Shown in pieces: positions 1-64,000 of a DNA stretch of 64,000 bases (position 1 is the stretch's first letter; each line of letters begins with the position of its first letter). The stretch spans positions 1 to 64,000 of the IMG/VR virus record IMGVR_UViG_3300030503_000212; one strand, given 5' to 3'. Below the pieces are notes generated by a model. The model saw nothing but the letters and a program-made list of their open reading frames with translations, was not told the origin of the DNA and did no database searches. The position numbers were made by a program, and so were the translations under genes. The DNA comes from a virus.

Positions 1-1
1 T

Positions 2-160
2 GTAGCTGAGTTCACTACCAAGGTTGATCCTGTCAAAGCAATCTCGGGACGGGACATCAAGCAACTGCTTAAGCTGGTTAAAAAGTATTGTGCTCAAAAG
101 AATGTCAAGATCAGTACACAGGCTTTCCGGGTTTGTGCTGTGTTTCGCGGAATCAAATAA
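2..160 (+). CDS. 3' end of a gene cut by the window edge
   Basis: The last 52 codons of a reading frame that is open from the window edge and ends in TAA. The residues are rich in Lys and Val (KQLLKLVKKYC, then QAFRVCAVFRGIK) and show no motif I recognise. A copy of the dispersed motif (CTTACTGTTG, 161-170) follows the stop, and the next gene starts 41 nt downstream on the same strand. Function unknown. Confidence 0.6.
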   Translation, partial: VAEFTTKVDPVKAISGRDIKQLLKLVKKYCAQKNVKISTQAFRVCAVFRGIK

Positions 161-201
161 CTTACTGTTGCATCAAATAGCATAACGAGGTATGGACAGT
201 A

Positions 202-642
202 ATGGCAGACAAAAATAAAGATTGGTTGGACGGAACTGACATTCCTACCTACAACTTGACTTATCGTGTACCTGATGCGAAATATCGTGTAATTACTGTT
301 GACGATTTCAATGGGTTAGTTGCACAACGACGGCGGGTACATGAGGTTGAGAAACTCAATACGCCGGAGATCGAGGATTTTGTTAGGGGTATCGAGCGTG
401 AGGCCAAGCATCAACGTGTGCGGTGGGCAACTACACACGATTCAGGTAAAACGCCCGAGGATTGGTTCTGGCTCATCGGATATTTGGCTGGGAAGTGTCT
501 GGCAGCATTTACCGCAGGGGATCGTGATAAGGCACTTCACCACACAATCAGTACAGCAGCTGTGCTTTTGAACTGGCACGCGGCCATCAAGGGTACAAGC
601 AACAGTATGCGTCCGGGGATCACGGAACCTAAGGGTTTGTAG
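202..642 (+). CDS. Conserved phage protein, unknown function
   Basis: 146 aa. The middle holds a block (HDSGKTPEDWFWLIGYLAGK, then DKALHHTISTAAVLLNWHAA) that I recognise as recurring in many unrelated phage genomes, usually as a stand-alone small early protein of unknown role. There is no signal peptide or membrane segment. It is preceded by an ACAGTAATGG half-motif just before the ATG. It runs in the same direction as the genes that follow, with a 55-nt gap before the next. Confidence 0.8.
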   Translation: MADKNKDWLDGTDIPTYNLTYRVPDAKYRVITVDDFNGLVAQRRRVHEVEKLNTPEIEDFVRGIEREAKHQRVRWATTHDSGKTPEDWFWLIGYLAGKCLAAFTAGDRDKALHHTISTAAVLLNWHAAIKGTSNSMRPGITEPKGL

Positions 643-697
643 TTGGTCGAAACAGGCGTGGACAATCATGAGTGCTACGGTCGTATGGAGATAATCA

Positions 698-1297
698 ATG
701 TCACGAGCTGCTAAACCGAAAAAGATCGAAGTCTATAAGCATACCAAGTTGGGTGTTAGCGTTGATCTATGCTTTGACAAGAACAGTGCGCTGTTCCTGT
801 TTGAGTTGAATGGCAAAACGTACACAACTAAGTCAATGGATGAACTGCGTACGTTGGCACATCGTGAGGTTGAAAAGCTCGCGGATGTCAAATGGATACC
901 CGTTATCGAGGTACGACGTTTCGCGCCGTTTGCAAGTCATTCTCGAAAGTTTGTGGGGTTTACACAGAATCGTTTTTATATCGCCAAGAAAGCTGACGGC
1001 GGTTGGATTCAGAGGGACTGGGAGGATCGTTTTGATGACGGATGCAATGGGCTCACGTGGGCCAATCAGTTTGCGGGGCCGGGGTTTGAACTTTATAAAG
1101 AGGGTCAAGATAGTCATGATTCCGCTACCTACGTTATCGATTACACCGAGGGAGCATGGAACAATCTATTGCGTATCAGCGATCAGATCGAGATGCTGCG
1201 AGATAGGCTTAGCGACTTATTGATGACGAAGGCTGGTGTTGAGCGGCTGTCTACAATGAAAGTTGGAAAGCTATTAGGGAGTGGAGACGCGAAATGA
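698..1297 (+). CDS. Hypothetical protein
   Basis: 199 aa, soluble, mixed charge. The N-terminal third alternates short strands and helices (KKIEVYKHTKLGVSVDLCFD, FLFELNGKTYTTKSMDELR). The C-terminus (LRISDQIEMLRDRLSDLLMTK) looks helical. No family recognised. ATG follows a weak GGAG (tatGGAGataatc). Its stop overlaps the next start as ATGA, so the two are probably translationally coupled. Confidence 0.7.
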   Translation: MSRAAKPKKIEVYKHTKLGVSVDLCFDKNSALFLFELNGKTYTTKSMDELRTLAHREVEKLADVKWIPVIEVRRFAPFASHSRKFVGFTQNRFYIAKKADGGWIQRDWEDRFDDGCNGLTWANQFAGPGFELYKEGQDSHDSATYVIDYTEGAWNNLLRISDQIEMLRDRLSDLLMTKAGVERLSTMKVGKLLGSGDAK

Positions 1298-1476
1298 GTG
1301 AGATCCAATTGGCAACGAACATAGTACATTGGCCGGGCAACGACATTCCATCGTGTGATGCACACACCGCTGCATTGCAAAATCTTGGTCTAGTGCTCGG
1401 ATGCCCCGTTTCGGTAACGCCAATTACAACAGAAACTGTTTGCTATAACTGTGTGAACAAACCGAAAACATCATAA
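1294..1476 (+). CDS. Small conserved phage protein with putative metal-binding Cys/His
   Basis: 60 aa, starting inside the previous stop (ATGA). The pattern VHWPG...SCDAHTAALQNLGLVLGCPVSV...CYNC resembles a small phage protein family that carries a conserved WPG, a C-x2-H, and a terminal C-x2-C. The Cys/His placement suggests a zinc knuckle. Function unknown; the family resemblance is from memory and was not searched. Confidence 0.65.
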   Translation: MSEIQLATNIVHWPGNDIPSCDAHTAALQNLGLVLGCPVSVTPITTETVCYNCVNKPKTS

Positions 1477-1490
1477 CTAACTGGTGATAT

Positions 1491-2399
1491 ATGCCTCGGA
1501 TAAAGTATCAGGATTTCAATTTCAGAGCAGAGACGTTGACGAAGATTCAGGTTGTCAATAATATCTTGTATAAGTTTGCAGCGAACGGTTACAACATGAC
1601 TTTGCGGCAAGTCTACTATCAGATGGTCAAAGCTAATCTCATTGCCAACAACGCGAGAGAGTATGACAAGCTCGGAACCGTGATAAACAACGGCAGGCTT
1701 GCTGGGCTCATTGATTGGAAACTGATTGTTGATCGTACGCGTGACGTCGAAAAGCTGCCGTCATGGAAAGACTCGAAAGAGATCGTCACCACGACAGCAG
1801 ATCAATTCCGCATCGATCAGTGGGCCACCCAGCCGTATCGTGTTGAGGCATGGATAGAAAAAGATGCCCTCAAAGACGTGCTGGGGCAGGTATGCGAATT
1901 GAACCATGTACCGTATTTCTCGTGCCGGGGTTACACATCACAGTCAGAAATGTGGGAGGGTGCCCAACGGTTGCTGAATTATCATCGTGATGGGCAGAAA
2001 TTGTTGATTTTGTATCTAGGGGATCATGACCCATCGGGCATCGATATGACGCGGGACATTACAGATCGTCTCAAGATGTTTATGGGAGGTGTTCCGGTTG
2101 AGAGACTGGCACTGAATATCAATCAGATTGAAGAACTGCAACCCCCGGAAAATCCAGCAAAACTTTCTGATAGCCGTGCGACGGATTACATCAAAAAGTA
2201 TGGACGTAGTTCATGGGAGCTTGATGCGCTAGATCCAGATGTGATTACAACATTAGTTCAGGATGCGATTGATCGGGTGAGAGATCCGGAGTTGTGGCAA
2301 GAGGCTGAAGATCATACTCATGCAGAGCGCGAACTGCTGGCTAAAGCGGGTCATTACTGGAATCAACTTACTGATGAGTATCTGTCTAAGAAAGCCTAA
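1491..2399 (+). CDS. TOPRIM-domain protein, Spo11/topoisomerase VI subunit A-like
   Basis: 302 aa. The N-terminal half carries TLRQVYYQMVKANL...AREYDKLGTVINNGRLAGLI...DRTRDVE, like the winged-helix part of TopoVI-A/Spo11-type proteins found in phages and mobile elements. A TOPRIM core follows: the acidic residue in VEAWIEKDALKDVL (about residues 120-133), then ILYLGDHDPSGIDMTRDI (about 175-192) with the DxD-type metal site. The TOPRIM assignment is firm. Whether it cuts DNA or acts as a nickase is not shown, and the catalytic Tyr is not obvious. It sits in a run of small unknown genes. Confidence 0.75.
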   Translation: MPRIKYQDFNFRAETLTKIQVVNNILYKFAANGYNMTLRQVYYQMVKANLIANNAREYDKLGTVINNGRLAGLIDWKLIVDRTRDVEKLPSWKDSKEIVTTTADQFRIDQWATQPYRVEAWIEKDALKDVLGQVCELNHVPYFSCRGYTSQSEMWEGAQRLLNYHRDGQKLLILYLGDHDPSGIDMTRDITDRLKMFMGGVPVERLALNINQIEELQPPENPAKLSDSRATDYIKKYGRSSWELDALDPDVITTLVQDAIDRVRDPELWQEAEDHTHAERELLAKAGHYWNQLTDEYLSKKA

Positions 2400-2410
2400 C
2401 GAGGTGATGT

Positions 2411-2992
2411 ATGCAGCTAACACGACAGTTCGCAACAAGGAAATTTATTATTGACGCATGGCAAAGTTTCAACGATGCTGGGGAGACAACAAATCTTTGG
2501 CCGCGTTGGGTACTTGATGCTATTGTCAGCAACAGCATATTTACCGGACCCGCAGGTGAGACTCGACTGGTGCCATCACCTGGGGCAAAGGCTGTGGAGG
2601 TCCCTGATGGTGCTTGGATCATCAAGAATGCTGACTCGACATTTTCTGTCCTGTTAGACGAGATTTTCAAAGTCCATTATGAGCCCGTGGTGATTCCGGA
2701 TACAAAGCCAGCGGTTAAAGCCCTAACCAGCACACCGATACCTCAGGAGCAGATTGATTTCTGCAAGGCTGTAGCTCAGCTGGCGATTCAACACGGATGC
2801 CATGAATTTACGTTGTCCTACCAAGTCATCAGCTATGCACAGCCTGAGGGCCATGCACAGTGGAGTGATGAGATCAAGGCACATTGGACGGGCAACCGTC
2901 ATAACGAAAACCGCAGCATGAATATCAGCTCACAACGTCGCGTGTACGTGAACATCGACGGTAACGGGATAGCTCAGTACGGCGAGTTCTAA
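2411..2992 (+). CDS. Hypothetical protein
   Basis: 193 aa, 11 nt after the TOPRIM gene with a GAGGTG ribosome site in the gap (aacGAGGTGatgtATG). No domain recognised. The N-terminal half contains WQSFNDAGETTNLWPRW and APSGAK-like turns, and the C-terminal half has a hydrophobic strand-rich stretch. It is probably in the same transcript as its neighbours. Confidence 0.7.
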   Translation: MQLTRQFATRKFIIDAWQSFNDAGETTNLWPRWVLDAIVSNSIFTGPAGETRLVPSPGAKAVEVPDGAWIIKNADSTFSVLLDEIFKVHYEPVVIPDTKPAVKALTSTPIPQEQIDFCKAVAQLAIQHGCHEFTLSYQVISYAQPEGHAQWSDEIKAHWTGNRHNENRSMNISSQRRVYVNIDGNGIAQYGEF

Positions 2993-3010
2993 TTTACAAG
3001 GGAGATCCAG

Positions 3011-3331
3011 ATGACTGTTATCGAATTGATTGACGAGGTGAAACAGCACTACAAGATTGCACATGAACCCGGCAGCGAGTCGGATTCCATGCAGGTGCTG
3101 TTTTCTAAACGCGTAGACCCCGGTACGTTGATCGTATTGGTTGATGGCAAGGACGCACATCTGCCGGAGCCTGTCATGGTGTTTCTGTTGGTTGAGTATC
3201 GTTCAGATAACGAGATCATCGCTATGCGAGCGGATCTTGGTATGACGGTATTGAGACTCATGCAGGAGTTGCATCACGCTTACAGCATCATTCAGGAGTT
3301 GCGGGCTGGACAAAGCTCTATCGTGCATTAG
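3011..3331 (+). CDS. Hypothetical protein
   Basis: 106 aa, acidic overall. A GGGAG site lies 7 nt before the ATG. It has a hydrophobic strand pair (TLIVLVDGKDAHLPEPVMVFLLVEY) followed by a helix (MTVLRLMQELHHAYSIIQELRAG). No family recognised. It is the last gene before the promoter pair ahead of the ATPase gene. Confidence 0.7.
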   Translation: MTVIELIDEVKQHYKIAHEPGSESDSMQVLFSKRVDPGTLIVLVDGKDAHLPEPVMVFLLVEYRSDNEIIAMRADLGMTVLRLMQELHHAYSIIQELRAGQSSIVH

Positions 3332-3346
3332 TGTTGCAAACCTGTC

Positions 3347-3352
3347 TATAAT
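3347..3352 (+). promoter_or_regulatory. Putative promoter -10 box (TATAAT)
   Basis: TATAAT preceded by GTC, in the gap after the 106-aa gene. No good -35 hexamer is found 16-18 nt upstream (TGCATT at best). It is one of about 13 TAYAAT boxes in this window that stand in intergenic gaps. Confidence 0.5.
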
Positions 3353-3467
3353 GCCAACATACGAGGTTGGCGGCGCAACCAACCGTTCTGATGCTCTAGG
3401 GGTGTTCGGGCTGTATCCCTTATCCCCAAGACTGTTGTATAGCCGGAACCCCCGGAGCATCACCCGC

Positions 3468-3473
3468 TATAAT
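3468..3473 (+). promoter_or_regulatory. Putative promoter -10 box (TATAAT) just before the ATPase gene
   Basis: TATAAT preceded by CGC, ending 10 nt before the ATG at 3483. With the usual 6-7 nt from box to transcription start, the mRNA would be leaderless or carry only a few leader bases. No -35 consensus is visible. Confidence 0.5.
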
Positions 3474-3482
3474 GCCTACGTT

Positions 3483-5255
3483 ATGACTAAATCTATTGAT
3501 GCACAAGACACTATTGAGCTGGGAATTGTCGCTGATGGTCAACGCGTCAATTTGAGCTGGCAGGCACGCTTATCGCTGCTGATCCAAGCAGCATCAGGCG
3601 GCGGCAAGTCTTGGCTTGTGCGGCGTATCGTAGAACAGTTATTCAGCAAGGTTCAGATTATTGTTGTCGATGCTGAGGGTGAGTTCCCAACTCTCAGGGA
3701 AAAGTACGACTTTGTGTTGGCGGGTAAAGGTGGAGATGTTGCCTGCGATCCGCGTACAGCTAAAGCATTGGTAAACATGCTGCTGGAGAAAGGTGTATCG
3801 GCGGTTCTAGACATATCAGAACTTTCTCTTGCCACAGGTGCGCGTCAAAACTATGTCAAGTTGGTTGCCGAGGCATTGATTGAGGCTCCTAAAGAGCTGT
3901 GGCATCCGGTAGTGGTCATCTTTGATGAGGTGCATTTGTTCTGCACAGAGCGGGGCAAAGGTGAGGCTATTTCAACAGCTGCGTTGATCGATGTGTGCTC
4001 TCGCGGTCGTAAGCGTGGCATCATTCCCATATTTGCTACACAGCGTATGGCCAAGGTGAGCAAGGACGCCATAGCAGAGTTGCAGAACTACCTTATCGGC
4101 GGGACATTCCTAGATAGCGATGTGAAGCGTGCGATTGAGCACCTGGGGATCGAGGGACAGGATAGGGCTAAGTTTGCTAAGCAGATCCGGTTGTTGGAGT
4201 CGGGCGAGTTCTGGGCATTGGGCCGTGCGATCTCTCGGATACCAGTCTTGTTTCACGCCGGACCCATTCAGACATCACACCCAAAGATGGGTGAGTTCGT
4301 ACCACCTGTGCGAGTGCCAGTAAACATTCAAAAACTGTTGCCTAGCTTTGCTGAATTGGTAGATCAAGCCACAGACGACGGGATGACGCCTGAGGAATTG
4401 CGGACTGAGATTGAGCGCCTAAAAGAGATGGTGACGCGACTTACTGCTGAGGCAGCTATCGATGGTGAGCCAGTTGTACAGCAACTTACTGTTGAGCAGA
4501 TGCGAGAGATCCTAGCCCCAGAGATCCAAGCTACGTTTGAGGCTGAGGCTCGAAAGATGGTCAAGCCTCTATGGGACTGGGCTAAGGCAACGCACAACAC
4601 AATTACGAGTGTTGAGCTCCCACCTAAATTAGTGTTGCCGCGAATTACTGTAGCTCCCGATGTACAGGACCGTCATGAGAAAGCTACAGATCGCTCACGC
4701 GTGGCGGCAGAGCTCGTATTAAAACCACGTTCTCAGGGATTGTCTACGATGGCACTTGCCCAAGCCAAGACGACTACCAAGGCACGCGAGGCTGGTCTCA
4801 AGGCGGGCATGGTGAACATCCTGACTACGGTGGCGGCTTGGTATCCAAAGGGCTTGTCAGAGACCCAGGTCGCTATGCAGGTAGGCATGAAAAGTGGTGG
4901 TAGTACATTGAGGCAGTACCGTGGCTCATTGGTCAGCATGGGCTATCTGGAGCGCCGGGACGGCTGGCTGTACGTTACAAGTGCTGGTTTAGAGGTATTG
5001 GGTGGTAAACCAAAAGCACCCAAGTCCCAGGCAGATGTTATTGAGCTGTGGATGGCAGTTCTCAAAAAGGGTCAGCGTGAGTTGCTAACGCTTTTAGTAC
5101 AGTCCAGATCTATTAAGTTATCAACATTGGCTACACAAGCAGGAATGACTCCGGGTGGCAGTACGTTTAGACAGTACATGGGTACTCTCAAGACAACCGG
5201 ATTAGTGAACGTTTACGATGGCGTTGCTACACTGAACAAAATCGAACTGCCATAA
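3483..5255 (+). CDS. HerA-like P-loop ATPase with two C-terminal winged-helix repeats
   Basis: 590 aa from this start. An in-frame ATG at 3351 lies inside a TATAAT box and adds an uninformative extension, so I prefer 3483. The Walker A motif is IQAASGGGKSWLVRR near the N-terminus. Further motifs are IIVVDAEGEF, the Walker B VVVIFDEVHLF and the sensor-like PIFATQRMAK, all typical of HerA/VirB4/FtsK-type DUF87 ATPases that pump or unwind DNA. A helical linker (PEELRTEIERLKEMVTRLTA) leads to two similar winged-helix units. Each carries a GGST(L/F)RQYxGxL core (MKSGGSTLRQYRGSL; MTPGGSTFRQYMGTL). Its role could be DNA processing or partitioning; the substrate is unknown. Confidence 0.8.
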   Translation: MTKSIDAQDTIELGIVADGQRVNLSWQARLSLLIQAASGGGKSWLVRRIVEQLFSKVQIIVVDAEGEFPTLREKYDFVLAGKGGDVACDPRTAKALVNMLLEKGVSAVLDISELSLATGARQNYVKLVAEALIEAPKELWHPVVVIFDEVHLFCTERGKGEAISTAALIDVCSRGRKRGIIPIFATQRMAKVSKDAIAELQNYLIGGTFLDSDVKRAIEHLGIEGQDRAKFAKQIRLLESGEFWALGRAISRIPVLFHAGPIQTSHPKMGEFVPPVRVPVNIQKLLPSFAELVDQATDDGMTPEELRTEIERLKEMVTRLTAEAAIDGEPVVQQLTVEQMREILAPEIQATFEAEARKMVKPLWDWAKATHNTITSVELPPKLVLPRITVAPDVQDRHEKATDRSRVAAELVLKPRSQGLSTMALAQAKTTTKAREAGLKAGMVNILTTVAAWYPKGLSETQVAMQVGMKSGGSTLRQYRGSLVSMGYLERRDGWLYVTSAGLEVLGGKPKAPKSQADVIELWMAVLKKGQRELLTLLVQSRSIKLSTLATQAGMTPGGSTFRQYMGTLKTTGLVNVYDGVATLNKIELP

Positions 5256-5282
5256 TACAATAGAAAGTTGAGGCACACTCCT

Positions 5283-5660
5283 ATGATGATGACTTGGATC
5301 GATGTAGACGATACGACACAAACACCGTTTGACGGTGAGACAGTTCTGTTGAGCATTGTGGAGACGTTGGGTGACAACCAGAGTCCGAAGGTTATCAAGG
5401 CCGTGTATAGTGCCGTGACATGCTCGTACGACTCGTTAGAGCTGCAACCGTTGTCGGCATCATCGGTCGGAGACATGATCTCCATTTGTCCGATGTACTG
5501 GATGCGGATCATACCCCAAGTCAAGCCAACCCTTGTTAGTGAGATCACCAGCTCGCCTCAGAATGGTTATGTGTTGTCGTCTACGGGTTTGTATGTGCTG
5601 GTACTGGGAACAGAAACGAATGCGGTGACGATGGAGTATTTCTTTGTAGTTGGTCCATAG
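5283..5660 (+). CDS. DUF551-like small protein, copy 1
   Basis: About 125 aa. Three ATGs stand in a row; 5283 sits 9 nt after a GAGG, better than the TTG further up. TWIDVDDTTQTPFDGETVLLS and SYDSLELQPLS match the next gene (HWVDCGKPERPFDGEVVLLS, SYDNLDFRPYS), so these are tandem paralogues. The W...P.DG..VL start and the late W+xIP.V.P element are DUF551-like. Function unknown. A motif copy (ACAATAGAAAGTTGA) precedes the ribosome site. Confidence 0.7.
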   Translation: MMMTWIDVDDTTQTPFDGETVLLSIVETLGDNQSPKVIKAVYSAVTCSYDSLELQPLSASSVGDMISICPMYWMRIIPQVKPTLVSEITSSPQNGYVLSSTGLYVLVLGTETNAVTMEYFFVVGP

Positions 5661-5698
5661 TGCTGCACAACAGTAATTTAAAACTGGAGGGATTAATT

Positions 5699-6145
5699 AT
5701 GCAGATGCATTGGGTGGATTGTGGAAAGCCAGAGCGGCCTTTTGATGGCGAGGTAGTTTTACTTAGTGTTGTACATTTTCAGTATGGTGAGACACGTCAA
5801 CACATCTTGGCAGCAATTCCTCATATTGTGATTGGAATTTACAACGGTGTGAGGGATAGCTACGATAACCTCGATTTTAGACCATATTCTGTTGATGATG
5901 CACACGCTTTGCAGGCTTGGGCACGACCTATACCGTATGTGCAGCCATCAATGCTAGACTCAGTTCTCCAGGCCAGTCCTCAATACAAATTGCCTGAGAT
6001 TGTTGAGAGCGATGATGGTATGAGTGAGGATTGTCCGATTGTGTACAAGAACGTGCTGAAGACTGCTGTTGGTCGGCAATTTGGTGTGTTGTGTTTTGAA
6101 TGCGATACAGAGCCTGTACCTGTATTTGACAATACGCAACAGTAA
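5699..6145 (+). CDS. DUF551-like small protein, copy 2
   Basis: 148 aa. The start was chosen because CTGGAGGG lies 7 nt upstream. It shares PFDGE.VLLS.V, DSYDNLDF.PYS and W.RPIPYVQPS with the gene before it, and the DUF551 pattern overall. An acidic insert (EIVESDDGMSEDCP) and a C-terminal extension distinguish it. A CAACAGTAATTT motif copy sits in the 38-nt gap between the two paralogues, and another follows the stop at 6137. Confidence 0.7.
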   Translation: MQMHWVDCGKPERPFDGEVVLLSVVHFQYGETRQHILAAIPHIVIGIYNGVRDSYDNLDFRPYSVDDAHALQAWARPIPYVQPSMLDSVLQASPQYKLPEIVESDDGMSEDCPIVYKNVLKTAVGRQFGVLCFECDTEPVPVFDNTQQ

Positions 6146-6168
6146 GTGAGATTCTTTGAGAGTCACGC

Positions 6169-6174
6169 TATAAT
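6169..6174 (+). promoter_or_regulatory. Putative promoter (TATAAT) opening the RNA gene block
   Basis: TATAAT preceded by ACGC, 10 nt before the first base of the tRNA-like gene at 6184, so a transcript would start almost exactly at the RNA 5' end. A CAACAGTAAGTGAG motif copy lies about 20 nt upstream, around where a -35 would be. No terminator is seen until 8766, so this may drive the whole RNA block. Confidence 0.55.
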
Positions 6175-6183
6175 GGTTTCGGG

Positions 6184-6271
6184 ACGGGGATGGCGGAATT
6201 AGAAATTGGTATATGCCGTGCATAGCGCTAGGGTTGAGATACCCGTGCAGGTTCGACTCCTGCTCTCCGTC
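6184..6271 (+). tRNA. tRNA-like gene, Leu-like, anticodon unresolved
   Basis: The acceptor strands ACGGGGA (6184-6190) and TCTCCGT (6264-6270) pair over 7 bp. A perfect T arm (GCAGG-TTCGACT-CCTGC, 6247-6263) and a Leu-style TGGCGGAATT start of the D region are present. The length of about 88 nt and a GGGT/ACCC hairpin (6231-6244) fit a type II tRNA with a long variable arm. However, no 5-bp stem with a 7-nt loop and U33 can be found: the region between D and T arms is about 5 nt too long. A GAG (Leu) triplet occurs inside the hairpin. It may be a divergent working tRNA or a decayed one. Confidence 0.45.
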
Positions 6272-6343
6272 CAAAGGTTTTTAGTAGCAGGTGTTTGATT
6301 GAGGTTCGGCCATCTGCATCTTTAGTTGAGTGAGGAGCATCAT

Positions 6344-6544
6344 ATGTCTGTATTACAACCGTACCAGCAACGAGTAGTACAAGAGCGTGACGAGCTGCAA
6401 GAGAAAGTGGGCAAGCTGGCGGAGTTCGTGCGGTCTCCGGGGTTTGCCGATGTAGCCACAGACGACAGAACTCTGTTGCTGGAACAGTATCAAGCGATGA
6501 CTGAGTACGTGATTATTTTGAGCAGGCGTATCGCACGGTTTTAG
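6344..6544 (+). CDS. Small conserved phage protein, helical
   Basis: 66 aa. ATG with GAGGAG 8 nt upstream; a TTG further up was rejected. The sequence (YQQRVVQERDELQEKVGKL, then LLLEQYQAMTEYVIILSRRI) is an amphipathic helix pair and matches a short protein I recognise from many tailed phages, where it is often annotated as a cell-division or hypothetical helper. Function unknown. It lies inside the RNA block, between the first tRNA-like gene and the first structured element. Confidence 0.75.
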   Translation: MSVLQPYQQRVVQERDELQEKVGKLAEFVRSPGFADVATDDRTLLLEQYQAMTEYVIILSRRIARF

Positions 6545-6606
6545 GTTTCAACAGTAAGTGGCTGCTTAGAGCAGATCGTGGTTTTGACAATAGAAAGTTT
6601 GAATTT

Positions 6607-6689
6607 GTTTGGGGACGGTCGGGTCATTAATCTGCCATGTAATGTAAGACCCCGCTTAGATAATGAGATGCATGGAGCCGTTCCTAAAC
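6607..6689 (+). ncRNA. Structured RNA element R1 with 12-bp closing helix and pseudoknot
   Basis: The ends GTTTGGGGACGG (6607-6618) and CCGTTCCTAAAC (6678-6689) pair over 12 bp with two G-U pairs. Inside, GGGTC (6621-6625) pairs with GACCC (6648-6652) and CCATG (6635-6639) with CATGG (6671-6675). The order of the four strands makes this an H-type pseudoknot. There is no T arm and no CCA end, so it is not a tRNA, although it is tRNA-sized (83 nt). Function unknown. Confidence 0.55.
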
Positions 6690-6693
6690 ATCC

Positions 6694-6898
6694 GAAAAGT
6701 ATTGAGGCCGCTCGTAGCGTGACAGAGATGCGTTAGCAGCGACTGCTCAGGGATCGGGCTCGAAAGAGAACCTCTACTCTGTGACGGTTAGGCTGGGGGC
6801 TGCTCCCACTCCAGATGTACAACAAGTCTTGCGCTTGCGTCGTGGTTATAAGGCCGAAGCTGACACAGTGTCAACTACGAGCGACCTCAATACTTTTC
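6694..6898 (+). ncRNA. Structured RNA element R2 with 24-nt terminal helix
   Basis: Positions 6694-6717 pair with 6875-6898 at 23 of 24 positions (one C/A mismatch). The interior holds further helices such as ACAGAG/CTCTGT (6724-/6776-) and GGGGGCTGCTCCC. The start of this element (6692-6706) can instead pair perfectly with 7301-7315 at the end of R4. No open reading frame of note lies on the plus strand. The 3' end abuts tRNA-Asn with a 7-nt gap. Confidence 0.5.
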
Positions 6899-6905
6899 AG
6901 AATGT

Positions 6906-6980
6906 TGCATCGTAGCTCAGTGGTAGAGCAGCGCCCTGTTAAGGCGACGGTCGTAGGTTCGATACCTACCGATGCAGCCA
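6906..6980 (+). tRNA. tRNA-Asn (GTT)
   Basis: A complete cloverleaf: acceptor TGCATCG/CGATGCA (7 bp), D arm GCTC-AGTGGTA-GAGC, anticodon loop CTGTTAA with anticodon GTT, and T arm GTAGG-TTCGATA-CCTAC. Discriminator G and an encoded CCA end it (6978-6980). The outermost anticodon-stem pair is G-A, otherwise it is canonical. It lies in the middle of the structured RNA array and is probably cut out of the same transcript. Confidence 0.92.
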
Positions 6981-6985
6981 AATAA

Positions 6986-7179
6986 ATCGGCGGCGATGAG
7001 TAGACAGGACAGTTTGGCCACCTGACACTTTGTGTTGAGTAAGACTGTTCGCGCTGGATTGGAAAAGACTAGCTGGGAGTGAGACCCGGTGCCCTACAAG
7101 TGGCTAAGGGCTATGTTGACGATGCCAACCGTGACCGCAAAATCCATGCTGAGAGGCCAATGCCACTCAGTACGCCGAT
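6986..7179 (+). ncRNA. Structured RNA element R3
   Basis: Terminal helix ATCGGCG (6986-6992) with CGCCGAT (7173-7179), continued by GAGT (6998-7001) with ACTC (7165-7168). The 194-nt interior has no plus-strand gene. It begins 5 nt after the CCA of tRNA-Asn and its last base touches R4. The terminal helix is shorter than those of its neighbours, so this boundary is the least sure of the set. Confidence 0.4.
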
Positions 7180-7180
7180 G

Positions 7181-7305
7181 TTGAGAGCTTACGGTAATAG
7201 TTGGTTGTGAAACCTCGTGAGGAGCGGAACTGCACTACTGATGTGAATCAGGAGCGACGGCGTTCTATCTGTTAGATCCATACTGACAAGCACGTAAGCT
7301 CTCAA
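7181..7305 (+). ncRNA. Structured RNA element R4 with 13-bp terminal helix
   Basis: TTGAGAGCTTACG (7181-7193) pairs perfectly with CGTAAGCTCTCAA (7293-7305), and two more pairs (one G-U) can be added outside. Inside are the hairpins CCTC-GT-GAGG, CTGAT-GTGA-ATCAG with a GNRA-type loop, and ATCT-GTT-AGAT. It shares GAGGAGCGGAA with R5. Its 3' strand continues into CTCAATACTTTTCGG (7301-7315), which also pairs with the start of R2. Confidence 0.5.
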
Positions 7306-7322
7306 TACTTTTCGGTAAAAGT

Positions 7323-7415
7323 TTCCCGGTGGTCGGCTGGGCCGTAACTCTCTTTACGCGTTGTGCTGGTGTGCATAGCAAGTTCACAGAGGAGCGGAAT
7401 GTAGACCATCGGGAA
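7323..7415 (+). ncRNA. Structured RNA element R5 with 12-bp closing helix
   Basis: TTCCCGGTGGTC (7323-7334) pairs with GACCATCGGGAA (7404-7415) over 12 bp with one G-U. Inside, the hairpin CGTAA-CTCTCT-TTACG (7343-7358) has a loop that can pair with AGAG (7388-7391), a possible pseudoknot. GAGGAGCGGAA (7390-7400) recurs in R4. The element is 93 nt with no tRNA signature. Confidence 0.55.
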
Positions 7416-7421
7416 TTCAGT

Positions 7422-7519
7422 TGGGAGTGTGGGGTAATCCACCTTAGTCAGATACCAAGGGCAACGGCCTTTACGTGAATGCCTCGAATCCCGGTTAGTT
7501 CTGTAGGCCCACACTCCCA
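7422..7519 (+). ncRNA. Structured RNA element R6 with perfect 12-bp closing helix
   Basis: TGGGAGTGTGGG (7422-7433) and CCCACACTCCCA (7508-7519) are exact reverse complements. Inside are the small hairpins GGT-AATCC-ACC and AAGG-GCAACGG-CCTT. It is 98 nt and begins 6 nt after R5. A 70-codon minus-strand ORF across R5/R6 is a by-product of the base pairing. Confidence 0.58.
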
Positions 7520-7526
7520 GTGATGT

Positions 7527-7629
7527 ACGAATGTAGCTCAGCGGTTAGAGCGCTATGGACCTGCGGAGGAGAAATCTGTTGATGCAAGCAAAGGTTCTGA
7601 GGTCATTGGTTCGAATCCAATCATTCGTG
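7527..7629 (+). tRNA. tRNA with elongated anticodon arm, possibly Cys (GCA)
   Basis: Acceptor ACGAATG/CATTCGT, D arm GCTC-AGCGGTTA-GAGC and T arm ATTGG-TTCGAAT-CCAAT are all perfect; CCA is not encoded. The D-to-T interval is 53 nt instead of about 22. It folds as an extended arm: GACCT/AGGTC (7558-7562/7600-7604), CGGA/TCTG (7564-7567/7596-7599), then TTG/CAA closing a 7-nt loop ATGCAAG with U33 and GCA at 7584-7586. I therefore tentatively call tRNA-Cys. A short insertion or a decayed anticodon region cannot be excluded. Confidence 0.6.
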
Positions 7630-7632
7630 CTA

Positions 7633-7725
7633 ATTTTGCAGTGTAAAACCTAATCCCAGGCGTGGGAACGGCGGCACTGGTGAGGAGATAATCCAACCCA
7701 GCTCGGTACGGCCACACTGCAAAAT
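7633..7725 (+). ncRNA. Structured RNA element R7 with perfect 12-bp closing helix
   Basis: ATTTTGCAGTGT (7633-7644) and ACACTGCAAAAT (7714-7725) pair without a mismatch. Inside, TCCCA-GGCG-TGGGA forms a hairpin. It is 93 nt and starts 3 nt after the tRNA discriminator base, so processing of the tRNA 3' end and of R7 would be linked. Between 7726 and 7779 I see only a leader with a CCTCCGGAGG palindrome that carries the ribosome site of the next ORF. Confidence 0.58.
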
Positions 7726-7779
7726 ACAACCTGCAACACTATTTAGACCTCCAATGTATGTACCTCCGGAGGTTCTAAA

Positions 7780-7974
7780 ATGATAAGTCTATTGCTGTCA
7801 TTGGTAGTGTTTGCACTCATCTGTTGGCTGGTATGGTTTATTCTCACGAAGATTCCAGTACCAGCACCGTTTGTATGGGTTGTACAGGTGATATTCGCAA
7901 TTTTCGTAATCATCGGTTTGATTAGTTTGCTTGAGGGTGGTTGGCGTATTCCTCTTGCCGTGCCGATGCGATAA
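7780..7974 (+). CDS. Small membrane protein, Thivi_2564-like
   Basis: 64 aa with two hydrophobic helices (about residues 2-23 and 32-52) joined by TKIPVPAPF. The LLWLV...IP...ILxVVxxI...WLL layout resembles the short Thivi_2564 family of bacterial membrane proteins; function unknown. ATG has CCGGAGG 8 nt upstream. It is embedded in the RNA block, and R8 begins 5 nt after its stop, so RNA processing might limit its mRNA. Confidence 0.65.
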   Translation: MISLLLSLVVFALICWLVWFILTKIPVPAPFVWVVQVIFAIFVIIGLISLLEGGWRIPLAVPMR

Positions 7975-7978
7975 CAAG

Positions 7979-8059
7979 TTGCTACACCGTAGGCCGGGAG
8001 CCACCACAGAATCAACGGGGGATTGTATCGAGCCTGTAAAAGTGGGACGGTAGTAGCAA
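7979..8059 (+). ncRNA. Structured RNA element R8 with 12-bp closing helix
   Basis: TTGCTACACCGT (7979-7990) pairs with 8047-8059 as TTGCTAC/GTAGCAA plus ACCGT/ACGGT with a one-base bulge, again 12 bp. Inside, AGGC (7991-7994) with GCCT (8032-8035) and CCAC (8001-8004) with GTGG (8042-8045) interleave, the same pseudoknot order as in R1, though with only 4-bp stems. It is 81 nt. Confidence 0.45.
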
Positions 8060-8061
8060 AG

Positions 8062-8104
8062 AGTGGGGCTCGCTGGGCCGTTAGCGCTTGGGCAGAGCCC
8101 CACT
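8062..8104 (+). ncRNA. Structured RNA element R9, perfect 10-bp hairpin
   Basis: AGTGGGGCTC (8062-8071) and GAGCCCCACT (8095-8104) pair without a mismatch around a 23-nt loop. The downstream bases are AAAAAG, not a T run, so it is not an intrinsic terminator on this strand. It may be a processing stem or a spacer between R8 and R10. Confidence 0.45.
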
Positions 8105-8113
8105 AAAAAGATT

Positions 8114-8252
8114 GATGTTTCCACCAAGAAATTACTGAGCCGCAGCGCTGATGTGAACAGGTTAGCTGCTCAAGGTCCCAAGTCACATTGGGGAACCGGG
8201 CCTCTGCAAGAGGTCTGAGCATAACGGACAGTAATTTCTTGGTGGGAACATC
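8114..8252 (+). ncRNA. Structured RNA element R10 with 24-bp terminal helix
   Basis: Positions 8114-8137 pair with 8229-8252 along all 24 positions, one being U-G. Inside are GAGC.GCAGC/GCTGCTC, CCCAA/TTGGG and CCTCT-GCA-AGAGG hairpins. It ends about 20 nt before a perfect copy of the dispersed palindrome (8274-8288) and the tmRNA acceptor piece. A helix this long is a plausible RNase III target. Confidence 0.55.
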
Positions 8253-8273
8253 ATTGAATACGCACGATGTGAG

Positions 8274-8288
8274 TCAACAGTAAGTTGA
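8274..8288 (+). repeat. Dispersed palindrome, perfect copy beside the tmRNA
   Basis: TCAACAGTAAGTTGA: arms TCAAC/GTTGA around AGTAA. It lies just upstream of the tmRNA acceptor piece, inside the presumed transcript rather than at a promoter. Confidence 0.75.
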
Positions 8289-8290
8289 TT

Positions 8291-8348
8291 CGAGAGCTTG
8301 AATGGAGTTTGTATTCGGACAGGTGTTCGACTCACCTCACCTCCACCA
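8291..8348 (+). ncRNA. ssrA: Permuted tmRNA, acceptor piece (3' half, encoded first)
   Basis: It contains a T arm AGGTG-TTCGACT-CACCT (8321-8337), then the 3' acceptor strand CACCTCC (8338-8344), discriminator A and encoded CCA (8346-8348). This strand pairs over 7 bp with GGGGGTG at 8479-8485, the start of the coding piece downstream, and gives a G3-U70 pair, the alanine identity mark of tmRNA. CTTGAA (8297-8302) pairs with TTCAAG (8512-8517), matching helix P2. The 3' half standing before the 5' half is the order of circularly permuted, two-piece tmRNA genes. The exact 5' end is not determined. Confidence 0.82.
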
Positions 8349-8478
8349 ACCAGCACATACGCGAATGTTTCCCAGTAAAGATTACGTTGCGCCCACCTAG
8401 AGGCAGGTTGGTCTATAACAACGTGAACCCCTACTGGGGGATAAGGAATTAAGCCTCATTCGATGTGTGCTGGTATGT
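8349..8478 (+). ncRNA. Permuted tmRNA intervening segment, removed on maturation
   Basis: It joins the CCA of the acceptor piece to the 5' G of the coding piece. ACCAGCACA (8349-8357) pairs with TGTGCTGGT (8466-8474) and CGAATG (8362-8367) with CATTCG (8457-8462). Further in are CCCAGTA/TACTGGG (8371-8377/8432-8438) and ACGTTG/CAACGT (8384-8389/8419-8424). The whole segment is thus an extension stacked on the acceptor stem, as expected for a spacer that brings both halves together before being cut out. Confidence 0.75.
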
Positions 8479-8765
8479 GGGGGTGTCACGGTTTCGACGG
8501 GTCGGATTTTGTTCAAGTAATTGTGCCGGGACTGGTACTCACCGAAGTCTCACATTAGGAATGACGCTTAGGCACATGACCCTAGTGAGGGGAACGAAAC
8601 GAGAGCTAAATCAAAAAGTGCCAACACTGTTGACACGGGCCGTAAGACTGCGAAGGTACTGGCATTCCCAGCACCTGTTGTTGCAGCTCCTATGGTTGCT
8701 ATGGCCGCTTAACAGGCGTCCGTCCGGAGGTGAGCAATATCCGTCGAAAGACCATGCTTACAAGG
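8479..8765 (+). ncRNA. ssrA: Permuted tmRNA, coding piece with tag reading frame
   Basis: It starts GGGGGTGTCACGG, then TTTCGACGGG, the hallmark tmRNA 5' region. The likely tag frame runs from GCC at 8620 to TAA at 8710-8712: 30 codons beginning ANTVDTGRKT and ending PMVAMAA. AAAAAGT just before GCC fits the A-rich resume context. A terminal Ala-Ala is the usual protease signal, but 30 residues is long beside the 8-15 of most bacteria. Hairpins follow the stop (GTCCGTCCGGA region), then the terminator at 8766. A long plus-strand ORF over this region (8465-9181) is not a gene. Confidence 0.8.
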
Positions 8766-8804
8766 TGCCCTGTACACAGAAATGTGTCTGGGGCATTTTT
8801 GTTT
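8766..8804 (+). terminator. Intrinsic terminator ending the RNA block
   Basis: Stem TGCCC-TG-TACACA / TGTGTC-TG-GGGCA with a GAAA tetraloop (8766-8795), followed by TTTTTGTTT. It is the strongest intrinsic terminator in the window and the first after the promoter at 6169. Confidence 0.85.
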
Positions 8805-8809
8805 CCCGC

Positions 8810-8815
8810 TACAAT
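8810..8815 (+). promoter_or_regulatory. Putative promoter -10 box (TACAAT)
   Basis: CGC-TACAAT just after the tmRNA terminator and 45 nt before the next gene. No -35 consensus. Confidence 0.5.
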
Positions 8816-8860
8816 GTCGGTAGGCAAGTCAATGCTCAAAATCAAGGGGAGACTGGTTCA

Positions 8861-9288
8861 ATGATTCAACCTACCATCGGACGTGTTGTATATTTTCATC
8901 CGGCTTTCGTACCCGACAGCGGTACGAACGAAGTTACTCATGCGGCCATCGTAACTTATGTCCATGGTGACACGTGCATCAATCTTGCTGTGTGTTCGAC
9001 AGCAACGGAGTACCGTATGCCCAGACATCGGTGTTCCTGTACCAGGGTGATGGACCAGCGCCGGGCGGTAAGTTTGCAGAATGGATGCCGTTCCAACTCG
9101 GACAGGCAGCACTCACAGCAAAGCTGCTGGAGTCAGCTGCTATCCCCGCTATCCAGACCGATCAGGCTGATAGCAAACTGACTACTGTCGTCGACGATTC
9201 GAATGACGACTCAGCCGCCCCGGAGACAGGTGTCGTTGATACAGAACCCGGCCCCGTTGATATCACTGCCGAGTCCGGACGCGGTTAG
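8861..9288 (+). pseudogene. Conserved phage protein interrupted by a 2-nt frame change
   Basis: The first 44 codons (MIQPTIGRVVYFHPAF...HAAIVTYVHGDTCINLAV) and the part after 8995 (FDSNGVPYAQTSVFLYQGD...EWMPFQLGQAALTAK) are the two halves of one small conserved phage protein, but lie in different frames. Removing one TG from the (TG)3 run at 8989-8994 restores it. The cause may be a real frameshift, a sequencing or assembly slip in a dinucleotide run, or less likely programmed shifting, as no classic slippery site is present. The C-terminal tail is acidic and Pro/Asp rich. Confidence 0.7.
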
Positions 9289-9314
9289 ACGGTCGTTACT
9301 AGGGTTTGCTTAGG

Positions 9315-9357
9315 AGGGCTGAGGCGGGGTTGCAACCGTTTCAGCCCTTTGGTTTTT
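9315..9357 (+). terminator. Intrinsic terminator
   Basis: AGGGCTGA (9315-9322) pairs with TCAGCCCT (9341-9348), with an inner GGTTGCAACC palindrome, followed by TTGGTTTTT. It closes the unit started at 8810. Confidence 0.75.
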
Positions 9358-9425
9358 GCATCGTGACTTACTGTTGAGCATCTGATAGAGATGAGTTTGA
9401 AAAGTAATGCAAGAGTGAGGAACTA

Positions 9426-9782
9426 ATGAGCTTTGAAAAAATTCCGACAAGAGTAATTCGACGTGTGCCTCTAGGCGATCTGCAAGGAAAAATTCAATCC
9501 GTCAGCGTTACCCATTCACAGATCATGCAGGAAACTGAAATTGATTTCCTATTCGAACGTGTCAGTTTTGGTAGGGCTGCATATAAGTGTCGAGCATGTC
9601 TCGATAACGATATACAGGCAGACTCTTGGCTGGTACAGAGTCCGACTTTTAGTTTGGTAGACAAAAACGGTGATCCAATCGAGGAGCTGCCCTATACCGT
9701 TCAGAGGTGGTTTGCTGCTCATACCAAAAGTCACTCAACAATGTTTCAGTGGGCGAAGGGAGTGATTGCACGTGGGAGATGA
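9426..9782 (+). CDS. Hypothetical protein
   Basis: 118 aa; GAGG lies 7 nt before the ATG. A single KCRACLDNDIQ stretch with two Cys hints at half a metal site, but there is no partner pair. No family recognised. A TGACTTACTGTTGAG motif copy lies upstream at 9362-9376. The last codons overlap the next gene. Confidence 0.65.
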   Translation: MSFEKIPTRVIRRVPLGDLQGKIQSVSVTHSQIMQETEIDFLFERVSFGRAAYKCRACLDNDIQADSWLVQSPTFSLVDKNGDPIEELPYTVQRWFAAHTKSHSTMFQWAKGVIARGR

Positions 9783-10068
9783 ATCGGAAGCACTAGAGGA
9801 TCAGATTGGCTGGGGCCAGGAGATCGACGAACAGTTCACCCATGCCCGTATACAGGCTCTGCTGACGGCCTACGATGCATCAGGACGCATTCCGGCGTTC
9901 TGCTATGCCAAATGCCCCGTGTGTGGCTGTACGTTCACCAAAAAGGTCAAGGCACAGCGATTCTGTGGTCGTAAGCGCCGGGGCCAAAGCACTTGCCGGG
10001 ACTACTACCATAACGCTACACATCCGGCACGTAGGGAACGTGCAATGCAGGTATTGCGTCGTCAATAG
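9772..10068 (+). CDS. Zinc-ribbon protein
   Basis: 98 aa from GTG at 9772 (AAGGGAG upstream); a TTG two codons earlier is the alternative. CPVCGCTFTKK followed by RFCGRKRRGQSTCRDYYHN gives C-x2-C and FC...C, a zinc-ribbon pattern seen in many small phage proteins and resembling the metal site of HNH-associated ribbons. The nuclease triad itself is missing. The basic middle suggests nucleic-acid contact. Confidence 0.65.
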   Translation: MGDESEALEDQIGWGQEIDEQFTHARIQALLTAYDASGRIPAFCYAKCPVCGCTFTKKVKAQRFCGRKRRGQSTCRDYYHNATHPARRERAMQVLRRQ

Positions 10069-10083
10069 TAAGTTGAGCATCTG

Positions 10084-10311
10084 ATGTGTATGGCTTACAA
10101 AAAGCAATTCGTGATTGAAAAACGCAAGGCTGATGGGAGCCTTGATTTCTCTGTACCTCAACCTCCGTTTTTCATTGGATCTGAGGACGATATATGTCAA
10201 CACTATTTCAAGAATACGAGTGCTGAGATTCATGGTGGAGCTGCATCCATGGGGACCATCTATCTCTGGTACAAAGAACAAGGATTTGAGATCAGACCTA
10301 AAACGTGGTAA
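10084..10311 (+). CDS. Hypothetical small protein
   Basis: 75 aa, starting at ATG 10084 or 10090. Basic N-terminus (MAYKKQFVIEKRK), then PPFFIGSEDDICQHYFKN and a WYKEQGFEI end that looks like a helix-turn element. No family recognised. A good palindrome copy (TCAATAGTAAGTTGA, 10062-10076) overlaps the leader. It overlaps the next ORF's longest form but not its preferred start. Confidence 0.6.
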   Translation: MCMAYKKQFVIEKRKADGSLDFSVPQPPFFIGSEDDICQHYFKNTSAEIHGGAASMGTIYLWYKEQGFEIRPKTW

Positions 10312-10334
10312 CTAACCAACAGAAAGATAAAAAC

Positions 10335-11162
10335 ATGCGAACAGTAAAGATTAGTAATGAGGCACTCGCCATCTTGTCAGGCTGCAAAGTAGAGCAGCTT
10401 AAGCTGTCAACGTCCTTAGTAAAAATCGTATCCGGACAACTGGAGCGAAAACTGTATACGGACGTTAACAAGGTGCTGGAGGAGATCGGCGGTAAATGGT
10501 CACGATCAGCCAAGGGCCATGTGTTTGAAACGTCTGTGGACGTAACGCGCGAGCGGCTGGATGGTGTGATCCTCTCAGGTGAGATCGCCCCTCTCAAAAA
10601 GAACGGCTGTTTCTGGACCCCTCCGGCACTTGCAGCGACTGTAGCCGCGTTGGCACGCCTGAGACAGGGTCAACGTATCTTGGAACCCAATGGCGGCTCA
10701 GGAGCGCTCGTGGATGCGATTCTGGACACGTTAGGCACGCCACACATCAGTACGACGATTCGGGTACTGGAGATCAACGAGAGTTTGGCTGTTCAATTGC
10801 GGGATAAGTACATCGTCGATCAACCGACTGTAATTGTCGATCAAACTGATTTTCTGACATGGACTTGCGAAGCTCCAGAGTACCTGTACGACCGGATTGT
10901 GATGAATCCGCCGTTTGAGAATCGGGCGGATGCAAAGCATGTGCTGCATGCATGGTCACTACTCAAGCCGGGCGGTTGGTTGGTCGCCATTATGAGTGCT
11001 GGAGCTGGATTTCGGCGCGAGGACGAGTACCAGCAGATCCGATTGTTGATTTCACGCTACGGTTCCATTGAAAAGCTGCCTGAGGGATCATTCAAGGAAT
11101 CTGGTACGGGTGTCAACACAGTTTTGGTGATATTGGACAAGCCGGAGGACTGGAAAGTCTAG
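10335..11162 (+). CDS. N6-adenine DNA methyltransferase-like protein
   Basis: 275 aa from ATG 10335 (a GTG ten codons earlier is less likely). An N-terminal alpha/beta part precedes a Rossmann methyltransferase: SAM-binding RILEPNGGSGALVDAIL, acidic VLEINESL, then the catalytic VMNPPFENRADAKH (NPPF) and a late LKPGGWLVAIMS strand. NPPF marks N6-adenine (gamma-type) enzymes. It would modify phage or host DNA. The target-recognition region is short, so sequence specificity cannot be judged. A second methylase lies at 18694. Confidence 0.8.
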   Translation: MRTVKISNEALAILSGCKVEQLKLSTSLVKIVSGQLERKLYTDVNKVLEEIGGKWSRSAKGHVFETSVDVTRERLDGVILSGEIAPLKKNGCFWTPPALAATVAALARLRQGQRILEPNGGSGALVDAILDTLGTPHISTTIRVLEINESLAVQLRDKYIVDQPTVIVDQTDFLTWTCEAPEYLYDRIVMNPPFENRADAKHVLHAWSLLKPGGWLVAIMSAGAGFRREDEYQQIRLLISRYGSIEKLPEGSFKESGTGVNTVLVILDKPEDWKV

Positions 11163-11176
11163 TTTCTGTCGATCGA

Positions 11177-11221
11177 CAACTTTATGTTGACAACTTTCTG
11201 TTGAATCCAACTTTCTGTTGA
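11177..11221 (+). repeat. Three tandem palindromes upstream of the ParB-like gene
   Basis: CAACTTTATGTTGA (11177-11190), CAACTTTCTGTTGA (11191-11204) and CAACTTTCTGTTGA (11208-11221), spaced 14 and 17 bp apart. They form the densest cluster of the dispersed motif. A TATAGAT box follows at 11230, so these sites would overlap a promoter. They probably act as an operator. Confidence 0.75.
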
Positions 11222-11258
11222 CGCATCCTATAGATGTGAGCCGTGGAGGGCTCCAAAA

Positions 11259-12104
11259 ATGGCTAAGGAAACTGGTGAGATTGTTCGGTTAGAGGATTTC
11301 TTTGAGGGACGCCGGGCGTCGGGTAAGGTCCATGTTGACAATCTGATCGTGGTTCCTGGCCATAACCCTCGCGATTTCAGCCTGCGTAAGAATCTTGAGC
11401 ACGTTGAACGGCTGAAAGTGTCGATTCTTTCCATAGGCTTGTTGGAGCCGGTTTTGGTGCGGTTCGACGCCGGAACCAAGACAGCTTATATCGTTGACGG
11501 TGAGAGTCGTTACCGGGCGGTAAAAGCAGCGGTCGCCGAAGGACACAGCGGTTACATCGATGTCATCAGAACATCTGAAAAGATCGTATCTGAGGAGCTG
11601 GCAACGATTCAGGCGCTTGAGGCCAACACTGGCAAGCACATTACGCAGTGGGAGGTCGGATCACCTTATGCGAAGTTCCGCAAGTGGGGATGGAGCGATG
11701 ATCGTATCGCGACACAGTTCCAAAAGAGCGCCCGGTACGTCCGCGATGCAATCGAGCTGTCCGAGGCTCCCAGCGACATCAAGCAGGCTCTGGACAATGA
11801 GGAGATCACGGTTGCTGTGGCTCTCAAGAACCTCCGCAACAAGGGCAATCAGGCGTCGGCCTCAGTAGCGGCTGCTGTAGCCTCTGCCAAGGCTCAGGGT
11901 AAGACCAAGGTTGTTGCCCAGTACACGAAACGGGCTCAGGTTACTAAAGTGGACAATGAGTTTCTTGTGCGGCTGCACAAGGCCCTCAGCGGGTTCGATT
12001 TCACTGGTTCTACTGAGGTGCTGGAGCTGATCGAGGAGCTTGAAGTTCTGCTCCCAGGTCCGGGCAAGAACGGTCAGGCTGCTAAGGATCTGGATTCGTT
12101 CTAA
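11259..12104 (+). CDS. ParB-family DNA-binding protein
   Basis: 281 aa. An N-terminal ParB/sulfiredoxin-like domain has NPRDFSLRKNLEHVERLKVSI, IGLLEPVLVR and the box VDGESRYRAVKAA. A KorB/ParB-type helix-turn-helix follows (WSDDRIATQFQKSARYVRDAIELSEAP). The C-terminus is Ala/Lys rich, then leucine rich. No ParA lies next to it, so a role as a transcription regulator or in genome organisation is as likely as partition. The three palindromes directly upstream are natural candidates for its binding sites; this is inference. Confidence 0.82.
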   Translation: MAKETGEIVRLEDFFEGRRASGKVHVDNLIVVPGHNPRDFSLRKNLEHVERLKVSILSIGLLEPVLVRFDAGTKTAYIVDGESRYRAVKAAVAEGHSGYIDVIRTSEKIVSEELATIQALEANTGKHITQWEVGSPYAKFRKWGWSDDRIATQFQKSARYVRDAIELSEAPSDIKQALDNEEITVAVALKNLRNKGNQASASVAAAVASAKAQGKTKVVAQYTKRAQVTKVDNEFLVRLHKALSGFDFTGSTEVLELIEELEVLLPGPGKNGQAAKDLDSF

Positions 12105-12163
12105 AGTCAAAGACGGCTCACGTGGGGGATAGCGTGGGCCGTAACTTACTGTTGAGGAGCATT

Positions 12164-12385
12164 ATGGAAACCATTAATCCATTGTTGGCATTGAAAGAGC
12201 TGGGCTATGACACACGTAAGCCGTGCCGTGGGCATGTGCTTGTGGAGGTGTTGCCCAACAAGTTCAAGACCTATGCATTTCGTCATAGGTCTGGGGACGG
12301 GCATGTTCAGTGTCGTTTGGGACGTTTAGTGAATTGCTACAAACAACCCATCAGCGGCTTGTTGATATTTGTCTTGGATGCATAA
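12164..12385 (+). CDS. Hypothetical small protein
   Basis: 73 aa. GAGGAG 6 nt before ATG, and the GAGG is the tail of an ACTTACTGTTGAGG motif copy. The sequence (LGYDTRKPCRGHVLVEVLPNKFKTYAFRHRSGDGHVQCRLGRLV in parts) looks beta-rich and basic. No family recognised. An imperfect hairpin ACGGC.CACG/CGTG.GCCGT (12112-12141) separates it from the ParB gene. Confidence 0.6.
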   Translation: METINPLLALKELGYDTRKPCRGHVLVEVLPNKFKTYAFRHRSGDGHVQCRLGRLVNCYKQPISGLLIFVLDA

Positions 12386-12406
12386 CTTATTACTGAGGGG
12401 TAGAAA

Positions 12407-12871
12407 ATGCGAACGGTCAGAATAAAACCTGAGGGTGAGCTGGGTTTCCTCAGGCTGGAGCCGAACACGCCACATGTGATACGTGTACTCGACAAACCGG
12501 TAGAGACGTACAGTAATTACGAGCCGAGCGTGGATAAACATTTCGAGTCACACTACATTCAGGTCATTGATCTAGCAGACAAGACGCCCAAAATGCTGCG
12601 TGTCAGCAACGTTCTGCGTAAGACCATCCAAAAAGCGATGGAGGCTATTGCCAAGCACAAGGAACAGTTTCGGTTTCCGCGATCTAAGAAAAAGCGTATT
12701 CGGAAAAAGTGGGCATCGCGGCCTGAGAATTGGCGTCCGGTCCAGAACTACGATATCGAGATTCTTAAGCGTGGTATCGGGCTTGGTACAAACTATTTGG
12801 TAGCGCCCTTGGCTATCCATAGGAATTATGAGACAGCAATCAGGAAAGGATATTGGCATGGCAGACACTAA
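12407..12871 (+). CDS. Hypothetical protein, basic
   Basis: 154 aa; GAGGGG 7 nt before ATG. Beta-rich N-terminus, then a strongly basic stretch (FRFPRSKKKRIRKKWASRPE), suggesting nucleic-acid contact. No family recognised. Its last 14 nt overlap the next gene. Confidence 0.65.
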   Translation: MRTVRIKPEGELGFLRLEPNTPHVIRVLDKPVETYSNYEPSVDKHFESHYIQVIDLADKTPKMLRVSNVLRKTIQKAMEAIAKHKEQFRFPRSKKKRIRKKWASRPENWRPVQNYDIEILKRGIGLGTNYLVAPLAIHRNYETAIRKGYWHGRH

Positions 12872-13256
12872 GAAAGTTCTGGGTATTGGGTTGTGGGCGT
12901 TGTGTGTAGGACCTACAGGAAATCGAATTGTGCTGGAGTCAGGCGATGTCATTCCGCCCGGATACAGACTTTGTATTGATTCACCTACACCCGAGGAGCT
13001 GAAAGCTGAGCAAGATAGGCGAGCTGCGAAGGCACGTAAGATTAAAGCGATTGAGGATTTCCGGGCTCGTGAGAACAACATAGTGCCCGGCGTCGGACTT
13101 TGGGCAGTCTATAATTCGGGTGATTCACGGAGAATCTTATATTCAGGCGACAAGGTGCCAGCTGGGTTCCGGATTAGTTTTGTCTTGCCAACACAAGAGG
13201 AGATCGATGTAGCACGTGAGAGGCGTGCTGAGAAAGCACAGAGGTCGATAATCTAG
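12858..13256 (+). CDS. Protein made of two repeated units
   Basis: 132 aa from ATG 12858 with AGGAAAGGA upstream; an earlier in-frame ATG at 12828 is less likely. The two halves align: GIGLWALCVGPTGNRIVLES, then GDVIPPGYRL...PTPEEL..EQDRRAAKARK, against GVGLWAVYNSGDSRRILYS, then GDKVPAGFRI...PTQEEIDVARERRAEKAQR. Each unit is a small beta fold followed by a charged helix. Internal duplication is clear; function is unknown. Confidence 0.7.
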   Translation: MADTKKVLGIGLWALCVGPTGNRIVLESGDVIPPGYRLCIDSPTPEELKAEQDRRAAKARKIKAIEDFRARENNIVPGVGLWAVYNSGDSRRILYSGDKVPAGFRISFVLPTQEEIDVARERRAEKAQRSII

Positions 13257-13307
13257 GTTGAATTTGAATCACGACTTGAGGTACAGGCGACGCAGTCGGT
13301 TGGAAAT

Positions 13308-13460
13308 ATGATTGAGAACTACCCGGAAATAGCTGTAATGGCATTAAAACCGGAACAGTGGACCTTGCTCAGGGCCACGATGAAAATACTGGTTGGCGAC
13401 GGTCCACATAAGGTTGTAGCCGAACGTCTTGGTCTGACAGAACCAACGCTGAGGGTTTGA
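13308..13460 (+). CDS. Small helix-turn-helix protein
   Basis: 50 aa; GGAAAT is a weak ribosome site. LKPEQWTLLRATMKILVGD, then GPHKVVAERLGLTEPTLRV, reads like a minimal LuxR/GerE-type helix-turn-helix (AERLGLTEPTLR). It lacks the usual final helix, so it may be truncated. A motif copy (CTCAACAGTAATTG) follows the stop. Confidence 0.5.
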   Translation: MIENYPEIAVMALKPEQWTLLRATMKILVGDGPHKVVAERLGLTEPTLRV

Positions 13461-13507
13461 GTCCTCAACAGTAATTGCGACATCTAATTTACTGTTGAGG
13501 TGATTCG

Positions 13508-13867
13508 ATGAATGAATACATCAGATGCGATGAATGTTCTCTCAAGTTGAAACCGGGAGATCCAGTCTACGAGGTCACATGCCGGTATACGGAGGGTATA
13601 AAGCTCCCGTTGCCCAAGACTGAAAAGCTGTGCTTTTGCTGCGTGGACAAATGCCTGCTTTGTGGTGAGTCTCTGGACGACGCTACTGCGGTCGTACGCG
13701 GACCTGAGGTTGCTGTAAGGTTGGCGAACGGTATTACGTTCCATGGGCATGCACTATGCGCCGCTGACAATGTGTTGTCAGAATGGAGTGGCTCGATCAT
13801 AGACTCAGAACATGCCGACAAGGAATGGATTGCACGTATCTGTATGGAGGGATTTTTGAATGAGTAG
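13508..13867 (+). CDS. Putative zinc-binding (LIM-like) protein
   Basis: 119 aa. IRCDECSLKLKPGDPVYEV, then LCFCCVDKCLLCGESL, and a later FHGHALC give three Cys/His clusters in an order like LIM or small treble-clef zinc modules. TTTACTGTTGAGGTG (motif plus ribosome site) lies just before the ATG. No catalytic motif. Probably a protein- or nucleic-acid-binding module. Confidence 0.65.
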   Translation: MNEYIRCDECSLKLKPGDPVYEVTCRYTEGIKLPLPKTEKLCFCCVDKCLLCGESLDDATAVVRGPEVAVRLANGITFHGHALCAADNVLSEWSGSIIDSEHADKEWIARICMEGFLNE

Positions 13868-14063
13868 CAAGCGTTGAACGCCGGTTGCTAAGAAAGAGCA
13901 CCCTGATAGAGATGGTCAGGTGTTAGTAACATTTGTATTGCCGGACGGAACCCGTCGTGTGTCAGATGCGACATGGGATAGGGATCACTGGCGAATTAAC
14001 GCAAGATGGCATGATGCTGAAATTGTAGCGTGGAAAGAGTTACCTCCGGTATACCAACAATAA
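13860..14063 (+). pseudogene. DUF551-like gene with an in-frame TGA
   Basis: ATG AGT AGC AAG CGT TGA opens the frame, and after the TGA (13875-13877) it continues for 61 codons: KEHPDRDGQVLVTFVLPDG, WDRDHWRINARWHDAEIVAW, KELPPVYQQ. The intact paralogue at 14373 reads KRWIEVEEQAHPEHGGQVLV and has TGG (Trp) where this one has TGA. A nonsense mutation is the simplest reading. Read-through cannot be excluded, but TGA is used as an ordinary stop elsewhere in the window. Confidence 0.65.
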
Positions 14064-14098
14064 GTGGAGAAATCAACAATAAGTTTGTGGAGACTCAA

Positions 14099-14338
14099 AT
14101 GGCAATCAAAGTTAAGGATCTGATCGAAAAACTATCAAAGCTACCTCAGGATGCTGAGGTAGTGGCTCAGGTTAATAACAGTGGGTTCAATGGTATGCCG
14201 GGATCTGTGAATTGGTGTACAACCGCTGAGATGGCGGAAAACAGGGGCTACGGAGTTTGGACTAACGTATCACCTGGGCTACCCGGATGGTCTGATACAA
14301 AACCGAAAGATGTAAAAACTGTTGTAGTGTTGCGTTAG
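14099..14338 (+). CDS. Conserved phage protein, unknown function
   Basis: 79 aa; GTGGAG 8 nt before ATG. KVKDLIEKLSKLPQDAEVVAQ matches the start of a short phage and bacterial family (helix, then DAEV.v). The rest is Gly and Trp rich (NRGYGVWTNVSPGLPGW). Two ACAATAAGT motif copies lie in the leader. Function unknown. Confidence 0.65.
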   Translation: MAIKVKDLIEKLSKLPQDAEVVAQVNNSGFNGMPGSVNWCTTAEMAENRGYGVWTNVSPGLPGWSDTKPKDVKTVVVLR

Positions 14339-14372
14339 TCATATGCAACAGTAATTTATGTGAGGTAATCAA

Positions 14373-15017
14373 ATGTCGGACAGAGTAAAGCGTTGGATCG
14401 AGGTTGAGGAGCAGGCACATCCGGAGCATGGTGGGCAGGTGCTTGTGACGTTTACCTTAGGTAAGTACACTCGGTATGTTACAGCGGCCCGGTGGGATTG
14501 TGGACGGTGGGATTGGGGTAGTGTGCGTGCTAATTTCGCCCGTAAGGATTCCGATATAGTTGCGTGGCAGGAGATGCCATTACCGTTTGGTGCTGGGGAC
14601 GATGTGACTGCTCCAGTTATGCATAAACTCTACGTGTGGCGAAATATTGATTACTTGGTCGTAGCACACGCGAAATCTGTAGCCGAGGCCCGGCAACTTA
14701 TTCGTGACGAACATGGGGTTGATGGCGATAGTTCTGTGCCGGTACGTGCAGCTGCTCTCAAAGCTGTTCAAGAGAATACGCCGGAGATCCACTACAGGAC
14801 GGATGCTGAATTAGTGTTGTCAGCGAATGGTGAAACGCAGGAGCTCGAATTGTTAGCAATCACAAATGAGCAAACCATTCATACGCTCAGAGATCAGTCC
14901 CGAGCCAAGGATGTAGAGATTCAACAGCTCAAGGATCAACTGCTACTCGCTCAGGAACAAGTGAATGCATTGTCTATCGTGAAAGGTTCTAATGACAAAA
15001 CTGCGAGCGGAAATTGA
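14373..15017 (+). CDS. DUF551-like protein with C-terminal coiled coil
   Basis: 214 aa. The N-terminal 70 residues carry the DUF551-like pattern (KRWIEVEEQAHPEHGGQVLV, WDWGSVRANFARKDSDIVAW). The middle (HAKSVAEARQLIRDEHG) is helical, and the last 60 residues (EQTIHTLRDQSRAKDVEIQQ, LKDQLLLAQEQVNAL) form a heptad coiled coil. It lies directly downstream of its broken paralogue at 13860, so a local duplication occurred. It overlaps the next gene by 26 nt. Confidence 0.65.
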   Translation: MSDRVKRWIEVEEQAHPEHGGQVLVTFTLGKYTRYVTAARWDCGRWDWGSVRANFARKDSDIVAWQEMPLPFGAGDDVTAPVMHKLYVWRNIDYLVVAHAKSVAEARQLIRDEHGVDGDSSVPVRAAALKAVQENTPEIHYRTDAELVLSANGETQELELLAITNEQTIHTLRDQSRAKDVEIQQLKDQLLLAQEQVNALSIVKGSNDKTASGN

Positions 15018-15237
15018 GGCTGAAAAGATCATCGGAGATCTTAACGGTTGGGGTCTGTACACCATGCCGGGGCGTAAGTTTACGTTCCTGAACGGTGGTA
15101 AGCAATTACCACGTATATTTGTCATCACGAACGGCAAACGGGGTAAGCAGCGCTGGGCAGTTGAGGCATCAAGTTGGCCGTCTGCGTTAGCAAAACTCAA
15201 GGTGTTATTTGATAGTAAGAAAGAGGAATTGAAATGA
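14992..15237 (+). CDS. Hypothetical protein
   Basis: 81 aa, starting inside the previous gene. LNGWGLYTMPGRKFTFLNGG, then RWAVEASSWPSALAKLKVLF. A conserved-looking alpha/beta mini-protein with no motif I can name. ATGA links it to the next gene. Confidence 0.6.
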   Translation: MTKLRAEIEAEKIIGDLNGWGLYTMPGRKFTFLNGGKQLPRIFVITNGKRGKQRWAVEASSWPSALAKLKVLFDSKKEELK

Positions 15238-15482
15238 GTTTCAAACAGTTGGTAGTGGTTCGAATTCTCCTGATGATCGCTAAGTTCGTAGCGCCGTCTG
15301 AGTGGCAGCGTGACATCGATCAGTTGGCATCACATTTCACTGTGCATGGTCCCAAAGACCTAGAGGCCGATTCGGTAAAGGACAAACTTATTGTTGATTT
15401 GCAACGTAAGATCGAGGCTCAGGCCAAAGACCTCACGGATATGGCTCCCACAAACTGGCGTGCCGAGGTGCAGCACCCATGA
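15234..15482 (+). CDS. Hypothetical protein
   Basis: 82 aa. Start overlaps the previous stop (ATGA). The N-terminus is hydrophobic (LVVVRILLMIAKFVAP), possibly a membrane-associated helix. The C-terminal half is charged and helical (VKDKLIVDLQRKIEAQAKDL). No family recognised. Confidence 0.6.
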   Translation: MSFKQLVVVRILLMIAKFVAPSEWQRDIDQLASHFTVHGPKDLEADSVKDKLIVDLQRKIEAQAKDLTDMAPTNWRAEVQHP

Positions 15483-15640
15483 AAGACTGGGCGATTCACC
15501 AAAGCCGTAGAGATGTACCATCACGGAACATCGTATGCTGTACGTTTTGTGGAGAGCCTGCGCCGTATAAAGCATCGGATGGATCGCCGGTGTGCTTATC
15601 GTGTTTGAATGCCTACAAGCCAGAATGCAACAGAAAGTAG
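15479..15640 (+). CDS. Small zinc-finger-like protein
   Basis: 53 aa; starts at ATG overlapping the previous stop (CCATGA). NIVCCTFCGEPAPYKASDG, then SPVCLSCLNAYKPEC, gives C-x2-C ... C-x2-C, a four-cysteine zinc knuckle. The stop TAG lies in a CAACAGAAAGTAG motif copy. Short but clearly patterned and in a translationally coupled run. Confidence 0.6.
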   Translation: MKDWAIHQSRRDVPSRNIVCCTFCGEPAPYKASDGSPVCLSCLNAYKPECNRK

Positions 15641-15678
15641 CCGCCAATATGTCAACAGAAAGTTGTTTGAGGAACCTC

Positions 15679-15864
15679 ATGAAAGAACCTATCAACACAA
15701 AGTGCCAGTGTCCTTTTTGTCGCGGCGATATCATAGATTGTCCCGAGTGTTTTGGGGCAGGAATGAGATTCGTTCCGAATCGTGGACCCACACATCCGGA
15801 CTTGATGTTTCTTTACGTAGCGTGCAATGTGTGCGATGGCAAAGGGTATGTGCCGGTGAACTAA
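15679..15864 (+). CDS. DnaJ-type zinc-finger mini-protein
   Basis: 61 aa from ATG 15679 (TTGAGG 7 nt upstream); longer forms starting at 15592 or 15649 lack a good site. CQCPFCRGDIIDCPECFGAG and CNVCDGKGYVPV carry the CxxCxGxG repeats of the DnaJ cysteine-rich domain, which binds two zincs. There is no J domain. Such stand-alone modules are common in phages; the partner is unknown. Confidence 0.7.
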   Translation: MKEPINTKCQCPFCRGDIIDCPECFGAGMRFVPNRGPTHPDLMFLYVACNVCDGKGYVPVN

Positions 15865-15874
15865 CCACTGCGTC

Positions 15875-15880
15875 TACAAT
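15875..15880 (+). promoter_or_regulatory. Putative promoter -10 box (TACAAT) before the helicase gene
   Basis: GTC-TACAAT 27 nt before the helicase ATG. No -35 consensus. It probably starts the helicase-primase operon. Confidence 0.5.
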
Positions 15881-15906
15881 GGTGGGTAAGGGAAAACCAC
15901 TCGCCA

Positions 15907-17244
15907 ATGTATGAACTAGATGCAGACTTTACCGACTTGTTTTTGCGTTATCTTGTTGCTGATCGTCTGATGTTGCAGGCGGTCGGGGATCTGGTAGATC
16001 CGCAGGATTTTGAGGATCGGTCAGAACGGATCATTGTAGCTTTAGCCATACATCATTGGCGTGAGACACAAGAGCCTATCAGCTCGTGGCTCAAGATTGA
16101 GGTTGGCGATTACCTGGACTCACGCAAAACGCCGATGAAAGCCGATGCAGAGGCTGAGCTAAAGAAAAAAGTTTCATCGATTCTCAAGCGTGAGCGTCCG
16201 CTCATAGCTGCCACTAAAGTTCACAAGCTGTTTCAAAAGTTCAAGACAGATCAGTTCATGCGCCGGTCTATGGATGAAGTGCTTGAGCTACAGATGCAAG
16301 GGCAGCTCAACGTGAGCAACTTTGCCACGATAGCGCAGCAAGCTGCACGGTTCACTGCATCCTCAAAATTCAAGTCGCATGACATTACCGAAGAATTCGA
16401 AGTACGACAAAAAAGGCGTGAGCAGCTTAGCAATACCAAACATCCATTGTTCTATATCGATCCGCTAGATGACTCTGTGCGGGCGCTGGGACGTAAAGAG
16501 TTGGCTTTGTGGCTTGCGCCCTGGGGTTCTGGCAAGTCCATGGCACTGCTACACACAGCGTGGGCTCAGGGCGTACAGCGCCAAAAGACTTTGCACATTT
16601 CGACAGAGGATACAGAGGATACTGTTTGGAATCGGTTTGACGCAAAGATTGCTGACTTGCCCATCAATCAACTATTGGAGATGTCTGTTGAGCTGCGGGA
16701 ACGGTTCGAGCGTGTCACCAAAAAGTTTCGGGGCAGGATAAAGACTATTGACGCGGTGGGCGAAAGTCTTAGTGCAGCGAACATCGATGGGATCTGGGAG
16801 CGTGAACGCAGCAATGGATTCATCGCCGATACAGTTATTGTTGACTATGACGAAAAGCTAGTCCCGATGACACCCACAAAAGAGAAACGCTGGGACATCG
16901 ATGCTACATACAATGAGATGTTGCACTTTGCCGGGCAGCGCGATGTGCGTTTGTGGATGGCTGCTCAGGTAGGCCGTAAAGGCGATAAGAAAAAGATTGT
17001 TGACGGCGGAATGGTCGCCGAGGATATCGGCAAGGTGCGTAAAGCAACTATTGCTCTGGGAATTGGGTGGGGGGATAACGGCGAAAAGAGCCGGTACATT
17101 TATGTAGCCAAGCATCGTGATGGCAGATCCAGATTCGGCGTCGACATCATGAGTAATCTGGCTAACGCTCAGTTCTATGACCGTGAGGCTACGATGCGCC
17201 TGAACGTCAAAACTCAGTCGGCAGCAATTGAGGAGCTGGAGTAG
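15907..17244 (+). CDS. Replicative DNA helicase (DnaB-like)
   Basis: 445 aa. An N-terminal helical domain (LFLRYLVADRLMLQAVGDLV, DFEDRSERIIVALAIHHW) resembles the DnaB N-domain. A RecA-fold motor follows: Walker A LWLAPWGSGKSMALLH (about residues 197-212), then TLHISTEDTEDTVWNRF, the Walker B VIVDYDE, and sensor WMAAQVGRKG. It would load as a hexamer and unwind DNA at the fork. The primase is the next gene and overlaps its stop, so the two are coupled, as in phages where helicase and primase act together. Confidence 0.85.
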   Translation: MYELDADFTDLFLRYLVADRLMLQAVGDLVDPQDFEDRSERIIVALAIHHWRETQEPISSWLKIEVGDYLDSRKTPMKADAEAELKKKVSSILKRERPLIAATKVHKLFQKFKTDQFMRRSMDEVLELQMQGQLNVSNFATIAQQAARFTASSKFKSHDITEEFEVRQKRREQLSNTKHPLFYIDPLDDSVRALGRKELALWLAPWGSGKSMALLHTAWAQGVQRQKTLHISTEDTEDTVWNRFDAKIADLPINQLLEMSVELRERFERVTKKFRGRIKTIDAVGESLSAANIDGIWERERSNGFIADTVIVDYDEKLVPMTPTKEKRWDIDATYNEMLHFAGQRDVRLWMAAQVGRKGDKKKIVDGGMVAEDIGKVRKATIALGIGWGDNGEKSRYIYVAKHRDGRSRFGVDIMSNLANAQFYDREATMRLNVKTQSAAIEELE

Positions 17245-18200
17245 TGACGATCCTAGACATCCTTGAGGCAAGTTCACTTGACTGGCGATACGACCATAAG
17301 CCGGGTGAGGTTTGGGTTTGCTGCCCTATATGCATTGAAAACGGAGAAACACCCGACACACGTTACAGGCTTGGTGTGAATTACGTTACGGGTCAGGCAC
17401 ACTGTTTCAATTGCCATTGGACATCAGACAATATCGTGTTCACTGCGAGGTCATTGGCAGCTGCTGCTGAGGTCGATCTACGCGGTACGGTGGTAACACA
17501 GCATAAAGAGCGTACGGAGCGTGCCAAGGTCAAGCCAGAGCCTGCTCCAACCTATCTAACGAACTTGCCTGAGGGTTATGAACGATTCAATTACAAGTCG
17601 CCGTTCGAGAAACGAGCGCTGGCGTATTTGATGGACAGAGGCATTACCAGGGATCAGATACAACGCTGGGAGATTGGATACGCCATGGTGGGGGTATATG
17701 CCGGTCGTATCATCATTCCAGTAGTTCACGATGGCAAAATCGCGGGTGTGGCATGCCGGGATTACACGGGCATCTCTGATTTGCGCTGGAAAAACTCGGA
17801 ATCGTTGCGTGGGATCTTTGGGATGAAAGGCAACAAGTACGCAACAATAAGTGAGGGTGCTATGGACGCTCTCAGAATTGAAACTTTGGTGCCGGGTGAA
17901 GATTCTATTGCCATGTTTGGGTCCAACATATCAGACGAGCAAATGGAAATGCTCAAGCGTTATACAGGCGGGATTACGTATCTGGGAGATCATGATGCGC
18001 CAGGGTGCAAAGGGGCAAGGATCAATTGTGAGGATATGGCCATGGCCGGTCTCAAGGTAAGGGTGAGCATTCCGGCACGATTGGATGGTTCAGATCCTAG
18101 CACACAGTCTGACGAATTACTATTGACACGGCGACGGACTGCTGTAGCATGGTCAAAAGCAACTGAAAGGTTACTAATGCATCGTGAGGCGTTCAAATGA
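17244..18200 (+). CDS. DnaG-type primase (zinc-binding plus TOPRIM)
   Basis: 318 aa. GTG start shares a base with the helicase TAG. An N-terminal zinc ribbon (CCPICIENG...AHCFNCHW) for template recognition is followed by the DnaG-like middle (ALAYLMDRGITRDQIQRWEI, GRIIIPVVHDGKIAGVACRD). TOPRIM comes next: TISEGAMDALRIE with the catalytic Glu, and ITYLGDHDAPGCKGA with the metal-binding acids. Makes RNA primers for the fork. No helicase-binding C-domain is visible; operon order suggests it works with the helicase. Confidence 0.85.
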   Translation: MTILDILEASSLDWRYDHKPGEVWVCCPICIENGETPDTRYRLGVNYVTGQAHCFNCHWTSDNIVFTARSLAAAAEVDLRGTVVTQHKERTERAKVKPEPAPTYLTNLPEGYERFNYKSPFEKRALAYLMDRGITRDQIQRWEIGYAMVGVYAGRIIIPVVHDGKIAGVACRDYTGISDLRWKNSESLRGIFGMKGNKYATISEGAMDALRIETLVPGEDSIAMFGSNISDEQMEMLKRYTGGITYLGDHDAPGCKGARINCEDMAMAGLKVRVSIPARLDGSDPSTQSDELLLTRRRTAVAWSKATERLLMHREAFK

Positions 18201-18694
18201 AATTTCTATTGGGCATTGATAATTTTGTATTGAGCTGTGTTGCGTGGTGCCTCGGGTTCTGTGAGGCTAATTTCTCTTGGACGCAGAAATGGATCGAGCG
18301 GGTGCTTATCGTCATGATTGGTATTTTGGGAATGTTAACCATCCATGAGTACTACACATATCAGATTTCTGGGCTGTTGTTTTTAGTGTGGTTTCTGTGG
18401 CGTGCTCATAAGAAACCAGCCGTGTACCGACTTACTATTGAGCGGTCTGTGTTCTCTCGTAGTATGCGTATTTTGTACATCATACTTTGCGGCATCGATC
18501 TGAGTGCTATTGGAGTCATAAACTTTCATTTCAGATCATTAATGTTTACTTTGACTATGACTCTTATGTTCTACATGCTTGCAATCCCCTGGGACGATGA
18601 TGGGCAGCGCAAGCGTCATAAGAAACTCAGTCTGGCAAAAGCTATTGGATTGTTCGGTACGTCGTGGATTGAGCAACCCTTGGGAGTTCACTGA
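18197..18694 (+). CDS. Membrane protein, about four helices
   Basis: 165 aa. Hydrophobic stretches at about residues 8-25, 35-55, 95-112 and 118-132, with a basic tail (QRKRHKKLSLAKA). Start overlaps the primase stop (ATGA). No family recognised. It is curious to find it between primase and methylase; it may tether replication proteins to the membrane, which is only a guess. Confidence 0.65.
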   Translation: MKFLLGIDNFVLSCVAWCLGFCEANFSWTQKWIERVLIVMIGILGMLTIHEYYTYQISGLLFLVWFLWRAHKKPAVYRLTIERSVFSRSMRILYIILCGIDLSAIGVINFHFRSLMFTLTMTLMFYMLAIPWDDDGQRKRHKKLSLAKAIGLFGTSWIEQPLGVH

Positions 18695-19989
18695 TGCCCC
18701 ATTACAGGATGAAACAGGGAGATTGCCGACAAGTCCTCAAAAAGATGCAGGACAATTTTGTGTCCTCAATAGTAACTGATCCGCCTTATGAGATTGGTTT
18801 CATGAATCATGGGTGGGACAGTTCGGGCATCGCTTACGAGGTTGCTGTATGGAAAGAGGCATATCGTGTTCTCAAGCCGGGCGGATACCTGCTCGCGTTT
18901 GGTGGAGCTCGTACATATCATCGTTTGGCTTGTGCTATCGAGGATGCAGGATTTGAGATCCGCGATCAGATCATGTGGATTTATGGGTCTGGATTTCCGA
19001 AAAGTCTTGATGTCAGTAAGTCCATAGACAAAGCTGCCGGGGCTGAACGTGAGGTTGTGGGGCGTAAAGTGCATCCAGACGACGGATCTACACGCAAAGA
19101 TGTCTCTAGATCACGCGGTATACATGACGGTGGACATCAACAAAATGGTTTGGGAGATATTACCGTGCCAGCAACAGAAAGTGCAAAACAATGGGACGGG
19201 TGGCACACAGCTTTGAAACCTGCACACGAACCCATTGTTGTTGCTAGAAAACCGTTGATCGGTACTGTTGTTGAAAATGTGTTGACGCATGGTACCGGAG
19301 CAATGAACATAAAGGCGTGTCGTGTCCCCGGCGAACCTATCACTATTAATGTTCTTGAGGAGTGGTCTGGATTCGGCCAAAAAGAAAAGCCTACGTACAC
19401 AGCAACAGTAAGTGTGACAGGACGTTGGCCAGCCAATCTTATCCATGACGGATCAGACGAGGTACTGGATACGTTTGCAGAGTATGGTGGATTGCGGGCT
19501 CGTGGAAATAAAACACCAACAAAACGTGATGTAAAAACGCCGGGATGGGGGAATATCGGGTGTGGTCCTGATGGTCCTATAAATGGTGGTGATGCAGGCA
19601 CAGCAGCACGGTTTTTCTACTGTGCCAAGCCCTCAAAGAAAGAGCGGAATGCTGGTTTGAATCGCTTACCAGATAACTTGGTAGGAACCTCTAACACAGC
19701 TCAGGCAGAGCTAAAGCGCGGTCAGCTACGAGATCGTCAACAATCAGGTGTCAATAGTATTAAGGTGATGAAGAATTATCATCCAACGGTGAAACCGATG
19801 ACTCTTGCACGGTATCTTGTGAGACTCGTGACTCCACCTAAGGGTATCTGTCTTGATATGTTTGCAGGCTCAGGGACATTTGTTGTAGCGGCATTGGCTG
19901 AGGGATTCAATGCCTACGGTATTGAGAATGAACAACATTATGTTGACATCGCTGAGGGACGCATACAACACTTTCTGAACGGAGAATAG
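18694..19989 (+). CDS. DNA methyltransferase (N4-cytosine/N6-adenine, DPPY class)
   Basis: 431 aa. Catalytic motif SSIVTDPPYEIGFMNHGWDS comes first (about residues 25-45), then VLKPGGYLLAFGGARTYHRL, and the SAM site lies at the C-terminus (LDMFAGSGTFVVAALAEGF, IENEQHYVDIAEGRI). The catalytic-before-SAM order is the beta group. The long central part (about 100-330) is a target-recognition region with the phage/prophage-type AARFFYCAKPSKKERNAGL. Probably protects phage DNA from restriction. No cognate nuclease lies nearby. The gene contains a CAACAGTAAGT motif copy. Confidence 0.85.
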   Translation: MPHYRMKQGDCRQVLKKMQDNFVSSIVTDPPYEIGFMNHGWDSSGIAYEVAVWKEAYRVLKPGGYLLAFGGARTYHRLACAIEDAGFEIRDQIMWIYGSGFPKSLDVSKSIDKAAGAEREVVGRKVHPDDGSTRKDVSRSRGIHDGGHQQNGLGDITVPATESAKQWDGWHTALKPAHEPIVVARKPLIGTVVENVLTHGTGAMNIKACRVPGEPITINVLEEWSGFGQKEKPTYTATVSVTGRWPANLIHDGSDEVLDTFAEYGGLRARGNKTPTKRDVKTPGWGNIGCGPDGPINGGDAGTAARFFYCAKPSKKERNAGLNRLPDNLVGTSNTAQAELKRGQLRDRQQSGVNSIKVMKNYHPTVKPMTLARYLVRLVTPPKGICLDMFAGSGTFVVAALAEGFNAYGIENEQHYVDIAEGRIQHFLNGE

Positions 19990-19993
19990 GTGA

Positions 19994-20947
19994 ATGAAGT
20001 ATCTATTGGTGGATGGTAAGAATATGTTGTTCCGTGCAGGTTACGCATCACCCAACCTCCAGACGCAAGATAAGCGACTTTCTGGTGCATTACATGGGTT
20101 TCTCAAAATGCTTAGCCGGGTCCGGGTCCAGCATCAGGACGCAGAACTGGTAGTGATCTGGGAACAGGCCGGTCAGCAGACGTATCGCCACAAGCTCTAT
20201 CCCGGGTACAAGGATCGTTCACAAGCAAAGCCAGATCCGATAGCTCAGGGTATCCAAAAGCAGATAGAACCTATTCAGGCGATGTGCCATGCTTGCGGTG
20301 TACGTTGGGTGCAGATGCTTGGGATCGAGGCCGATGATGTTGCCGGACTATTGACTGTATCGCTGCGAGCTTTGAATCACGAGATTCTGTTGCTGTCTGG
20401 AGATAAGGATTGGTGGCAGCTTGCTCCGATTCCCGGTGTGACGGTGTTGTGTGAGCAAGGCACTACACGCGATGAGCCTATAGTTACGGACGCAAAGGTC
20501 ATGGATAAATTCGGATGTAAGGCTAAAGACTTGATACGTCTCCGTCCGTTCCTGGGAGACACCTCGGATAAAATCCCACGGGTGAGACCGCGATTCTTTG
20601 AGCGTGACGCACTGGCATTGGTTCGGGCAGGCTGCAATCCAAAATGGCCATTGGATCAGCAACCGGAGTTTGTACAACAGTTTCCTGATATCAAGCAGTT
20701 GTGGCCGAATTACGTACGCAACTACAGGTTGATGAAAATTGCCCGTACATTGGACGACTGTCATGTTTCTGTTGAGGCTTTCAATCAGGTGATGAACATC
20801 GTGACAGGTCCGTTGCCGGAGCGTAATTATCAGGCAATGATTCGTGTGATGGCCGACTGGGAACTAGATTCAGCTATGGCGAACCGTACTTTCATATTTT
20901 CTATTGCACGCACAGCAACTCCTGTTGTAGAGTCTGAGCTGGGATAA
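19994..20947 (+). CDS. 5'-3' exonuclease / flap endonuclease
   Basis: 317 aa. The PIN-like nuclease core: LLVDGKNMLFRAGYA (first Asp), LVVIWEQAG, RHKLYPGYKDRSQ, then GIEADDVAGLL and LLLSGDKDWWQL with the metal-binding Asp/Glu set. A helix-hairpin-helix-like segment follows (LRPFLGDTSDKIPRVRPRF). Related to the PolA N-domain and T4 RNase H/T5 exonuclease. Would remove RNA primers and flaps; the phage polymerase at 25614 lacks this domain, so the two complement each other. Confidence 0.82.
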   Translation: MKYLLVDGKNMLFRAGYASPNLQTQDKRLSGALHGFLKMLSRVRVQHQDAELVVIWEQAGQQTYRHKLYPGYKDRSQAKPDPIAQGIQKQIEPIQAMCHACGVRWVQMLGIEADDVAGLLTVSLRALNHEILLLSGDKDWWQLAPIPGVTVLCEQGTTRDEPIVTDAKVMDKFGCKAKDLIRLRPFLGDTSDKIPRVRPRFFERDALALVRAGCNPKWPLDQQPEFVQQFPDIKQLWPNYVRNYRLMKIARTLDDCHVSVEAFNQVMNIVTGPLPERNYQAMIRVMADWELDSAMANRTFIFSIARTATPVVESELG

Positions 20948-20965
20948 GGAGTACCGTGCAACAGT

Positions 20966-22792
20966 ATGTCAAAATTCAGGTTGTCCGAATCACTACCGGA
21001 CAGCGCGATCTCATTAAACTATGAGGGGTTCGCTGGACTAGAGCCGATGATTCTTAAATTCGCAAATATGACTTGGCAGCGAATTCCAGAGTCACATCGG
21101 CGTCATATAGACAAAGAGGATATATTGCAGGAGACGCGAATGCGTGCGTTTGCTGCAATAGCAAGTTACGATCCAGGTAAAACTGGATTGAACGGCAAGA
21201 CAGCAAAACTTTCATCTTGGGTGTATGGCACGCTCGCGTTACGCATGCGAGAAGTCAACGCTCCATTCACAGATCCAACACGCAATCAGAGTCGCAGCGG
21301 TATAGTTGTTGGCTTTGATGAGGCGTGGGAGAATCCTTTTTCGACATACGAACCCGTATTCGAAATGGGTCCGCATCTGCATGACTCGCTCGAATCGTTT
21401 GAGCAGGCGTACAAAGAGTCTGACACTAACACTCAACAGATGTTTCTTGATACGTTGGGACTACGAACTAAAATTCGTATTTCACCTAAACGCGGAAATT
21501 CTGTTGCATTAGACATCGCGACCAAATGCAGGCTTACACCGACAGATTTACGGACGTTGCGGTCGCATGGAACGGAAAGGTGCGTTATCGTGGCAGCAAA
21601 ACTAAGTAAAGGCGGAAAGCTCCCGCAGATCGAATGTGTAAAGTGCAGCAATAGTTTTTCAGTTACTGATGTCGGAAAGACTATTGACGCGCGTACTCTC
21701 GTGTGCTCAAATTGTTATGCAGAACAAAGTGAGAGTGAACTGACTTGCTTTGCAAAAGAATATGAGCCAACCGCGCCGGAGTGTTCGGGTCTATGTCCAG
21801 ATCGAACCGTTTGCGCTGAGGTATCAACTAAGGGAGCCTATATGGGGATCAAAGTATCGAACAGCAAATCAGGCAAGACAAAGTCAACTCCAGCAGTAAA
21901 ACCTGCATCAGAGATTGTGGACGATCCATTCGCTGATGAACCATTGGAGGTCGCAGGTTATCCGGTGGGGTCGTTGACTATCGGTAGTGAGCAGCTTGAG
22001 GTAGAGGATAATTCTATCGATGGCCATGACGATGAGCCAGCTGACGGAGAGTTCGATGAGCCGTTGGAGGAGGTACCTGAGGAACTGGAGGTACATGAAC
22101 CAGCTCATGCAGACGAACCTCTGGATACGGCAGCAGATGATCCATTTCTCGACACAGCAGTCGAGGAGAAACCAAAACCCGCTACGGCGGCTAAACCCTC
22201 TCGTCAGAAAGAACAGGTGGTTATCGTGCCTGCCAAGCCTACTCCCGTGAAGGTTGCTCAAAAGAAAGTGCCGGTTAAGGCTGTGCCTGCTAAAAAGGCT
22301 GTTGTGGTCGTCAAAGCAAAGCCTGTAGTCAAGGCGGCAGCTCCTGTGAAGGTCGCAGCCAAGCCCGTAAAGGCAGCAAAGCCCGCTCCAGCGAAAACGG
22401 CGGCTCTGGCTAAGGCTGGTAAAAAGGCCAAACGCGTGCTTAAGGCGTTCAAGCCTCAGTATTGGACCGGTCAGCATCCGTTCCGTCCAGGCACTGCGCT
22501 ACACAAGATCGCTGAGAAACTGTTGACGCCTCCGGGTGTCAAGCTGAATCAGCTGATCGCATATGTCGCTAAGCAGGGGCTCAATTGGCGTGGTGTGCGT
22601 CACAATCTGGCCAAGGGTGCATCATTCAATGGCCAGTGGGAGTGGAAGTTCAAAATCGCTGACGACGATGCTCAGATGGTGACGATGAAAATCACTAAGC
22701 ACCCTGATGCTGAGTACAAGAAAGAGTGCGGTGAGCCCGTCAAGCCTGTGGTCAAGGCCAAGGCAAAGGCAAAGGCAAAGGGCAAAAAGTAA
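20966..22792 (+). CDS. Sigma-like N-domain fused to a histone-H1-like Lys/Ala-rich tail
   Basis: 608 aa in distinct parts. Residues about 35-110 (RHIDKEDILQETRMRAFAAI, SYDPGKTG, LSSWVYGTLALRMREV) look like sigma-70 region 2. Four cysteines follow (IECVKCSNSFSV...LVCSNCYAE), then an acidic stretch (about 305-400, rich in DEP). After it comes an H1-like run of KP/KA/VK repeats (about 405-490) and a compact C-terminal domain with a basic tail. A good internal start exists at 21841 (GGGAG, then ATGGGG), so a separate 317-aa tail product is possible. Might direct late transcription or compact DNA. The sigma call is moderate. Confidence 0.65.
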   Translation: MSKFRLSESLPDSAISLNYEGFAGLEPMILKFANMTWQRIPESHRRHIDKEDILQETRMRAFAAIASYDPGKTGLNGKTAKLSSWVYGTLALRMREVNAPFTDPTRNQSRSGIVVGFDEAWENPFSTYEPVFEMGPHLHDSLESFEQAYKESDTNTQQMFLDTLGLRTKIRISPKRGNSVALDIATKCRLTPTDLRTLRSHGTERCVIVAAKLSKGGKLPQIECVKCSNSFSVTDVGKTIDARTLVCSNCYAEQSESELTCFAKEYEPTAPECSGLCPDRTVCAEVSTKGAYMGIKVSNSKSGKTKSTPAVKPASEIVDDPFADEPLEVAGYPVGSLTIGSEQLEVEDNSIDGHDDEPADGEFDEPLEEVPEELEVHEPAHADEPLDTAADDPFLDTAVEEKPKPATAAKPSRQKEQVVIVPAKPTPVKVAQKKVPVKAVPAKKAVVVVKAKPVVKAAAPVKVAAKPVKAAKPAPAKTAALAKAGKKAKRVLKAFKPQYWTGQHPFRPGTALHKIAEKLLTPPGVKLNQLIAYVAKQGLNWRGVRHNLAKGASFNGQWEWKFKIADDDAQMVTMKITKHPDAEYKKECGEPVKPVVKAKAKAKAKGKK

Positions 22793-22819
22793 AGCGGTTT
22801 GCAGCACTTATTGTTGAGT

Positions 22820-22857
22820 GCAAAGGGTTCTATCACTCCACGGGTAGAACCCTTTGT
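22820..22857 (+). terminator. Hairpin, possible terminator
   Basis: AAAGGGTTCTA (22822-22832) pairs with TAGAACCCTTT (22845-22855), extended by one C-G and one G-U pair. The following bases (GTGCTG) are not T rich, so termination may be weak. Lies between the sigma-like gene and the next promoter box. Confidence 0.5.
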
Positions 22858-22866
22858 GCTGTCCGC

Positions 22867-22872
22867 TACAAT
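22867..22872 (+). promoter_or_regulatory. Putative promoter -10 box (TACAAT)
   Basis: CCGC-TACAAT 18 nt before the next ATG, directly after a hairpin. No -35 consensus. Confidence 0.5.
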
Positions 22873-22890
22873 CTCTATACGAGGTGTGAC

Positions 22891-23415
22891 ATGCTACGAG
22901 CTACGATTTATCTTGTCGGATTGCTGTTCTTGACGTTCGTCGTTATGTACGGTAGCGAGCCACGACTCCAGGTCTGGTTATTGAGTAGCTATCATCGGCT
23001 TTACGGCCTGATTGAGCACAAGTATTTCGTGTACAAAGCCGGGCGGCTGCTCAAGGTTCCTGTGCGGCGATTGCTGTTGCATGATTGGTCTAGATTCCTG
23101 CCGCTCGAATGGAAAGCCTACCGTAAGCTGCCGGAAAGTTTGGAGTGGCAGCGGGCATGGGTATGCCATGTGAGTCGTAACGATCATCATTGGCAGCACT
23201 GGTGTACAGAGACAGAAACGTTCAAAATGCCTGAGGTATGTGTCCGAGAAATGGTAGCGGATTGGATGGCCATCAGCAGGACAACAAACGGCGTGTACGG
23301 GGCCGTGGCAGGCTTTACATTGGCATATCCTATGATGCGCCTGCATGAGAGCACACGTAATTTCGCTTGGTTTCTGCTACAGACTTATGCAACACGTTGG
23401 GAGGGGCGTAAATGA
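22891..23415 (+). CDS. DUF5662-like protein with N-terminal membrane helix
   Basis: 174 aa. One N-terminal membrane helix (TIYLVGLLFLTFVVMYG), then HKYFVYKAGRLLKVPVRRLL, LHDWSRFLPLEWKAYRK, VSRNDHHWQHWC and VREMVADWMA. The HKYFV...LLxHDxS+F...ExxxY...RNxHHWxxW...MxxDW signature is that of DUF5662, which I recognise from many phages and which has several conserved His/Asp, suggesting a metal-dependent enzyme. The membrane anchor is unusual for the family. GAGGTG precedes the start. Confidence 0.75.
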   Translation: MLRATIYLVGLLFLTFVVMYGSEPRLQVWLLSSYHRLYGLIEHKYFVYKAGRLLKVPVRRLLLHDWSRFLPLEWKAYRKLPESLEWQRAWVCHVSRNDHHWQHWCTETETFKMPEVCVREMVADWMAISRTTNGVYGAVAGFTLAYPMMRLHESTRNFAWFLLQTYATRWEGRK

Positions 23416-23996
23416 GGATTAGCTACATTGTGTCAGCATTCAATAGCTCGCGGTTTCTGCCGTGCCTGCTGGGATCTCTAGCGGTTCAGACAGATCAGGA
23501 TTTCGAGGTTCTCGTTACGGATAATACTGTTGACGAGGATAAAGCGTTGGCTATCCGACGAGTATGCCGGATTTCTGATGTCAAGCATATTCGGTACGTA
23601 AATACGCGCCAGACGACTTGCTATCACTCAGCAGAAACAGGTGTAGGGTTGGTTCAGGGCGAGTTTGTCTGTTTCCCATCAGACGATAACTATTACATGC
23701 CCACGTTCGGCGAAGCAATGTACAGAACAGCCAGTGCCAACGGTGCCGACTTAGTGTTGTGCGAGATGATTTTTGACGGTCGTCGTGGTGGTCGGTACTC
23801 AGTCATGGACACTAAAGCCGCGTTTGGACATGTAGACAAAGGTGGGTTCATTCTGCGCCGGGATAAGTTCCAACCGTTCCCCGGCAAGCCTGATACAGAC
23901 ATACCGTGTGGTGCTGATGGTATGTTGATTGACCAGTTGGTAGCCTCTGGGATTTCCCATATTAAACTGCCGGATATCTTAGTCGTTCACAATTGA
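23412..23996 (+). CDS. Glycosyltransferase, GT-A fold (family 2-like)
   Basis: 194 aa, start overlapping the previous stop. ISYIVSAFNSSRFLPCLLGS, DFEVLVTDNTVDE, then GEFVCFPSDDNYYMPTF with the metal-binding DD, and ISHIKLPDILVVHN at the end. This is the nucleotide-sugar-binding core of GT2 enzymes, with a short C-terminus. Might glycosylate phage DNA bases, virion proteins or host surface sugars; no acceptor is suggested by context. Confidence 0.75.
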   Translation: MRISYIVSAFNSSRFLPCLLGSLAVQTDQDFEVLVTDNTVDEDKALAIRRVCRISDVKHIRYVNTRQTTCYHSAETGVGLVQGEFVCFPSDDNYYMPTFGEAMYRTASANGADLVLCEMIFDGRRGGRYSVMDTKAAFGHVDKGGFILRRDKFQPFPGKPDTDIPCGADGMLIDQLVASGISHIKLPDILVVHN

Positions 23997-24002
23997 GGCC
24001 GT

Positions 24003-24299
24003 ATGAGAAAGATTTGGATGGACATTCATGATGGTGTAGTGCCACGGCGTGGAGATAGATTGTTGTCTCCGAAAAGCGTTTATCATGTGCTGCACGTCCA
24101 TCGAATGAAACGACGCAATCCGGACGCCGTACCCAGGTTTCAATTATTCGTACTAAGGGCGGATGAGTTTGATGATGAGATTCTAGTGCAACGCCTACTC
24201 CAATCAGCGAATCGACGCGGCGGTCAGCAGATCATCAGATTTACATGGAATTCACGCAACAAAAAGTCAAAAGGACTGAGGTTAGACTCGTGGCTCTGA
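24003..24299 (+). CDS. Hypothetical small protein
   Basis: 98 aa, basic (many Arg). Starts DIHDGVVPRRGDRLLSPKSV, then VHRMKRRNPDAVPRFQLFVL. No family recognised. The end overlaps the clamp gene. Confidence 0.55.
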   Translation: MRKIWMDIHDGVVPRRGDRLLSPKSVYHVLHVHRMKRRNPDAVPRFQLFVLRADEFDDEILVQRLLQSANRRGGQQIIRFTWNSRNKKSKGLRLDSWL

Positions 24300-25363
24300 G
24301 AATACAACGTGATGCATTCATCAGCACAATAGTAAGTCCATCCCATTTGATCTCACCCAACGATCAGTTGTTCACGTCGACACATATAAAGATTGTTGCC
24401 AATAACGAGTCAGTACGTGCTTACTGCTCCGGGGATCATATCAGCTCGTGCGCCTATATACCATTTGAGACGATTGAACCCGGAACGTTCTATTTTGCCC
24501 GTGCTGCGCTAGAGGCATTCGCGACTAAACTTACTACTGATGCAGTGACAATCGAACACAACGGATCAGAAAGCATTCTACGGGCAGATCAGCGTACGAT
24601 GACATTCGCAGATCCTAAAAAGCATTTTTCGTTCCCGCGCAAGCCCACATCGAATTTGGAGAGCTTGGATACGTTGAGTGAAAGTGATGCCCTCATGATT
24701 CAGACAGTGGCTCAGGCGAGCACAGAGAACGATCAGGTGCGATCTGAATATCACTGTGTATACGCTGATCCGGTAAAGTCTGGTACAGAGATATTCGCTT
24801 ATAACGGATCGGCATTAGCCATGGGTGTTTTGGATAAAAAGTTCAAGCATGCCGTAGCGCTGCCTACACAATTGTCTCGTATGGCTAAGTTTGGTAACTT
24901 ACTTGTGAGTCAGGAGGAGGTTGGGATCGAGGGTCCGTATTGCCTCTACTGGTGCAAAGCTCCGATTAAGGCTCAACACGCATTTCCGCTGGACAAGGTA
25001 CGCGCAACTCTAAATAAGCCTGCTGAAAAGTTGTTTGAGATCGAGGGCAAAGGAATGTCAGCCGCCGTGGATCTCCTACAGCGGGCGTTTGCGTCCTGGG
25101 ACGAAGCTAGTGATGCGATCTTGGAATTGGACGGCAACACACTCAAGGTTCGAGTCAAGTTCCCCTCCACACGATTTGAGGAGGTACTTTCTGTTGAGGG
25201 CAGCAGTAGAAAGTTTACGGTTAAGCTGCCGCTGAAAGAGCATTCACGCCTGTTACCGGCCTTAGCTCGTATGCCACTGTTGAGTGTCTACAATGTGGGT
25301 AAGCACATTCGATTCGAGGGTGATGGATTCAAATTACTCTTGCCGGTGGATTACTCAAAATGA
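24290..25363 (+). CDS. DNA polymerase sliding clamp (DnaN-like)
   Basis: 357 aa from GTG 24290 (TGAGG 9 nt upstream); an ATG at 24245 would overlap more of the previous gene. The length and the three repeated beta-rich segments (ALRIQRDAFISTIVSPSH; LDTLSESDALMIQTVAQA; FEIEGKGMSAAVDLLQRAF) match bacterial beta clamp, with a terminal FKLLLPVDY. Sequence similarity is weak, but position just before the polymerase and presence of a clamp loader at 35602 support it. Would tether the polymerase to DNA. Confidence 0.65.
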   Translation: MALRIQRDAFISTIVSPSHLISPNDQLFTSTHIKIVANNESVRAYCSGDHISSCAYIPFETIEPGTFYFARAALEAFATKLTTDAVTIEHNGSESILRADQRTMTFADPKKHFSFPRKPTSNLESLDTLSESDALMIQTVAQASTENDQVRSEYHCVYADPVKSGTEIFAYNGSALAMGVLDKKFKHAVALPTQLSRMAKFGNLLVSQEEVGIEGPYCLYWCKAPIKAQHAFPLDKVRATLNKPAEKLFEIEGKGMSAAVDLLQRAFASWDEASDAILELDGNTLKVRVKFPSTRFEEVLSVEGSSRKFTVKLPLKEHSRLLPALARMPLLSVYNVGKHIRFEGDGFKLLLPVDYSK

Positions 25364-25617
25364 TGGATCAGGTACTCATGCAGTCCTATATGTTGCCCAT
25401 CAACTCTAGGCAACAGTTTACGAAAGTTCGTGTGGAGAAACGTTACGGCTATTGGCATATTCATAGGATCACAGGACATCGTGTCTTGGATATGGTAGTT
25501 CCTAGTTTAGCTTTTGGCTGTGATTACGCTTACGTAGGCATGACATTTACTATGCAGTCCGAGCTGAATTCTTACTATGCTCAGTTACGGAAATCTTATA
25601 GGGCAACACAAGTATGA
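25360..25617 (+). CDS. Hypothetical small protein
   Basis: 85 aa coupled by ATGA to both neighbours, clamp and polymerase. MLPINSRQQFTKVRVEKRYG, then HRITGHRVLDMVVPSLAFG. No family recognised. Its place suggests a link to replication. Confidence 0.6.
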   Translation: MMDQVLMQSYMLPINSRQQFTKVRVEKRYGYWHIHRITGHRVLDMVVPSLAFGCDYAYVGMTFTMQSELNSYYAQLRKSYRATQV

Positions 25618-28475
25618 ATATTGCTCAAGATCCGGATATCTGTAAAAAGTGCAAGCTCAACAGACTTGAGGGAGCCACAAAGATTTTTACAGAAATCTAT
25701 GGTCGCCCGATCATGATCGTAGGACAGTCACCCTCTCAAGAGGAGAATGACGAGTCTGAGTTTCTTGTGAACACATCACCTGCTGGTAAGTTCATTTGGC
25801 AGGCGCTGCGTCAGGTCGGTATTGAACGAGACGATTGTGATGTAACTGCCGCGTTGCGTTGTATCCCAGCAGAACCTGTTACGGGTTCGTACAGCAGCTA
25901 TCTAAAGCCCAGAGCTCCCTCGAAAGAGGAGATCAAACTTTGCTCCACATATACAAAGGGGCTTGTCACACTTGGGATCACGCCGCGAGCACCAGTTACT
26001 ATTGACGATCCTGATCCAGTAGAGGTGGGATCGGGTACACGTGCGATTCTCATCCTGGGGCAGCTGGCAGCAAAACAGTTATTGGGTGGTGAGTACAAAA
26101 AGAATCGCCGCATCATCGATTCAGCCAAGCTGGGTGTGCGTGTGTTTCTTGTCGATCATCCAGGGTTCTTTTTACGATCTGGTATCAAGGGTTTGAATGA
26201 GGATGATGAGCGCCTTAAGGCATTCCGCCAGACAGTTCAGGCGATGGCTGAGTTTGTTAACTCAGATGCAACAGTAGTTGGAGCCGAGGAATATTTACGA
26301 GCACAAAAGTATCGTCTCGTAAAGACCGGGGAAAAGGCATGGCGGTTTGTCCGTAAGCTCAAGACTTGGGCTATCGAAAGGAATGAGAGACTTTCTGTTG
26401 ACGTTGAGGACGATATACCAGATGATTTTGCTGAGACGGGAGTAGAGACTGGTGAGCGCGTTGTTCTGACAATGTCTATATGCCCTAAGCCCGGATACTC
26501 TGTGATGTTTGTTGTAGATCATCCGGATGCTATACGAGCAGAACGTGATGATATCGTAAAGGCTCTCGACTGGCTCCTATCAGATCCTGCTGTCAAGCTC
26601 ACGATGCACTACGGAGCGACAGATGCTGAAAAGCTGAATGACATTCTGGGAATCAAGACTCCCGGGTATAGGCTAGATACGTTTACGAGCATGTACCTCG
26701 CAAACCCAGGGTTGTTCAGTTACGGACTCGGAGGATTGACAGATAGCTTTGCCCCACAGTTTTCAGGTTACAAGCACATTATTGCTCCCTACGTAGGACC
26801 ACCTGGGCCTTGGCCTAAAATTGCATCGCGGAGCAATGAGACGCTGTACAAATTCATTTCGGCTAAGTCCACAATGCATTTTTCCCAGATACCATTGGGG
26901 GTTTTGCGTTTGTACAATAACGCTGATGCCGATATCGGCAAACGTTTTGAATTACTTTCGAAGGACTCCACACCCGAGGCGCTACAGGCGGTCTATACGG
27001 ACATGGGACACATTCTTATGCGTATGGAGCGTAATGGACCGCTTGTAGACTATAGGCATATTGAGACGCTCAAAAAGCTATGGCCACCTTTGGTAAAGAA
27101 CGCAGCTCAACGTTTGCGAGACGTTGCCGAAGATCCAGAGTTCAATCCCAACACACCAGCAGATGTTGCTTGGTTGTTATGGGAGAAACTTGCAATCCCT
27201 TATCCAGACCCTAAGGCCAAGAAAAAGAGTACTGGCAAAGAAATACTGTTGCAGGTTGCTCCCGACTATCCCATAGCCGGTGAGGTAATGGCTTATCGTA
27301 AAGTTGCAAAAACGATGAACACATACATCAAAGGTTATGAGTATTGTGCCAATCTCAACGGAGGCAGACTCAGAACTAAATGGTGGCTGGTTGGGACTCG
27401 GACAGGTCGTCTATCCAGTGGCGGATCTAAGGAAAAAATTGCTGGTGTAGTCAATCTCCAGAACATCCAAAAGAAAACTGAGATACGCAACATTCTTGTG
27501 TCAGATCATCGTTGGCGCGAGTTGCACCTATTCATAAAAGCCATGATTATGACGGGCTGCTCAGATGATGAGCTGGCAGAGTCTGTTATTAGTAAGTTTG
27601 GTGACATGGATGTGTTCTTGGAATTCGATCAAGGACAGGTTGAGGTTCGTGTAGCTGCTCAGTTGTCAGGTGATCGGCAGATGATTGCTGATTGTGAGGC
27701 TGGAGACATCCACTCCCAAGTGGGCCACGCCATGACTGGGTGGGCTATTGAACAGATTAAGAATGACAAGGACACGCGAACACGTACTAAGAACGTGCAT
27801 TTCGGTATTTTATTCGGGCTCAAACCTGACGGAATTTTGCGGTATATCAAAGGTTTTGATCCGCATACAAAGATTACACTACGAGACGTTGAGGGATACT
27901 ATGCAAACTATTTCAACCGTTATCCAGGCATGCAGGTATTCATTGACAAGCAGCATATATTTGCTGAGAACAATGGCTATGTTGCAACAGTTTTTGGGTT
28001 CAAGCGCCCGCTGATTATCAATGAGGACTTGAAAGGACTTGTCGATGACTATGGGCAACCTGCATATTGGAAAAACATCGCCGTCAATAGCCCTGTTCAG
28101 GGGAGTGCTCATCAGCTGCTAATGTGCGGAATCATAGCGTTATGGCGTCAGCCTGAAAAGTATGCGATGTTGGGTATACCTCAGATGGAGGTGCATGACA
28201 ACTTAGTGATGCGGATCAAGCTCAAGAATTTGGTTGAGTGCTACTGGCTGGCTAAGGAATTGCTTGAGCAAGAACCATTGCGTACGATCAAGCAGGATTT
28301 CCCGCATATTGACTGGCGTGTAAAGCTGGAGGTTGACGGTGCTGCTGGGTTTAGATTCGGTGTGAAATCCGGACTCAACAATAAGTTAACTATGGGCGCA
28401 TTCCTGCGGGATTGGTTTACGGAGAACGAAAAAGCTATCACTGCGATCAAGGTTTTGAAAGCAGCAGCTGCATAA
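25614..28475 (+). CDS. Family A DNA polymerase fused to a uracil-DNA glycosylase domain
   Basis: 953 aa. Residues 1-215 resemble family 4 UDG: CKKCKLNRLEG with cluster cysteines, IMIVGQSPSQEENDESEFLV and LILGQLAAKQLLGG. Residues about 250-420 are a 3'-5' exonuclease (SVDVEDD; LTMHYGATDAEKLNDIL; YGLGGLTDSF). From about 480 comes the PolA fold: motif A VFLEFDQGQVEVRVAAQLSG, motif B TRTKNVHFGILFG, motif C MEVHDNLVM. Motif C has HDN where most have HDE. There is no 5'-3' exonuclease domain; that is a separate gene. UDG-polymerase fusions occur in a few phages such as SPO1. Replicates the genome and may remove or sense uracil. Confidence 0.88.
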   Translation: MNIAQDPDICKKCKLNRLEGATKIFTEIYGRPIMIVGQSPSQEENDESEFLVNTSPAGKFIWQALRQVGIERDDCDVTAALRCIPAEPVTGSYSSYLKPRAPSKEEIKLCSTYTKGLVTLGITPRAPVTIDDPDPVEVGSGTRAILILGQLAAKQLLGGEYKKNRRIIDSAKLGVRVFLVDHPGFFLRSGIKGLNEDDERLKAFRQTVQAMAEFVNSDATVVGAEEYLRAQKYRLVKTGEKAWRFVRKLKTWAIERNERLSVDVEDDIPDDFAETGVETGERVVLTMSICPKPGYSVMFVVDHPDAIRAERDDIVKALDWLLSDPAVKLTMHYGATDAEKLNDILGIKTPGYRLDTFTSMYLANPGLFSYGLGGLTDSFAPQFSGYKHIIAPYVGPPGPWPKIASRSNETLYKFISAKSTMHFSQIPLGVLRLYNNADADIGKRFELLSKDSTPEALQAVYTDMGHILMRMERNGPLVDYRHIETLKKLWPPLVKNAAQRLRDVAEDPEFNPNTPADVAWLLWEKLAIPYPDPKAKKKSTGKEILLQVAPDYPIAGEVMAYRKVAKTMNTYIKGYEYCANLNGGRLRTKWWLVGTRTGRLSSGGSKEKIAGVVNLQNIQKKTEIRNILVSDHRWRELHLFIKAMIMTGCSDDELAESVISKFGDMDVFLEFDQGQVEVRVAAQLSGDRQMIADCEAGDIHSQVGHAMTGWAIEQIKNDKDTRTRTKNVHFGILFGLKPDGILRYIKGFDPHTKITLRDVEGYYANYFNRYPGMQVFIDKQHIFAENNGYVATVFGFKRPLIINEDLKGLVDDYGQPAYWKNIAVNSPVQGSAHQLLMCGIIALWRQPEKYAMLGIPQMEVHDNLVMRIKLKNLVECYWLAKELLEQEPLRTIKQDFPHIDWRVKLEVDGAAGFRFGVKSGLNNKLTMGAFLRDWFTENEKAITAIKVLKAAAA

Positions 28476-28491
28476 GGTAGATTGGGCCGTC

Positions 28492-28497
28492 TACAAT
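28492..28497 (+). promoter_or_regulatory. Putative promoter -10 box (TACAAT) merged with a motif copy
   Basis: GTC-TACAAT, the last bases of which run into CAATAGTAAGTGAGG, a copy of the dispersed motif plus ribosome site. Confidence 0.5.
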
Positions 28498-28516
28498 AGT
28501 AAGTGAGGAAACAGTT

Positions 28517-28786
28517 ATGGTCGATTCAAGTGCGAAGGTCAGCATTACCATTGGTACGTTTGTCTATGAGTTTGAGGCAGCATTCAGCACAGCACTTGCT
28601 ATTTTGTTAGAGCCTCGTATGTATAGCTCTAGTGATCTAATGCGGCAGGCAACACGGGTCATTGATCGCGGTGCAGTTATTAAGGATCGGTATGGCTATG
28701 CTACGGAGCACGTAGAGCATGCACAGCTGTTACACGATGCTTACACCAAGGCTCAGGCAGCTTTGGTGTACAAAGAGCCGTTGTAG
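28517..28786 (+). CDS. Hypothetical small protein
   Basis: 89 aa with beta-strand start (KVSITIGTFVYEFEAAF) and helical end (VEHAQLLHDAYTKAQAAL). ATG follows GAGGAAAC. No family recognised. Confidence 0.6.
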   Translation: MVDSSAKVSITIGTFVYEFEAAFSTALAILLEPRMYSSSDLMRQATRVIDRGAVIKDRYGYATEHVEHAQLLHDAYTKAQAALVYKEPL

Positions 28787-28806
28787 TCAATAATACGTGA
28801 GGTGTT

Positions 28807-29175
28807 ATGAATTTAGTTATCAATGATCGTCGACATGCAGCTGTTATGGCAGAACGTATGCGAAACGATCCAAACATCATCCCGCCAATTACTGACCCAC
28901 TGGGCAGCTCTTGGGATCAACCGTCAACGGATTTCATTGTTATTGATGACACTCACGCGTTGATGTCCAAACACACTTTTGAGGAGCTCGCTGAGTACTC
29001 ATGTACGAACCCATCGGGTGTGTATCACGGTAAAATGTGGCGGCGGCATGACGGATCTCACGATCAGGCGTTCTTAGCACGTGGTGGCATCCCAGAGTGG
29101 TACTTGTGCTGGTACGGGTTTGATCCGGACCCGAAATTTGTTTCAAACAACTATCGAAAAATCATCTTGGTGTGA
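28807..29175 (+). CDS. Hypothetical protein
   Basis: 122 aa; GAGG 7 nt upstream of ATG. Trp/His rich middle (GKMWRRHDGSHDQAFLARGG). No family recognised. Runs into the recombination gene group. Confidence 0.6.
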   Translation: MNLVINDRRHAAVMAERMRNDPNIIPPITDPLGSSWDQPSTDFIVIDDTHALMSKHTFEELAEYSCTNPSGVYHGKMWRRHDGSHDQAFLARGGIPEWYLCWYGFDPDPKFVSNNYRKIILV

Positions 29176-29184
29176 AAGGACACA

Positions 29185-29739
29185 ATGGCGGAACCAGTAG
29201 CAACACAAAGTCCCATTCAACGGTTTCTTAGCGAGGAGTCGGATTTCGACGAACTCATTAGTAAGTTGGCGTTTCCGCAGGAGCTGGCTATCAAAGCGGC
29301 AGCAGAACAACCGGGCTTGTTTATCAAAGCAGCACGAGCACGCGTTCAGACTATGAGACGTTCGGCTCAAGCTCATGCCAATTTGGATACTACCGAGGCT
29401 GACGTTGCCTTACAGACACGGGCAGCATTGGTATCGCGCGGCGAAAAGATTACGGAGGCAACAGTAGCGGCGCTAGTCGCTATCGACGCTGCGGTGCTAG
29501 ATGCCCAGAAAGCAGCACGAGCTGCTGACTCTCACGAGGAGCTAGGCAAACTTATTGTTGAGGCTTATCGGCATCGCCGGGACGTTATAAGGGTAATCGC
29601 CGAGGCGAATATCATTGAGGGCAATAATCCGTATACTGACGAAATGCGTTTCGATCAGACACGAAAGCTCTCTGAGGAGGCACGAGCTGCCCAGGCTAAA
29701 CGGCGTCAAGCTGCTGCACTAGAGGATGCAACAGAGTAA
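29185..29739 (+). CDS. Helical protein beside SSB, possible recombination mediator
   Basis: 184 aa, almost wholly alpha-helical (LISKLAFPQELAIKAAAEQ; ARAADSHEELGKLIVEAYRH; KLSEEARAAQAKRRQAA). The size, helical make-up and position directly before the SSB and RecA/UvsX genes recall UvsY-type mediators, but I see no diagnostic motif, so this is context only. CAACACAAAGT and ACTTATTGTTGAG motif copies lie inside. Confidence 0.55.
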   Translation: MAEPVATQSPIQRFLSEESDFDELISKLAFPQELAIKAAAEQPGLFIKAARARVQTMRRSAQAHANLDTTEADVALQTRAALVSRGEKITEATVAALVAIDAAVLDAQKAARAADSHEELGKLIVEAYRHRRDVIRVIAEANIIEGNNPYTDEMRFDQTRKLSEEARAAQAKRRQAAALEDATE

Positions 29740-29774
29740 CTTACTGTTGATTCAAACAATAGAAACTAACTGGC

Positions 29775-29780
29775 TATAAT
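29775..29780 (+). promoter_or_regulatory. Putative promoter -10 box (TATAAT) before SSB
   Basis: TGGC-TATAAT 18 nt before the ATG. The motif copies ACTTACTGTTGA and ACAATAGAAACT occupy the 40 bp upstream, where a -35 would be. Confidence 0.55.
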
Positions 29781-29798
29781 CTGTATGAGGTGAAATTC

Positions 29799-31142
29799 AT
29801 GGGTTACAAGGATAGAGCAAAAACTCGTGCGAAGGTACTTGCACAGGGTGACAATTTCAAGTTGCGAGAGGGTGAGAATTTCGTACGCATCCTGCCCACG
29901 CCTGAGTCTGCTGAGGGTGCTGAGGATGACGTTTTTTACGAAGTTCTTATGCACAACGACATCGGGGCAGAAAAGCGGTTTATGCGTTGTGGTAAGGATG
30001 CGCATGATCCGACACTGGGTGATTGCTACATCTGCGATGTCGTTGTTCCACGGCTTATCGCGAACGGCAATCAGGAGACAGCCAAGAAACTCAAGCCGCG
30101 TTGGTCAGGTGTTGTTCAGGCGCTGCACATGGCTGAGGACAACAACGTTACGGGTCCCCATTTTTGGATGGTCGGCGGCAAGTTGGGCAAGAATCTACTC
30201 ATGTTGCTGGGTCAGAGCAACAGGGACTATGCATCGATTAAGCATGGTTACTGGATCTATGTTAACCGCACAGGATCGGGACTCCTGACGGAATACTCTG
30301 CTCCGATTCCAGATCAAGATCCAATCGCAGTGAGTCAGAAGTATGCTGACATTCTCAAGCCGTTCGAACAGCTTACAGAGTTGCCGGTGTATTCGGAGCA
30401 GGGCCAAAAAGATGCATGGCTTGGGAATCGTGATGCTGGTCAAGAAAAGGCGCAGTCGCCGTCGTCCAGGCGTGCGGGTGTTATGGATGAGGATGAAGCA
30501 CCAGCGCCTCGTTCTACGCGCCGTGCGGCTGTTGTGGACGATGATGATACTCCTGCACCACGTAAGCCCGCTCCTACGCTCACCAAGACCAAGACAAAGC
30601 CCGTGCAGCCTGATTCTGAGGAGGCTGTCGAGGAGGAACCTGTATCCGAGGGTCCGACCCGAGAGGATATTCTGGCGTCGCCGCCCCTCAAGGCTCGCGA
30701 TCCAATCACTGGCGATAAGCGTTACAAAGTCGAAATTGAGGATGGTAAGTTCGTCGCAATGACGGCTGACGGCAAGCCGTCGCCCAAGGGACTTGCTGAG
30801 GGTGAGGAGCCTACCAAGCCGGGTAAGCTCTGGCTCAAGGAACATCCTGCTCCGGTTGAGGATGAGGTGGAGGAGTCTGAGGACTATGAGGAGTCCGAGG
30901 AGCCAGTAGAACGGCCTACACGTGGAGCTAAGCCCAGCAAGCCCGCCGTAGAACCTGAGGAGGCTGACGACCTACCCCCACGCAGCACTAAGGGCAAAGC
31001 ATCCACCCAGGCCAAGCTGCCGCTTGACGACGACGATCCGCCAGTATCCAAGGCTAAGACCGCGACCAAGGCTGGTACATCCAAGCCTAAGGCAGCGGCG
31101 GCTGTTGTGGACGATGATGAGGACCCGTTCGGAGAGGACTAG
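29799..31142 (+). CDS. Single-stranded DNA-binding protein (gp32-like)
   Basis: 447 aa from ATG 29799 with GAGGTG upstream. The N-terminal 190 residues form an OB-type core (LREGENFVRILPTPESAEG, KRFMRCGKDAHDPTLGDCYICD with a C...H...C..C zinc site, FWMVGGKLGKNLLMLLG). About 240 residues of acidic and Lys/Pro-rich linker follow, and the end is an acidic tip (DDDEDPFGED) like the protein-docking tail of SSBs. Coats single strands and recruits replication and recombination partners such as the RecA-like protein downstream. Confidence 0.8.
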   Translation: MGYKDRAKTRAKVLAQGDNFKLREGENFVRILPTPESAEGAEDDVFYEVLMHNDIGAEKRFMRCGKDAHDPTLGDCYICDVVVPRLIANGNQETAKKLKPRWSGVVQALHMAEDNNVTGPHFWMVGGKLGKNLLMLLGQSNRDYASIKHGYWIYVNRTGSGLLTEYSAPIPDQDPIAVSQKYADILKPFEQLTELPVYSEQGQKDAWLGNRDAGQEKAQSPSSRRAGVMDEDEAPAPRSTRRAAVVDDDDTPAPRKPAPTLTKTKTKPVQPDSEEAVEEEPVSEGPTREDILASPPLKARDPITGDKRYKVEIEDGKFVAMTADGKPSPKGLAEGEEPTKPGKLWLKEHPAPVEDEVEESEDYEESEEPVERPTRGAKPSKPAVEPEEADDLPPRSTKGKASTQAKLPLDDDDPPVSKAKTATKAGTSKPKAAAAVVDDDEDPFGED

Positions 31143-31165
31143 TCGCCGGGCGTCAACAACAACTC

Positions 31166-31193
31166 ATGCCCAGTGCTAGTACAGGCTGGGCAT
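31166..31193 (+). terminator. Hairpin after the SSB gene
   Basis: ATGCCCAG (31166-31173) pairs with CTGGGCAT (31186-31193), followed by ACTTACTT, only moderately T rich. Possible weak terminator. Confidence 0.45.
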
Positions 31194-31227
31194 ACTTACT
31201 TATGCAAGTCATGAAATGAGGTTGGTC

Positions 31228-31533
31228 ATGGATCATTGTATAGCACATGGATTTTACTACGCTGGTTGCTGGAATTGCCGTAGAGCCCGCGAGGCGTTCT
31301 TATCAGGCCAATCACAAGCGCAGGACAATGCAATAGTAAGTTCATCTGACGACTCATCATCGTTGCTGGATACGGCTATTGCTGTAGAGGTTATCGACAA
31401 TGTAGTCGACACGTCTCCTATAGTTGATGTCTCGACAGATACCAGCAGCTTTGATACATCAGTGGATACAAGCAGTTTCGATAGTGGGTTCGGCGGCGAT
31501 TCAGGTGGTGGTGGAGCATCTGGAGATTTCTAA
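31228..31533 (+). CDS. Small protein with Cys/His head and Ser/Asp/Gly-r­ich tail
   Basis: 101 aa from ATG 31228 (GAGG upstream). MDHCIAHGFYYAGCWNCRRA holds a C-x3-H...C-x2-C zinc-like head. The remaining 75 residues are low complexity: repeated DTSSFD units, then GGDSGGGGASGDF. Similar headed, disordered proteins are common in phages. Function unknown. A CAATAGTAAGTTC motif copy is inside. Confidence 0.6.
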   Translation: MDHCIAHGFYYAGCWNCRRAREAFLSGQSQAQDNAIVSSSDDSSSLLDTAIAVEVIDNVVDTSPIVDVSTDTSSFDTSVDTSSFDSGFGGDSGGGGASGDF

Positions 31534-31557
31534 CTTACTGTTGCCGTACATGCACTC

Positions 31558-31563
31558 TACAAT
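31558..31563 (+). promoter_or_regulatory. Putative promoter -10 box (TACAAT) before the RecA-like gene
   Basis: CTC-TACAAT 18 nt before the ATG. An AACTTACTGTTGCC motif copy lies 17 bp upstream of the box, exactly where a -35 hexamer (TTACTG) would sit. Confidence 0.55.
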
Positions 31564-31581
31564 CTGAACGAGGTGAGTTAC

Positions 31582-33543
31582 ATGGCAGGAAAGAAAAAGG
31601 CAGGCTACGCAGAGGCAGTTGCAACTGCTGTGCTGGATGAGGAGCTTGAGGACGATGGCTCAGTAATCGATATTGCATCATTGAAAGCATCGGTACTCAA
31701 AGAGATCGGCTTGCGAGTGTTCGAACCTGAGACTCGTTTCGTGCTCAAGATGAAGTTTACAGGTGCTGAATACCTGCATCGGACTATGGGCACGCCTTAT
31801 GGTCTCCCGTATGGCAAAATCTACGAGCTGAGCGGGGCTGAATGTCTTGCTGACGATACTTTTGTGCGGTTCACTGTTCTGAACCGTAAGGGTGAGCGTG
31901 TTAATAGTAAGGGTGGTACCATCAAACGCCTTTACGAGAGATTTCACGGGCTTGAAGTCCCCGGTAGAGGTAAATATCAGCGTAAGCAGTTAAAACATGC
32001 TACATACACTCTTGCGTCAGTTAACGAACAAGGCAGAATCATCAGTAATCAGATCGAAAATGTAGTGAAATCTGGTCGTAAGAAATGCTACCAGCTTACA
32101 ACAGAATCTGGTTATAGGATCGTAACATCAGCCGATCATAGGTTTTTCAATGGTAAACGTTATGTACGTTTAGAAAAACTTTCTGTCGGTGATACGGTGA
32201 TGATCCATAACAACACACCGTACAAAGTCGATCACGGACGGCTTATACGGCCTTACGTTGATGTGCTTGTACACAATCACCCATCAGCCCCAGATAAAAT
32301 TACTGTTGAGCCATCATCTGGAAAAGTTTACACATACAAACGGTTGAAACGTTCACGAGCTGTTGTTGAGGCAAAAATGAACGGTATGGTACTTACGGAT
32401 TATGTTGAGCTTTTGAATTCGGGAGACATTGCTGGATTACAGTTCCTTTCATCGGATCAGCATGTTCATCACATAGACGAAGATACGATGAACGATGAGC
32501 CTGATAATTTGGAGGTAAAAACTCCATCGGAGCACGGTGTATTACATGCTACAGAACGCCACAATAATCTCCGTTTTGTGATTGTGCCAGATGTGATCGC
32601 ATCGATTACTTGTGTTGGTGAGCGTGATACGTACGACATATCAATGCGTGTTCCGTTTAACAATTTCGTAGCCAACAATTTTGTTGTACACAACAGTCAT
32701 GGGAAAAGTGTGCTGCAAAAGCTGATCGAGGGTGAGGCACAAAAGGATGGTGCGGTTGTCATTCATGGTGATATCGAGGATTCAGACGATCCGCCTTGGA
32801 ATGTCAAACTTGGTGTTGACAACGATCAGTTGATTCTCGTCAAACCCAAGATGATTATTCTGTCGATGCCACAAGCCCATAAAGATGCCAACAAGGTTGC
32901 AAAAGAGGCTTGGACAGCAAAGCCCGCTGCGTGGAAACTGGAGCATCCGTATAAGCGCCCGTTCGATCCACCTCTACGTCCGCAGACAGCCGAGGAGATT
33001 TTTGAGGAGATTGAAAAGCTCGTCGAAAAGCTGCATGCAGCAGGTGTTGAGAAAATGGTAGTGGCAATCGACTCGTTAGCCAACCTATCTACCAAGATGC
33101 AGCTTGAGGCTGGAACGCATACCAACATGCGGACTAATAGCGACTTTCCTATGTTCCTGTCGCAGAACCTCAAGCGGTGGCAAACACTAGCATCGAATTT
33201 CAACATTATGGTGCTGCTCATCAATCAGATACGTGAAAAGCCGGGTGTTATGTTTGGTGATCCTATTTATGAGCCGGGTGGTCGGGCGTTGCGACATAAT
33301 TGTGCGTCGCGTAATCGGGCACGCAGGGCTGGAAACGGTAAAATATTCCTTGCAGGCAAACTCATTGGCATCAGCGGTATTCTTAAGAACACCAAGAATA
33401 AGTCTGGTGAGGGATCGATGGAACAGCAGATGTGTACGTACATGGTGGAGTGGAATGACAAGCCTTTGTACAAGCGCGTGTCATTCGGCCACTTTGTAGC
33501 TAAGGAAAAGCCTGACAAAAACGCGCCGGTGGATGCAGACTAA
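31582..33543 (+). CDS. RecA/UvsX-like recombinase interrupted by an intein
   Basis: 653 aa precursor; 369 aa after splicing. The exteins form a RecA-fold ATPase: GLPYGKIYELSGAE joined to SHGKSVLQKLIEGEAQ rebuilds the Walker A loop GAESHGKS. A Walker B region (KMVVAIDSLANLSTK) and NIMVLLINQIREKPGV with GGRALRHNCASR (loop and polymerisation region) follow. Pairs homologous DNA strands with the SSB upstream. The intein blocks the nucleotide site until it splices out. A weak GAGGTG precedes the ATG; a GTG nine nt earlier is the alternative. Confidence 0.85.
   Translation: MAGKKKAGYAEAVATAVLDEELEDDGSVIDIASLKASVLKEIGLRVFEPETRFVLKMKFTGAEYLHRTMGTPYGLPYGKIYELSGAECLADDTFVRFTVLNRKGERVNSKGGTIKRLYERFHGLEVPGRGKYQRKQLKHATYTLASVNEQGRIISNQIENVVKSGRKKCYQLTTESGYRIVTSADHRFFNGKRYVRLEKLSVGDTVMIHNNTPYKVDHGRLIRPYVDVLVHNHPSAPDKITVEPSSGKVYTYKRLKRSRAVVEAKMNGMVLTDYVELLNSGDIAGLQFLSSDQHVHHIDEDTMNDEPDNLEVKTPSEHGVLHATERHNNLRFVIVPDVIASITCVGERDTYDISMRVPFNNFVANNFVVHNSHGKSVLQKLIEGEAQKDGAVVIHGDIEDSDDPPWNVKLGVDNDQLILVKPKMIILSMPQAHKDANKVAKEAWTAKPAAWKLEHPYKRPFDPPLRPQTAEEIFEEIEKLVEKLHAAGVEKMVVAIDSLANLSTKMQLEAGTHTNMRTNSDFPMFLSQNLKRWQTLASNFNIMVLLINQIREKPGVMFGDPIYEPGGRALRHNCASRNRARRAGNGKIFLAGKLIGISGILKNTKNKSGEGSMEQQMCTYMVEWNDKPLYKRVSFGHFVAKEKPDKNAPVDAD
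31843..32694 (+). other. Intein with HNH-type homing endonuclease in the RecA-like gene
   Basis: 284 aa, starting at Cys (CLADDTFVRF) and ending FVANNFVVHN before a Ser (SHGKS), the standard splice junction Cys1...His-Asn/Ser+1. Block B (TTESGYRIVTSADHRFF) with the T..H and the C-terminal block F (RDTYDISM) are present. The centre carries VHHIDEDTMNDEPDNLEV, then SEHGVLHATERHN, an HNH nuclease signature. Inserted exactly in the P-loop, a common choice of homing elements because the sequence cannot vary. Confidence 0.88.
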
Positions 33544-33577
33544 CAATCAACAATAAGTTTCGATAGGAGAGTTAAAA

Positions 33578-33979
33578 ATGGCAACACAAAGTGCAAAGCC
33601 TATACCCCCCGCAGCCAAGCATCCGGTGACTGCTCCAGGGTCCATGATATCGATACCTGAGGAGTCTCGGGACGGTACCGCGCCGGATACAAAGGCTGCT
33701 ATCGAGATCATTGACGATAGCGTGGTAGTCAACCTCAATCACAGCAAAGTCCCAGTTCCAGATCAGGGGTCATCTACTGTTGTAAGCAAAGTTATATCGG
33801 ATCTACTACAAGGCAGAATTACTATTGCAGAGGCCGATAATGTGCTTGTGGCATTCTGGCAGGAGCATGCAGATTCGCGTCAGGCGCTAACCGATACACT
33901 CGCACGTCTACAAGTGCTTGGTGAACGCCTGTATCAGAACACGACGGTTTTCATGCAAATGATCCACCGTTATAAGTAA
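33578..33979 (+). CDS. Hypothetical protein
   Basis: 133 aa. Pro-rich, disordered N-terminus, acidic middle, then a helical C-terminal half (VISDLLQGRITIAEADNVLV, LTDTLARLQVLGERLYQNT). No family recognised. ATG follows AGGAGAGTT. It directly follows the recombinase and may belong to its operon. Confidence 0.6.
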   Translation: MATQSAKPIPPAAKHPVTAPGSMISIPEESRDGTAPDTKAAIEIIDDSVVVNLNHSKVPVPDQGSSTVVSKVISDLLQGRITIAEADNVLVAFWQEHADSRQALTDTLARLQVLGERLYQNTTVFMQMIHRYK

Positions 33980-33990
33980 GTCGATCACGC

Positions 33991-33996
33991 TACAAT
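33991..33996 (+). promoter_or_regulatory. Putative promoter -10 box (TACAAT)
   Basis: ACGC-TACAAT, 12 nt after the stop of the previous gene and 12 bp before a strong hairpin. No -35 consensus. Confidence 0.5.
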
Positions 33997-34007
33997 GTGA
34001 GTAAGCG

Positions 34008-34029
34008 AGTCCCCGGTTCGCCGGGGACT
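34008..34029 (+). terminator. Strong leader hairpin (TTCG tetraloop)
   Basis: AGTCCCCGG (34008-34016) and CCGGGGACT (34021-34029) close a TTCG loop, followed by TTGTGTTGAGG, an ACTTTGTGTTGAG motif copy that also gives the ribosome site. It lies right after the presumed start from the box at 33991. It could end the upstream unit or form a 5' hairpin on the downstream mRNA. Confidence 0.55.
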
Positions 34030-34046
34030 TTGTGTTGAGGATTATC

Positions 34047-34481
34047 ATGATTAAAAATACGGTGGCGGCTGATAAGGCCCTAGTATCCAGCACTGCGGAC
34101 TTGAATGAGCTGAAAGAACTGCTGGAGTATTGGCAGCGTGAGTTACGTCTCGATCATTGGGATATCAACTTGCGTTGGGCAGCTCCGGGTGAAATTCCCA
34201 CGGCGGCAGGAACATCCATCGCAGGCAGATATCATCAGGCTACGATTCTGCTCCAATACCCAGGAGATAGGGCTGTTCGTGATTTAGCGGATGTAGGACT
34301 GGGCTATGAACTTACTCTTGTACACGAGCTGCGCCACATTCAGGAATCTATTTGGCGTGATAATCCCAAGATCGAGGCCGTGATGGACAACGATCCATGG
34401 ATACAGCGTTGGCATGAGGCAATACACGATGCTACGGCTGAGGCTTTGGTGCGTGCAAGGCGCGGTTTACGGAGGTTATGA
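34047..34481 (+). CDS. Putative zinc metallopeptidase-like protein
   Basis: 144 aa. NELKELLEYWQRELRLDHWD, then ELTLVHELRHIQESIWR holds HELRH, an HExxH zinc site (first His, Glu, second His), and a downstream Glu/Asp (HEAIHDATAEALVR) may complete it. The layout (helical start, beta middle, HExxH) resembles SprT-like or phage metallopeptidase families. Substrate unknown. ATG is preceded by TTGAGG. Confidence 0.65.
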   Translation: MIKNTVAADKALVSSTADLNELKELLEYWQRELRLDHWDINLRWAAPGEIPTAAGTSIAGRYHQATILLQYPGDRAVRDLADVGLGYELTLVHELRHIQESIWRDNPKIEAVMDNDPWIQRWHEAIHDATAEALVRARRGLRRL

Positions 34482-34540
34482 TGCTGCGTAGGAGCATACG
34501 TTTGTAACAAACAATTCAACAGTAAGTGAGGATCAATACT

Positions 34541-34801
34541 ATGTGGGTTTGGGCAAATAATCATCCCGAGTTACTTTGTATTATTGTTGTGACAATTCTC
34601 TTGTGTGTGTATGCCTATGTACAAGCACTCATGGGTTTTGTAGAGTTTAGATTTGGCCGCACGTTTCCCGGTCGCAGACAAAAACGAGTGATTGAGGTCA
34701 TGCCACCTGTTGATGATAGTGTCGATGCGTGGAACGCATTTGTAGATCGATTTAATGCTGAGGTTGAAAAGTGCCGCTTGGAAAAACGCATTAAAGAGTA
34801 A
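34541..34801 (+). CDS. Small membrane protein
   Basis: 86 aa. One strong N-terminal helix (LLCIIVVTILLCVYAYV), then a soluble charged tail. GAGG 10 nt upstream, part of a CAACAGTAAGTGAGG motif copy. No family recognised. Confidence 0.6.
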   Translation: MWVWANNHPELLCIIVVTILLCVYAYVQALMGFVEFRFGRTFPGRRQKRVIEVMPPVDDSVDAWNAFVDRFNAEVEKCRLEKRIKE

Positions 34802-34820
34802 TCAACACTCGCAAGACACA

Positions 34821-35624
34821 ATGACTAAGCCTGACACATCACGACCGATAGATATTCTCCATGAGGCGGCACGCACCACATTCGCTGTGGGTAAGTTTGT
34901 TTACTTAAAAGAGGTGCGTGATGCTACGGGTTTTGATGCTGTACGTACAGCTGATGCTATGGCTATAGGCATGTACAGATCCGCAGGCCGGGCGATCCAT
35001 GGCTTTGAAATGAAAGTCTCGCGACAAGACTGGCTTAAGGAACTAAAACAGCCGGAGAAATCTGAAAGTCTGTTACGTTTTTGCGATACGTGGTCACTGA
35101 TAGCGTCAACAGAAAGTATCGTTCATGATGGAGAGCTGCCTCCATTGTGGGGATTCGGTATACCGCATAGAGCTCGATCCAATGCCAGCTGGCGAATCAA
35201 GTGGTTAGTCAAACCTCCTGAGCTCAAGCCTATGCCTTACGATATCGTGTTCTTGACAGCGTTGATAGCATCGGCTCAGGCACAACCCGGTATTGATGCT
35301 CGCAAACTTATTGATGAGTCTTACAAGCAGGGTCAGGCTTACAGTCGTAGCATTATTGCGAATCGTGAAACTAAGATTACTAGGCTCGAAAAGATTATTG
35401 AAACGTTCAGTCATGCCTCCGGTGTACAACTTAGTTCTTGGATGGCCGATTCAGATGTGGTTGAGGCTGCTGCTGCTTATAAGGAATTTCGTCTTACACG
35501 TCATACACTAGACAATAAGCGTATGGAGCTGCAAGACCTCTATCACCATTCAGAGCGTATTACGAACGGTATCCGCAAGGTGCTCAAAATCGAGGAGAGT
35601 AATGGCACAACAATTGAGTCTTAG
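34821..35624 (+). CDS. MmcB-like/PD-(D/E)XK-type putative nuclease
   Basis: 267 aa from ATG 34821 (upstream starts overlap the previous gene). Residues about 40-100 read RTADAMAIGMYRSAGRAIHG, FEMKVSRQDWLKELKQPEKS, LLRFCDTWSLIAS. The D...G.E.K core with flanking helices matches the family of small phage/MmcB nuclease-like proteins (catalytic E and K in FEMK). The C-terminal half is helical. Possible DNA repair or host-DNA cutting role. The end overlaps the next gene by 23 nt. Confidence 0.65.
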   Translation: MTKPDTSRPIDILHEAARTTFAVGKFVYLKEVRDATGFDAVRTADAMAIGMYRSAGRAIHGFEMKVSRQDWLKELKQPEKSESLLRFCDTWSLIASTESIVHDGELPPLWGFGIPHRARSNASWRIKWLVKPPELKPMPYDIVFLTALIASAQAQPGIDARKLIDESYKQGQAYSRSIIANRETKITRLEKIIETFSHASGVQLSSWMADSDVVEAAAAYKEFRLTRHTLDNKRMELQDLYHHSERITNGIRKVLKIEESNGTTIES

Positions 35625-36633
35625 AATGCGTCCGCGTAGATTTGCAGACATGATCGATCAAGAGGCGGTTACTGATGAGCTGGCAAATTACTACGTAGAT
35701 AACAGTGATTTGCCGGTCGCATTGATGTTTACCGGTCCATCTGGTGTAGGCAAGACAACACTCGCAAGACTGTGTGCTGTGTCATTAGAATGTCCTCATT
35801 CAACAGAATTTGGAAATCCGTGCAAAGAATGCTACTGGGCATCCGTAGATCCAGAGCAGTACGAGTTTGATGAGTTCAACTCAGATATTACAGAGGTCAA
35901 CTGTGGTGACATGTCAGTTGAGGAGCTACGTAAGTTGATGGCACATGCGATCTACGCTCCTAGTAATGGAGCGCGGTTTCGTACGTACATACTGGATGAG
36001 TTGCAAATTTTGTCACCACAATCTCAAAAGTTCTTGTTCAAAATTCTAGAGGATTCTCCCGCATCAACAAAGTTTTACCTCTGCACGACCGAACCCGAGG
36101 ACATTCTTGAGGCAGTCGTGAATCGCTGTGTCAGCTATCAGCTCAGACATCTGACAGAGGACGGACTTAATCATTTGGTTGAAAAGCTGATCGTCAAGAG
36201 CAAGTCAGACTTGGACCCCGTGACATTGGCTAATCTCCTGATTGAGAATCGGGTATGGTCGCACAGAGCTGTCACCCAAGCTGTTACAAAGTACCTTTCC
36301 GGAGCCACACCAGCCGCTGCTGCCTCGTGTGCAGGTTTAGAGGGTCTGGACATCGGTCTCATCAGTCGCTACGTCATTAGCGGCGACTGGGGGTTATTGA
36401 GCAAGGTGTTGCAGGATGCTGAGGATAGTCAGTTTCGAGTGATTCGAAATAATGTTGCGTTGTACCTACATGCTATGTTGTTGTCAGAACAGGCATCGGG
36501 CGAGAAACGTAAACAACTTGCAAAGGGAATTGCCCGTTTATCCCAAGTAAATCTAAGGGACAGTCAGATACTGAAAGCGGCGGTTACATCGGCACTGCAC
36601 GATGTGATGCTATTGTTCATGCGGAATGCTTGA
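35602..36633 (+). CDS. Clamp-loader ATPase (DnaX-like)
   Basis: 343 aa. LRMRPRRFADMIDQEAVTDEL, then LMFTGPSGVGKTTLARLCAV (Walker A), CKECYWASVD (zinc-like Cys pair), YILDELQILSPQSQKFLFKI (Walker B DE), LCTTEPEDILEAVVNRCVSY (sensor 1 with arginine finger SRC-type region). A collar-like helical C-terminus is shortened. Opens and closes the sliding clamp encoded at 24290. No separate delta subunits were recognised, so it may form a homo-oligomer or borrow host subunits. Confidence 0.82.
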   Translation: MAQQLSLRMRPRRFADMIDQEAVTDELANYYVDNSDLPVALMFTGPSGVGKTTLARLCAVSLECPHSTEFGNPCKECYWASVDPEQYEFDEFNSDITEVNCGDMSVEELRKLMAHAIYAPSNGARFRTYILDELQILSPQSQKFLFKILEDSPASTKFYLCTTEPEDILEAVVNRCVSYQLRHLTEDGLNHLVEKLIVKSKSDLDPVTLANLLIENRVWSHRAVTQAVTKYLSGATPAAAASCAGLEGLDIGLISRYVISGDWGLLSKVLQDAEDSQFRVIRNNVALYLHAMLLSEQASGEKRKQLAKGIARLSQVNLRDSQILKAAVTSALHDVMLLFMRNA

Positions 36634-36668
36634 TGAGTTCGTAATACGTCAACACAAAGTCAAGACGC

Positions 36669-36674
36669 TATAAT
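36669..36674 (+). promoter_or_regulatory. Putative promoter -10 box (TATAAT) for the SbcDC-like gene
   Basis: ACGC-TATAAT, 6 nt before the ATG at 36681, so transcription would begin at or next to the start codon (leaderless mRNA). A TCAACACAAAGTCAAG motif copy lies just upstream. Confidence 0.5.
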
Positions 36675-36680
36675 CTATGC

Positions 36681-39600
36681 ATGAGCGGATCATACATTCT
36701 TACAGGTGACTGGCAAGCCCGGTCATCGAATCTTGAAACCATACGACTTGCTATTGAGCGTGAGAACGCAGTCATGCGCGAGTACGGGGCAGACTTTGTG
36801 ATCGACTTAGGCGATCTTAAAGATCCGTACAATCCTTTGGACGCTCGTTTAGCAATGGTGATGCAGGATCGTTTTCTGCATAAGCAACACTTTGTCGTAA
36901 AAGGCAACCACGACCGGTTGTCACAGAATGACAATGATCTAACGTGGTTTCCTTTGGTGGGTGGTGTAGAAAACTTTGTATTGCGTGCCGCTCGCATAGA
37001 AAAGCCCGATGTCATTTTTTATGTTTTGCCGTACAGCAACAACGGGGACGAACTACGTAAGGTAGCTAACGATTTAGCTGCCATGGCTCGTACAGATCGA
37101 GCACAAGAGCCTAAAGGGTCCAAACGTGAGTTTGTGTTGCTGTTCCATTGCGATGTACGTGAAGCTGATTATGGATCAGGCCGACTCAATATTGACAGCA
37201 TCGGTATGGGCGATTTGCAGTTTGATGCCTATGACTATGCATTCGGCGGACACGTACATAAGCCTCAAGAGCTTGTGCCTAGCATGGCCTATTATGTGGG
37301 TTCCCCATTTTGTCAGGACTGGGGAGAGGCTAATCAGGTTAAGCGATTTTTGGTGTACACGCCGGGTAAAGGTGTAAAGTCGGTGCCGGTCGGTCTACCT
37401 GGGTTTTACGATTGGGATGTGGCTAAGACATTGTCGGTAGAATCATTGGCTGGCTCAACAGTAAGATTCCATATTAGAGCCAAAGATGGAGCTCACTATC
37501 GGGCGCTGGAGGTCAAACGCCGCGAGCAATTTGCAGGCAAATATCCGAATACGATGCTGCACTGTGTGCCGGAGTATGAGCAAACAGAGATAGCAGATTA
37601 CACTTTCACCCAGGGCAACGATGAGACAAAGGTGCGTGAGTTCATCCGTCAGACGAAAGACGACGACAAAGCACTGGCAGATTATGTCGTAAAGACTCTT
37701 GAGCGGGCCACCACTGTTCGTACATTGAACACAGAGGGTTTGCGATTTGTAGCTGCACGCGGGCACAACTACACCTCATTCGAGGATGTGCGGTTTGACT
37801 ATCGTAAGCGCGGTGTGGTCGTTATAAACGGCAAGAATTTAGATTGGCCGGGGAGATCGAATGCAGCAGGCAAGACCAACATTCAGGATCTGGTTAAGGT
37901 CGGAATGTTTGGTGAGCGCGACAAAGGTAAAGAGGAACGTGCCGATTCATGGGCCTCAGAGACTCTTGCAGGCACAGCGTGGCTTGAAACAATATTCGAT
38001 ACAGCAGCCGGTGATCGTGTCAAAATAAAGCGTTCAAGGAATCCAACGTCTATTCAGATGTTCGTGAATGGTGAGGACAAGTCATCAGGTTTGACCGGAC
38101 GCGAAAAGAATGGGGGTACACAGGGACTTATTGTTGAGTACTCTGGGTACGATCTCCGAATGCTAACAAATGCTGTGTACATCGATCAGGAACGGGCACA
38201 TAAGTTTCTTACTGGCACGCCTAAGGAAAAGTCAGAGCTGCTATACAAGTTCCAAGGACTCGAACGATTTCAGACGGCGCGGGAGTTGGTAGCTGCTGAG
38301 GTTAAAACACAAAAGGAATTGGCAACGCGGTTGGATCGTGAGTGCGTAGCAGCTAAAGCCACACACGAGGCGGCAGTGCTCACACATCAGGATGCTCATG
38401 CGGTTTTAGAATCAGCCATAGCTGAAACCGCTGCTACTGCAAAGGCTTTGGAATTGCGGAGCAACGCTGTTGACGAATACATGCCTACGTATGATAAGGC
38501 AGTTCTTGCGCATAAGCGCATCACAATAAAGTTGCAGGAGCTGAATCGTCAGGCCGGAGATAATGCTGCCTTGCTGGGAGCTGCGCGAAATACTGTTGAA
38601 TTGCACACAGCGAGTATCGAACGGTCCAAAAAGGCTAGGGTAGCAGCAAAAATCGAATTAGCTACACGCCAATCAGCTCTTAGCGTCGCCCAAGATGGCT
38701 ATAACAAGGCCGTGGAGAGTCTTGCTGTACTGCGGGAGCAGGTAACAGCGGCTACGGATGCGCTGAACGCAGGTGAACGGGAGAAAGCCGTTACAATAGC
38801 CCAGCTAGGGGCATGCCGGACTGAGATTAAGGCTTTGGGTACGGGCCGATGTGGTGCTTGTGATCGTCCGTTTGATAACGAAAAAATCGTGGCACGCCGT
38901 AAGCGCGAGCTGGCAGCACAAGAAACTGAATGGCTAGAGAGCCTAGCCAGTTCTGACAAGGCAATCAATATCAGTCAGGCTACGATCAGTAATAATACGA
39001 TTCAGATCAAAAAGTTCGAGGCAACAATAAGTACGTACGAAAGTTTGCAGCGTCACGTGCAAAACGCCACAACTGCATTAGAGTCTGTGGGGATTGGTGT
39101 TGACGTTGATACTCTGACCGCAGAGATTGCTGATGCTCAAGAAAATCTTAGTCTGTGCCGAGATCGGGGTAATGCTTTGAACTTGGAAATTGAGCAGGCC
39201 CAAGAGTTGTTGCCAACATACCAGGAGCAGTTGACGATTTATACAAGACTTACAGCAGCTAAAGATGTCGAGGTCGGACAGCTTGAGGATGGTCGGGTTC
39301 GTGAGCGAGCGGCGCAGGCTCGTTATGATCGGGCAGCATCGGACAAGGTTACGGTAAAAGCAACTGTCGAACGTTTGACTGGGGAGTATGATGCAGCACA
39401 AAGTCAGTTGTCATTGCTAACCAGGGCCGTAGAGTGTTTGGATCGTACAGGCATACCAGCATATCTGTGTGCCATGTTGTGCCCCATGTTGACGAAAGCA
39501 GCTGAGGAGTATGCCAAGTTGTTTGCTGACGATGCATTGCAGATCGTGTTTGAATTCGTGGATGGTGAATTCGACAGCAAGATTATCAACGGACAGGGCA

Positions 39601-39890
39601 GCAGCACGATGGAGGGGCTCTCTACGGGCGAGAAAGCCACTGCGTCACTGATTACAGCGTTTGCTCTCCGGTCAGCAGCACCTAAGACAAATCTGTTGGT
39701 TTTGGACGAACCGGGCCGGGGACTAGACGAGCTTGGGCAACGTAAGTTTGCTGAGGCACTGGCGACACTCAAGGATAGCTTTGAGACTATTCTGGTGTCG
39801 ACACATGATATTGCGTTTGCTGATTCATTATCAGCCGATGTTACACTTACTGTTGTAAAGGAAAATCGGATATCGAGGATTGAACAATGA
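36681..39890 (+). CDS. SbcD-SbcC (Mre11-Rad50-like) nuclease-ATPase fusion
   Basis: 1069 aa in one chain. Residues 1-340 form a metallophosphoesterase of the SbcD/Mre11 type: GDWQARS, DFVIDLGDLKD, VVKGNHDRLSQ, LLFHCDVRE and FGGHVHKPQELV. At about 377-402, NGKNLDWPGRSNAAGKTNIQ gives the Rad50/SbcC Walker A. Then come hundreds of coiled-coil residues with a zinc hook (GRCGACDRPF, about 722), the signature MEGLSTGEKATASLI and Walker B NLLVLDEPGRGLDEL. Normally nuclease and ATPase are separate genes (T4 gp47/gp46). Processes DNA ends for recombination. No ribosome site, near-leaderless start. Confidence 0.88.
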   Translation: MSGSYILTGDWQARSSNLETIRLAIERENAVMREYGADFVIDLGDLKDPYNPLDARLAMVMQDRFLHKQHFVVKGNHDRLSQNDNDLTWFPLVGGVENFVLRAARIEKPDVIFYVLPYSNNGDELRKVANDLAAMARTDRAQEPKGSKREFVLLFHCDVREADYGSGRLNIDSIGMGDLQFDAYDYAFGGHVHKPQELVPSMAYYVGSPFCQDWGEANQVKRFLVYTPGKGVKSVPVGLPGFYDWDVAKTLSVESLAGSTVRFHIRAKDGAHYRALEVKRREQFAGKYPNTMLHCVPEYEQTEIADYTFTQGNDETKVREFIRQTKDDDKALADYVVKTLERATTVRTLNTEGLRFVAARGHNYTSFEDVRFDYRKRGVVVINGKNLDWPGRSNAAGKTNIQDLVKVGMFGERDKGKEERADSWASETLAGTAWLETIFDTAAGDRVKIKRSRNPTSIQMFVNGEDKSSGLTGREKNGGTQGLIVEYSGYDLRMLTNAVYIDQERAHKFLTGTPKEKSELLYKFQGLERFQTARELVAAEVKTQKELATRLDRECVAAKATHEAAVLTHQDAHAVLESAIAETAATAKALELRSNAVDEYMPTYDKAVLAHKRITIKLQELNRQAGDNAALLGAARNTVELHTASIERSKKARVAAKIELATRQSALSVAQDGYNKAVESLAVLREQVTAATDALNAGEREKAVTIAQLGACRTEIKALGTGRCGACDRPFDNEKIVARRKRELAAQETEWLESLASSDKAINISQATISNNTIQIKKFEATISTYESLQRHVQNATTALESVGIGVDVDTLTAEIADAQENLSLCRDRGNALNLEIEQAQELLPTYQEQLTIYTRLTAAKDVEVGQLEDGRVRERAAQARYDRAASDKVTVKATVERLTGEYDAAQSQLSLLTRAVECLDRTGIPAYLCAMLCPMLTKAAEEYAKLFADDALQIVFEFVDGEFDSKIINGQGSSTMEGLSTGEKATASLITAFALRSAAPKTNLLVLDEPGRGLDELGQRKFAEALATLKDSFETILVSTHDIAFADSLSADVTLTVVKENRISRIEQ

Positions 39891-40324
39891 GCAGCGCAAG
39901 ACGTAAAGCCATAGTGCAGGAGTTGAGGGAACAGGGGCGTGCTGCATATGCAGCTGGTAAACGATACCAGCGTTGTCCACATCAATTCATGGACAAGAGC
40001 CAATGGCAGCAAGGCTGGTTGGATGCCGAGGCAGAATACAACGCACAGCACGAAATGGCTGAGGCATCTGCTCAATTTGTGTTGCCTGCAAAGTATGAGC
40101 GCAAGCATCTACATCGGAAACGTGAGTATTACCGTGAGTATGTATGGAAAATCTACTACCGAATTCCAGATAAGAAATATGACGAGGACGATATCAATGC
40201 GGAAATTGCACTTGGTTATGAGGAGATTAAGTTCTCTGGGGAGGATGCTGAGGCTTTGTCATTAGCTGTGTATGAGGTGATGCTGAGGACTGTGAGTGAT
40301 GCAACACAAATTCAAAATTCGTAA
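39887..40324 (+). CDS. Protein with N-terminal Rmf/CrpP-like motif
   Basis: 145 aa. The first 55 residues (GRAAYAAGKRYQRCPHQFMD, KSQWQQGWLDAEAEY) show the GxxA...G....CP......W..GW.xA pattern of ribosome modulation factor and its CrpP relatives. The rest (LHRKREYYREYVWKIYYRI, EDDINAEIALGYEEIKFSG) is charged and helical, with no family I know. Might bind ribosomes or RNA; that is family-based inference. Overlaps the upstream stop (ATGA). Confidence 0.6.
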   Translation: MSSARRKAIVQELREQGRAAYAAGKRYQRCPHQFMDKSQWQQGWLDAEAEYNAQHEMAEASAQFVLPAKYERKHLHRKREYYREYVWKIYYRIPDKKYDEDDINAEIALGYEEIKFSGEDAEALSLAVYEVMLRTVSDATQIQNS

Positions 40325-40646
40325 ACGTGTCGGATACGTGTACTCTTTACGAATAGGCGGTAGAGTACCACGCGCCATATATGTTTATTGGCAACTTTCG
40401 TACGGATCTTACGTTTGTCATAGTGATACATTTCAACAATGTTTGGCTCGTATGGAGCAAATAGTAGGAGCTGTACTGGACGGTAGGATTTCATTTTTGG
40501 AGGTAGGGTGTCATGGGTGTTGGATTCCCAGCAACGTTGCGACTGCACGAGTTCGGACACAAGATTTATCAAGCGTTTGGCCGTTGGCCCTATCACGTAG
40601 GATCGTCCGTCATGTTAAAGACTGGCTGGCGAGATGTCGACGTTAG
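40299..40646 (+). CDS. Small protein, probably extended at its C-terminus
   Basis: 115 aa. The first 70 residues are a plausible beta-rich mini-protein (KIRKRVGYVYSLRIGGRVPR). From about residue 72 it runs through the start of the next gene, which is clearly real, for about 134 nt. The end therefore looks like a reading frame that lost its own stop. No family recognised; the true product may be shorter. Confidence 0.4.
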   Translation: MQHKFKIRKRVGYVYSLRIGGRVPRAIYVYWQLSYGSYVCHSDTFQQCLARMEQIVGAVLDGRISFLEVGCHGCWIPSNVATARVRTQDLSSVWPLALSRRIVRHVKDWLARCRR

Positions 40647-41007
40647 GCTGATGCTTGAGGATGAGCTGTATGAGTCGATGGGCTTAGGCAATCCCAAGCG
40701 GCCTCAGAATAACGCCAAATGGTGTGCCTTATGCCAAGCGTTCAGTTCCTGGGGCCGTGAGATCACAGGACTCCCCATTGATTTCCAGATCCAGCAACTC
40801 TCGCTCGCCAATAAAGAGGAGGGTGAGAATGTTCGGAGTTTTCTGGGTTTGATACCAGAAAAGATTGATGAGGAGGCTGCTGCCCGTATAGATGCAACAC
40901 CCGGGAAATATCAGATACTGGCTGATATGCATGAGGCTGGTTGTCCCTATGCAAATGGTTCGTCGCAGGGAAATGTACACGGACCAGTGAGTGAGCATTC
41001 GTCATGA
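40513..41007 (+). CDS. Nucleotidyltransferase-like conserved phage protein
   Basis: 164 aa; GGAGG 8 nt before the ATG. RLHEFGHKIYQAFGRWPYHV, GSSVMLKTGWRDVDVRLMLE and FSSWGREITGLPIDFQIQQL match a widespread phage protein with a polymerase-beta/MNT-type nucleotidyltransferase core (GS...W+DVD, with second-strand DFQI). Catalytic Asp pairs are in RDVDVR. What it modifies is unknown; RNA, protein or nucleotide transfer are possible. Confidence 0.75.
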   Translation: MGVGFPATLRLHEFGHKIYQAFGRWPYHVGSSVMLKTGWRDVDVRLMLEDELYESMGLGNPKRPQNNAKWCALCQAFSSWGREITGLPIDFQIQQLSLANKEEGENVRSFLGLIPEKIDEEAAARIDATPGKYQILADMHEAGCPYANGSSQGNVHGPVSEHSS

Positions 41008-41198
41008 GTAAGTTGATACAGGATGAGGCCCGGGAGTTGATCGCATTTTACGATGCTCAGGGATGGGATTGGTCATCAGCTCTTGGGTTCCTGTTGACGC
41101 AACGTCTAGGAGTTACTATTGCATGGTTGAGGCCAGACGGGCGACCGATTGGCTGGAAACAGCCCCGGAGATCCAGAAAGAGTTGCATCAGGGCATAA
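41004..41198 (+). CDS. Hypothetical small protein
   Basis: 64 aa, start overlapping the previous stop (ATGA). LIQDEARELIAFYDAQGWDW, then a basic end (KQPRRSRKSCIRA). No family recognised. The final third may be noise. Confidence 0.5.
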   Translation: MSKLIQDEARELIAFYDAQGWDWSSALGFLLTQRLGVTIAWLRPDGRPIGWKQPRRSRKSCIRA

Positions 41199-41247
41199 GA
41201 ATGTTCTATCGTGGCCCACAGCAATAAACTGTGAGGTGGACGCAACA

Positions 41248-41667
41248 ATGAATATCGTGATCGTAGGAGCCAAGGACCGATCCAGCAAAGACGATGCAGC
41301 CGACGTAGCAGCACTTTTGAACCTACTTGAGGCTAAATACGGAGTGTTTACCGTTCTAACAATGATGGGCCATACCGGAATCGGCAAGCTGGTAAAGAAT
41401 GAATCCTGTGTGCCTACGGAGGGGCGTAAACACCGTTTCCCGTTCTGCGAGGCAGATATCAGGGTCTATGCCAGTGATTTGAGCAAAGATGCCATGGCGC
41501 AGCTCTATACAGCGAGAAACGCCATGCTGTTTGAGGCCGGGGACATGTTCTTTTCGTTTCCACATCCCCAGCGCCGGGCAGTTATTGATGAGCTGATCGA
41601 CAAACGGGTGATTCCGGCGAATCGTCCTTATAGGATATTCCTGCCCGGCGACGTAATAGAGGTTTGA
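41248..41667 (+). CDS. Rossmann-like protein, possibly SLOG/deoxyribosyltransferase-type
   Basis: 139 aa from ATG 41248 with GTGAGGTGGA upstream; the longer form starting at 41149 overlaps another gene. NIVIVGAKDRSSKDDAADVA, LLNLLEAKYGVFTVLTMMG and later MLFEAGDMFFSFPHP give a nucleotide-binding alpha/beta fold like SLOG or DUF2493 proteins. Ligand unknown. The last 86 nt overlap a convergent minus-strand gene. Confidence 0.6.
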   Translation: MNIVIVGAKDRSSKDDAADVAALLNLLEAKYGVFTVLTMMGHTGIGKLVKNESCVPTEGRKHRFPFCEADIRVYASDLSKDAMAQLYTARNAMLFEAGDMFFSFPHPQRRAVIDELIDKRVIPANRPYRIFLPGDVIEV

Positions 41668-41932
41668 GCTTAAAGATTTCGTTTCGCGCATCCAAGATAC
41701 CCATGACCAACGCTTGATGCTCATGTGCATTGAGCGTTGTTCCTTTTAAGGAATCGGACATTCGCAAGTAGCCTCCCACACGGCGACCGGCGAGCTTGTC
41801 TAAAGCTACGTCAACCTGGGAGAGTGTACGGTTTGCACCGTTGCTGTCTCCAGCTCTGTACGCGAGATAGGCTGTGGCAGCGAGCACAGCTAGGAATGCC
41901 ACCACAGTCTCTATAACGATGTAATCGATCAT
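41582..41932 (-). CDS. Small membrane-anchored protein
   Basis: 116 aa on the minus strand. N-terminal membrane helix (VIETVVAFLAVLAATAYLAY), then a helical soluble part (DVALDKLAGRRVGGYLRMSD, HQALVMGILDARNEI). The last 28 residues overlap a convergent plus-strand gene, so the original stop may lie earlier. No family recognised. Confidence 0.6.
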   Translation of the reverse strand: MIDYIVIETVVAFLAVLAATAYLAYRAGDSNGANRTLSQVDVALDKLAGRRVGGYLRMSDSLKGTTLNAHEHQALVMGILDARNEIFKLKPLLRRRAGISYKDDSPESPVCRSAHQ

Positions 41933-42270
41933 CTGGATAATCCTTGTCCTTGTTCCAGGGAGCCCATGAGGCTATCAAGGAAACTGTAGAAACTACGGCG
42001 ATGTTCAATGTCGGCACGTTGAGCGGGCGACAGGGGTTTGGTTGGAGCCGGTGAACAGATTTCGCCGCTACCGTCCAGCTTGATACAGCGTACTCCATTT
42101 GAGCAGTATTGGGGCTTGCCGGTGCCGAGCTTTTCATACTGTTGAGTTCCACAGGCCGGGCAGCTATGAGCTACGGTATGGGCGCGGTCGTCGTCGGGAA
42201 TAGCCTTGGGATCATGATGCCAAATGACCCCGCAGTCGTCGCATTTATGATTGTGTGGAGTGTCGAACAT
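41929..42270 (-). CDS. Zinc-finger-like protein
   Basis: 113 aa. HKCDDCGVIWHHDP and HSCPACGTQQYEKLG are two C-x2-C knuckles, with a further YCSNGVRC. The spacing resembles small phage zinc-ribbon proteins. Overlaps its downstream neighbour by ATGA, in minus-strand order. Function unknown. Confidence 0.65.
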   Translation of the reverse strand: MFDTPHNHKCDDCGVIWHHDPKAIPDDDRAHTVAHSCPACGTQQYEKLGTGKPQYCSNGVRCIKLDGSGEICSPAPTKPLSPAQRADIEHRRSFYSFLDSLMGSLEQGQGLSR

Positions 42271-42306
42271 GAGAGCCTCCGCTCTGCACGAGATATGGCG
42301 GTTGAC

Positions 42307-42567
42307 TTACTGTTGAGAGATACACTCACCAAGTTTTGTGAGTGCGATGCTTGCAATACTTAGATGCTCTTGGGCCGCTTTGAGATACTGTTGCATATTG
42401 ATGTTTGCTTGCAGAGCGTTTTCGAGTTGTTGCTCACGCTCAGCAATACGCCATGCCAAATCTCGTTTGGTAAATTCCTCAGACGAGTCTAGCCACTCAG
42501 CACGTTGGCGTCCTGCAAAATCTAATCGTTCTGTAATCTTGGGGAGTTGAAATACCTTGACCGACAT
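42307..42567 (-). CDS. Hypothetical helical protein
   Basis: 86 aa. RDLAWRIAEREQQLENALQA and YLKAAQEHLSIASIALTKLG make long amphipathic helices. A ribosome site GGAG is on the minus strand upstream (ccaGGAGatcctt). No family recognised. A GACTTACTGTTGAG motif copy lies in the gap at 42303. Confidence 0.6.
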   Translation of the reverse strand: MSVKVFQLPKITERLDFAGRQRAEWLDSSEEFTKRDLAWRIAEREQQLENALQANINMQQYLKAAQEHLSIASIALTKLGECISQQ

Positions 42568-42581
42568 AAGGATCTCCTGGG

Positions 42582-42779
42582 TTAGTATTTGATTGGTTCG
42601 ATGCGAACTTTTGAACCTTTGCCGAGCCCGTTGCCCTTGGTGTCAAACAAATAACCATTGACTCGGATACGACCGTTACTGGTAATGTTGCTGATAATGG
42701 CCTCTCCGAATGTCGTAGGTGTACGGTAGATGACAAGATCAGCCACGTTAACCTTAGTGCCTTTCAATGTTGACGACAT
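42582..42779 (-). CDS. Hypothetical small beta-rich protein
   Basis: 65 aa from the ATG at 42779, which has a strong GGAGGATTC upstream; longer forms (to 42968) would overlap the next gene fully. TPTTFGEAIISNITSNGRIR, then LGKGSKVRIEPIKY suggests a small barrel. Overlaps its upstream gene by 26 nt. Confidence 0.6.
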   Translation of the reverse strand: MSSTLKGTKVNVADLVIYRTPTTFGEAIISNITSNGRIRVNGYLFDTKGNGLGKGSKVRIEPIKY

Positions 42780-43041
42780 AAGAATCCTCCACCTCATCCA
42801 ACTCCACATATTCAGCTGCATCTGCCAACATATCCTCAGAGATGCCAGCAGATTCAAAATTGACTTTCTGTTGTGCGATATGTTCATCCAGCCAGTGATG
42901 CGCCGGAGCTTGCAGGGCTTCGCAAGCTGCGATCTCTCGATTACATTCGAGGAGATCATCGAAATCACATTGAAGAGCCACGCCTCGTCTGCTTTTGGAT
43001 AAGATTACTTCGCGCCGGGCAATCCAGTCTGGAAGTTTCAT
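42754..43041 (-). CDS. Hypothetical acidic protein
   Basis: 95 aa from ATG 43041 with GAGG 8 nt upstream; a GTG at 43050 is the alternative. Helical: DDLLECNREIAACEALQAPA, then SEDMLADAAEYVELDEVEDS. No family recognised. CAATAGTAATTGG and the perfect palindrome at 43070 lie just upstream. Confidence 0.6.
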   Translation of the reverse strand: MKLPDWIARREVILSKSRRGVALQCDFDDLLECNREIAACEALQAPAHHWLDEHIAQQKVNFESAGISEDMLADAAEYVELDEVEDSYVVNIERH

Positions 43042-43069
43042 ATCTATCACCTCAATAGTAATTGGATGC

Positions 43070-43084
43070 TCAACTTACTGTTGA
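43070..43084 (-). repeat. Dispersed palindrome, perfect copy
   Basis: Read on the plus strand: TCAACTTACTGTTGA, i.e. TCAAC/GTTGA arms around TTACT. Overlaps the end of the 89-aa gene and precedes the gene at 43041 in transcription order. Confidence 0.75.
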
Positions 43085-43339
43085 CGATTCAACGATGTCC
43101 TCAAGCCCCTCAAAACCGATGCACTGAAAATATGTTGCCAGCTGGGACAGGGTGAACGTTACAGTCGTTCTTGTGCGTCGAACAATGAACAGCCGAAGAT
43201 CAGCCTCTCGCGAGATGCAGCGGAGTGTGTCGTCAGGTTTGATGATGGCTGTACCCGTTTTTAGGACAGATTTGGAGTTCTTAAGCCGAATCAGGTATCC
43301 AGGTGCGATAGTAGCGGCGAAGATTCTGGGAGCTGACAT
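43070..43339 (-). CDS. Hypothetical protein
   Basis: 89 aa, beta-rich (APGYLIRLKNSKSVLKTG, RLFIVRRTRTTVTFTLSQL). No family recognised. Its end lies in the palindrome. It overlaps the GNAT gene by 49 nt. Confidence 0.55.
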   Translation of the reverse strand: MSAPRIFAATIAPGYLIRLKNSKSVLKTGTAIIKPDDTLRCISREADLRLFIVRRTRTTVTFTLSQLATYFQCIGFEGLEDIVESSTVS

Positions 43340-43761
43340 GGTATTGCCTCCGTATTCAGGGATGGGAAACGGGTCATACGACCGTTACCTGTAAAGCCGT
43401 GCCTGCGGTACCACGCAATGAGCTGCTCTTTTGAGAGTCGGGGTTTTGTGCTACCGAAAGGATATACAGCAAGTTCGAGGACCACTTCGTGGATGTCGGC
43501 AAGCCTGCATAACCATTTGAGTCCGGCAGATCCAAAACCTTTCCCACGGAACACAGAACGTATGCTTTCGATCAAGATTACATCGCCGTCACACTGACAA
43601 TCAAAAATGCAACGCATACCGCCCCAGATCCGTTCGCTATAGTCGGCTGGATTAGGAATCGTGTTGTTATGGTATTCAGCCATGAAGTTGAGAACGTTAT
43701 TCGGAGTGTAGTAGTCCTCTGGCAAGAATATGGATTCGGGCTGTTGTAGTGAGATTTCCAT
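43291..43761 (-). CDS. GNAT-type acetyltransferase-like protein
   Basis: 156 aa. ILIESIRSVFRGKGFGSAGL, then KWLCRLADIHEVVLELAVY and WYRRHGFTGNGRMTR. RGKGFGSAGLKWL is the acetyl-CoA pyrophosphate loop (R-x2-G-x-G/A), and WYRRHGF is the last strand region of the GNAT fold. Substrate unknown. Confidence 0.7.
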   Translation of the reverse strand: MEISLQQPESIFLPEDYYTPNNVLNFMAEYHNNTIPNPADYSERIWGGMRCIFDCQCDGDVILIESIRSVFRGKGFGSAGLKWLCRLADIHEVVLELAVYPFGSTKPRLSKEQLIAWYRRHGFTGNGRMTRFPSLNTEAIPCQLPESSPLLSHLDT

Positions 43762-43764
43762 AGA

Positions 43765-43950
43765 TCACTCACCCGAAAAGTATGGTGATAATGCAGCCGG
43801 GGAATTGCCCAGAACAGCGTCTACCATGTGCCCAGCAGCAATGTTCAGGGCGATGTTATAGGAATGTACACGGCCAGCTTTGAGATGAGTCTTAGCGATG
43901 TACAGGAATTGGCGGGCGTATTCGTACGCGGTTATAGACTTGACAGGCAT
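43765..43950 (-). CDS. Hypothetical small protein
   Basis: 61 aa from ATG 43950 with GAGGTG upstream. ITAYEYARQFLYIAKTHLKA, then NIALNIAAGHMVDAVLGN: two helices. No family recognised. It is the first gene of this minus-strand run; the divergent palindrome at 43976 lies just upstream. Confidence 0.6.
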   Translation of the reverse strand: MPVKSITAYEYARQFLYIAKTHLKAGRVHSYNIALNIAAGHMVDAVLGNSPAALSPYFSGE

Positions 43951-43975
43951 AATCACCTCGTATCTATGAGATGTG

Positions 43976-43990
43976 TCAACAGTAAGTTGG
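43976..43990 (+). repeat. Dispersed palindrome in a divergent gap
   Basis: TCAACAGTAAGTTGG, one base from perfect. It sits between minus-strand genes starting at 43950 and the plus-strand gene at 44041, a typical operator position. Confidence 0.7.
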
Positions 43991-44013
43991 GATGCAATAG
44001 AGTTTAGGCGCTC

Positions 44014-44019
44014 TATAAT
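44014..44019 (+). promoter_or_regulatory. Putative promoter -10 box (TATAAT)
   Basis: CTC-TATAAT 21 nt before the ATG of the 97-aa gene; the palindrome at 43976 lies 24 bp upstream of the box. Confidence 0.5.
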
Positions 44020-44040
44020 CTTGGTGAAAGGGGATTACAA

Positions 44041-44334
44041 ATGTCAAAAGTGTTGTCACACAAAGTCGTTAAAAACAATCCAAAGGAGGTTGAGGGTGTC
44101 GATCCTTACGATTCGTCAGAAGGTGATTATGAGGGCGACAGTAAGAATGTTGACGAGCCTAATTATCAAACACAAGCTCACATGCGGTTGCTAGAGATCG
44201 AGAAGCTGGAGGCTACCAAAGAGCGTCTGGAGGATGTGTTGCTGGAGGAATACATATATCATCAGCTCCGGTCCCAAGCACTTAAGCGCCAACTGAACGA
44301 TCTCGGTATCCAGGTGCCGGGCCAAGTCGACTAA
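44041..44334 (+). CDS. Hypothetical acidic protein
   Basis: 97 aa on the plus strand amid minus-strand genes. Disordered acidic half (DPYDSSEGDYEGDSKNVDEP), then a helix (RLLEIEKLEATKERLEDVLL). AAAGGGGA upstream. No family recognised. Confidence 0.6.
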   Translation: MSKVLSHKVVKNNPKEVEGVDPYDSSEGDYEGDSKNVDEPNYQTQAHMRLLEIEKLEATKERLEDVLLEEYIYHQLRSQALKRQLNDLGIQVPGQVD

Positions 44335-44347
44335 TAATCAAAAAGAT

Positions 44348-44371
44348 GCCCCGGGTAAATTCTCCCGGGGC
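44348..44371 (-). terminator. Intrinsic terminator
   Basis: GCCCCGGG (44348-44355) pairs with CCCGGGGC (44364-44371). On the minus strand the stem is followed by ATCTTTTTGATT, so it ends minus-strand transcription from the next genes; on the plus strand it may stop the 97-aa gene unit too. Confidence 0.7.
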
Positions 44372-44413
44372 GTATTGGCAATCAAAGAAAAAGGATGTTT
44401 TGAGTGTAGCAGA

Positions 44414-44539
44414 TTACTCATCCTTTTTAGCCGGTGGGGGTGGCGGTGGCGGCAGCACTGGGGGATTGGTTGCGGGAACAGCCTTGCTCGTCTTGGGCGT
44501 ATTGCGAGGTGCGGCCTTGGGTGGATATTCGTTGCTCAT
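44414..44539 (-). CDS. Small proline-rich protein
   Basis: 41 aa from ATG 44539 with AAAGGAAT upstream. KAAPRNTPKTSKAVPATNPP, then PPPPPPPAKKDE, ending in a run of Pro and a charged tip. Disordered. It overlaps the C-terminal part of the membrane gene in another frame. Function unknown. Confidence 0.5.
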   Translation of the reverse strand: MSNEYPPKAAPRNTPKTSKAVPATNPPVLPPPPPPPAKKDE

Positions 44540-45005
44540 GGGTATTCCTTTCGGGCGACGTATCGCCGTGGTAAGGCCGATAGTAGCAGATAGCAATGAT
44601 TACCAGATTGATTAAAAAGCTGGAGTGGAAATAAAGCATAAATTGGATGTCTTTGGCGAAGTCCCAGTCCTCATAATCGTGGATCACAAGACAGTATTTG
44701 GCGAAGGTCGCTATGGGCGTCAAGTAGAACTGAGCCAGGAGCAGGATCGCAACAGGCAGTAGGCTGCGTAGCTGTAAGCAGAACCCAATAGCGATGATGT
44801 CCAAAATAATGTCGACAAGGGTCAGGGAGTTGTACGCAGTACGCTGCACAACATAGGGTGCGTACTGATAGAGGAGCAGCAGTATTGGTACCTGCAAAAT
44901 CTGTACGATCTGAATGACAGTGAAACCGCAGGCTCGTTTCCAATAGCCACGATAGATCAGCATGAACACCATGAGAGCGTCTGTGATGTATTCGATCTTG
45001 AGCAT
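44427..45005 (-). CDS. Polytopic membrane protein
   Basis: 192 aa with about five membrane helices (VIQILQVPILLLLYQYAPYV-type, YNSLTLVDIILDIIAIGFCL, LLPVAILLLAQFYLTP, SSFLINLVIIAICYY), then a disordered polar tail that overlaps the 41-aa gene. No family recognised. The tail may be an artefact of the overlap. Confidence 0.6.
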   Translation of the reverse strand: MLKIEYITDALMVFMLIYRGYWKRACGFTVIQIVQILQVPILLLLYQYAPYVVQRTAYNSLTLVDIILDIIAIGFCLQLRSLLPVAILLLAQFYLTPIATFAKYCLVIHDYEDWDFAKDIQFMLYFHSSFLINLVIIAICYYRPYHGDTSPERNTHEQRISTQGRTSQYAQDEQGCSRNQSPSAAATATPTG

Positions 45006-45049
45006 TTAGGTTGCCCCTCGATAATTGTGTTGAGAACGGCAACAGTTTA

Positions 45050-45616
45050 TCACCGCAGTACCTTGCGCGATGGCCATTGATTGAAAAGTTTTCCGAGTTT
45101 GGATACGTTGACAATTTGTTGCGTTTTCCAAGACTGGACCGTTCCATCAGGCAGTTCGACGTTCAGAATGCTGTAGCTCCAGACGTGATCTCCGCGAAGG
45201 ATAGCAGTTTTTACGTTGCCAATTTTGGTGATGAGCTTTTTGATGAATGAGTCATACTGAGCGGCGGCGTCCTCCTCCGCATACCGGATGAACTTTGCAA
45301 TGCGCTCTTGGCTGACGTCAGCATAATGTGGCTCGTGCATTCGGTAGCTGCTTTGCCGCCATTCACACAAGCCAGAAAACAGCTTGTACTTATTGTGTGC
45401 TTCGTGCCACTTGAAATCGCTTAGGGCTTGGGTGCTTGGGTAGGGAGCGGCGATATTCAAATCGTTACCAGCTTGTTCTAGTTCTGCCGTGACTTCAGCA
45501 ATGATTTTGAGAGCCTCGATCTTGGCACGTTTTACAGCCTCGACCCGGAGCGGGAGAACAGCGATGGCAACCGGGTGGGTAGCGTCGTATTCGAGTTTGT
45601 TGATTGGCTGTTTCAT
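45050..45616 (-). CDS. Hypothetical protein
   Basis: 188 aa. Long N-terminal helix (RAKIEALKIIAEVTAELEQA), then a middle with His/Trp (FKWHEAHNKYKLFSGLCEWR), and a C-terminal beta segment (SYSILNVELPDGTVQSWKTQ). No family recognised. The perfect palindrome at 45631 lies just upstream of its start. Confidence 0.6.
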   Translation of the reverse strand: MKQPINKLEYDATHPVAIAVLPLRVEAVKRAKIEALKIIAEVTAELEQAGNDLNIAAPYPSTQALSDFKWHEAHNKYKLFSGLCEWRQSSYRMHEPHYADVSQERIAKFIRYAEEDAAAQYDSFIKKLITKIGNVKTAILRGDHVWSYSILNVELPDGTVQSWKTQQIVNVSKLGKLFNQWPSRKVLR

Positions 45617-45630
45617 ACTTATTTGATGTT

Positions 45631-45645
45631 CAACTTACTGTTGAC
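45631..45645 (-). repeat. Dispersed palindrome, perfect copy
   Basis: TCAACTTACTGTTGA on the plus strand, between two minus-strand genes, 15 nt upstream of the start at 45616. Confidence 0.75.
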
Positions 45646-45648
45646 GAC

Positions 45649-45879
45649 TCAATTTTCGATAATTTCTCCACAAACGTCAAAGCCATGAGCCGAGCGCTGG
45701 GCAGACTGGAACGCTATAGCTGCTTTTTTCGTTTTGAAAGCGCGTGCTCCAGCTTTTTGGACAAAGATCGTGGGCGCGTCAATGCTCGAAGTATCGCCAG
45801 ACGCGGACATTACGACGAGATGTCCGATACTTGTTTCAACGTCTCGATTGAGCATAACGGAATACTTTGCACGTGCCAT
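45649..45879 (-). CDS. Hypothetical small protein
   Basis: 76 aa from ATG 45879 with GAGG upstream; an ATG at 45891 is the alternative. KYSVMLNRDVETSIGHLVVM, then FVQKAGARAFKTKKAAIAFQ. Possibly a small alpha/beta fold. No family recognised. The perfect palindrome at 45919 is upstream. Confidence 0.55.
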   Translation of the reverse strand: MARAKYSVMLNRDVETSIGHLVVMSASGDTSSIDAPTIFVQKAGARAFKTKKAAIAFQSAQRSAHGFDVCGEIIEN

Positions 45880-45918
45880 TTGGAACCTCATTTCTCAGCT
45901 ACACGTATTTGATGCTCG

Positions 45919-45933
45919 TCAACAGTAAGTTGA
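45919..45933 (-). repeat. Dispersed palindrome, perfect copy
   Basis: TCAACAGTAAGTTGA between the bidirectional terminator at 45946 and the gene at 45879, the position of an operator for that gene. Confidence 0.75.
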
Positions 45934-45945
45934 TTCTAGACAAAG

Positions 45946-45977
45946 AAAAGCCCGGCCTATACGAGCTCCGGGCTTTT
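45946..45977. terminator. Bidirectional intrinsic terminator
   Basis: AAAAGCCCGG (45946-45955) and CCGGGCTTTT (45968-45977) pair, and A/T runs flank the stem on both strands. It separates the DUF932 gene from the next minus-strand unit. Confidence 0.75.
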
Positions 45978-45982
45978 ATGTT

Positions 45983-47104
45983 TTAGAACGATTCAAGCAG
46001 TTTGGCAGCAGCGTTATCGATTTTGACCCGCTCGTCGCCGTACTGAGTTTCTTGTGACGCCCGGGTCAAACCTTGGACCGTACCCCACACGCTGTGTGGG
46101 TTGCCGTCAGTAGACTCGTTCTCAGCAGCCAGCTCGTAACCGCGAGCGATGAGCTTTTGTGAGACCTGACCCCGGAGCCGTTTGAACACCTCATCAAGCA
46201 CCTCATCCTTGGTCCCACCCAGGATCGTGTTCTGGGCTGATACGATTTTGGCCTCATCCTCGGATGCCGATTCATTGGCATACTTGGTGAGTTCAGCGCT
46301 GAATGATTGGAACCGTCTGCGGATGTCTCCGACGTGGCGCAGGCTTAGCTTGGCAACGTCCTTAGCACCCCAGACTATATGATTCGAGCAAACGAACCGG
46401 TAGAGGAAAGTGGTGATCTTGAGAGCACCAGCGCCAACCTCTGAGTTCGAGACAAAGAACCCGCGTCCAAGTCCGGCATTGTTGCCCTTTTCGGCAAGCC
46501 GGTAGTTATTGTTGACGAGGAAAGCGAACAGGTCGTGATCGGACACGTAGATGGTTTTCTCGTGTTCGCCGTTCGACTCTCCCCAGACGGGACGGTCAGC
46601 GTGTTCGAATGCCACTGGAGTATCCCAGCCTGCATCTTTGAACGCCAACAGTCTTTCAAACACCTCATGATTCCAGATCCGCTCATAACGGTCTGAGGTG
46701 ATGGCCCGGATAACCTGCTTGCCATTGCTGTGAGCCAGAATGTTGACCGACCCGTTTTCGGGATTGGGGTTGTTGGCGGTCCCGAACTTAGCAGCAAGGC
46801 CGTGGTTGAGGTTCTGGACTGCCAAGGTGGCCGGAAGCTCCCTGAGGTAGCCAGCAGGAGCACCAATGCGGCTTGCAAGCTGCCCAAAGGCGAAGTGTGT
46901 AAGGTCTGTGGGGATGCCACCACGACCGACAAGTTTTACCTCGTCGTCAATGGCTTGAGCACGAATCGTCGAAGGATCGATGTCCTTACGTTCGGCTGAG
47001 TTGTGGGCATAATGAAGGGCTTGATCGTATGCCGTCTGGATGTCGTTGTAACGTTCATCAGCGGGGCGATTCGCCCATTGGCGGGATGCTGCAAAGAGTT
47101 CCAT
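45983..47104 (-). CDS. DUF932 family protein
   Basis: 373 aa from ATG 47104 with GAGGTGAAC upstream; a GTG three codons earlier is possible. LVGRGGIPTDLTHFAFGQLA, then RAITSDRYERIWNHEVFERL, DLFAFLVNNNYRLAEKG, LKITTFLYRFVCSNHIVWGA, then HVGDIRRRFQSFSAELTKY. This is the DUF932/LGT-type phage and plasmid protein family, near its usual length. The function is not established; it often lies in accessory regions of phages and plasmids. Confidence 0.82.
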   Translation of the reverse strand: MELFAASRQWANRPADERYNDIQTAYDQALHYAHNSAERKDIDPSTIRAQAIDDEVKLVGRGGIPTDLTHFAFGQLASRIGAPAGYLRELPATLAVQNLNHGLAAKFGTANNPNPENGSVNILAHSNGKQVIRAITSDRYERIWNHEVFERLLAFKDAGWDTPVAFEHADRPVWGESNGEHEKTIYVSDHDLFAFLVNNNYRLAEKGNNAGLGRGFFVSNSEVGAGALKITTFLYRFVCSNHIVWGAKDVAKLSLRHVGDIRRRFQSFSAELTKYANESASEDEAKIVSAQNTILGGTKDEVLDEVFKRLRGQVSQKLIARGYELAAENESTDGNPHSVWGTVQGLTRASQETQYGDERVKIDNAAAKLLESF

Positions 47105-47187
47105 ACTGTTCACCTCTGTCCGACTGTGCCTTTGATCGTGCTTGGCAACCGTGGATATCTATAAGATACATCTACGAGGAAAAGGAT

Positions 47188-47202
47188 TCAACTTTCTGTT
47201 GA
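47188..47202 (-). repeat. Dispersed palindrome, variant centre
   Basis: TCAACTTTCTGTTGA on the plus strand, between the DUF932 gene start and the end of the 104-aa gene, so an operator for DUF932 is plausible. Confidence 0.72.
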
Positions 47203-47514
47203 TTAGACGTGATTCTGTATAAACCCAATGAATTCCAGATCCGTAGCAGGATCAGCAAACGCAACACCGTTGGGCAAGTGATAGAGCTTGCTGGCTTTGA
47301 GCACGACCACTACACCATTCGAGGTGTGGATGATGAGATCGCCTTTGAAATGTTCACCACCTTGAGCAAACAAAGCGTTTTGGAGAACGTAGACGTGTCT
47401 ATGGGGCTTGTCGTGCGATCTACTGCATTCCGTACCAATGATGACGTTGTCAATCTGGAGCACGTGCTCAGCAGCCTCACTAATTTTCAGGTGGGTTACG
47501 GTTTTGAATGACAT
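47203..47514 (-). CDS. Hypothetical protein
   Basis: 103 aa from ATG 47514 with GGAGG 6 nt upstream. HRHVYVLQNALFAQGGEHFK, then DLIIHTSNGVVVVLKASKLY; beta-rich. A plus-strand frame of similar length covers the same bases but lacks a ribosome site. No family recognised. Confidence 0.6.
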   Translation of the reverse strand: MSFKTVTHLKISEAAEHVLQIDNVIIGTECSRSHDKPHRHVYVLQNALFAQGGEHFKGDLIIHTSNGVVVVLKASKLYHLPNGVAFADPATDLEFIGFIQNHV

Positions 47515-47556
47515 ATGAACCTCCAATCAGTCAGATGCTTTCGATGGGAGAAGGAC

Positions 47557-47590
47557 TCAACATAAAGTTGAATCGTCAACAATAAGTTGA
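47557..47590 (+). repeat. Two tandem palindromes in a divergent gap
   Basis: TCAACATAAAGTTGA (47557-47571) and TCAACAATAAGTTGA (47576-47590), 19 bp apart. They lie between the minus-strand gene starting at 47514 and the plus-strand gene at 47616, a clear operator pair. Confidence 0.78.
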
Positions 47591-47615
47591 GCATCTAATT
47601 GGGGGTGAGGTGCTT

Positions 47616-47822
47616 ATGTCACGTCAGAAAGCTGTTAAAGTTACGGTCAGCAAATATCATGTTGACACATACAAGCTAAAACTTACGTGTGGTTGTGAGT
47701 ACACTGTTCACACGTCGAAAGAGGCGGCAGAGGCTTTCAGTGACGCTGGTTTCGAATGCAAGCGTTGCCCAGTTTCTATTGAAACTGTTGGCACCCATCC
47801 AATACATAAAGTTTATAGGTGA
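47616..47822 (+). CDS. Small zinc-binding protein
   Basis: 68 aa from ATG 47616 with GTGAGGTG upstream. YKLKLTCGCEYTVHTSKEAA, then FECKRCPVSIETVG: C-x-C...C-x2-C. Small phage zinc knuckle; function unknown. Confidence 0.6.
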   Translation: MSRQKAVKVTVSKYHVDTYKLKLTCGCEYTVHTSKEAAEAFSDAGFECKRCPVSIETVGTHPIHKVYR

Positions 47823-47825
47823 GCA

Positions 47826-48134
47826 ATGTTTGAAGTGTATCCAGATGTAGATTGGTTTCCATCACCGTTTGAAGTGATGGAACTCCAAACCCGCATACGT
47901 GAGCTTGAGAGAATGAACGCTGATTGTCACGTGCGTACCGGTAACGCTATGGCTGGCTTGGGGCGTGAAATAGTTCGGGCCGGAAACATGGAGGCCAAAC
48001 TAGGCGTTGCCATTATGGACCGCATCGTCGTCGAAAGAACGACGGGTGTAACACGGGAAAATATTCAGAGGTTCACGAATGAGAGCTATTCCAAAGAGTT
48101 GTGTGAAATCCAAAAGACAAAGGTGAGAACGTGA
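47826..48134 (+). CDS. Hypothetical protein
   Basis: 102 aa, helical (FEVMELQTRIRELERMNADC, IMDRIVVERTTGVTRENIQ). GTGAGCA upstream. Overlaps the next gene by GTGA. No family recognised. Confidence 0.6.
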   Translation: MFEVYPDVDWFPSPFEVMELQTRIRELERMNADCHVRTGNAMAGLGREIVRAGNMEAKLGVAIMDRIVVERTTGVTRENIQRFTNESYSKELCEIQKTKVRT

Positions 48135-48433
48135 GCGAGAAAGTTTTGACCGACGCAGAGCTGCGTAAAACGTATTACAAGGATTACGGCCTTCTACTGG
48201 ATCGTTTTCCAAATTATCCAATTGTGATGGACGGCAATGTCCTCCGTTGGAAACGCAAGCCGCTTATGGATTGGATATCTGATCAGATTCCAGAGGGCAT
48301 GAATGCTGTTTGGATAGCAGCTCATCGTAATAAGTTTCCCCGTGAGGATCTCTATGAGTTCTATCAAGAGGTCGGTTACTCGCTGGCGGGGTTTCTTGAG
48401 GTATTCGGTGATGAGCTGGATCTGAATTGTTAG
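48131..48433 (+). CDS. Hypothetical protein
   Basis: 100 aa; GTG start at 48131 within the previous stop. YGLLLDRFPNYPIVMDGNVL, then WKRKPLMDWISDQIPEGMNA. No family recognised. Confidence 0.55.
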   Translation: MSEKVLTDAELRKTYYKDYGLLLDRFPNYPIVMDGNVLRWKRKPLMDWISDQIPEGMNAVWIAAHRNKFPREDLYEFYQEVGYSLAGFLEVFGDELDLNC

Positions 48434-48448
48434 AGCCATAGCAGACGC

Positions 48449-48454
48449 TACAAT
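48449..48454 (+). promoter_or_regulatory. Putative promoter -10 box (TACAAT)
   Basis: ACGC-TACAAT 17 nt before the next ATG. It is the last intergenic TAYAAT box before the motif-free segment. Confidence 0.5.
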
Positions 48455-48471
48455 CAGTATGAGGGTGCTTT

Positions 48472-48705
48472 ATGTTGATTACAACACTAAGTGAAATACG
48501 ACACGCATTGGGCAGCATGATTTGCCGGGCATCGAACAGCGGCTGTACGTTGACACAGGAGATCAATGGTGTGTCTGTAACGGCCATCCCCTACAAGAAA
48601 CAAGCCGGAGCTCATTTTCAAGCCTACAATCAGGACATTGGCCGTAAGGTGCTGGCTCAGAGCCTACTTGGGGAGCTGTCAAAACAAAGTCAGGAGCAGG
48701 CATGA
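48472..48705 (+). CDS. Hypothetical small protein
   Basis: 77 aa; GAGGG 5 nt before ATG. LSEIRHALGSMICRASNSGC, then VSVTAIPYKKQAGAHFQAYN. No family recognised. ATGA links it to the next gene. Confidence 0.6.
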   Translation: MLITTLSEIRHALGSMICRASNSGCTLTQEINGVSVTAIPYKKQAGAHFQAYNQDIGRKVLAQSLLGELSKQSQEQA

Positions 48706-49244
48706 GTGGTTTGGAGATCAGAAAAATGACCAATTCGACAGCTAAGAGTCACACAGCACCTCGAATTACGCTAGGCGCAGCGATACGAGGGGTATGGGAA
48801 GTACATCCACAAGCTATCGACAGTTGGAGCGGTAGGATATGGACATCGCAGCACGGGTTTAAGAAGAGTGCATCCCTTGCTCCAAAGATGCCACACGAGA
48901 CGGAGTATTTCTTGGGAGAGGATTGGATTGACGCGTTCCCCAAGCTCCCAGTGAAAACCGCGCCCGAATCCTATGACGTTGCATATGGTCACTCGGGTAT
49001 GCAAATCGAGACCGAGAGTGAAGACGAAGCTAGTCCCCTGCCCGTCGAGGAAAAGTTCACAATATTCTTGGACGACGAAGGAGACTACGTCATCCAAGCC
49101 AATCGCGAAGCACAGCATGAGTTTTTGACCGCGCACGGATCGACGCCAAACGAAGCAGTTTATGCCATGCGTCAGACGCTTGATTTAATCACCCGAGCGC
49201 GGATGAAAGCAAACGGAGGCAATCATGAGCACCCCAGAGATTGA
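48702..49244 (+). CDS. Hypothetical protein
   Basis: 180 aa. Starts in the previous stop. Contains SGRIWTSQHGFKKSASLAPK and an acidic run (ETESEDEASPLPVEE), then FTIFLDDEGDYVIQANREAQ. First gene of a segment that lacks the dispersed motif and shows different codon preferences (more GAA, CGA, GCA). No family recognised. Confidence 0.6.
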   Translation: MSGLEIRKMTNSTAKSHTAPRITLGAAIRGVWEVHPQAIDSWSGRIWTSQHGFKKSASLAPKMPHETEYFLGEDWIDAFPKLPVKTAPESYDVAYGHSGMQIETESEDEASPLPVEEKFTIFLDDEGDYVIQANREAQHEFLTAHGSTPNEAVYAMRQTLDLITRARMKANGGNHEHPRD

Positions 49245-49593
49245 CTGGACGAACGACCGTGAAGTTGTGGAAGCTGCCATACCTGGAGTTGCTGACGGAA
49301 CCTATCGTGGTCCCATGCTTGGCTGGTACTGGTCGCAGGCTCGCAAGGACCCTCTGGTCGTTGAGTGGGAGGCCAAGCACAGACCTACTGTTGCTGATGA
49401 GTACATTGCGGATTTGGCTAAGATCAAAGCAGAACAAGTTCCAGCGGTTGACTTGCCTAAGGTGCTCTATGACGCGCTGAAAGGTTTAGAGTCTTTGCAC
49501 TTCGATGATTGGTATGACGATCTAGTACAAATACAGCAAGCCCGCGAGGCCATCAAACTCTACGAGGCGAAAGGGGCAGTAAATGAGGTGTGA
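49225..49593 (+). CDS. Hypothetical protein
   Basis: 122 aa. ATG overlaps the previous end; AACGGAGG precedes. DREVVEAAIPGVADGTYRGP, then FDDWYDDLVQIQQAREAIKL. C-terminal EAKGAV recurs at the end of the next gene. No family recognised. Confidence 0.6.
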   Translation: MSTPEIDWTNDREVVEAAIPGVADGTYRGPMLGWYWSQARKDPLVVEWEAKHRPTVADEYIADLAKIKAEQVPAVDLPKVLYDALKGLESLHFDDWYDDLVQIQQAREAIKLYEAKGAVNEV

Positions 49594-49804
49594 GAGTTGT
49601 CTCAGTGACGAGCCGCTAACGGTGGAACTGCACCAAGAGTTCGCCGTTGTAATAGTTCATTGCCCAGCCTGCGGTGTGGGCAAAGAGTACGCTATTGGTG
49701 ATTGCAGATGCTGCGGACACCCTAGATGTGGACTACATGGTAGTGACGAGGCGAAAGGGGCAGTAGATGAAACGAAGCAGGAACAGACGAATCATCATGG
49801 GTGA
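49583..49804 (+). CDS. Cysteine-rich zinc-binding protein
   Basis: 73 aa. MRCESCLSDEPLTVELHQEF, VHCPACGVGKEYAIGD, CRCCGHPRCGLHGS: at least three C-x2-C pairs. Its 3' end repeats a 20-bp sequence found just before its start (see findings). Basic role unknown; probably binds one or two zinc ions. Confidence 0.6.
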   Translation: MRCESCLSDEPLTVELHQEFAVVIVHCPACGVGKEYAIGDCRCCGHPRCGLHGSDEAKGAVDETKQEQTNHHG

Positions 49805-49976
49805 CATTGTTACGTTCAAAACAGGCGACAAGCGTATCGGCGTAGTGGGCTATGCTCCATATTCTCTCGATCTTTGTCAGGTGACATGGAAGGGCCGCAA
49901 GAGGCATGCCATCGTGCGGAAGAGCCTACTTGAGGTCGTCACCAATGCCAAAGGCTCGACGAGGCGCAGAACATAA
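49797..49976 (+). CDS. Small KOW-like beta-barrel protein
   Basis: 59 aa from ATG 49797; a start at 49767 would add a basic stretch. GDIVTFKTGDKRIGVVGYAP, then VTWKGRKRHAIVRKSLLEVV. The G-D-x-V...G..G.V layout resembles KOW/SH3-like barrels that bind RNA or protein. Low-confidence fold call. Confidence 0.5.
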   Translation: MGDIVTFKTGDKRIGVVGYAPYSLDLCQVTWKGRKRHAIVRKSLLEVVTNAKGSTRRRT

Positions 49977-50016
49977 CCATACGCAGGCTACAGGCGCACG
50001 TAGCGGAGGTCTAGAA

Positions 50017-50244
50017 ATGTACGCATTGCTTAACAAAGACAAAGAACTGTTCTGGTACAAAATCCCAGGAATTGCTGGGGAGTTTCGATCTGTCTCAATA
50101 TTCAATACTAGGGAAGATGCCATCCTTGCAGCCAAGGCGCTCTACATGGAAAACCTGCATATCGCAGAAATAAGCGTGGCAGTAACCATCAATCGAAACG
50201 TAGCAGTACAGTTGTTCGCGGATCTACCGCAGGAGGCTGTATGA
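50017..50244 (+). CDS. Hypothetical small protein
   Basis: 75 aa from ATG 50017 with CGGAGG upstream. ELFWYKIPGIAGEFRSVSIF, then TREDAILAAKALYMENLHIA. No family recognised. ATGA couples it to the next gene. Confidence 0.6.
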   Translation: MYALLNKDKELFWYKIPGIAGEFRSVSIFNTREDAILAAKALYMENLHIAEISVAVTINRNVAVQLFADLPQEAV

Positions 50245-50711
50245 GCAAGTGGAGCTGGTGTGCAGCGGAAGACACGGATACACCATCGACAGATATATCG
50301 GCGGTGCTTGAGCGATTGGAGGAACAAGGCAATGAAGTTGTTTCCATTGTCATAACTGGCGAGCGCAACGGCAAGCACTACTATCGTATTTTCTACCGCG
50401 AACCCTTATCCCAAGACGCCCGCATTGTCGAGTTGGCGGCTGAAGTCGAAAAGCGAAAATACTTTCCGGCGCAGCTCCTGGTTGGAGGCGGACCCGTCGT
50501 GACACAAGTTGCTTTCGACGAAATGAAAGAACTTGCAAACGCCCGCATCGCAGAACTGGAGCGGGAGATCCGAGAGGCGCACCGTCTTTTGGATTACGCA
50601 GTTTGTTTGCATGTAAGAGATACAGATGAATGGGGCAATTGGTGTGAAACGAGAATGGAATGGATAGATCGCGACGATAAGCGCAACGCAGAGAGGGCGA
50701 CCGAACAATGA
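50241..50711 (+). CDS. Hypothetical protein with helical core
   Basis: 156 aa. SAVLERLEEQGNEVVSIVIT, then FDEMKELANARIAELEREIR, with a coiled-coil segment and EWGNWCETRMEWIDRDD near the end. AGGAGG precedes the start. No family recognised. In the motif-free segment. Confidence 0.6.
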   Translation: MSKWSWCAAEDTDTPSTDISAVLERLEEQGNEVVSIVITGERNGKHYYRIFYREPLSQDARIVELAAEVEKRKYFPAQLLVGGGPVVTQVAFDEMKELANARIAELEREIREAHRLLDYAVCLHVRDTDEWGNWCETRMEWIDRDDKRNAERATEQ

Positions 50712-50962
50712 GCGAAATGAAGATGGCTCCAGCTCAGATAGGGCGACACGGAACCGGCAAGATTCCTTGGGCTATGCATATGGCAGCGTACGAGGTATAC
50801 AGTGAGGTATTCGAGCCACAACTAGCGTTGGTCCAAGGTGGTTGCCGTGGAGGATTTGGGGAGGTCGAACTTATGGCCTTTCTGTATGCACGATCTTTCC
50901 CAAGGCAAGAATGGCGTCAGCGGTCGGACGAAGTATTCAAGAATGTGGAGATAACTCGATGA
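50708..50962 (+). CDS. Hypothetical small protein
   Basis: 84 aa, start overlapping the previous stop. TGKIPWAMHMAAYEVYSEVF, GGCRGGFGEVELMAFLYARS. Resembles short phage proteins with a conserved GG.R.GFGE motif, function unknown. Confidence 0.55.
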   Translation: MSEMKMAPAQIGRHGTGKIPWAMHMAAYEVYSEVFEPQLALVQGGCRGGFGEVELMAFLYARSFPRQEWRQRSDEVFKNVEITR

Positions 50963-51414
50963 GCAAGCTATGTGACAATACACCAACAAAAGCTGGATTC
51001 CCTCAAGATGTTTTTACTGCACATCCAGAGATGCGAAATCACAAATGCTGTAGATTAGCTGGGCACGCTGAGGCTTGTTTCTTTTGTGCTCCAGATGTTC
51101 AGCCAGCCGATCCTAAGGTAGAGGGTGTGGTCCTGCCCGACCTGCATCCTGTCTGCGCCCTATGTAAAGGAAAAGGTTCCAAGCATCAAACCGGGTTCAC
51201 TGGGAAGCTGGTAGAGCATACCTGCACTCTCTGCAAAGGTAAGGGAACCGTGCTGTTATGTGCGGAAGAACTTACGGAACTTCTAAAGGGGGTCATCGCC
51301 CAGAGAGACGCTGCCCGAGAGGATCATGCTAGGGCGATCAAGAGCCTAGTCGAAGCATACGAGGCCACTCTTGCTGCCGAGAGAGCGCGAGCGCTGCAAC
51401 AGTCTGCAACCTAA
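50959..51414 (+). CDS. DnaJ-type zinc-finger protein with helical tail
   Basis: 151 aa from ATG 50959 overlapping the previous stop. HKCCRLAGHAEACFFCAP, then VCALCKGKGSKHQTGFTGK and HTCTLCKGKGTVLL: two CxxCxGxG repeats as in DnaJ, followed by a helical tail (LLKGVIAQRDAAREDHARAI). Similar to the small protein at 15679. Confidence 0.65.
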   Translation: MSKLCDNTPTKAGFPQDVFTAHPEMRNHKCCRLAGHAEACFFCAPDVQPADPKVEGVVLPDLHPVCALCKGKGSKHQTGFTGKLVEHTCTLCKGKGTVLLCAEELTELLKGVIAQRDAAREDHARAIKSLVEAYEATLAAERARALQQSAT

Positions 51415-51483
51415 AATCTGTTGACAGCAGGGGCCATCTTGTAGTCTGCTTGGGATTAAGCAGTTCCCCAGGAGACTACTCAC

Positions 51484-51639
51484 ATGGAAAACGGACCCGC
51501 AATCGGCAAGACGACTGCCAAAGTCATCCAGCCCGCAGTCGATACAGCCGCTGGCAGCAATAAGCCCACAACCGGCACGTCGAAAGAGATGCTTGAGCGT
51601 CTCCCTACCAACCATCCCATTGACGTAACCAAGATTTAA
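51484..51639 (+). CDS. Small disordered protein
   Basis: 51 aa; AGGAG 12 nt before ATG. GKTTAKVIQPAVDTAAGSNK, then PTTGTSKEMLERLPTNHPID. Low complexity, Thr/Pro rich. Resembles the short disordered proteins often found ahead of head genes. A hairpin follows. Confidence 0.5.
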   Translation: MENGPAIGKTTAKVIQPAVDTAAGSNKPTTGTSKEMLERLPTNHPIDVTKI

Positions 51640-51650
51640 CTTTATGGTGA

Positions 51651-51683
51651 GCGGAGCCTATAACGGGCTCCGCAACTTGTTTT
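51651..51683 (+). terminator. Intrinsic terminator
   Basis: GCGGAGCC (51651-51658) pairs with GGCTCCGC (51666-51673), then AACTTGTTTTG. Ends the unit of the small disordered protein. Confidence 0.65.
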
Positions 51684-51700
51684 GTATGAGGTGGGTAACG

Positions 51701-51874
51701 ATGGCAGAGCAGAAAACACCCCCACAAGCAGCACCAGTGGTCATAACAGCCGCTGCAAGCCCCAAGCCGATGTCCAACGAGGCAAGAGCGTCCAAGGCCG
51801 GTACGGCATGCCTACAGCGCCACGGCACAGAGTTCTACAGGCACATAGTGGCACAGCGCTGGGGTAAGGAATAG
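51701..51874 (+). CDS. Small conserved-looking protein
   Basis: 57 aa from ATG 51701 with GAGGTGGG upstream. NEARASKAGTACLQRHGTEF, then YRHIVAQRWGKE resembles short K.G....H..ef...I...G stress-type tails, though without the usual repeats. Function unknown. Confidence 0.5.
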   Translation: MAEQKTPPQAAPVVITAAASPKPMSNEARASKAGTACLQRHGTEFYRHIVAQRWGKE

Positions 51875-51876
51875 CC

Positions 51877-52218
51877 ATGGCGCTCGACGGACTCAAAATC
51901 GATGGGGCCGGTGGTGTCGTCTCAGAGTCTGGTTTAGCGTCGTCTTTAGGGATGACAGCTGGGCATCTTAAGACTCTTGAGCACGAAATACGCAACATTC
52001 TGTTGCTAGATGATGATGAGTCGGCTCAGGCTCAAGCTACAATAGCAAACATTCTTGTGACGCAACTTACTCATGAGGAGCGGATGTGTGCTTTACATCT
52101 ACTCTATCAGGCGGACGTTGCTCCATATTCAGGTGAAAAGTTATGCCGACTGCAAAAAAAGGTGCTCAAAAAGCTCAAGGCCGTTCCAGAGCTAAAAAGC
52201 ATGTGGCATCTGCTGTAG
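51877..52218 (+). CDS. Hypothetical protein
   Basis: 113 aa, starting 2 nt after the previous stop. Gly-rich start (LKIDGAGGVVSESGLASSLG), then helices (LTHEERMCALHLLYQADVAP). Overlaps the next gene by 76 nt. No family recognised; might pair with it. Confidence 0.55.
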   Translation: MALDGLKIDGAGGVVSESGLASSLGMTAGHLKTLEHEIRNILLLDDDESAQAQATIANILVTQLTHEERMCALHLLYQADVAPYSGEKLCRLQKKVLKKLKAVPELKSMWHLL

Positions 52219-52973
52219 AGATCGTTAAGCCAGTGACGACCGACCCGCGACAGTTCTTTATCGATCAGGACTGGGAGGTTTGGTTTCATGAGTTCGCTAC
52301 GGAGAGACAGTCTCGGGGCGGTGGGTATCGCTATGTCTCTACATTTGAGTTTGCCAAGGCCAAGAGTTCTAATCGTGTGATTCGCGATCTGATCCTGCAC
52401 GTTATAGGGCCTGTAGCAGCGGGCAAGACGCCCATGTACAAGGACATACCTCAGTATGACTGGGAACGCCGCCGCAAGGCCGGTTTCTGGCTTGGGCCGG
52501 AGCCGCTCAAGGATAAGATCGAGGCTATCGTTGCCCAGGCAGATACTATTGACGAGGTAAAGAGTTCAGCAAGATCGGCGTTGCTGCCGTTGCTGCTGCA
52601 AACAGCTGCGATGTTTGACAAGATTGAGGCAGCATTCGGCGGACAGATATTTCTCCCCAATGGAACACTCAAAGATAATGAGGCACGGGCAAGCCTGTAC
52701 ATGCGATTGTCAGATCAGGCCATCAACGGTACGATCCGCATTCAAGAGGCGTATTCTCGCGCCCTGGGCATCAACATGAGCGATATGCAGGGAACGATCC
52801 TGTTCCACGAGGCGGCGGCGTCTAGAATCTCTGGTAAGAGTCATGAGCTTGACGGGGCCAGATCAGTAATCGGAAAAATTCTTGAGATGACTATCGACAA
52901 GGGTCATACTCATGGGATACCGCTACCGGACCCGGATATGGCTGACATTGCTCTGAAATCATCCAGAGGTTAA
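52143..52973 (+). CDS. Hypothetical protein at the start of the head gene group
   Basis: 276 aa. Basic disordered N-terminus (KKGAQKAQGRSRAKKHVASA), then WEVWFHEFATERQSRGGGYR, KDIPQYDWERRRKAGFWLGP and long helices. Position before head-associated genes allows a role such as terminase small subunit or adaptor, but no motif supports either. Function unknown. Confidence 0.6.
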   Translation: MPTAKKGAQKAQGRSRAKKHVASAVEIVKPVTTDPRQFFIDQDWEVWFHEFATERQSRGGGYRYVSTFEFAKAKSSNRVIRDLILHVIGPVAAGKTPMYKDIPQYDWERRRKAGFWLGPEPLKDKIEAIVAQADTIDEVKSSARSALLPLLLQTAAMFDKIEAAFGGQIFLPNGTLKDNEARASLYMRLSDQAINGTIRIQEAYSRALGINMSDMQGTILFHEAAASRISGKSHELDGARSVIGKILEMTIDKGHTHGIPLPDPDMADIALKSSRG

Positions 52974-52976
52974 CCA

Positions 52977-53447
52977 GTGAGCTATTCAGATCGTGCGAAA
53001 GCGTCGTACTCAAGAGTAAGTCGTGACTTGATGTTGCGTGCGTCGATTTCCGAAAGTGTGTTGGCAGAGGCGTTACGAGGTCGTGTGACTCCAGCAGCAT
53101 CGCCGTTCGATATTATTATTGACGACATTAGTGTGGCTATTGAGCTTAAGGTGCTAGTGAGTTCAGCCCGTGAGGGCCAAGTGTTCGTCAACAAACATGC
53201 TATGGGTCGCAAACAACAGTATCTCGTTGAGCGTGGGATGCAGCCATTCATGATAGCGATTGATTACAGAGCGGGTGAACCTGCGTATTACATTCGTGAG
53301 GGTGTGGCATCGTATAGACTTAAAAACATGCAGCGTTGCAAGAGTCCACGAGCGATGAGGATGTACCTCAATCGTTATGTCAGGGCTACTGCAATGGCTC
53401 TAGAGATAGCCACAGGTGCTCAGAATGCCGCGTTCAATGATGCCTAG
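52977..53447 (+). CDS. PD-(D/E)XK nuclease-like protein
   Basis: 156 aa; GTG start. SPFDIIIDDISVAIELKVLV, then GQVFVNKHAMGRKQQYLVER with FMIAIDYRAGEP. The D(x)n-E-x-K core (ID..AIELK) followed by a K-rich helix and a second strand matches PD-(D/E)XK folds seen in small phage head-associated proteins. Could process DNA during packaging or in the host; substrate unknown. Confidence 0.65.
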   Translation: MSYSDRAKASYSRVSRDLMLRASISESVLAEALRGRVTPAASPFDIIIDDISVAIELKVLVSSAREGQVFVNKHAMGRKQQYLVERGMQPFMIAIDYRAGEPAYYIREGVASYRLKNMQRCKSPRAMRMYLNRYVRATAMALEIATGAQNAAFNDA

Positions 53448-54846
53448 TGAGGTTCCCAAGCCCACACCCCTCTACGATCAGCAGCCTAGTAGGGATAACG
53501 AGTTCGCCAAAATTCTTAGGGACAAGAAAGCACGCATCAAGCACACCTCGGAACAGCCAGCAAATTTCTTTGAGAATCGTCCTACGCCCGGCGTAACAGC
53601 TGGTGGGCCGGGATCTGGTCGTTATCCTAAAGGTTCGCATCAAGATATTGGTGAGACTCTCAGCAAAAAGATTGGCAAGAACTGGGATGGTGCCGTTAAG
53701 TATTACAACAGTATTCCGAATACGGACGGCGGGCGAATCCTAAATACGGATGAGGCACGAGAACTATCGTCAGCCTATCGCGCTGACCGTACGCGTTCTG
53801 CCGAGGTACACGAACCTGCCAGTCAGTTCATTAAGGATCTGTACGCACACAAGCTCTCACAACCCACGCCTGCCGGGTATAAGCCAGTCGTGCTGTTTAC
53901 AGCGGGTGGTACCGGAGCTGGTAAATCAGTATCGTTGCGGGCTGCTGATCCGCAGGACTTAGCCAGTAAAGCTGAAATCGTTTACGACACAAATATGAAC
54001 AATGTGCCGTCTGCAACCGCCAAAATCAATCAGGCTTTGTCTGCTGGACGCAACGTCCGTATCGCATACACCTACCGAGATCCGGTTGAGGCTATGACGG
54101 GTGGGGCGCTGCCCCGGGCAATGCGGATGGGGAGAACCGTTCCACTTGCAGAGCACATCAAAACCCATGTGGGAGCTTATGCAACAGTAAGTTCATTACA
54201 AAAGATTTATGCGGACAACCCGAATGTGCAGTTTCGGTTGTTCGATAATTCGCGTGGTCCGGGCAATGCTGCACAGGTACTTACTGTTGACGATCTGCCC
54301 AAAATGGCAGATAATGGACTCGAAGGGAGACTACATGAAGCACTTAATCAAGCACGAACCTCCGGGCGAATCTCGGAGGCCGTCTACCAAGGAACCCTCG
54401 GAAAAGGACTGGGGCGAGCAGTTGGTAGCCAATCTGAATCGAAACGTGTTAGCGGAGCAAGAGCAGGAACAGCACGAAGCTCAACAGTAAGTGCTGGCGG
54501 TCCAGGTTCAGGACGCTATCCCAAGGGTTCTGGTAAGCAGAATGGCCCGGTCGGTCGTGCTCCAGCAGGCCGTGACAGCGGAGGAGTACGAGACGGGGCC
54601 GGTGGGTCGGATCTTTATCGGGATCGGCGGATTCAAGCCGCCTATCAGGTAAAACCAGATCAGGCATCATTGGCACGTCTGATGGGTCCAGGTTGTTACC
54701 GTGTTGTTGGAGACCAACTCCTGACGGTTACAAAACATGCTGGCTTGGCTCGTTCGTTTGCAGACCGTATGGCGACCGGTGCCCAAATAGTTCAGGTGTA
54801 CAACGGTGAGGGTAGGGTTATCTATGCAAAGGGTGGTGGAATCTGA
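53425..54846 (+). CDS. Zeta-toxin-like P-loop kinase with GGPGSGRYPKGS modules
   Basis: 473 aa from ATG 53425; GTG 53416 and ATG 53437 are alternatives. A zeta-toxin/UNAG-kinase-like core lies at about 145-300: VVLFTAGGTGAGKSVSLRAA (Walker A), IVYDTNMNNVPSATAKINQA, VRIAYTYRDPVEAMTGG. Two copies of the module AGGPGSGRYPKGS (about 60 and 370) flank it, and the C-terminal quarter is a separate mini-domain (RRIQAAYQVKPDQASLARL). The same module occurs in the head gene at 62604, so this protein may be attached to or packed in the head and carried into the cell. Confidence 0.7.
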   Translation: MPRSMMPSEVPKPTPLYDQQPSRDNEFAKILRDKKARIKHTSEQPANFFENRPTPGVTAGGPGSGRYPKGSHQDIGETLSKKIGKNWDGAVKYYNSIPNTDGGRILNTDEARELSSAYRADRTRSAEVHEPASQFIKDLYAHKLSQPTPAGYKPVVLFTAGGTGAGKSVSLRAADPQDLASKAEIVYDTNMNNVPSATAKINQALSAGRNVRIAYTYRDPVEAMTGGALPRAMRMGRTVPLAEHIKTHVGAYATVSSLQKIYADNPNVQFRLFDNSRGPGNAAQVLTVDDLPKMADNGLEGRLHEALNQARTSGRISEAVYQGTLGKGLGRAVGSQSESKRVSGARAGTARSSTVSAGGPGSGRYPKGSGKQNGPVGRAPAGRDSGGVRDGAGGSDLYRDRRIQAAYQVKPDQASLARLMGPGCYRVVGDQLLTVTKHAGLARSFADRMATGAQIVQVYNGEGRVIYAKGGGI

Positions 54847-55094
54847 TGATCGATCTTAAGGATACGGAGACTGCTGTTCAATCGGAATATGGTTGGTTAC
54901 TGGACAACGGCTTGTTGTGCATCGGCCTTGGCTCGTGCAGCATGGTGGATTGGGTAACGTATACCGATGAGAATGCCATTCGATTTGCTCGCGCCCAAGA
55001 TGCGGTGAATATGCGATCAGCGCTTAGAGGCGTCAACATGGGAATCTCTATGATGATGGATCGGTGTAAGCCGGTGGAGCATGCTTGGGGCTAG
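54846..55094 (+). CDS. Hypothetical protein
   Basis: 82 aa, start in the previous stop (ATGATG). LLDNGLLCIGLGSCSMVDWV, then NMGISMMMDRCKPVEHAWG. No family recognised. Coupled to the zeta-toxin-like gene. Confidence 0.55.
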   Translation: MIDLKDTETAVQSEYGWLLDNGLLCIGLGSCSMVDWVTYTDENAIRFARAQDAVNMRSALRGVNMGISMMMDRCKPVEHAWG

Positions 55095-55166
55095 TCAACG
55101 ATATTTCGTGACACCAGAATCTCGCTTGTGGTATTTGTATTGCAGCGCGGTGAAAGGAACACCCCC

Positions 55167-55652
55167 ATGAATCTTGAACAGACATTGAGCCTACAAGCAG
55201 CGAAAAAGGCTCCTGAGGGTGACGGAGAGCCCGGACCCGGACACAAGATTTTCAATGGTTTCTTTGTTAAGGTTGAGCACCCAGCAGGCAGTGTACGCAC
55301 TGGGATCGCTCCCGATGGTCAGACATGGGCCGTACGAATGGCTAATGACTACGGTGAGCTCCCAGGCTCGATTGGGAGCGACGGAGATCCGGTGGATGCC
55401 TATCTAGGTCCCCACAATGATGCTAAACTCGTACACGTCATCCATATGCATGATCCTGACGGGGCATATAACGAGGACAAAGCCATGATCGGGTTCAAGG
55501 GCCAGAAGTCTGCTATCGCCGCGTTTCGTAAGCATTATGCGCCGGGCGTAGCCAAAATCGGGGCTATTACATCACATACTGTTGCTGGTTTTCGTAAGCA
55601 AGTGCGACTGTCGAAAAAGGCAGGCGGCAAAAAGCTACACGCAACTTACTAA
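55167..55652 (+). CDS. Inorganic-pyrophosphatase-like domain protein
   Basis: 161 aa from ATG 55167 with GAAAGGAA upstream. FVKVEHPAGSVRTGIAPDGQ, WAVRMANDYGELPGSIGSDG, DPVDAYLGPHNDAKLVHVIH and GAYNEDKAMIGFKGQKSAIA carry the D.D.VDv-type core of the pyrophosphatase-like fold found in phage head proteins. Here it stands alone. Whether it is active is unknown; it may hydrolyse pyrophosphate or be structural. Confidence 0.72.
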   Translation: MNLEQTLSLQAAKKAPEGDGEPGPGHKIFNGFFVKVEHPAGSVRTGIAPDGQTWAVRMANDYGELPGSIGSDGDPVDAYLGPHNDAKLVHVIHMHDPDGAYNEDKAMIGFKGQKSAIAAFRKHYAPGVAKIGAITSHTVAGFRKQVRLSKKAGGKKLHATY

Positions 55653-55709
55653 TGATTTACCTGTGCAGCGAGCAATCGCTCTCTAGAACATTCTTATGAG
55701 GGCGTGACG

Positions 55710-57203
55710 ATGGCAGCTCCTACAGGACCCATTCAACTCATCGGTACAATAGAAAGTTCCTTGGGAGTTCCGTTCAACGGGGCTTTTCTATTGCAGTTGA
55801 ATACATACGGCTCCGTTTTACCATCAGCCGGTGGTGGGAAATACATCGGAGTCAGTCCAACTACTGTTGTACGTGTTCCGGTTATCAATGGACAGGTACA
55901 GGCATCACCCCAGATTTATGTTTGGGGCAACGATGCAATGCAGGGCAATACGTGGTACATCGTCAAGCAGATAGACAGTAACGGCAACATTCTGATGACG
56001 ATTAATGTGCTGATCGTTGGCAGCTCTCCCTATGATTTGGGATCGATGCAGCCCTATCAGACAGCCGGACTTCCGTCGTATCTGGCTATCGGGCAGCTCC
56101 TGGGCCAACCCGGCCCTCCATTAGTCCCGTACGGCGCGTGGTCGTCAACAGTAAATTACCCTGCTGGAGCTGTGGTCTCGAACGGTGGCCAATCCTTTAT
56201 CAGCTTGCAGGCCGGAAACATTGGATACCCTCCTACGCTTGCAGGATCAGCTCCATTCTGGATGCTACTGGCGAACGGCTATCAGCTCAATGAGTACATT
56301 GCATCGATCACATTCACAGGCGTTCAGACAATGGTCGTTACACATGGGCTTAATACGCTAACGCCTATCATCCAAGCATTTGTAGCATCTGGAACGACGC
56401 AGTACACAGCAAATGTTATTGACGCGAACAATATTCAGCTCAAGTGGTTTGGAGCAGCGGTTGTTCAGTTGCTCGTTGCCACACCCTCCGAGTTCATCAA
56501 CACAGCAGCCTCATACAACGCATCAGCTCTGCCGACTGGTGGACTTGTAGCCCATTGGCCGATGAACGAGGGTTCAGGATCGACGTTCTACAACACACAA
56601 AATAGTGCGAACAACATTACAGCCACTGGTGTTACCTGGGCTGATCTACCGGGTACATCTCAGCTTGCTCCAACATTTGCTGATGGTAGTTCTGCTGTTG
56701 CTGCTGTCGTCGATCCTCTAGCGGACTTTGATGGGTCAAAACCGTTCTGTGTTTCGATGTGGATTGAGAACAATGCGCCGGATACACACATCAGAAATCT
56801 GTTGACAGGTTTGTTTCCAGGTGGGATCGCAAACCAGAACACAACGGGTTTCAACTGGACGATTCAAGGGGCAACCGGGTCTCTCGTTCGGAATTTCAGT
56901 ACACCCACAACAGTCGGCACGCTTTATCACATTGTTTGGATGTATGACGGATCAAAGAGTGCTGGAGCTGTCAGCTCGTTGACCGGATTGTTCCGATACG
57001 TCAATGGTGCGGCTGATAATAATACGTTCGGACCGACAACCAGCAATCTCACAGTCACACAGTTCTCAGCCACGCCCGTTACATTGGGTGGCGCTGCTAG
57101 TGGCGGCTTTGTGGGCAAGATTGCTGGTCTCCGTGTCTACAACAGAATGTTGCAGGCTTTTGAAATCACACAGCTTTATCAAGCTGGACCGGCAGGAGTG
57201 TAG
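55710..57203 (+). CDS. Tail fibre / receptor-binding protein
   Basis: 497 aa. N-terminal strand-rich part, then a carbohydrate-binding-like module (WSSTVNYPAGAVVSNGGQSF, ISLQAGNIGYPPTLAG), and a C-terminal LamG/concanavalin-type jelly roll (GLVAHWPMNEGSGSTFYNTQ, FDGSKPFCVSMWIEN, GGFVGKIAGLRVYNRML). Such modules bind surface sugars. It is followed immediately by the tailspike, so both are probably at the tail tip. GTGACG precedes the start. Confidence 0.75.
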   Translation: MAAPTGPIQLIGTIESSLGVPFNGAFLLQLNTYGSVLPSAGGGKYIGVSPTTVVRVPVINGQVQASPQIYVWGNDAMQGNTWYIVKQIDSNGNILMTINVLIVGSSPYDLGSMQPYQTAGLPSYLAIGQLLGQPGPPLVPYGAWSSTVNYPAGAVVSNGGQSFISLQAGNIGYPPTLAGSAPFWMLLANGYQLNEYIASITFTGVQTMVVTHGLNTLTPIIQAFVASGTTQYTANVIDANNIQLKWFGAAVVQLLVATPSEFINTAASYNASALPTGGLVAHWPMNEGSGSTFYNTQNSANNITATGVTWADLPGTSQLAPTFADGSSAVAAVVDPLADFDGSKPFCVSMWIENNAPDTHIRNLLTGLFPGGIANQNTTGFNWTIQGATGSLVRNFSTPTTVGTLYHIVWMYDGSKSAGAVSSLTGLFRYVNGAADNNTFGPTTSNLTVTQFSATPVTLGGAASGGFVGKIAGLRVYNRMLQAFEITQLYQAGPAGV

Positions 57204-57206
57204 ATC

Positions 57207-59579
57207 ATGTCCATCGTAGCGTTTCCAGCACAAGTTTCGAGCACTACTTTCTATGCCAGTCAATGCGGCTGTGCCCTTGATGGTGTGACAGATGATGCTC
57301 CAATCATCAATGCCATTCTCGCTACAGCAACACAGGCTACGCCCATTAAGTTCATCATTGATGGCTTAGCAGCGGTATCTGACCTTACGATCTCGCCCCT
57401 TGGTTTCACAACGATTGAGGGTTTGGGTTGGTCAACAGGATTTATCCGGATTCCCTCGGGTACGTTCTCCAATAACGGTATCAGCATTGGGCCGTATTCG
57501 TTATCCAATCCTTATCAGGATGGACAGACTGTTGCGTCGCCTGCAATAACAGCGAACTACATTGAGTTGCGTGATTTCAGTATGAATCTGAATTTCCCAT
57601 CGGGGAATCCGTCGTTTACAGCAGCGAATTTCCCTGTGTCTGGCGCACCACCTCATGCAACGTTTGGAATTTGTCTATTCGGTTGCAATGAAGTATTGAT
57701 CGATCATCTCCTGCTTTTAGCACCTCCGTACTACAACATTCTTGTGTCGAACTGCACGAACGTAACGGTCCAAAATTGTGATCTCTTGTCCAACACGCAA
57801 CTGCGTGATGGTGTTCACATTGACGGGCCGTCATCCAACATCAAGGTGCTCAATTGCGATATTGCAACTGGCGATGACGGTATCGCGATTAACTGCCCTG
57901 AGGGTGCTGGTGGTGATATCAACGGTGTGTTCATTGACAACTGCCGGTTCACAGCTGCGGGTAGCTTGGTGCGTATTTACACGTCAACATCCGCACTCCC
58001 AGGAGCTATTTATCATGCCCGCAACATTGTGATTTCGAACTGCACTGGAACATCACTCGGTGCGCCGATTCATATTGGTGTTGAGGGTGCTCCAGCATCT
58101 ACTGTGGAGCAGGTGCATGATGTCATTGTGAGCAATTGCAGCTTTGGATCAAATGCAGCTGAGAGTGTTGGTTTCCTTTCAATCAACATGCCGTTCGATC
58201 TGGTCATCATCCGTGACTGCATATATTTGCCGACAACAACGAGCCCGGTGGTGGCTGTACAGTCGCTTTCGACAGCAGGTACATTGGAACTGCGCAACCT
58301 CAAGGTCATGCGGAATGCAGATGGCAACGCGGCACCTGCGTTTATTTCACTGCAAAACTGCACGATTAACAAATTGGTCCTTGATATTAGTGTTGAGGAT
58401 TTGGTGGGGAGTTCCTACACACCACTCCCAACAGTAATAACTGCATCAGGAGCATTCGGCAGCGGCAGCGGCTCAACAATAAGTCATCTTGTCATTGAGC
58501 GAATCGGTACGCTCCATATTACTCAGCTATTTGACTCTACGTTTGGACCCGCCTTTACGGTTACATCCGTTGAGGGCAGCGGTGTTCTGAACACAGGCTG
58601 GGAGATACCAGATGCCAACATGGGCAACAACTCGCCTTATATCTCCAGCACAGAGGCCGGGGATGTGTCGATCAAAATTAGTGGTGTGCCTTATGCGTTT
58701 CAGTTCTCATCCGGGGTTGCTCCGCTTGCATTCAATTTGCTGTCTAGCGGAGTAAATCTTTCAGCAGCGATGGTCCTGGGTAGTGGGGCGAGCCTGACAG
58801 CGAGCGGTGGTGGTTCGATTAGTGCTAACGAGCTGAACGGTGCGCTTGTTCCCGCATCGAGCGCGGTACTAGGCTCAAATTCGTTGGGACAGCTTACCAA
58901 TAACTCAGCGTCGTTCCCATCGTTGACAGGGACCAACCTGCACACAGGGGCTAATACGTTTTCTGGTGTGGTGACGGGAGCAGGCTTTACGGCAACCGGT
59001 GCAGCCCCACTCCTTATCCCCAATAGCACGTTCATCGAAGCACTAACGAGCGGTGGCGGCGCTGCTGCAATCATTGGGGTGAGTGGTGGCGCGGGCAATG
59101 CACTGTTGGTGGGATCTCCAGCAGCAACTGGCACAGGCGGTGTTCATCTTTACGCCAGCGGTACGGATGCGTTGGATGTCACAAGTCTTGGTGTATTTTC
59201 CAACGTGCCGCTCACAGCTCCGAATATTAATCAGGTTTTGTATGCCGAGTTTTTCCTGGGGCTAACTGGAGCAGTCCTTTCGACGACTGGTGCAATAACA
59301 CCAAGTACGGGTTTATATCGGATATCGACGCAGGTTCGAGTTGTTGGTGGAGCTACAGCTGGGACTGTTGTGTTGACAGCGAACTGGACGGACAGCCATG
59401 CAGTTGAGGGCAATACGATGGCGAATGTTTCCTTAGTAAACGCGTCTAATACGTTCCAAAGTATTATGGTGATAGCCAACGGCGGAACAGCTTTGAAATT
59501 CAATACCACATGCGCCGCGACAGGATCTTATTCGTATGATCTTGCAGTCATGTTCGAGTTAATACCCGCAGTAGCTTAG
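57207..59579 (+). CDS. Tailspike with right-handed beta-helix (pectate-lyase-3-like)
   Basis: 790 aa. CGCALDGVTDDAPIINAILA is the usual opening of phage beta-helix proteins, followed by many N..N..I-type rungs (IEGLGWSTGFIRIPSGTFSN, NCDIATGDDGIAINCPEGAG). The DDG and HIDGPSSNIKVLNC rungs resemble glycoside-hydrolase family 28. The C-terminal 120 residues (GLYRISTQVRVVGGATAGTV) form a jelly-roll trimerisation or binding part. Probably cleaves a host capsule or O-antigen. Catalytic residues cannot be assigned surely. Confidence 0.78.
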   Translation: MSIVAFPAQVSSTTFYASQCGCALDGVTDDAPIINAILATATQATPIKFIIDGLAAVSDLTISPLGFTTIEGLGWSTGFIRIPSGTFSNNGISIGPYSLSNPYQDGQTVASPAITANYIELRDFSMNLNFPSGNPSFTAANFPVSGAPPHATFGICLFGCNEVLIDHLLLLAPPYYNILVSNCTNVTVQNCDLLSNTQLRDGVHIDGPSSNIKVLNCDIATGDDGIAINCPEGAGGDINGVFIDNCRFTAAGSLVRIYTSTSALPGAIYHARNIVISNCTGTSLGAPIHIGVEGAPASTVEQVHDVIVSNCSFGSNAAESVGFLSINMPFDLVIIRDCIYLPTTTSPVVAVQSLSTAGTLELRNLKVMRNADGNAAPAFISLQNCTINKLVLDISVEDLVGSSYTPLPTVITASGAFGSGSGSTISHLVIERIGTLHITQLFDSTFGPAFTVTSVEGSGVLNTGWEIPDANMGNNSPYISSTEAGDVSIKISGVPYAFQFSSGVAPLAFNLLSSGVNLSAAMVLGSGASLTASGGGSISANELNGALVPASSAVLGSNSLGQLTNNSASFPSLTGTNLHTGANTFSGVVTGAGFTATGAAPLLIPNSTFIEALTSGGGAAAIIGVSGGAGNALLVGSPAATGTGGVHLYASGTDALDVTSLGVFSNVPLTAPNINQVLYAEFFLGLTGAVLSTTGAITPSTGLYRISTQVRVVGGATAGTVVLTANWTDSHAVEGNTMANVSLVNASNTFQSIMVIANGGTALKFNTTCAATGSYSYDLAVMFELIPAVA

Positions 59580-59613
59580 CGCAACATAAAGTCAGTGGGA
59601 AAGGGACTTATTT

Positions 59614-60099
59614 ATGACGGTCAATCAAATATGGATCAGGATCATTGACAGTATTCTCAGTGGGGCAGCATTCTCGATATTTGCCTGCATCTTGATGTTT
59701 GCCCGGTACAGGAAACAGAACAGTAAAGGTGTGTTGTTCGCAATTGCATTTTGCATCATTACAGCAGGCAACGCCTTTTGTGTGGCATACGACCTGTACA
59801 ACAATTCTCACGTACTGATGACAATCATAGGGCCGCTTGCATCAGTCACTAAGATTCTGTTCGCACTGTACTGCTGGCATAATTTCAGTGCGATTGCTAT
59901 TGTTGTCCGCAAGCACATACAAGACTACTTTTTGCAGAACAATCCTGAGGCGCATATTGACCGGCAGCAGCGTCGGATAAATCTGGGATACCTATCAGAG
60001 ATGACACGAGCACGGGCCACTGCGGTTTTGTCTTGGACGATGATGAGGAGCACGGCAAATGACAATCCCGATTCCGGCGTGGGTATCAACCCTCGGTAG
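59614..60099 (+). CDS. Membrane protein, holin candidate
   Basis: 161 aa with three or four membrane helices in the first 110 residues (IDSILSGAAFSIFACILMFA, GVLFAIAFCIITAGNAFCVA, LMTIIGPLASVTKILFALYC), then a charged tail. Sits in the lysis region two genes upstream of further membrane genes. Overlaps the next gene by 41 nt. No family recognised. Confidence 0.6.
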   Translation: MTVNQIWIRIIDSILSGAAFSIFACILMFARYRKQNSKGVLFAIAFCIITAGNAFCVAYDLYNNSHVLMTIIGPLASVTKILFALYCWHNFSAIAIVVRKHIQDYFLQNNPEAHIDRQQRRINLGYLSEMTRARATAVLSWTMMRSTANDNPDSGVGINPR

Positions 60100-60412
60100 T
60101 TTGTCGCCCCTCATCGTGGGGGTGGCTGGCATTCTGGTGGGCCGTAAAACAAAAGCGGCGACGGACGATGTCAGGTACAGTGATTTGCATACGCGCATCA
60201 CCACTCTTGAGGAGGTCCAGTCAAAGCATGTGCAGACTTTAGCAGCCGTGCAACAGACTTTAGAGTTCTTTGAGGATCGGTTTATTCGCATAGAGCAGGT
60301 TGGCGATGCTACAGCTGGAATGGTTGCTGAAATGCGTGGAATGCTTTATGCCATGAACGGACAAGTTCCGCCCCCGATACAAATAGCTCCGATGCTGCCG
60401 AGGCGCAGATAG
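60059..60412 (+). CDS. Single-helix membrane protein with coiled coil, holin-like candidate
   Basis: 117 aa. One N-terminal membrane helix (STLGSLSPLIVGVAGILVGR), then a coiled coil (DLHTRITTLEEVQSKHVQTL) and a Pro-rich end. The size and layout recall holin-like or membrane-anchored accessory proteins. GAGGAGC upstream. The function is inferred from position only. Confidence 0.5.
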   Translation: MTIPIPAWVSTLGSLSPLIVGVAGILVGRKTKAATDDVRYSDLHTRITTLEEVQSKHVQTLAAVQQTLEFFEDRFIRIEQVGDATAGMVAEMRGMLYAMNGQVPPPIQIAPMLPRRR

Positions 60413-61134
60413 TGAATCAGTTCGATATACAAACCGCAGCGCTCTCTAATCGCAGGTGCTGGCAGATAGCACGTAAGACATTACGGGTTGACCCACGCTG
60501 TGCCCAGAGAGATCAGCTCCAACTTTATGTTGCACGTTTACACGATGCATTGGATACGATAGGCGACGAGTACCTGAACGATCCAGATACTGTTGAGGAC
60601 AACACGAACAAGCATCATGGGATCTTGCTGGCAGTGGCTACCCCCATGATTGCCGGAGCCTATCTGGCAGGCTATCGCCAGACGAGTGCAATCCTTGATC
60701 AGAAAGTATCTCCGGCAACGGTCCAGCTGATTCAAGCTGAGGCTCAAGGCCGGGCCGGGTACATGGCGTCAACCATGACCCAGACGACGCGGGAACGGGC
60801 TCCTGTGCTCTCGGGCGACCCAGACAGCGATCAGGAGCTTACCCAGGCATTCAGGGGTGGTTATACGTTCTCTAAAGATCGTGCTAAGGCTGCTACGACC
60901 TACGAGATGGTCAAAGGCTATAAGGCCATGGTGGAACGCTCCCTGAGAGCCTCAGGACAGTCTTGGGGCAAGTGGTGGGAAGTTTCTGATGCTCATGAGG
61001 TTCAGGATGACTGCGATTTGAACGAGGATGCTGGCGTAATCCCGATAGGGCAGGAGTTTCCGTCTGGAGATCAACAGGAACCTCAACACCTTTTTTGCCA
61101 ATGTAGTGTTTTCTATACAAGGATGGATCTATGA
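60412..61134 (+). CDS. Phage minor head protein (SPP1 gp7 / Mu F-like)
   Basis: 240 aa; GTG start overlapping the previous stop. The C-terminus has the diagnostic WWEVSDAHEVQDDCDLNEDA, then IPIGQEFPSGDQQEPQHLFC and QCSVFYTRMDL, i.e. W..s..AH..(D)C..n.g......F..G....P.H..C.C. N-terminal helices (HHGILLAVATPMIAGAYLAG) are typical. Part of head assembly or DNA entry. It lies between membrane and accessory genes, not beside a portal. Confidence 0.75.
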   Translation: MNQFDIQTAALSNRRCWQIARKTLRVDPRCAQRDQLQLYVARLHDALDTIGDEYLNDPDTVEDNTNKHHGILLAVATPMIAGAYLAGYRQTSAILDQKVSPATVQLIQAEAQGRAGYMASTMTQTTRERAPVLSGDPDSDQELTQAFRGGYTFSKDRAKAATTYEMVKGYKAMVERSLRASGQSWGKWWEVSDAHEVQDDCDLNEDAGVIPIGQEFPSGDQQEPQHLFCQCSVFYTRMDL

Positions 61135-61901
61135 CGATCAACAAATGGTGTTTGGTAGCTCTTACGGTGTGTGGTTGTGCCTGCTTAATTGTGTTGACGA
61201 TGTTTCTGTTGACAGCACGCCATACTGACTTAGTGTTGCAGAATCGTACAGCCGTGTTTATGGACTCTACAACGGCAGTTGTCAAAACGTTGACTAAGGC
61301 ATGCCCTATTGGGGTCAGTGCAGGACCCGATTGCGGTCTACTGGTACAGCTCAACAACTCCATTGTGCAGCTCAATAATGTCACTGTGCAATTGAAATCG
61401 GTTGCTGGTGGTGTCAATAATCTTATGTTTGCCAGCACCCAGACAGTCAACAGTCTTAACGCTACGGTTGAAAAGATCAATCGGGACTGTGGGGATAAAG
61501 CTGACGATGCATGCGGAACATTAGCCGACGTTGCCAAGACACTCAACACTTTTCGGAGGACGGCGGGATACGCTGAGATAGCTGCGGATCACGAGGATAA
61601 AAACCTTACGAAACTGGATGGACAAGAGGCTATGCTGTTTAGCGATTTTCATAATACGTTGGGATCAGGCAGAGATAGTATTGACAGTCTGACCATTCTG
61701 TTGAAAAACACAAACATTCCTGTAGTCATAAAGAACGTAGCTGACATGACGACAACCGGCAATCACATGTTGGTTACGGCTGACGCCGTGGAGACCAAGT
61801 TGACGAAATGCACACTACACCCTACGTTCGGCTGCACGTTCAAGGCTGATGCAATCTTTGGAGCTCAGGTGAGCGGCTATATCCTGTCAGGCTTGCACTA
61901 A
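61131..61901 (+). CDS. Membrane-anchored helical protein
   Basis: 256 aa. One N-terminal membrane helix (VALTVCGCACLIVLTMFLLT), then long helical/coiled regions (LLVQLNNSIVQLNNVTVQLK) and four Cys spread in the tail. Placed between head and lysis genes, so it could be a spanin-like or tail-associated membrane protein, but no signal supports this firmly. Function unknown. Confidence 0.55.
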   Translation: MTINKWCLVALTVCGCACLIVLTMFLLTARHTDLVLQNRTAVFMDSTTAVVKTLTKACPIGVSAGPDCGLLVQLNNSIVQLNNVTVQLKSVAGGVNNLMFASTQTVNSLNATVEKINRDCGDKADDACGTLADVAKTLNTFRRTAGYAEIAADHEDKNLTKLDGQEAMLFSDFHNTLGSGRDSIDSLTILLKNTNIPVVIKNVADMTTTGNHMLVTADAVETKLTKCTLHPTFGCTFKADAIFGAQVSGYILSGLH

Positions 61902-61964
61902 TTGTTGTAGAGTAGACGTATTCCTGTGGCAGCATTCATAAGTAAGTTTTGAGGTATAGAGGCG

Positions 61965-62114
61965 ATGGCACACGTCGGACACAAAGTCATGAAATGTCGC
62001 CAGTGCGGCGCAGTCGTTTTGCAGTGCCGTTGTATGGAACCAGATAAGACTGTTGAGTATGTCGACAGCTGTTCGCGTTGTGAATTAGTAGCTGCGACAC
62101 CAGGGAGGGTTTAG
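61965..62114 (+). CDS. Small zinc-ribbon protein
   Basis: 49 aa; GAGG about 10 nt before ATG. HVGHKVMKCRQCGAVVLQCR, then CMEPDKTVEYVDSCSRCEL: C-x2-C...C-x-C...C-x2-C. This small phage zinc-ribbon pattern (KTVE...C..C) is common in many tailed phages. Function unknown. Confidence 0.65.
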   Translation: MAHVGHKVMKCRQCGAVVLQCRCMEPDKTVEYVDSCSRCELVAATPGRV

Positions 62115-62116
62115 CT

Positions 62117-62563
62117 ATGCCGAACGTAAATAACTTTGTGTACGACCATGCCGGATTAGTACTGACAGAGGGTTTTGAGGGTCTACGGTTGGTAGGCTAC
62201 CCGGATGTCAGGGGTGTTCCGACGAACGGCTACGGGCATACAGGACCTGATGTGTATATCGGGCAGATCATCGAACAAGCACAGGCTGAGGCATGGCTGG
62301 CAAGCGATATCGCTTGGGCGGCTCAGGCTGTCAACGATATGGTGACTGTCCCTATCGATCAGAATCAGTTTGATGCCTTGGTAGATTTCGTGTTCAATGA
62401 TGGAGCTCAGGCATTCAAAACTTCACACCTTTTGATATTCATCAACGAAAATAATTTTGCAGCAGCTGAGGACCAGTTTATGTTGTGGGTCAACTCCGGT
62501 GGCAAACGGTTCGATGGTCTGGTACGTCGTCGGACAGCCGAAGTCGCATTATTCAAGCAGTAA
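62117..62563 (+). CDS. Endolysin (GH24, T4-type lysozyme)
   Basis: 148 aa. EGFEGLRLVGYPDVRGVPTN, then GYGHTG holds Glu21, Asp30 and Thr36, the 11/20/26 catalytic set of T4 lysozyme with the same spacing. NQFDALVDFVFNDGAQAFKT and KRFDGLVRRRTAEVALF complete the fold. Cuts peptidoglycan between MurNAc and GlcNAc. No signal peptide or binding domain, so a holin is needed. The fold implies a Gram-negative host. GGGAGGG precedes the start. Confidence 0.88.
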   Translation: MPNVNNFVYDHAGLVLTEGFEGLRLVGYPDVRGVPTNGYGHTGPDVYIGQIIEQAQAEAWLASDIAWAAQAVNDMVTVPIDQNQFDALVDFVFNDGAQAFKTSHLLIFINENNFAAAEDQFMLWVNSGGKRFDGLVRRRTAEVALFKQ

Positions 62564-62603
62564 AACGCGAACAAGTTCATAGATTCAAAATGGGAGAAAC
62601 ACA

Positions 62604-64000
62604 ATGATTGCCAATCGTAGTTTGGTTCAGCAGCATGTACCGGGCGACGCTAAAGTGCGTGCTCGTTGGGCGCGAACGTTCGCGCCCTCGTCCAAGTTCT
62701 ATTACACACGTGTTCGCTTGTTGAATGCGGCGCTGCCTGAGGAAACTGCGAACATCACAGCCAATACCACGATCAAGCGTCAGCCACTTATTATTGACGC
62801 GAATACCCGCAATTACGGTCGTGTTGGAACGTTCATTCCCAAGTGCCTCGTCATAGCTGGCAATGCGGTACGGCGTGAGGCTCTAGGACAAGGCAAGAGC
62901 TATGCGATGGCATGGGTCGGTGAGAATGCGCTGCGAGACATGAACGTATTCGCCTCGGATGGCATCAGCTACGACGAGCTGTATCAGAAACTCAGTGCGG
63001 CGCTGCGTAAAAAGTTCAAACAGGGATCTGGTGATGGCTACGATGATGTTGCCGAGGTCGGGTACTCCTTAGGTGGCCCTTACATCAGTTCCGTGTTTCC
63101 GTTTGACAACAACGTTATTTTTTCACTCAACGGACAGACATTTCAACTGGATTACACCATCGATACGCAGGCTCGTACCGTGGCGTTCACGGGTACGCCT
63201 GTCAAGGTGGAGCAAGAGTATGTGGATGTGGACGGATGCGGCAGTATAGATTCGTTCGATCCTCGTTCCCGTGCTCCGTATGTCCCTACAGGGCTGCGAG
63301 TGAACCCAACGATGGTTCTGCCAAGCCTGTTTACTGTCTCGCTTGGTGCCGTTAATTCCGAGTTGCGGAATCCTATGTTTGGTGAGGCATTCTTGAACGT
63401 AGACAAGGTGGTTAATGCCTATCTCAGCGACATCAAGAACGGTACTCATCAGGCCGTGGTTCCGTGGGGATCTCCCATCCCTCTTACACGGATGGTGTTT
63501 GCCGGTGAGCTGCGAAATCGCGGTGTGAATTCGCCAGCAGATTTCTTTGTATGGGTCGATGCCAACAAGTCCAAAACGGTTAGCGGAGATCCTGTTGACG
63601 CGGACGACTTTGCGTACATCGGCGACCCCAAGAAAAAGGAGACTTGGAAATTGCCCATTCATGATAAGGGACATGTGCGGGATGCGATGTCACGGTTCGA
63701 TCAGACGGATCTGCCGTCTGAGGCCAAACCCAAGGTCGCCCGTAAGATTTCCAAGCGGGCTAAGGGCATGGGTATCGATACGACCGACTTTGACAAGGAA
63801 TACACTGTCAAGGCCGGTGGTCCTGGGAGTGGGCCGCGTCCCCACGGTGGCTCGGGAACAGGGCACAGCAACAGTAACGATCAGGCGGCAACAGTAAGTG
63901 AGTTTAAGAATCGTGGTTATAGCGGACACGAGACACCAGACCCAGACGGAACAGTTCATCTGTCCAAGTCCAGTGACGATCCGAACACGGGCGACCGTGA
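62604..64000 (+). CDS. Head protein with DUF6582-like and GGPGSG modules, 3' truncated
   Basis: At least 465 aa, open at the window edge. ATG has TGGGAGAAAC upstream. It starts NRSLVQQHVPGDAKVRARWA. From about residue 335 KKKETWKLPIHDKGHVRDAM, SRFDQTDLPSEAKPKVARK is the segment seen in phage maturation/head-protein families (DUF6582-like). After it comes AGGPGSGPRPHGGSGTGHS, the module also present in the zeta-toxin-like gene. The missing end may carry a further domain. Likely structural, with the module as an attachment or cut site. Confidence 0.7.
   Translation, partial: MIANRSLVQQHVPGDAKVRARWARTFAPSSKFYYTRVRLLNAALPEETANITANTTIKRQPLIIDANTRNYGRVGTFIPKCLVIAGNAVRREALGQGKSYAMAWVGENALRDMNVFASDGISYDELYQKLSAALRKKFKQGSGDGYDDVAEVGYSLGGPYISSVFPFDNNVIFSLNGQTFQLDYTIDTQARTVAFTGTPVKVEQEYVDVDGCGSIDSFDPRSRAPYVPTGLRVNPTMVLPSLFTVSLGAVNSELRNPMFGEAFLNVDKVVNAYLSDIKNGTHQAVVPWGSPIPLTRMVFAGELRNRGVNSPADFFVWVDANKSKTVSGDPVDADDFAYIGDPKKKETWKLPIHDKGHVRDAMSRFDQTDLPSEAKPKVARKISKRAKGMGIDTTDFDKEYTVKAGGPGSGPRPHGGSGTGHSNSNDQAATVSEFKNRGYSGHETPDPDGTVHLSKSSDDPNTGDR

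Follow-up and report, generated by a model that had tools for sequence, protein, structure and literature searches.

The window, a stretch of 64,000 nucleotides (positions 1-64,000 of the 107,763-base virus record IMGVR_UViG_3300030503_000212), carries on its plus strand a gene for a permuted tmRNA, a type of RNA that frees stuck ribosomes. The Rfam model tmRNA_permuted (RF04321) matches positions 8284-8712 with 56.7 bits against a curated cut-off of 47 (E = 2.2e-8 for the window, 8.8e-12 for the record as a whole), and ARAGORN, an independent method, calls a permuted tmRNA (tmRNA*) with a tag of 30 amino acids at 8252-8803, the extent that we adopt for the whole gene. An earlier note on this DNA had proposed that a phage here carries a tmRNA gene in permuted, two-piece form, a proposal borne out by both searches and by covariation in relatives; in the kind of covariance-model check that it suggested, the locus exceeds the cut-off of RF04321, and a chance match is ruled out. 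The likeness to RF04321 extends to the gene order, the tRNA-like domain, the G3-U70 pair, the encoded CCA, the spacer and the tag frame, whereas the length of the tag sets the window copy apart from the usual 10 residues.

Direct reading of the bases placed every element named in the earlier note where it had been described. The 3' piece comes first in gene order (8284-8348, its 5' end approximate, as delimited by base reading, RF04321 and covariation) and contains one strand of P2 (CTTGAA, 8297-8302), the T arm (8321-8337, composed of AGGTG at 8321-8325, TTCGACT at 8326-8332 and CACCT at 8333-8337), the 3' strand of the acceptor (CACCTCC, 8338-8344), A8345 and an encoded CCA (8346-8348). A spacer of 130 nt follows (8349-8478; the median in our viral set is 84 nt), and then the 5' piece (8479-8765, as delimited by base reading, RF04321 and ARAGORN, with an uncertain end of the 3' tail), which opens with the 5' strand of the acceptor (GGGGGTG, 8479-8485), forming 7 bp with its partner and including the alanine identity pair G3-U70, and continues with TTTCGACGGG (8492-8501) and the second strand of P2 (TTCAAG, 8512-8517). 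The tag is encoded by an open frame of 30 codons, ANTVDTGRKTAKVLAFPAPVVAAPMVAMAA, at 8620-8712 (positions 369-461 of the gene in the ARAGORN call), which has a small hydrophobic end (...AMAA) and is closed by the stop codon TAA at 8710-8712. That the spacer folds back on itself, as had also been noted, was confirmed: an inverted repeat (8338-8357/8466-8485) joins the acceptor stem to the spacer ends, so that the spacer forms a long hairpin extending the acceptor stem, and the acceptor/spacer region of 171 nt has a predicted fold of -68.8 kcal/mol (z -5.2). A 247-nt region of the locus likewise folds with a z of -3.8. The spacer is expected to be cut out of the precursor.

Downstream of the 5' piece we recognized by eye a probable intrinsic terminator on the same strand (8766-8804), consisting of a hairpin (TGCCCTG...CTGGGGCA) followed by the T run TTTTTGTTT; the region 8755-8812 folds with a z of -3.3, and the list returned by a simple terminator scan did not include 8766-8804. 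Directly upstream of the gene lies a 141-nt element (8113-8253) whose 25-nt closing stem is 96% complementary (z -8.6) and which matched no Rfam family. Further upstream, an array of stem-closed structured elements is interspersed with tRNA genes between 6555 and 8106, among them 6691-6901 (z -4.3), 7181-7305 (z -3.9), 7322-7418 (z -5.5), 7422-7519, 7633-7725 and 8062-8106 (z -3.8); these matched no Rfam family, and in about 400 fetched viral loci they showed no similarity beyond matches to tRNA genes. One tRNA match in this array (7527-7629, 48.2 bits, 103 nt), which received no call in a standard ARAGORN run, has extra sequence in the anticodon arm that is possibly an intron. A tRNA-like sequence with a long variable arm (6183-6271), perhaps a tRNA-Leu, matches the tRNA-Sec model weakly and below its cut-off (25.9 bits), and a promoter-like site (6146-6174) lies just upstream of it.

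The gene belongs to a tailed phage, as indicated by the DNA polymerase, DnaB-type helicase, UvsX-like recombinase and terminase-like protein encoded in the window. Its DNA polymerase is at best 23-27% identical to those in phage records and the tmRNA region has no nucleotide match in isolated phages, which together mark the phage as very divergent; identity of the DnaB protein reaches 22-23% at best, and a terminase query of viral contigs returned no close relatives. A DNA polymerase query of the same contigs returned a single one, 53,561 bases long (IMGVR_UViG_3300030618_000021), in which the protein is 100% identical. It represents the window's own phage population, which may thus occur in more than one data set, and it contains no RF04321 match. 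Attempts to name a host from the DNA polymerase and DnaB matches were abandoned since the hosts matched were too scattered, and the terminase and tail sheath of phages with related tags fared no better for the same reason. The UvsX-like recombinase (31573-33543) has HNH endonuclease matches in mid-protein (residues 288-335), a pattern that suggests an intein or an inserted endonuclease.

The earlier note took phage tmRNAs such as that of mycobacteriophage Bxz1 to be one-piece molecules. The tmRNAs of mycobacteriophages share with the window copy that ssrA is borne by a phage (Bxz1, Wildcat and others; PMC4131195), and a permuted ssrA on a tailed-phage genome has likewise been described in the Methylophilales phage Melnitz and other aquatic phages (PMC9004378). 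The ssrA of Melnitz groups with Alphaproteobacteria and has a reported glutamine riboswitch (PMC9004378), unlike the tmRNA locus of the window, at which no Rfam riboswitch family was found. Nor does the window copy reach the clade-specific models, as beta_tmRNA (RF01850, cut-off 84), which matches the tRNA-like part only with 39.3 bits, was the sole best match of the clan and no match to alpha_tmRNA (RF01849, cut-off 50) was listed; we therefore do not place it in a classic clade. A beta match restricted to the tRNA-like part was also obtained for one of the relatives considered below (L286), and another, present in the two contigs L199 and L221, passes the alpha model with 59.5 bits.

The earlier note had regarded a permuted copy in a phage as a rarity, which did not hold up. 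A survey from 2022 reported 402 phages with tmRNA and 133 unique structures; 53 of these were two-piece, and marine or aquatic phages accounted for 50 of the 53 (PMC9004378). Our own permuted-tmRNA pattern matched at least 283 viral contigs, with 43 permuted loci in the spacer range of 110-140 nt and at least 120 for either of two ranges with shorter spacers. ARAGORN called 273 tmRNA* in the fetched viral set, a number that includes the window copy twice, and 190 of these have a tag of 10 residues. Phage-borne permuted tmRNA is thus already known, and as a common phage gene its presence alone should not be counted as unusual. What is unusual here is the tag, which the earlier note did not mention.

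The tag begins ANTVDTGRKTAKVLAFPA... and differs from the common ANDxxxALAA form; among the 115 distinct tags of a structurally selected set together with the window, 15 are at least 20 residues long. One of these, ATNRDSAKSAKVLAFPAMPEALPMAA, belongs to L199 and L221, contigs that had been found by structure and not by tag, and contains the segment AKVLAFPA identical to that of the window (8650-8673). When both tags were shuffled in 3,000 trials, a common run of seven residues arose once and a run of eight never. Across this core the window copy and L199 differ at five bases, all in third codon positions, and the codons thus point to a segment kept as a peptide; in the tRNA-like core, too, L199 and L221 resemble the window copy most (52 of 58 bases). 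Searches with patterns that contained the tag core added further permuted tmRNAs of uncultured phages (L285, L286/L287, L300, L308/L309/L397, L329, L338, L346 and L459), giving a set, defined in this analysis by a permuted tmRNA with a KVLAFPA-type core, of ten distinct tags including that of the window, a number that does not measure conservation of the core because the search patterns contained it. In isolated phages a tblastn search with a 27-residue query, which is an insensitive one, gave no match to the tag, and a text search of papers found no mention of the core.

Conservation of structure across this long-tag set could be assessed in nine distinct members. All 108 acceptor and T-arm cells are paired, and in 23 of them both partners have changed; the covariation score reaches 0.632 compared to 0.139 after shuffling, and G3-U70 is invariant in 9/9. 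We used the long-tag set for the acceptor control since most acceptor bases of the 281 pattern-found loci are dictated by the search pattern, which left an acceptor shuffle only five distinct acceptors to draw on. The RF04321 cut-off is exceeded in each of the eight long-tag records with a tmRNA that we searched, the window copy having the lowest score among the members listed, followed by L346 with 57.1 and the others with 79-98. Portal, terminase and tail families differ between the long-tag contigs (L285 and L300 share a portal family), suggesting either transfer between phages or long descent.

We consider it probable, at roughly 0.8, that the locus is a functional circularly permuted tmRNA gene with which a tailed phage rescues ribosomes and tags proteins. 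Neither the phage record nor nine other viral records that we searched (eight with tmRNA and the 53,561-base contig) yielded an SmpB, and the tmRNA would therefore depend on SmpB of the host; most likely the RNA is active, works with this protein and marks stalled products for proteolysis. From the anatomy of the gene and what is known of trans-translation, we infer the following course of processing, charging and tagging. Transcription of the plus strand would yield a precursor in which the spacer hairpin continues the acceptor stem, and RNase P together with 3'-end nucleases would remove the spacer, leaving two RNAs that stay joined through the paired acceptor and P2 strands. The molecule would be loaded by AlaRS, EF-Tu and SmpB of the host, be charged with alanine, enter stalled ribosomes during infection and append the long tag, with release at the TAA and proteolysis through the ClpXP-type ...MAA end of the tag. 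Among candidate binding partners of the AKVLAFPA core is a protease adaptor. Ribosomes would in this way be kept cycling and truncated proteins cleared while translation is strained. Two mature RNAs, as well as rescue and tagging during infection, are reasonable expectations from such a gene.

How much of this is peculiar to phages is a separate matter. The usual conjecture is that phage tmRNAs help with rescue in a general way. We regard it as possible but unlikely that the window copy belongs to a phage-specific class of permuted tmRNA, with a tag of 24-33 residues, a conserved KVLAFPA core and a role beyond plain ClpXP degradation; if this were true, tagged host or phage proteins might during infection be routed, for example, to a specific adaptor or location. 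Constancy of the core, against variation in the remainder of the tag, in the acceptor and in the phage backbone, would provide a testable handle on what the phage gains. The odds are about even that the tmRNA is instead an ordinary one and that its long tag, in no way phage-specific, was taken over by several phages from a bacterial host lineage not yet sampled, which can be reconciled with a functional tmRNA. A tag shared by contigs that differ in their portal, terminase and tail genes is expected under a shared host group, and the passing of the alpha model by L199 and L221 also speaks for it, as does the start of the L329 tag, ANTVVSFARK, which we take to resemble cyanobacterial tags. Against it, a strict pattern scan of 84,980 bacterial and archaeal species gave no match, an absence that is weak evidence as only about 4 of the 10 known tags would be picked up in this way. 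In a search for bacterial copies by a structure pattern, the sole match was a one-piece Kiritimatiellae tmRNA with the tag ANNDYALAA.

Readings in which rescue is secondary or lost appear less attractive. A phage tmRNA might compete with that of the host for SmpB and so weaken or redirect trans-translation, and there is precedent in mycobacteriophage DS6A, whose tmRNA consists of the tRNA-like domain alone; this RNA, or one like it, is described as inhibiting tmRNA (PMC4131195, PMC11915505). The failure to find a phage SmpB and the departure from the ANDxxxALAA form would fit such a decoy or modulator, which would however have no need of the full, conserved tag frame with stop codon retained in the window copy, and we hold this role to be improbable. 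We give still less credence to a non-functional remnant of a host tmRNA, acquired when a prophage excised imprecisely or remaining at a site of integration: mobile DNA commonly integrates at tmRNA genes (PMC4383910), yet the gene is complete, with an intact tag frame and a terminator-like hairpin, and pairing across the relatives is perfect with compensatory changes. A functional, phage-borne tmRNA thus remains the reading that we prefer.

Viral permuted tmRNAs vary in other respects. A complete tRNA-Asn gene lies inside the spacer of two of them (L264, 2407-2484, and L191), and a tRNA-Ala within the spacer has been described as a unique feature of one tmRNA (PMC11915505). At the other extreme, only 4 nt separate the CCA from the 5' G in L286 (1924-2281) and L287 (4240-4597). 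Tags of 26-29 residues that lack the AKVLAFPA core are encoded in L027, L097, L131, L163, L213, L217 and L276, and these long tags are alike in pairs, L097 with L217 and L131 with L163.
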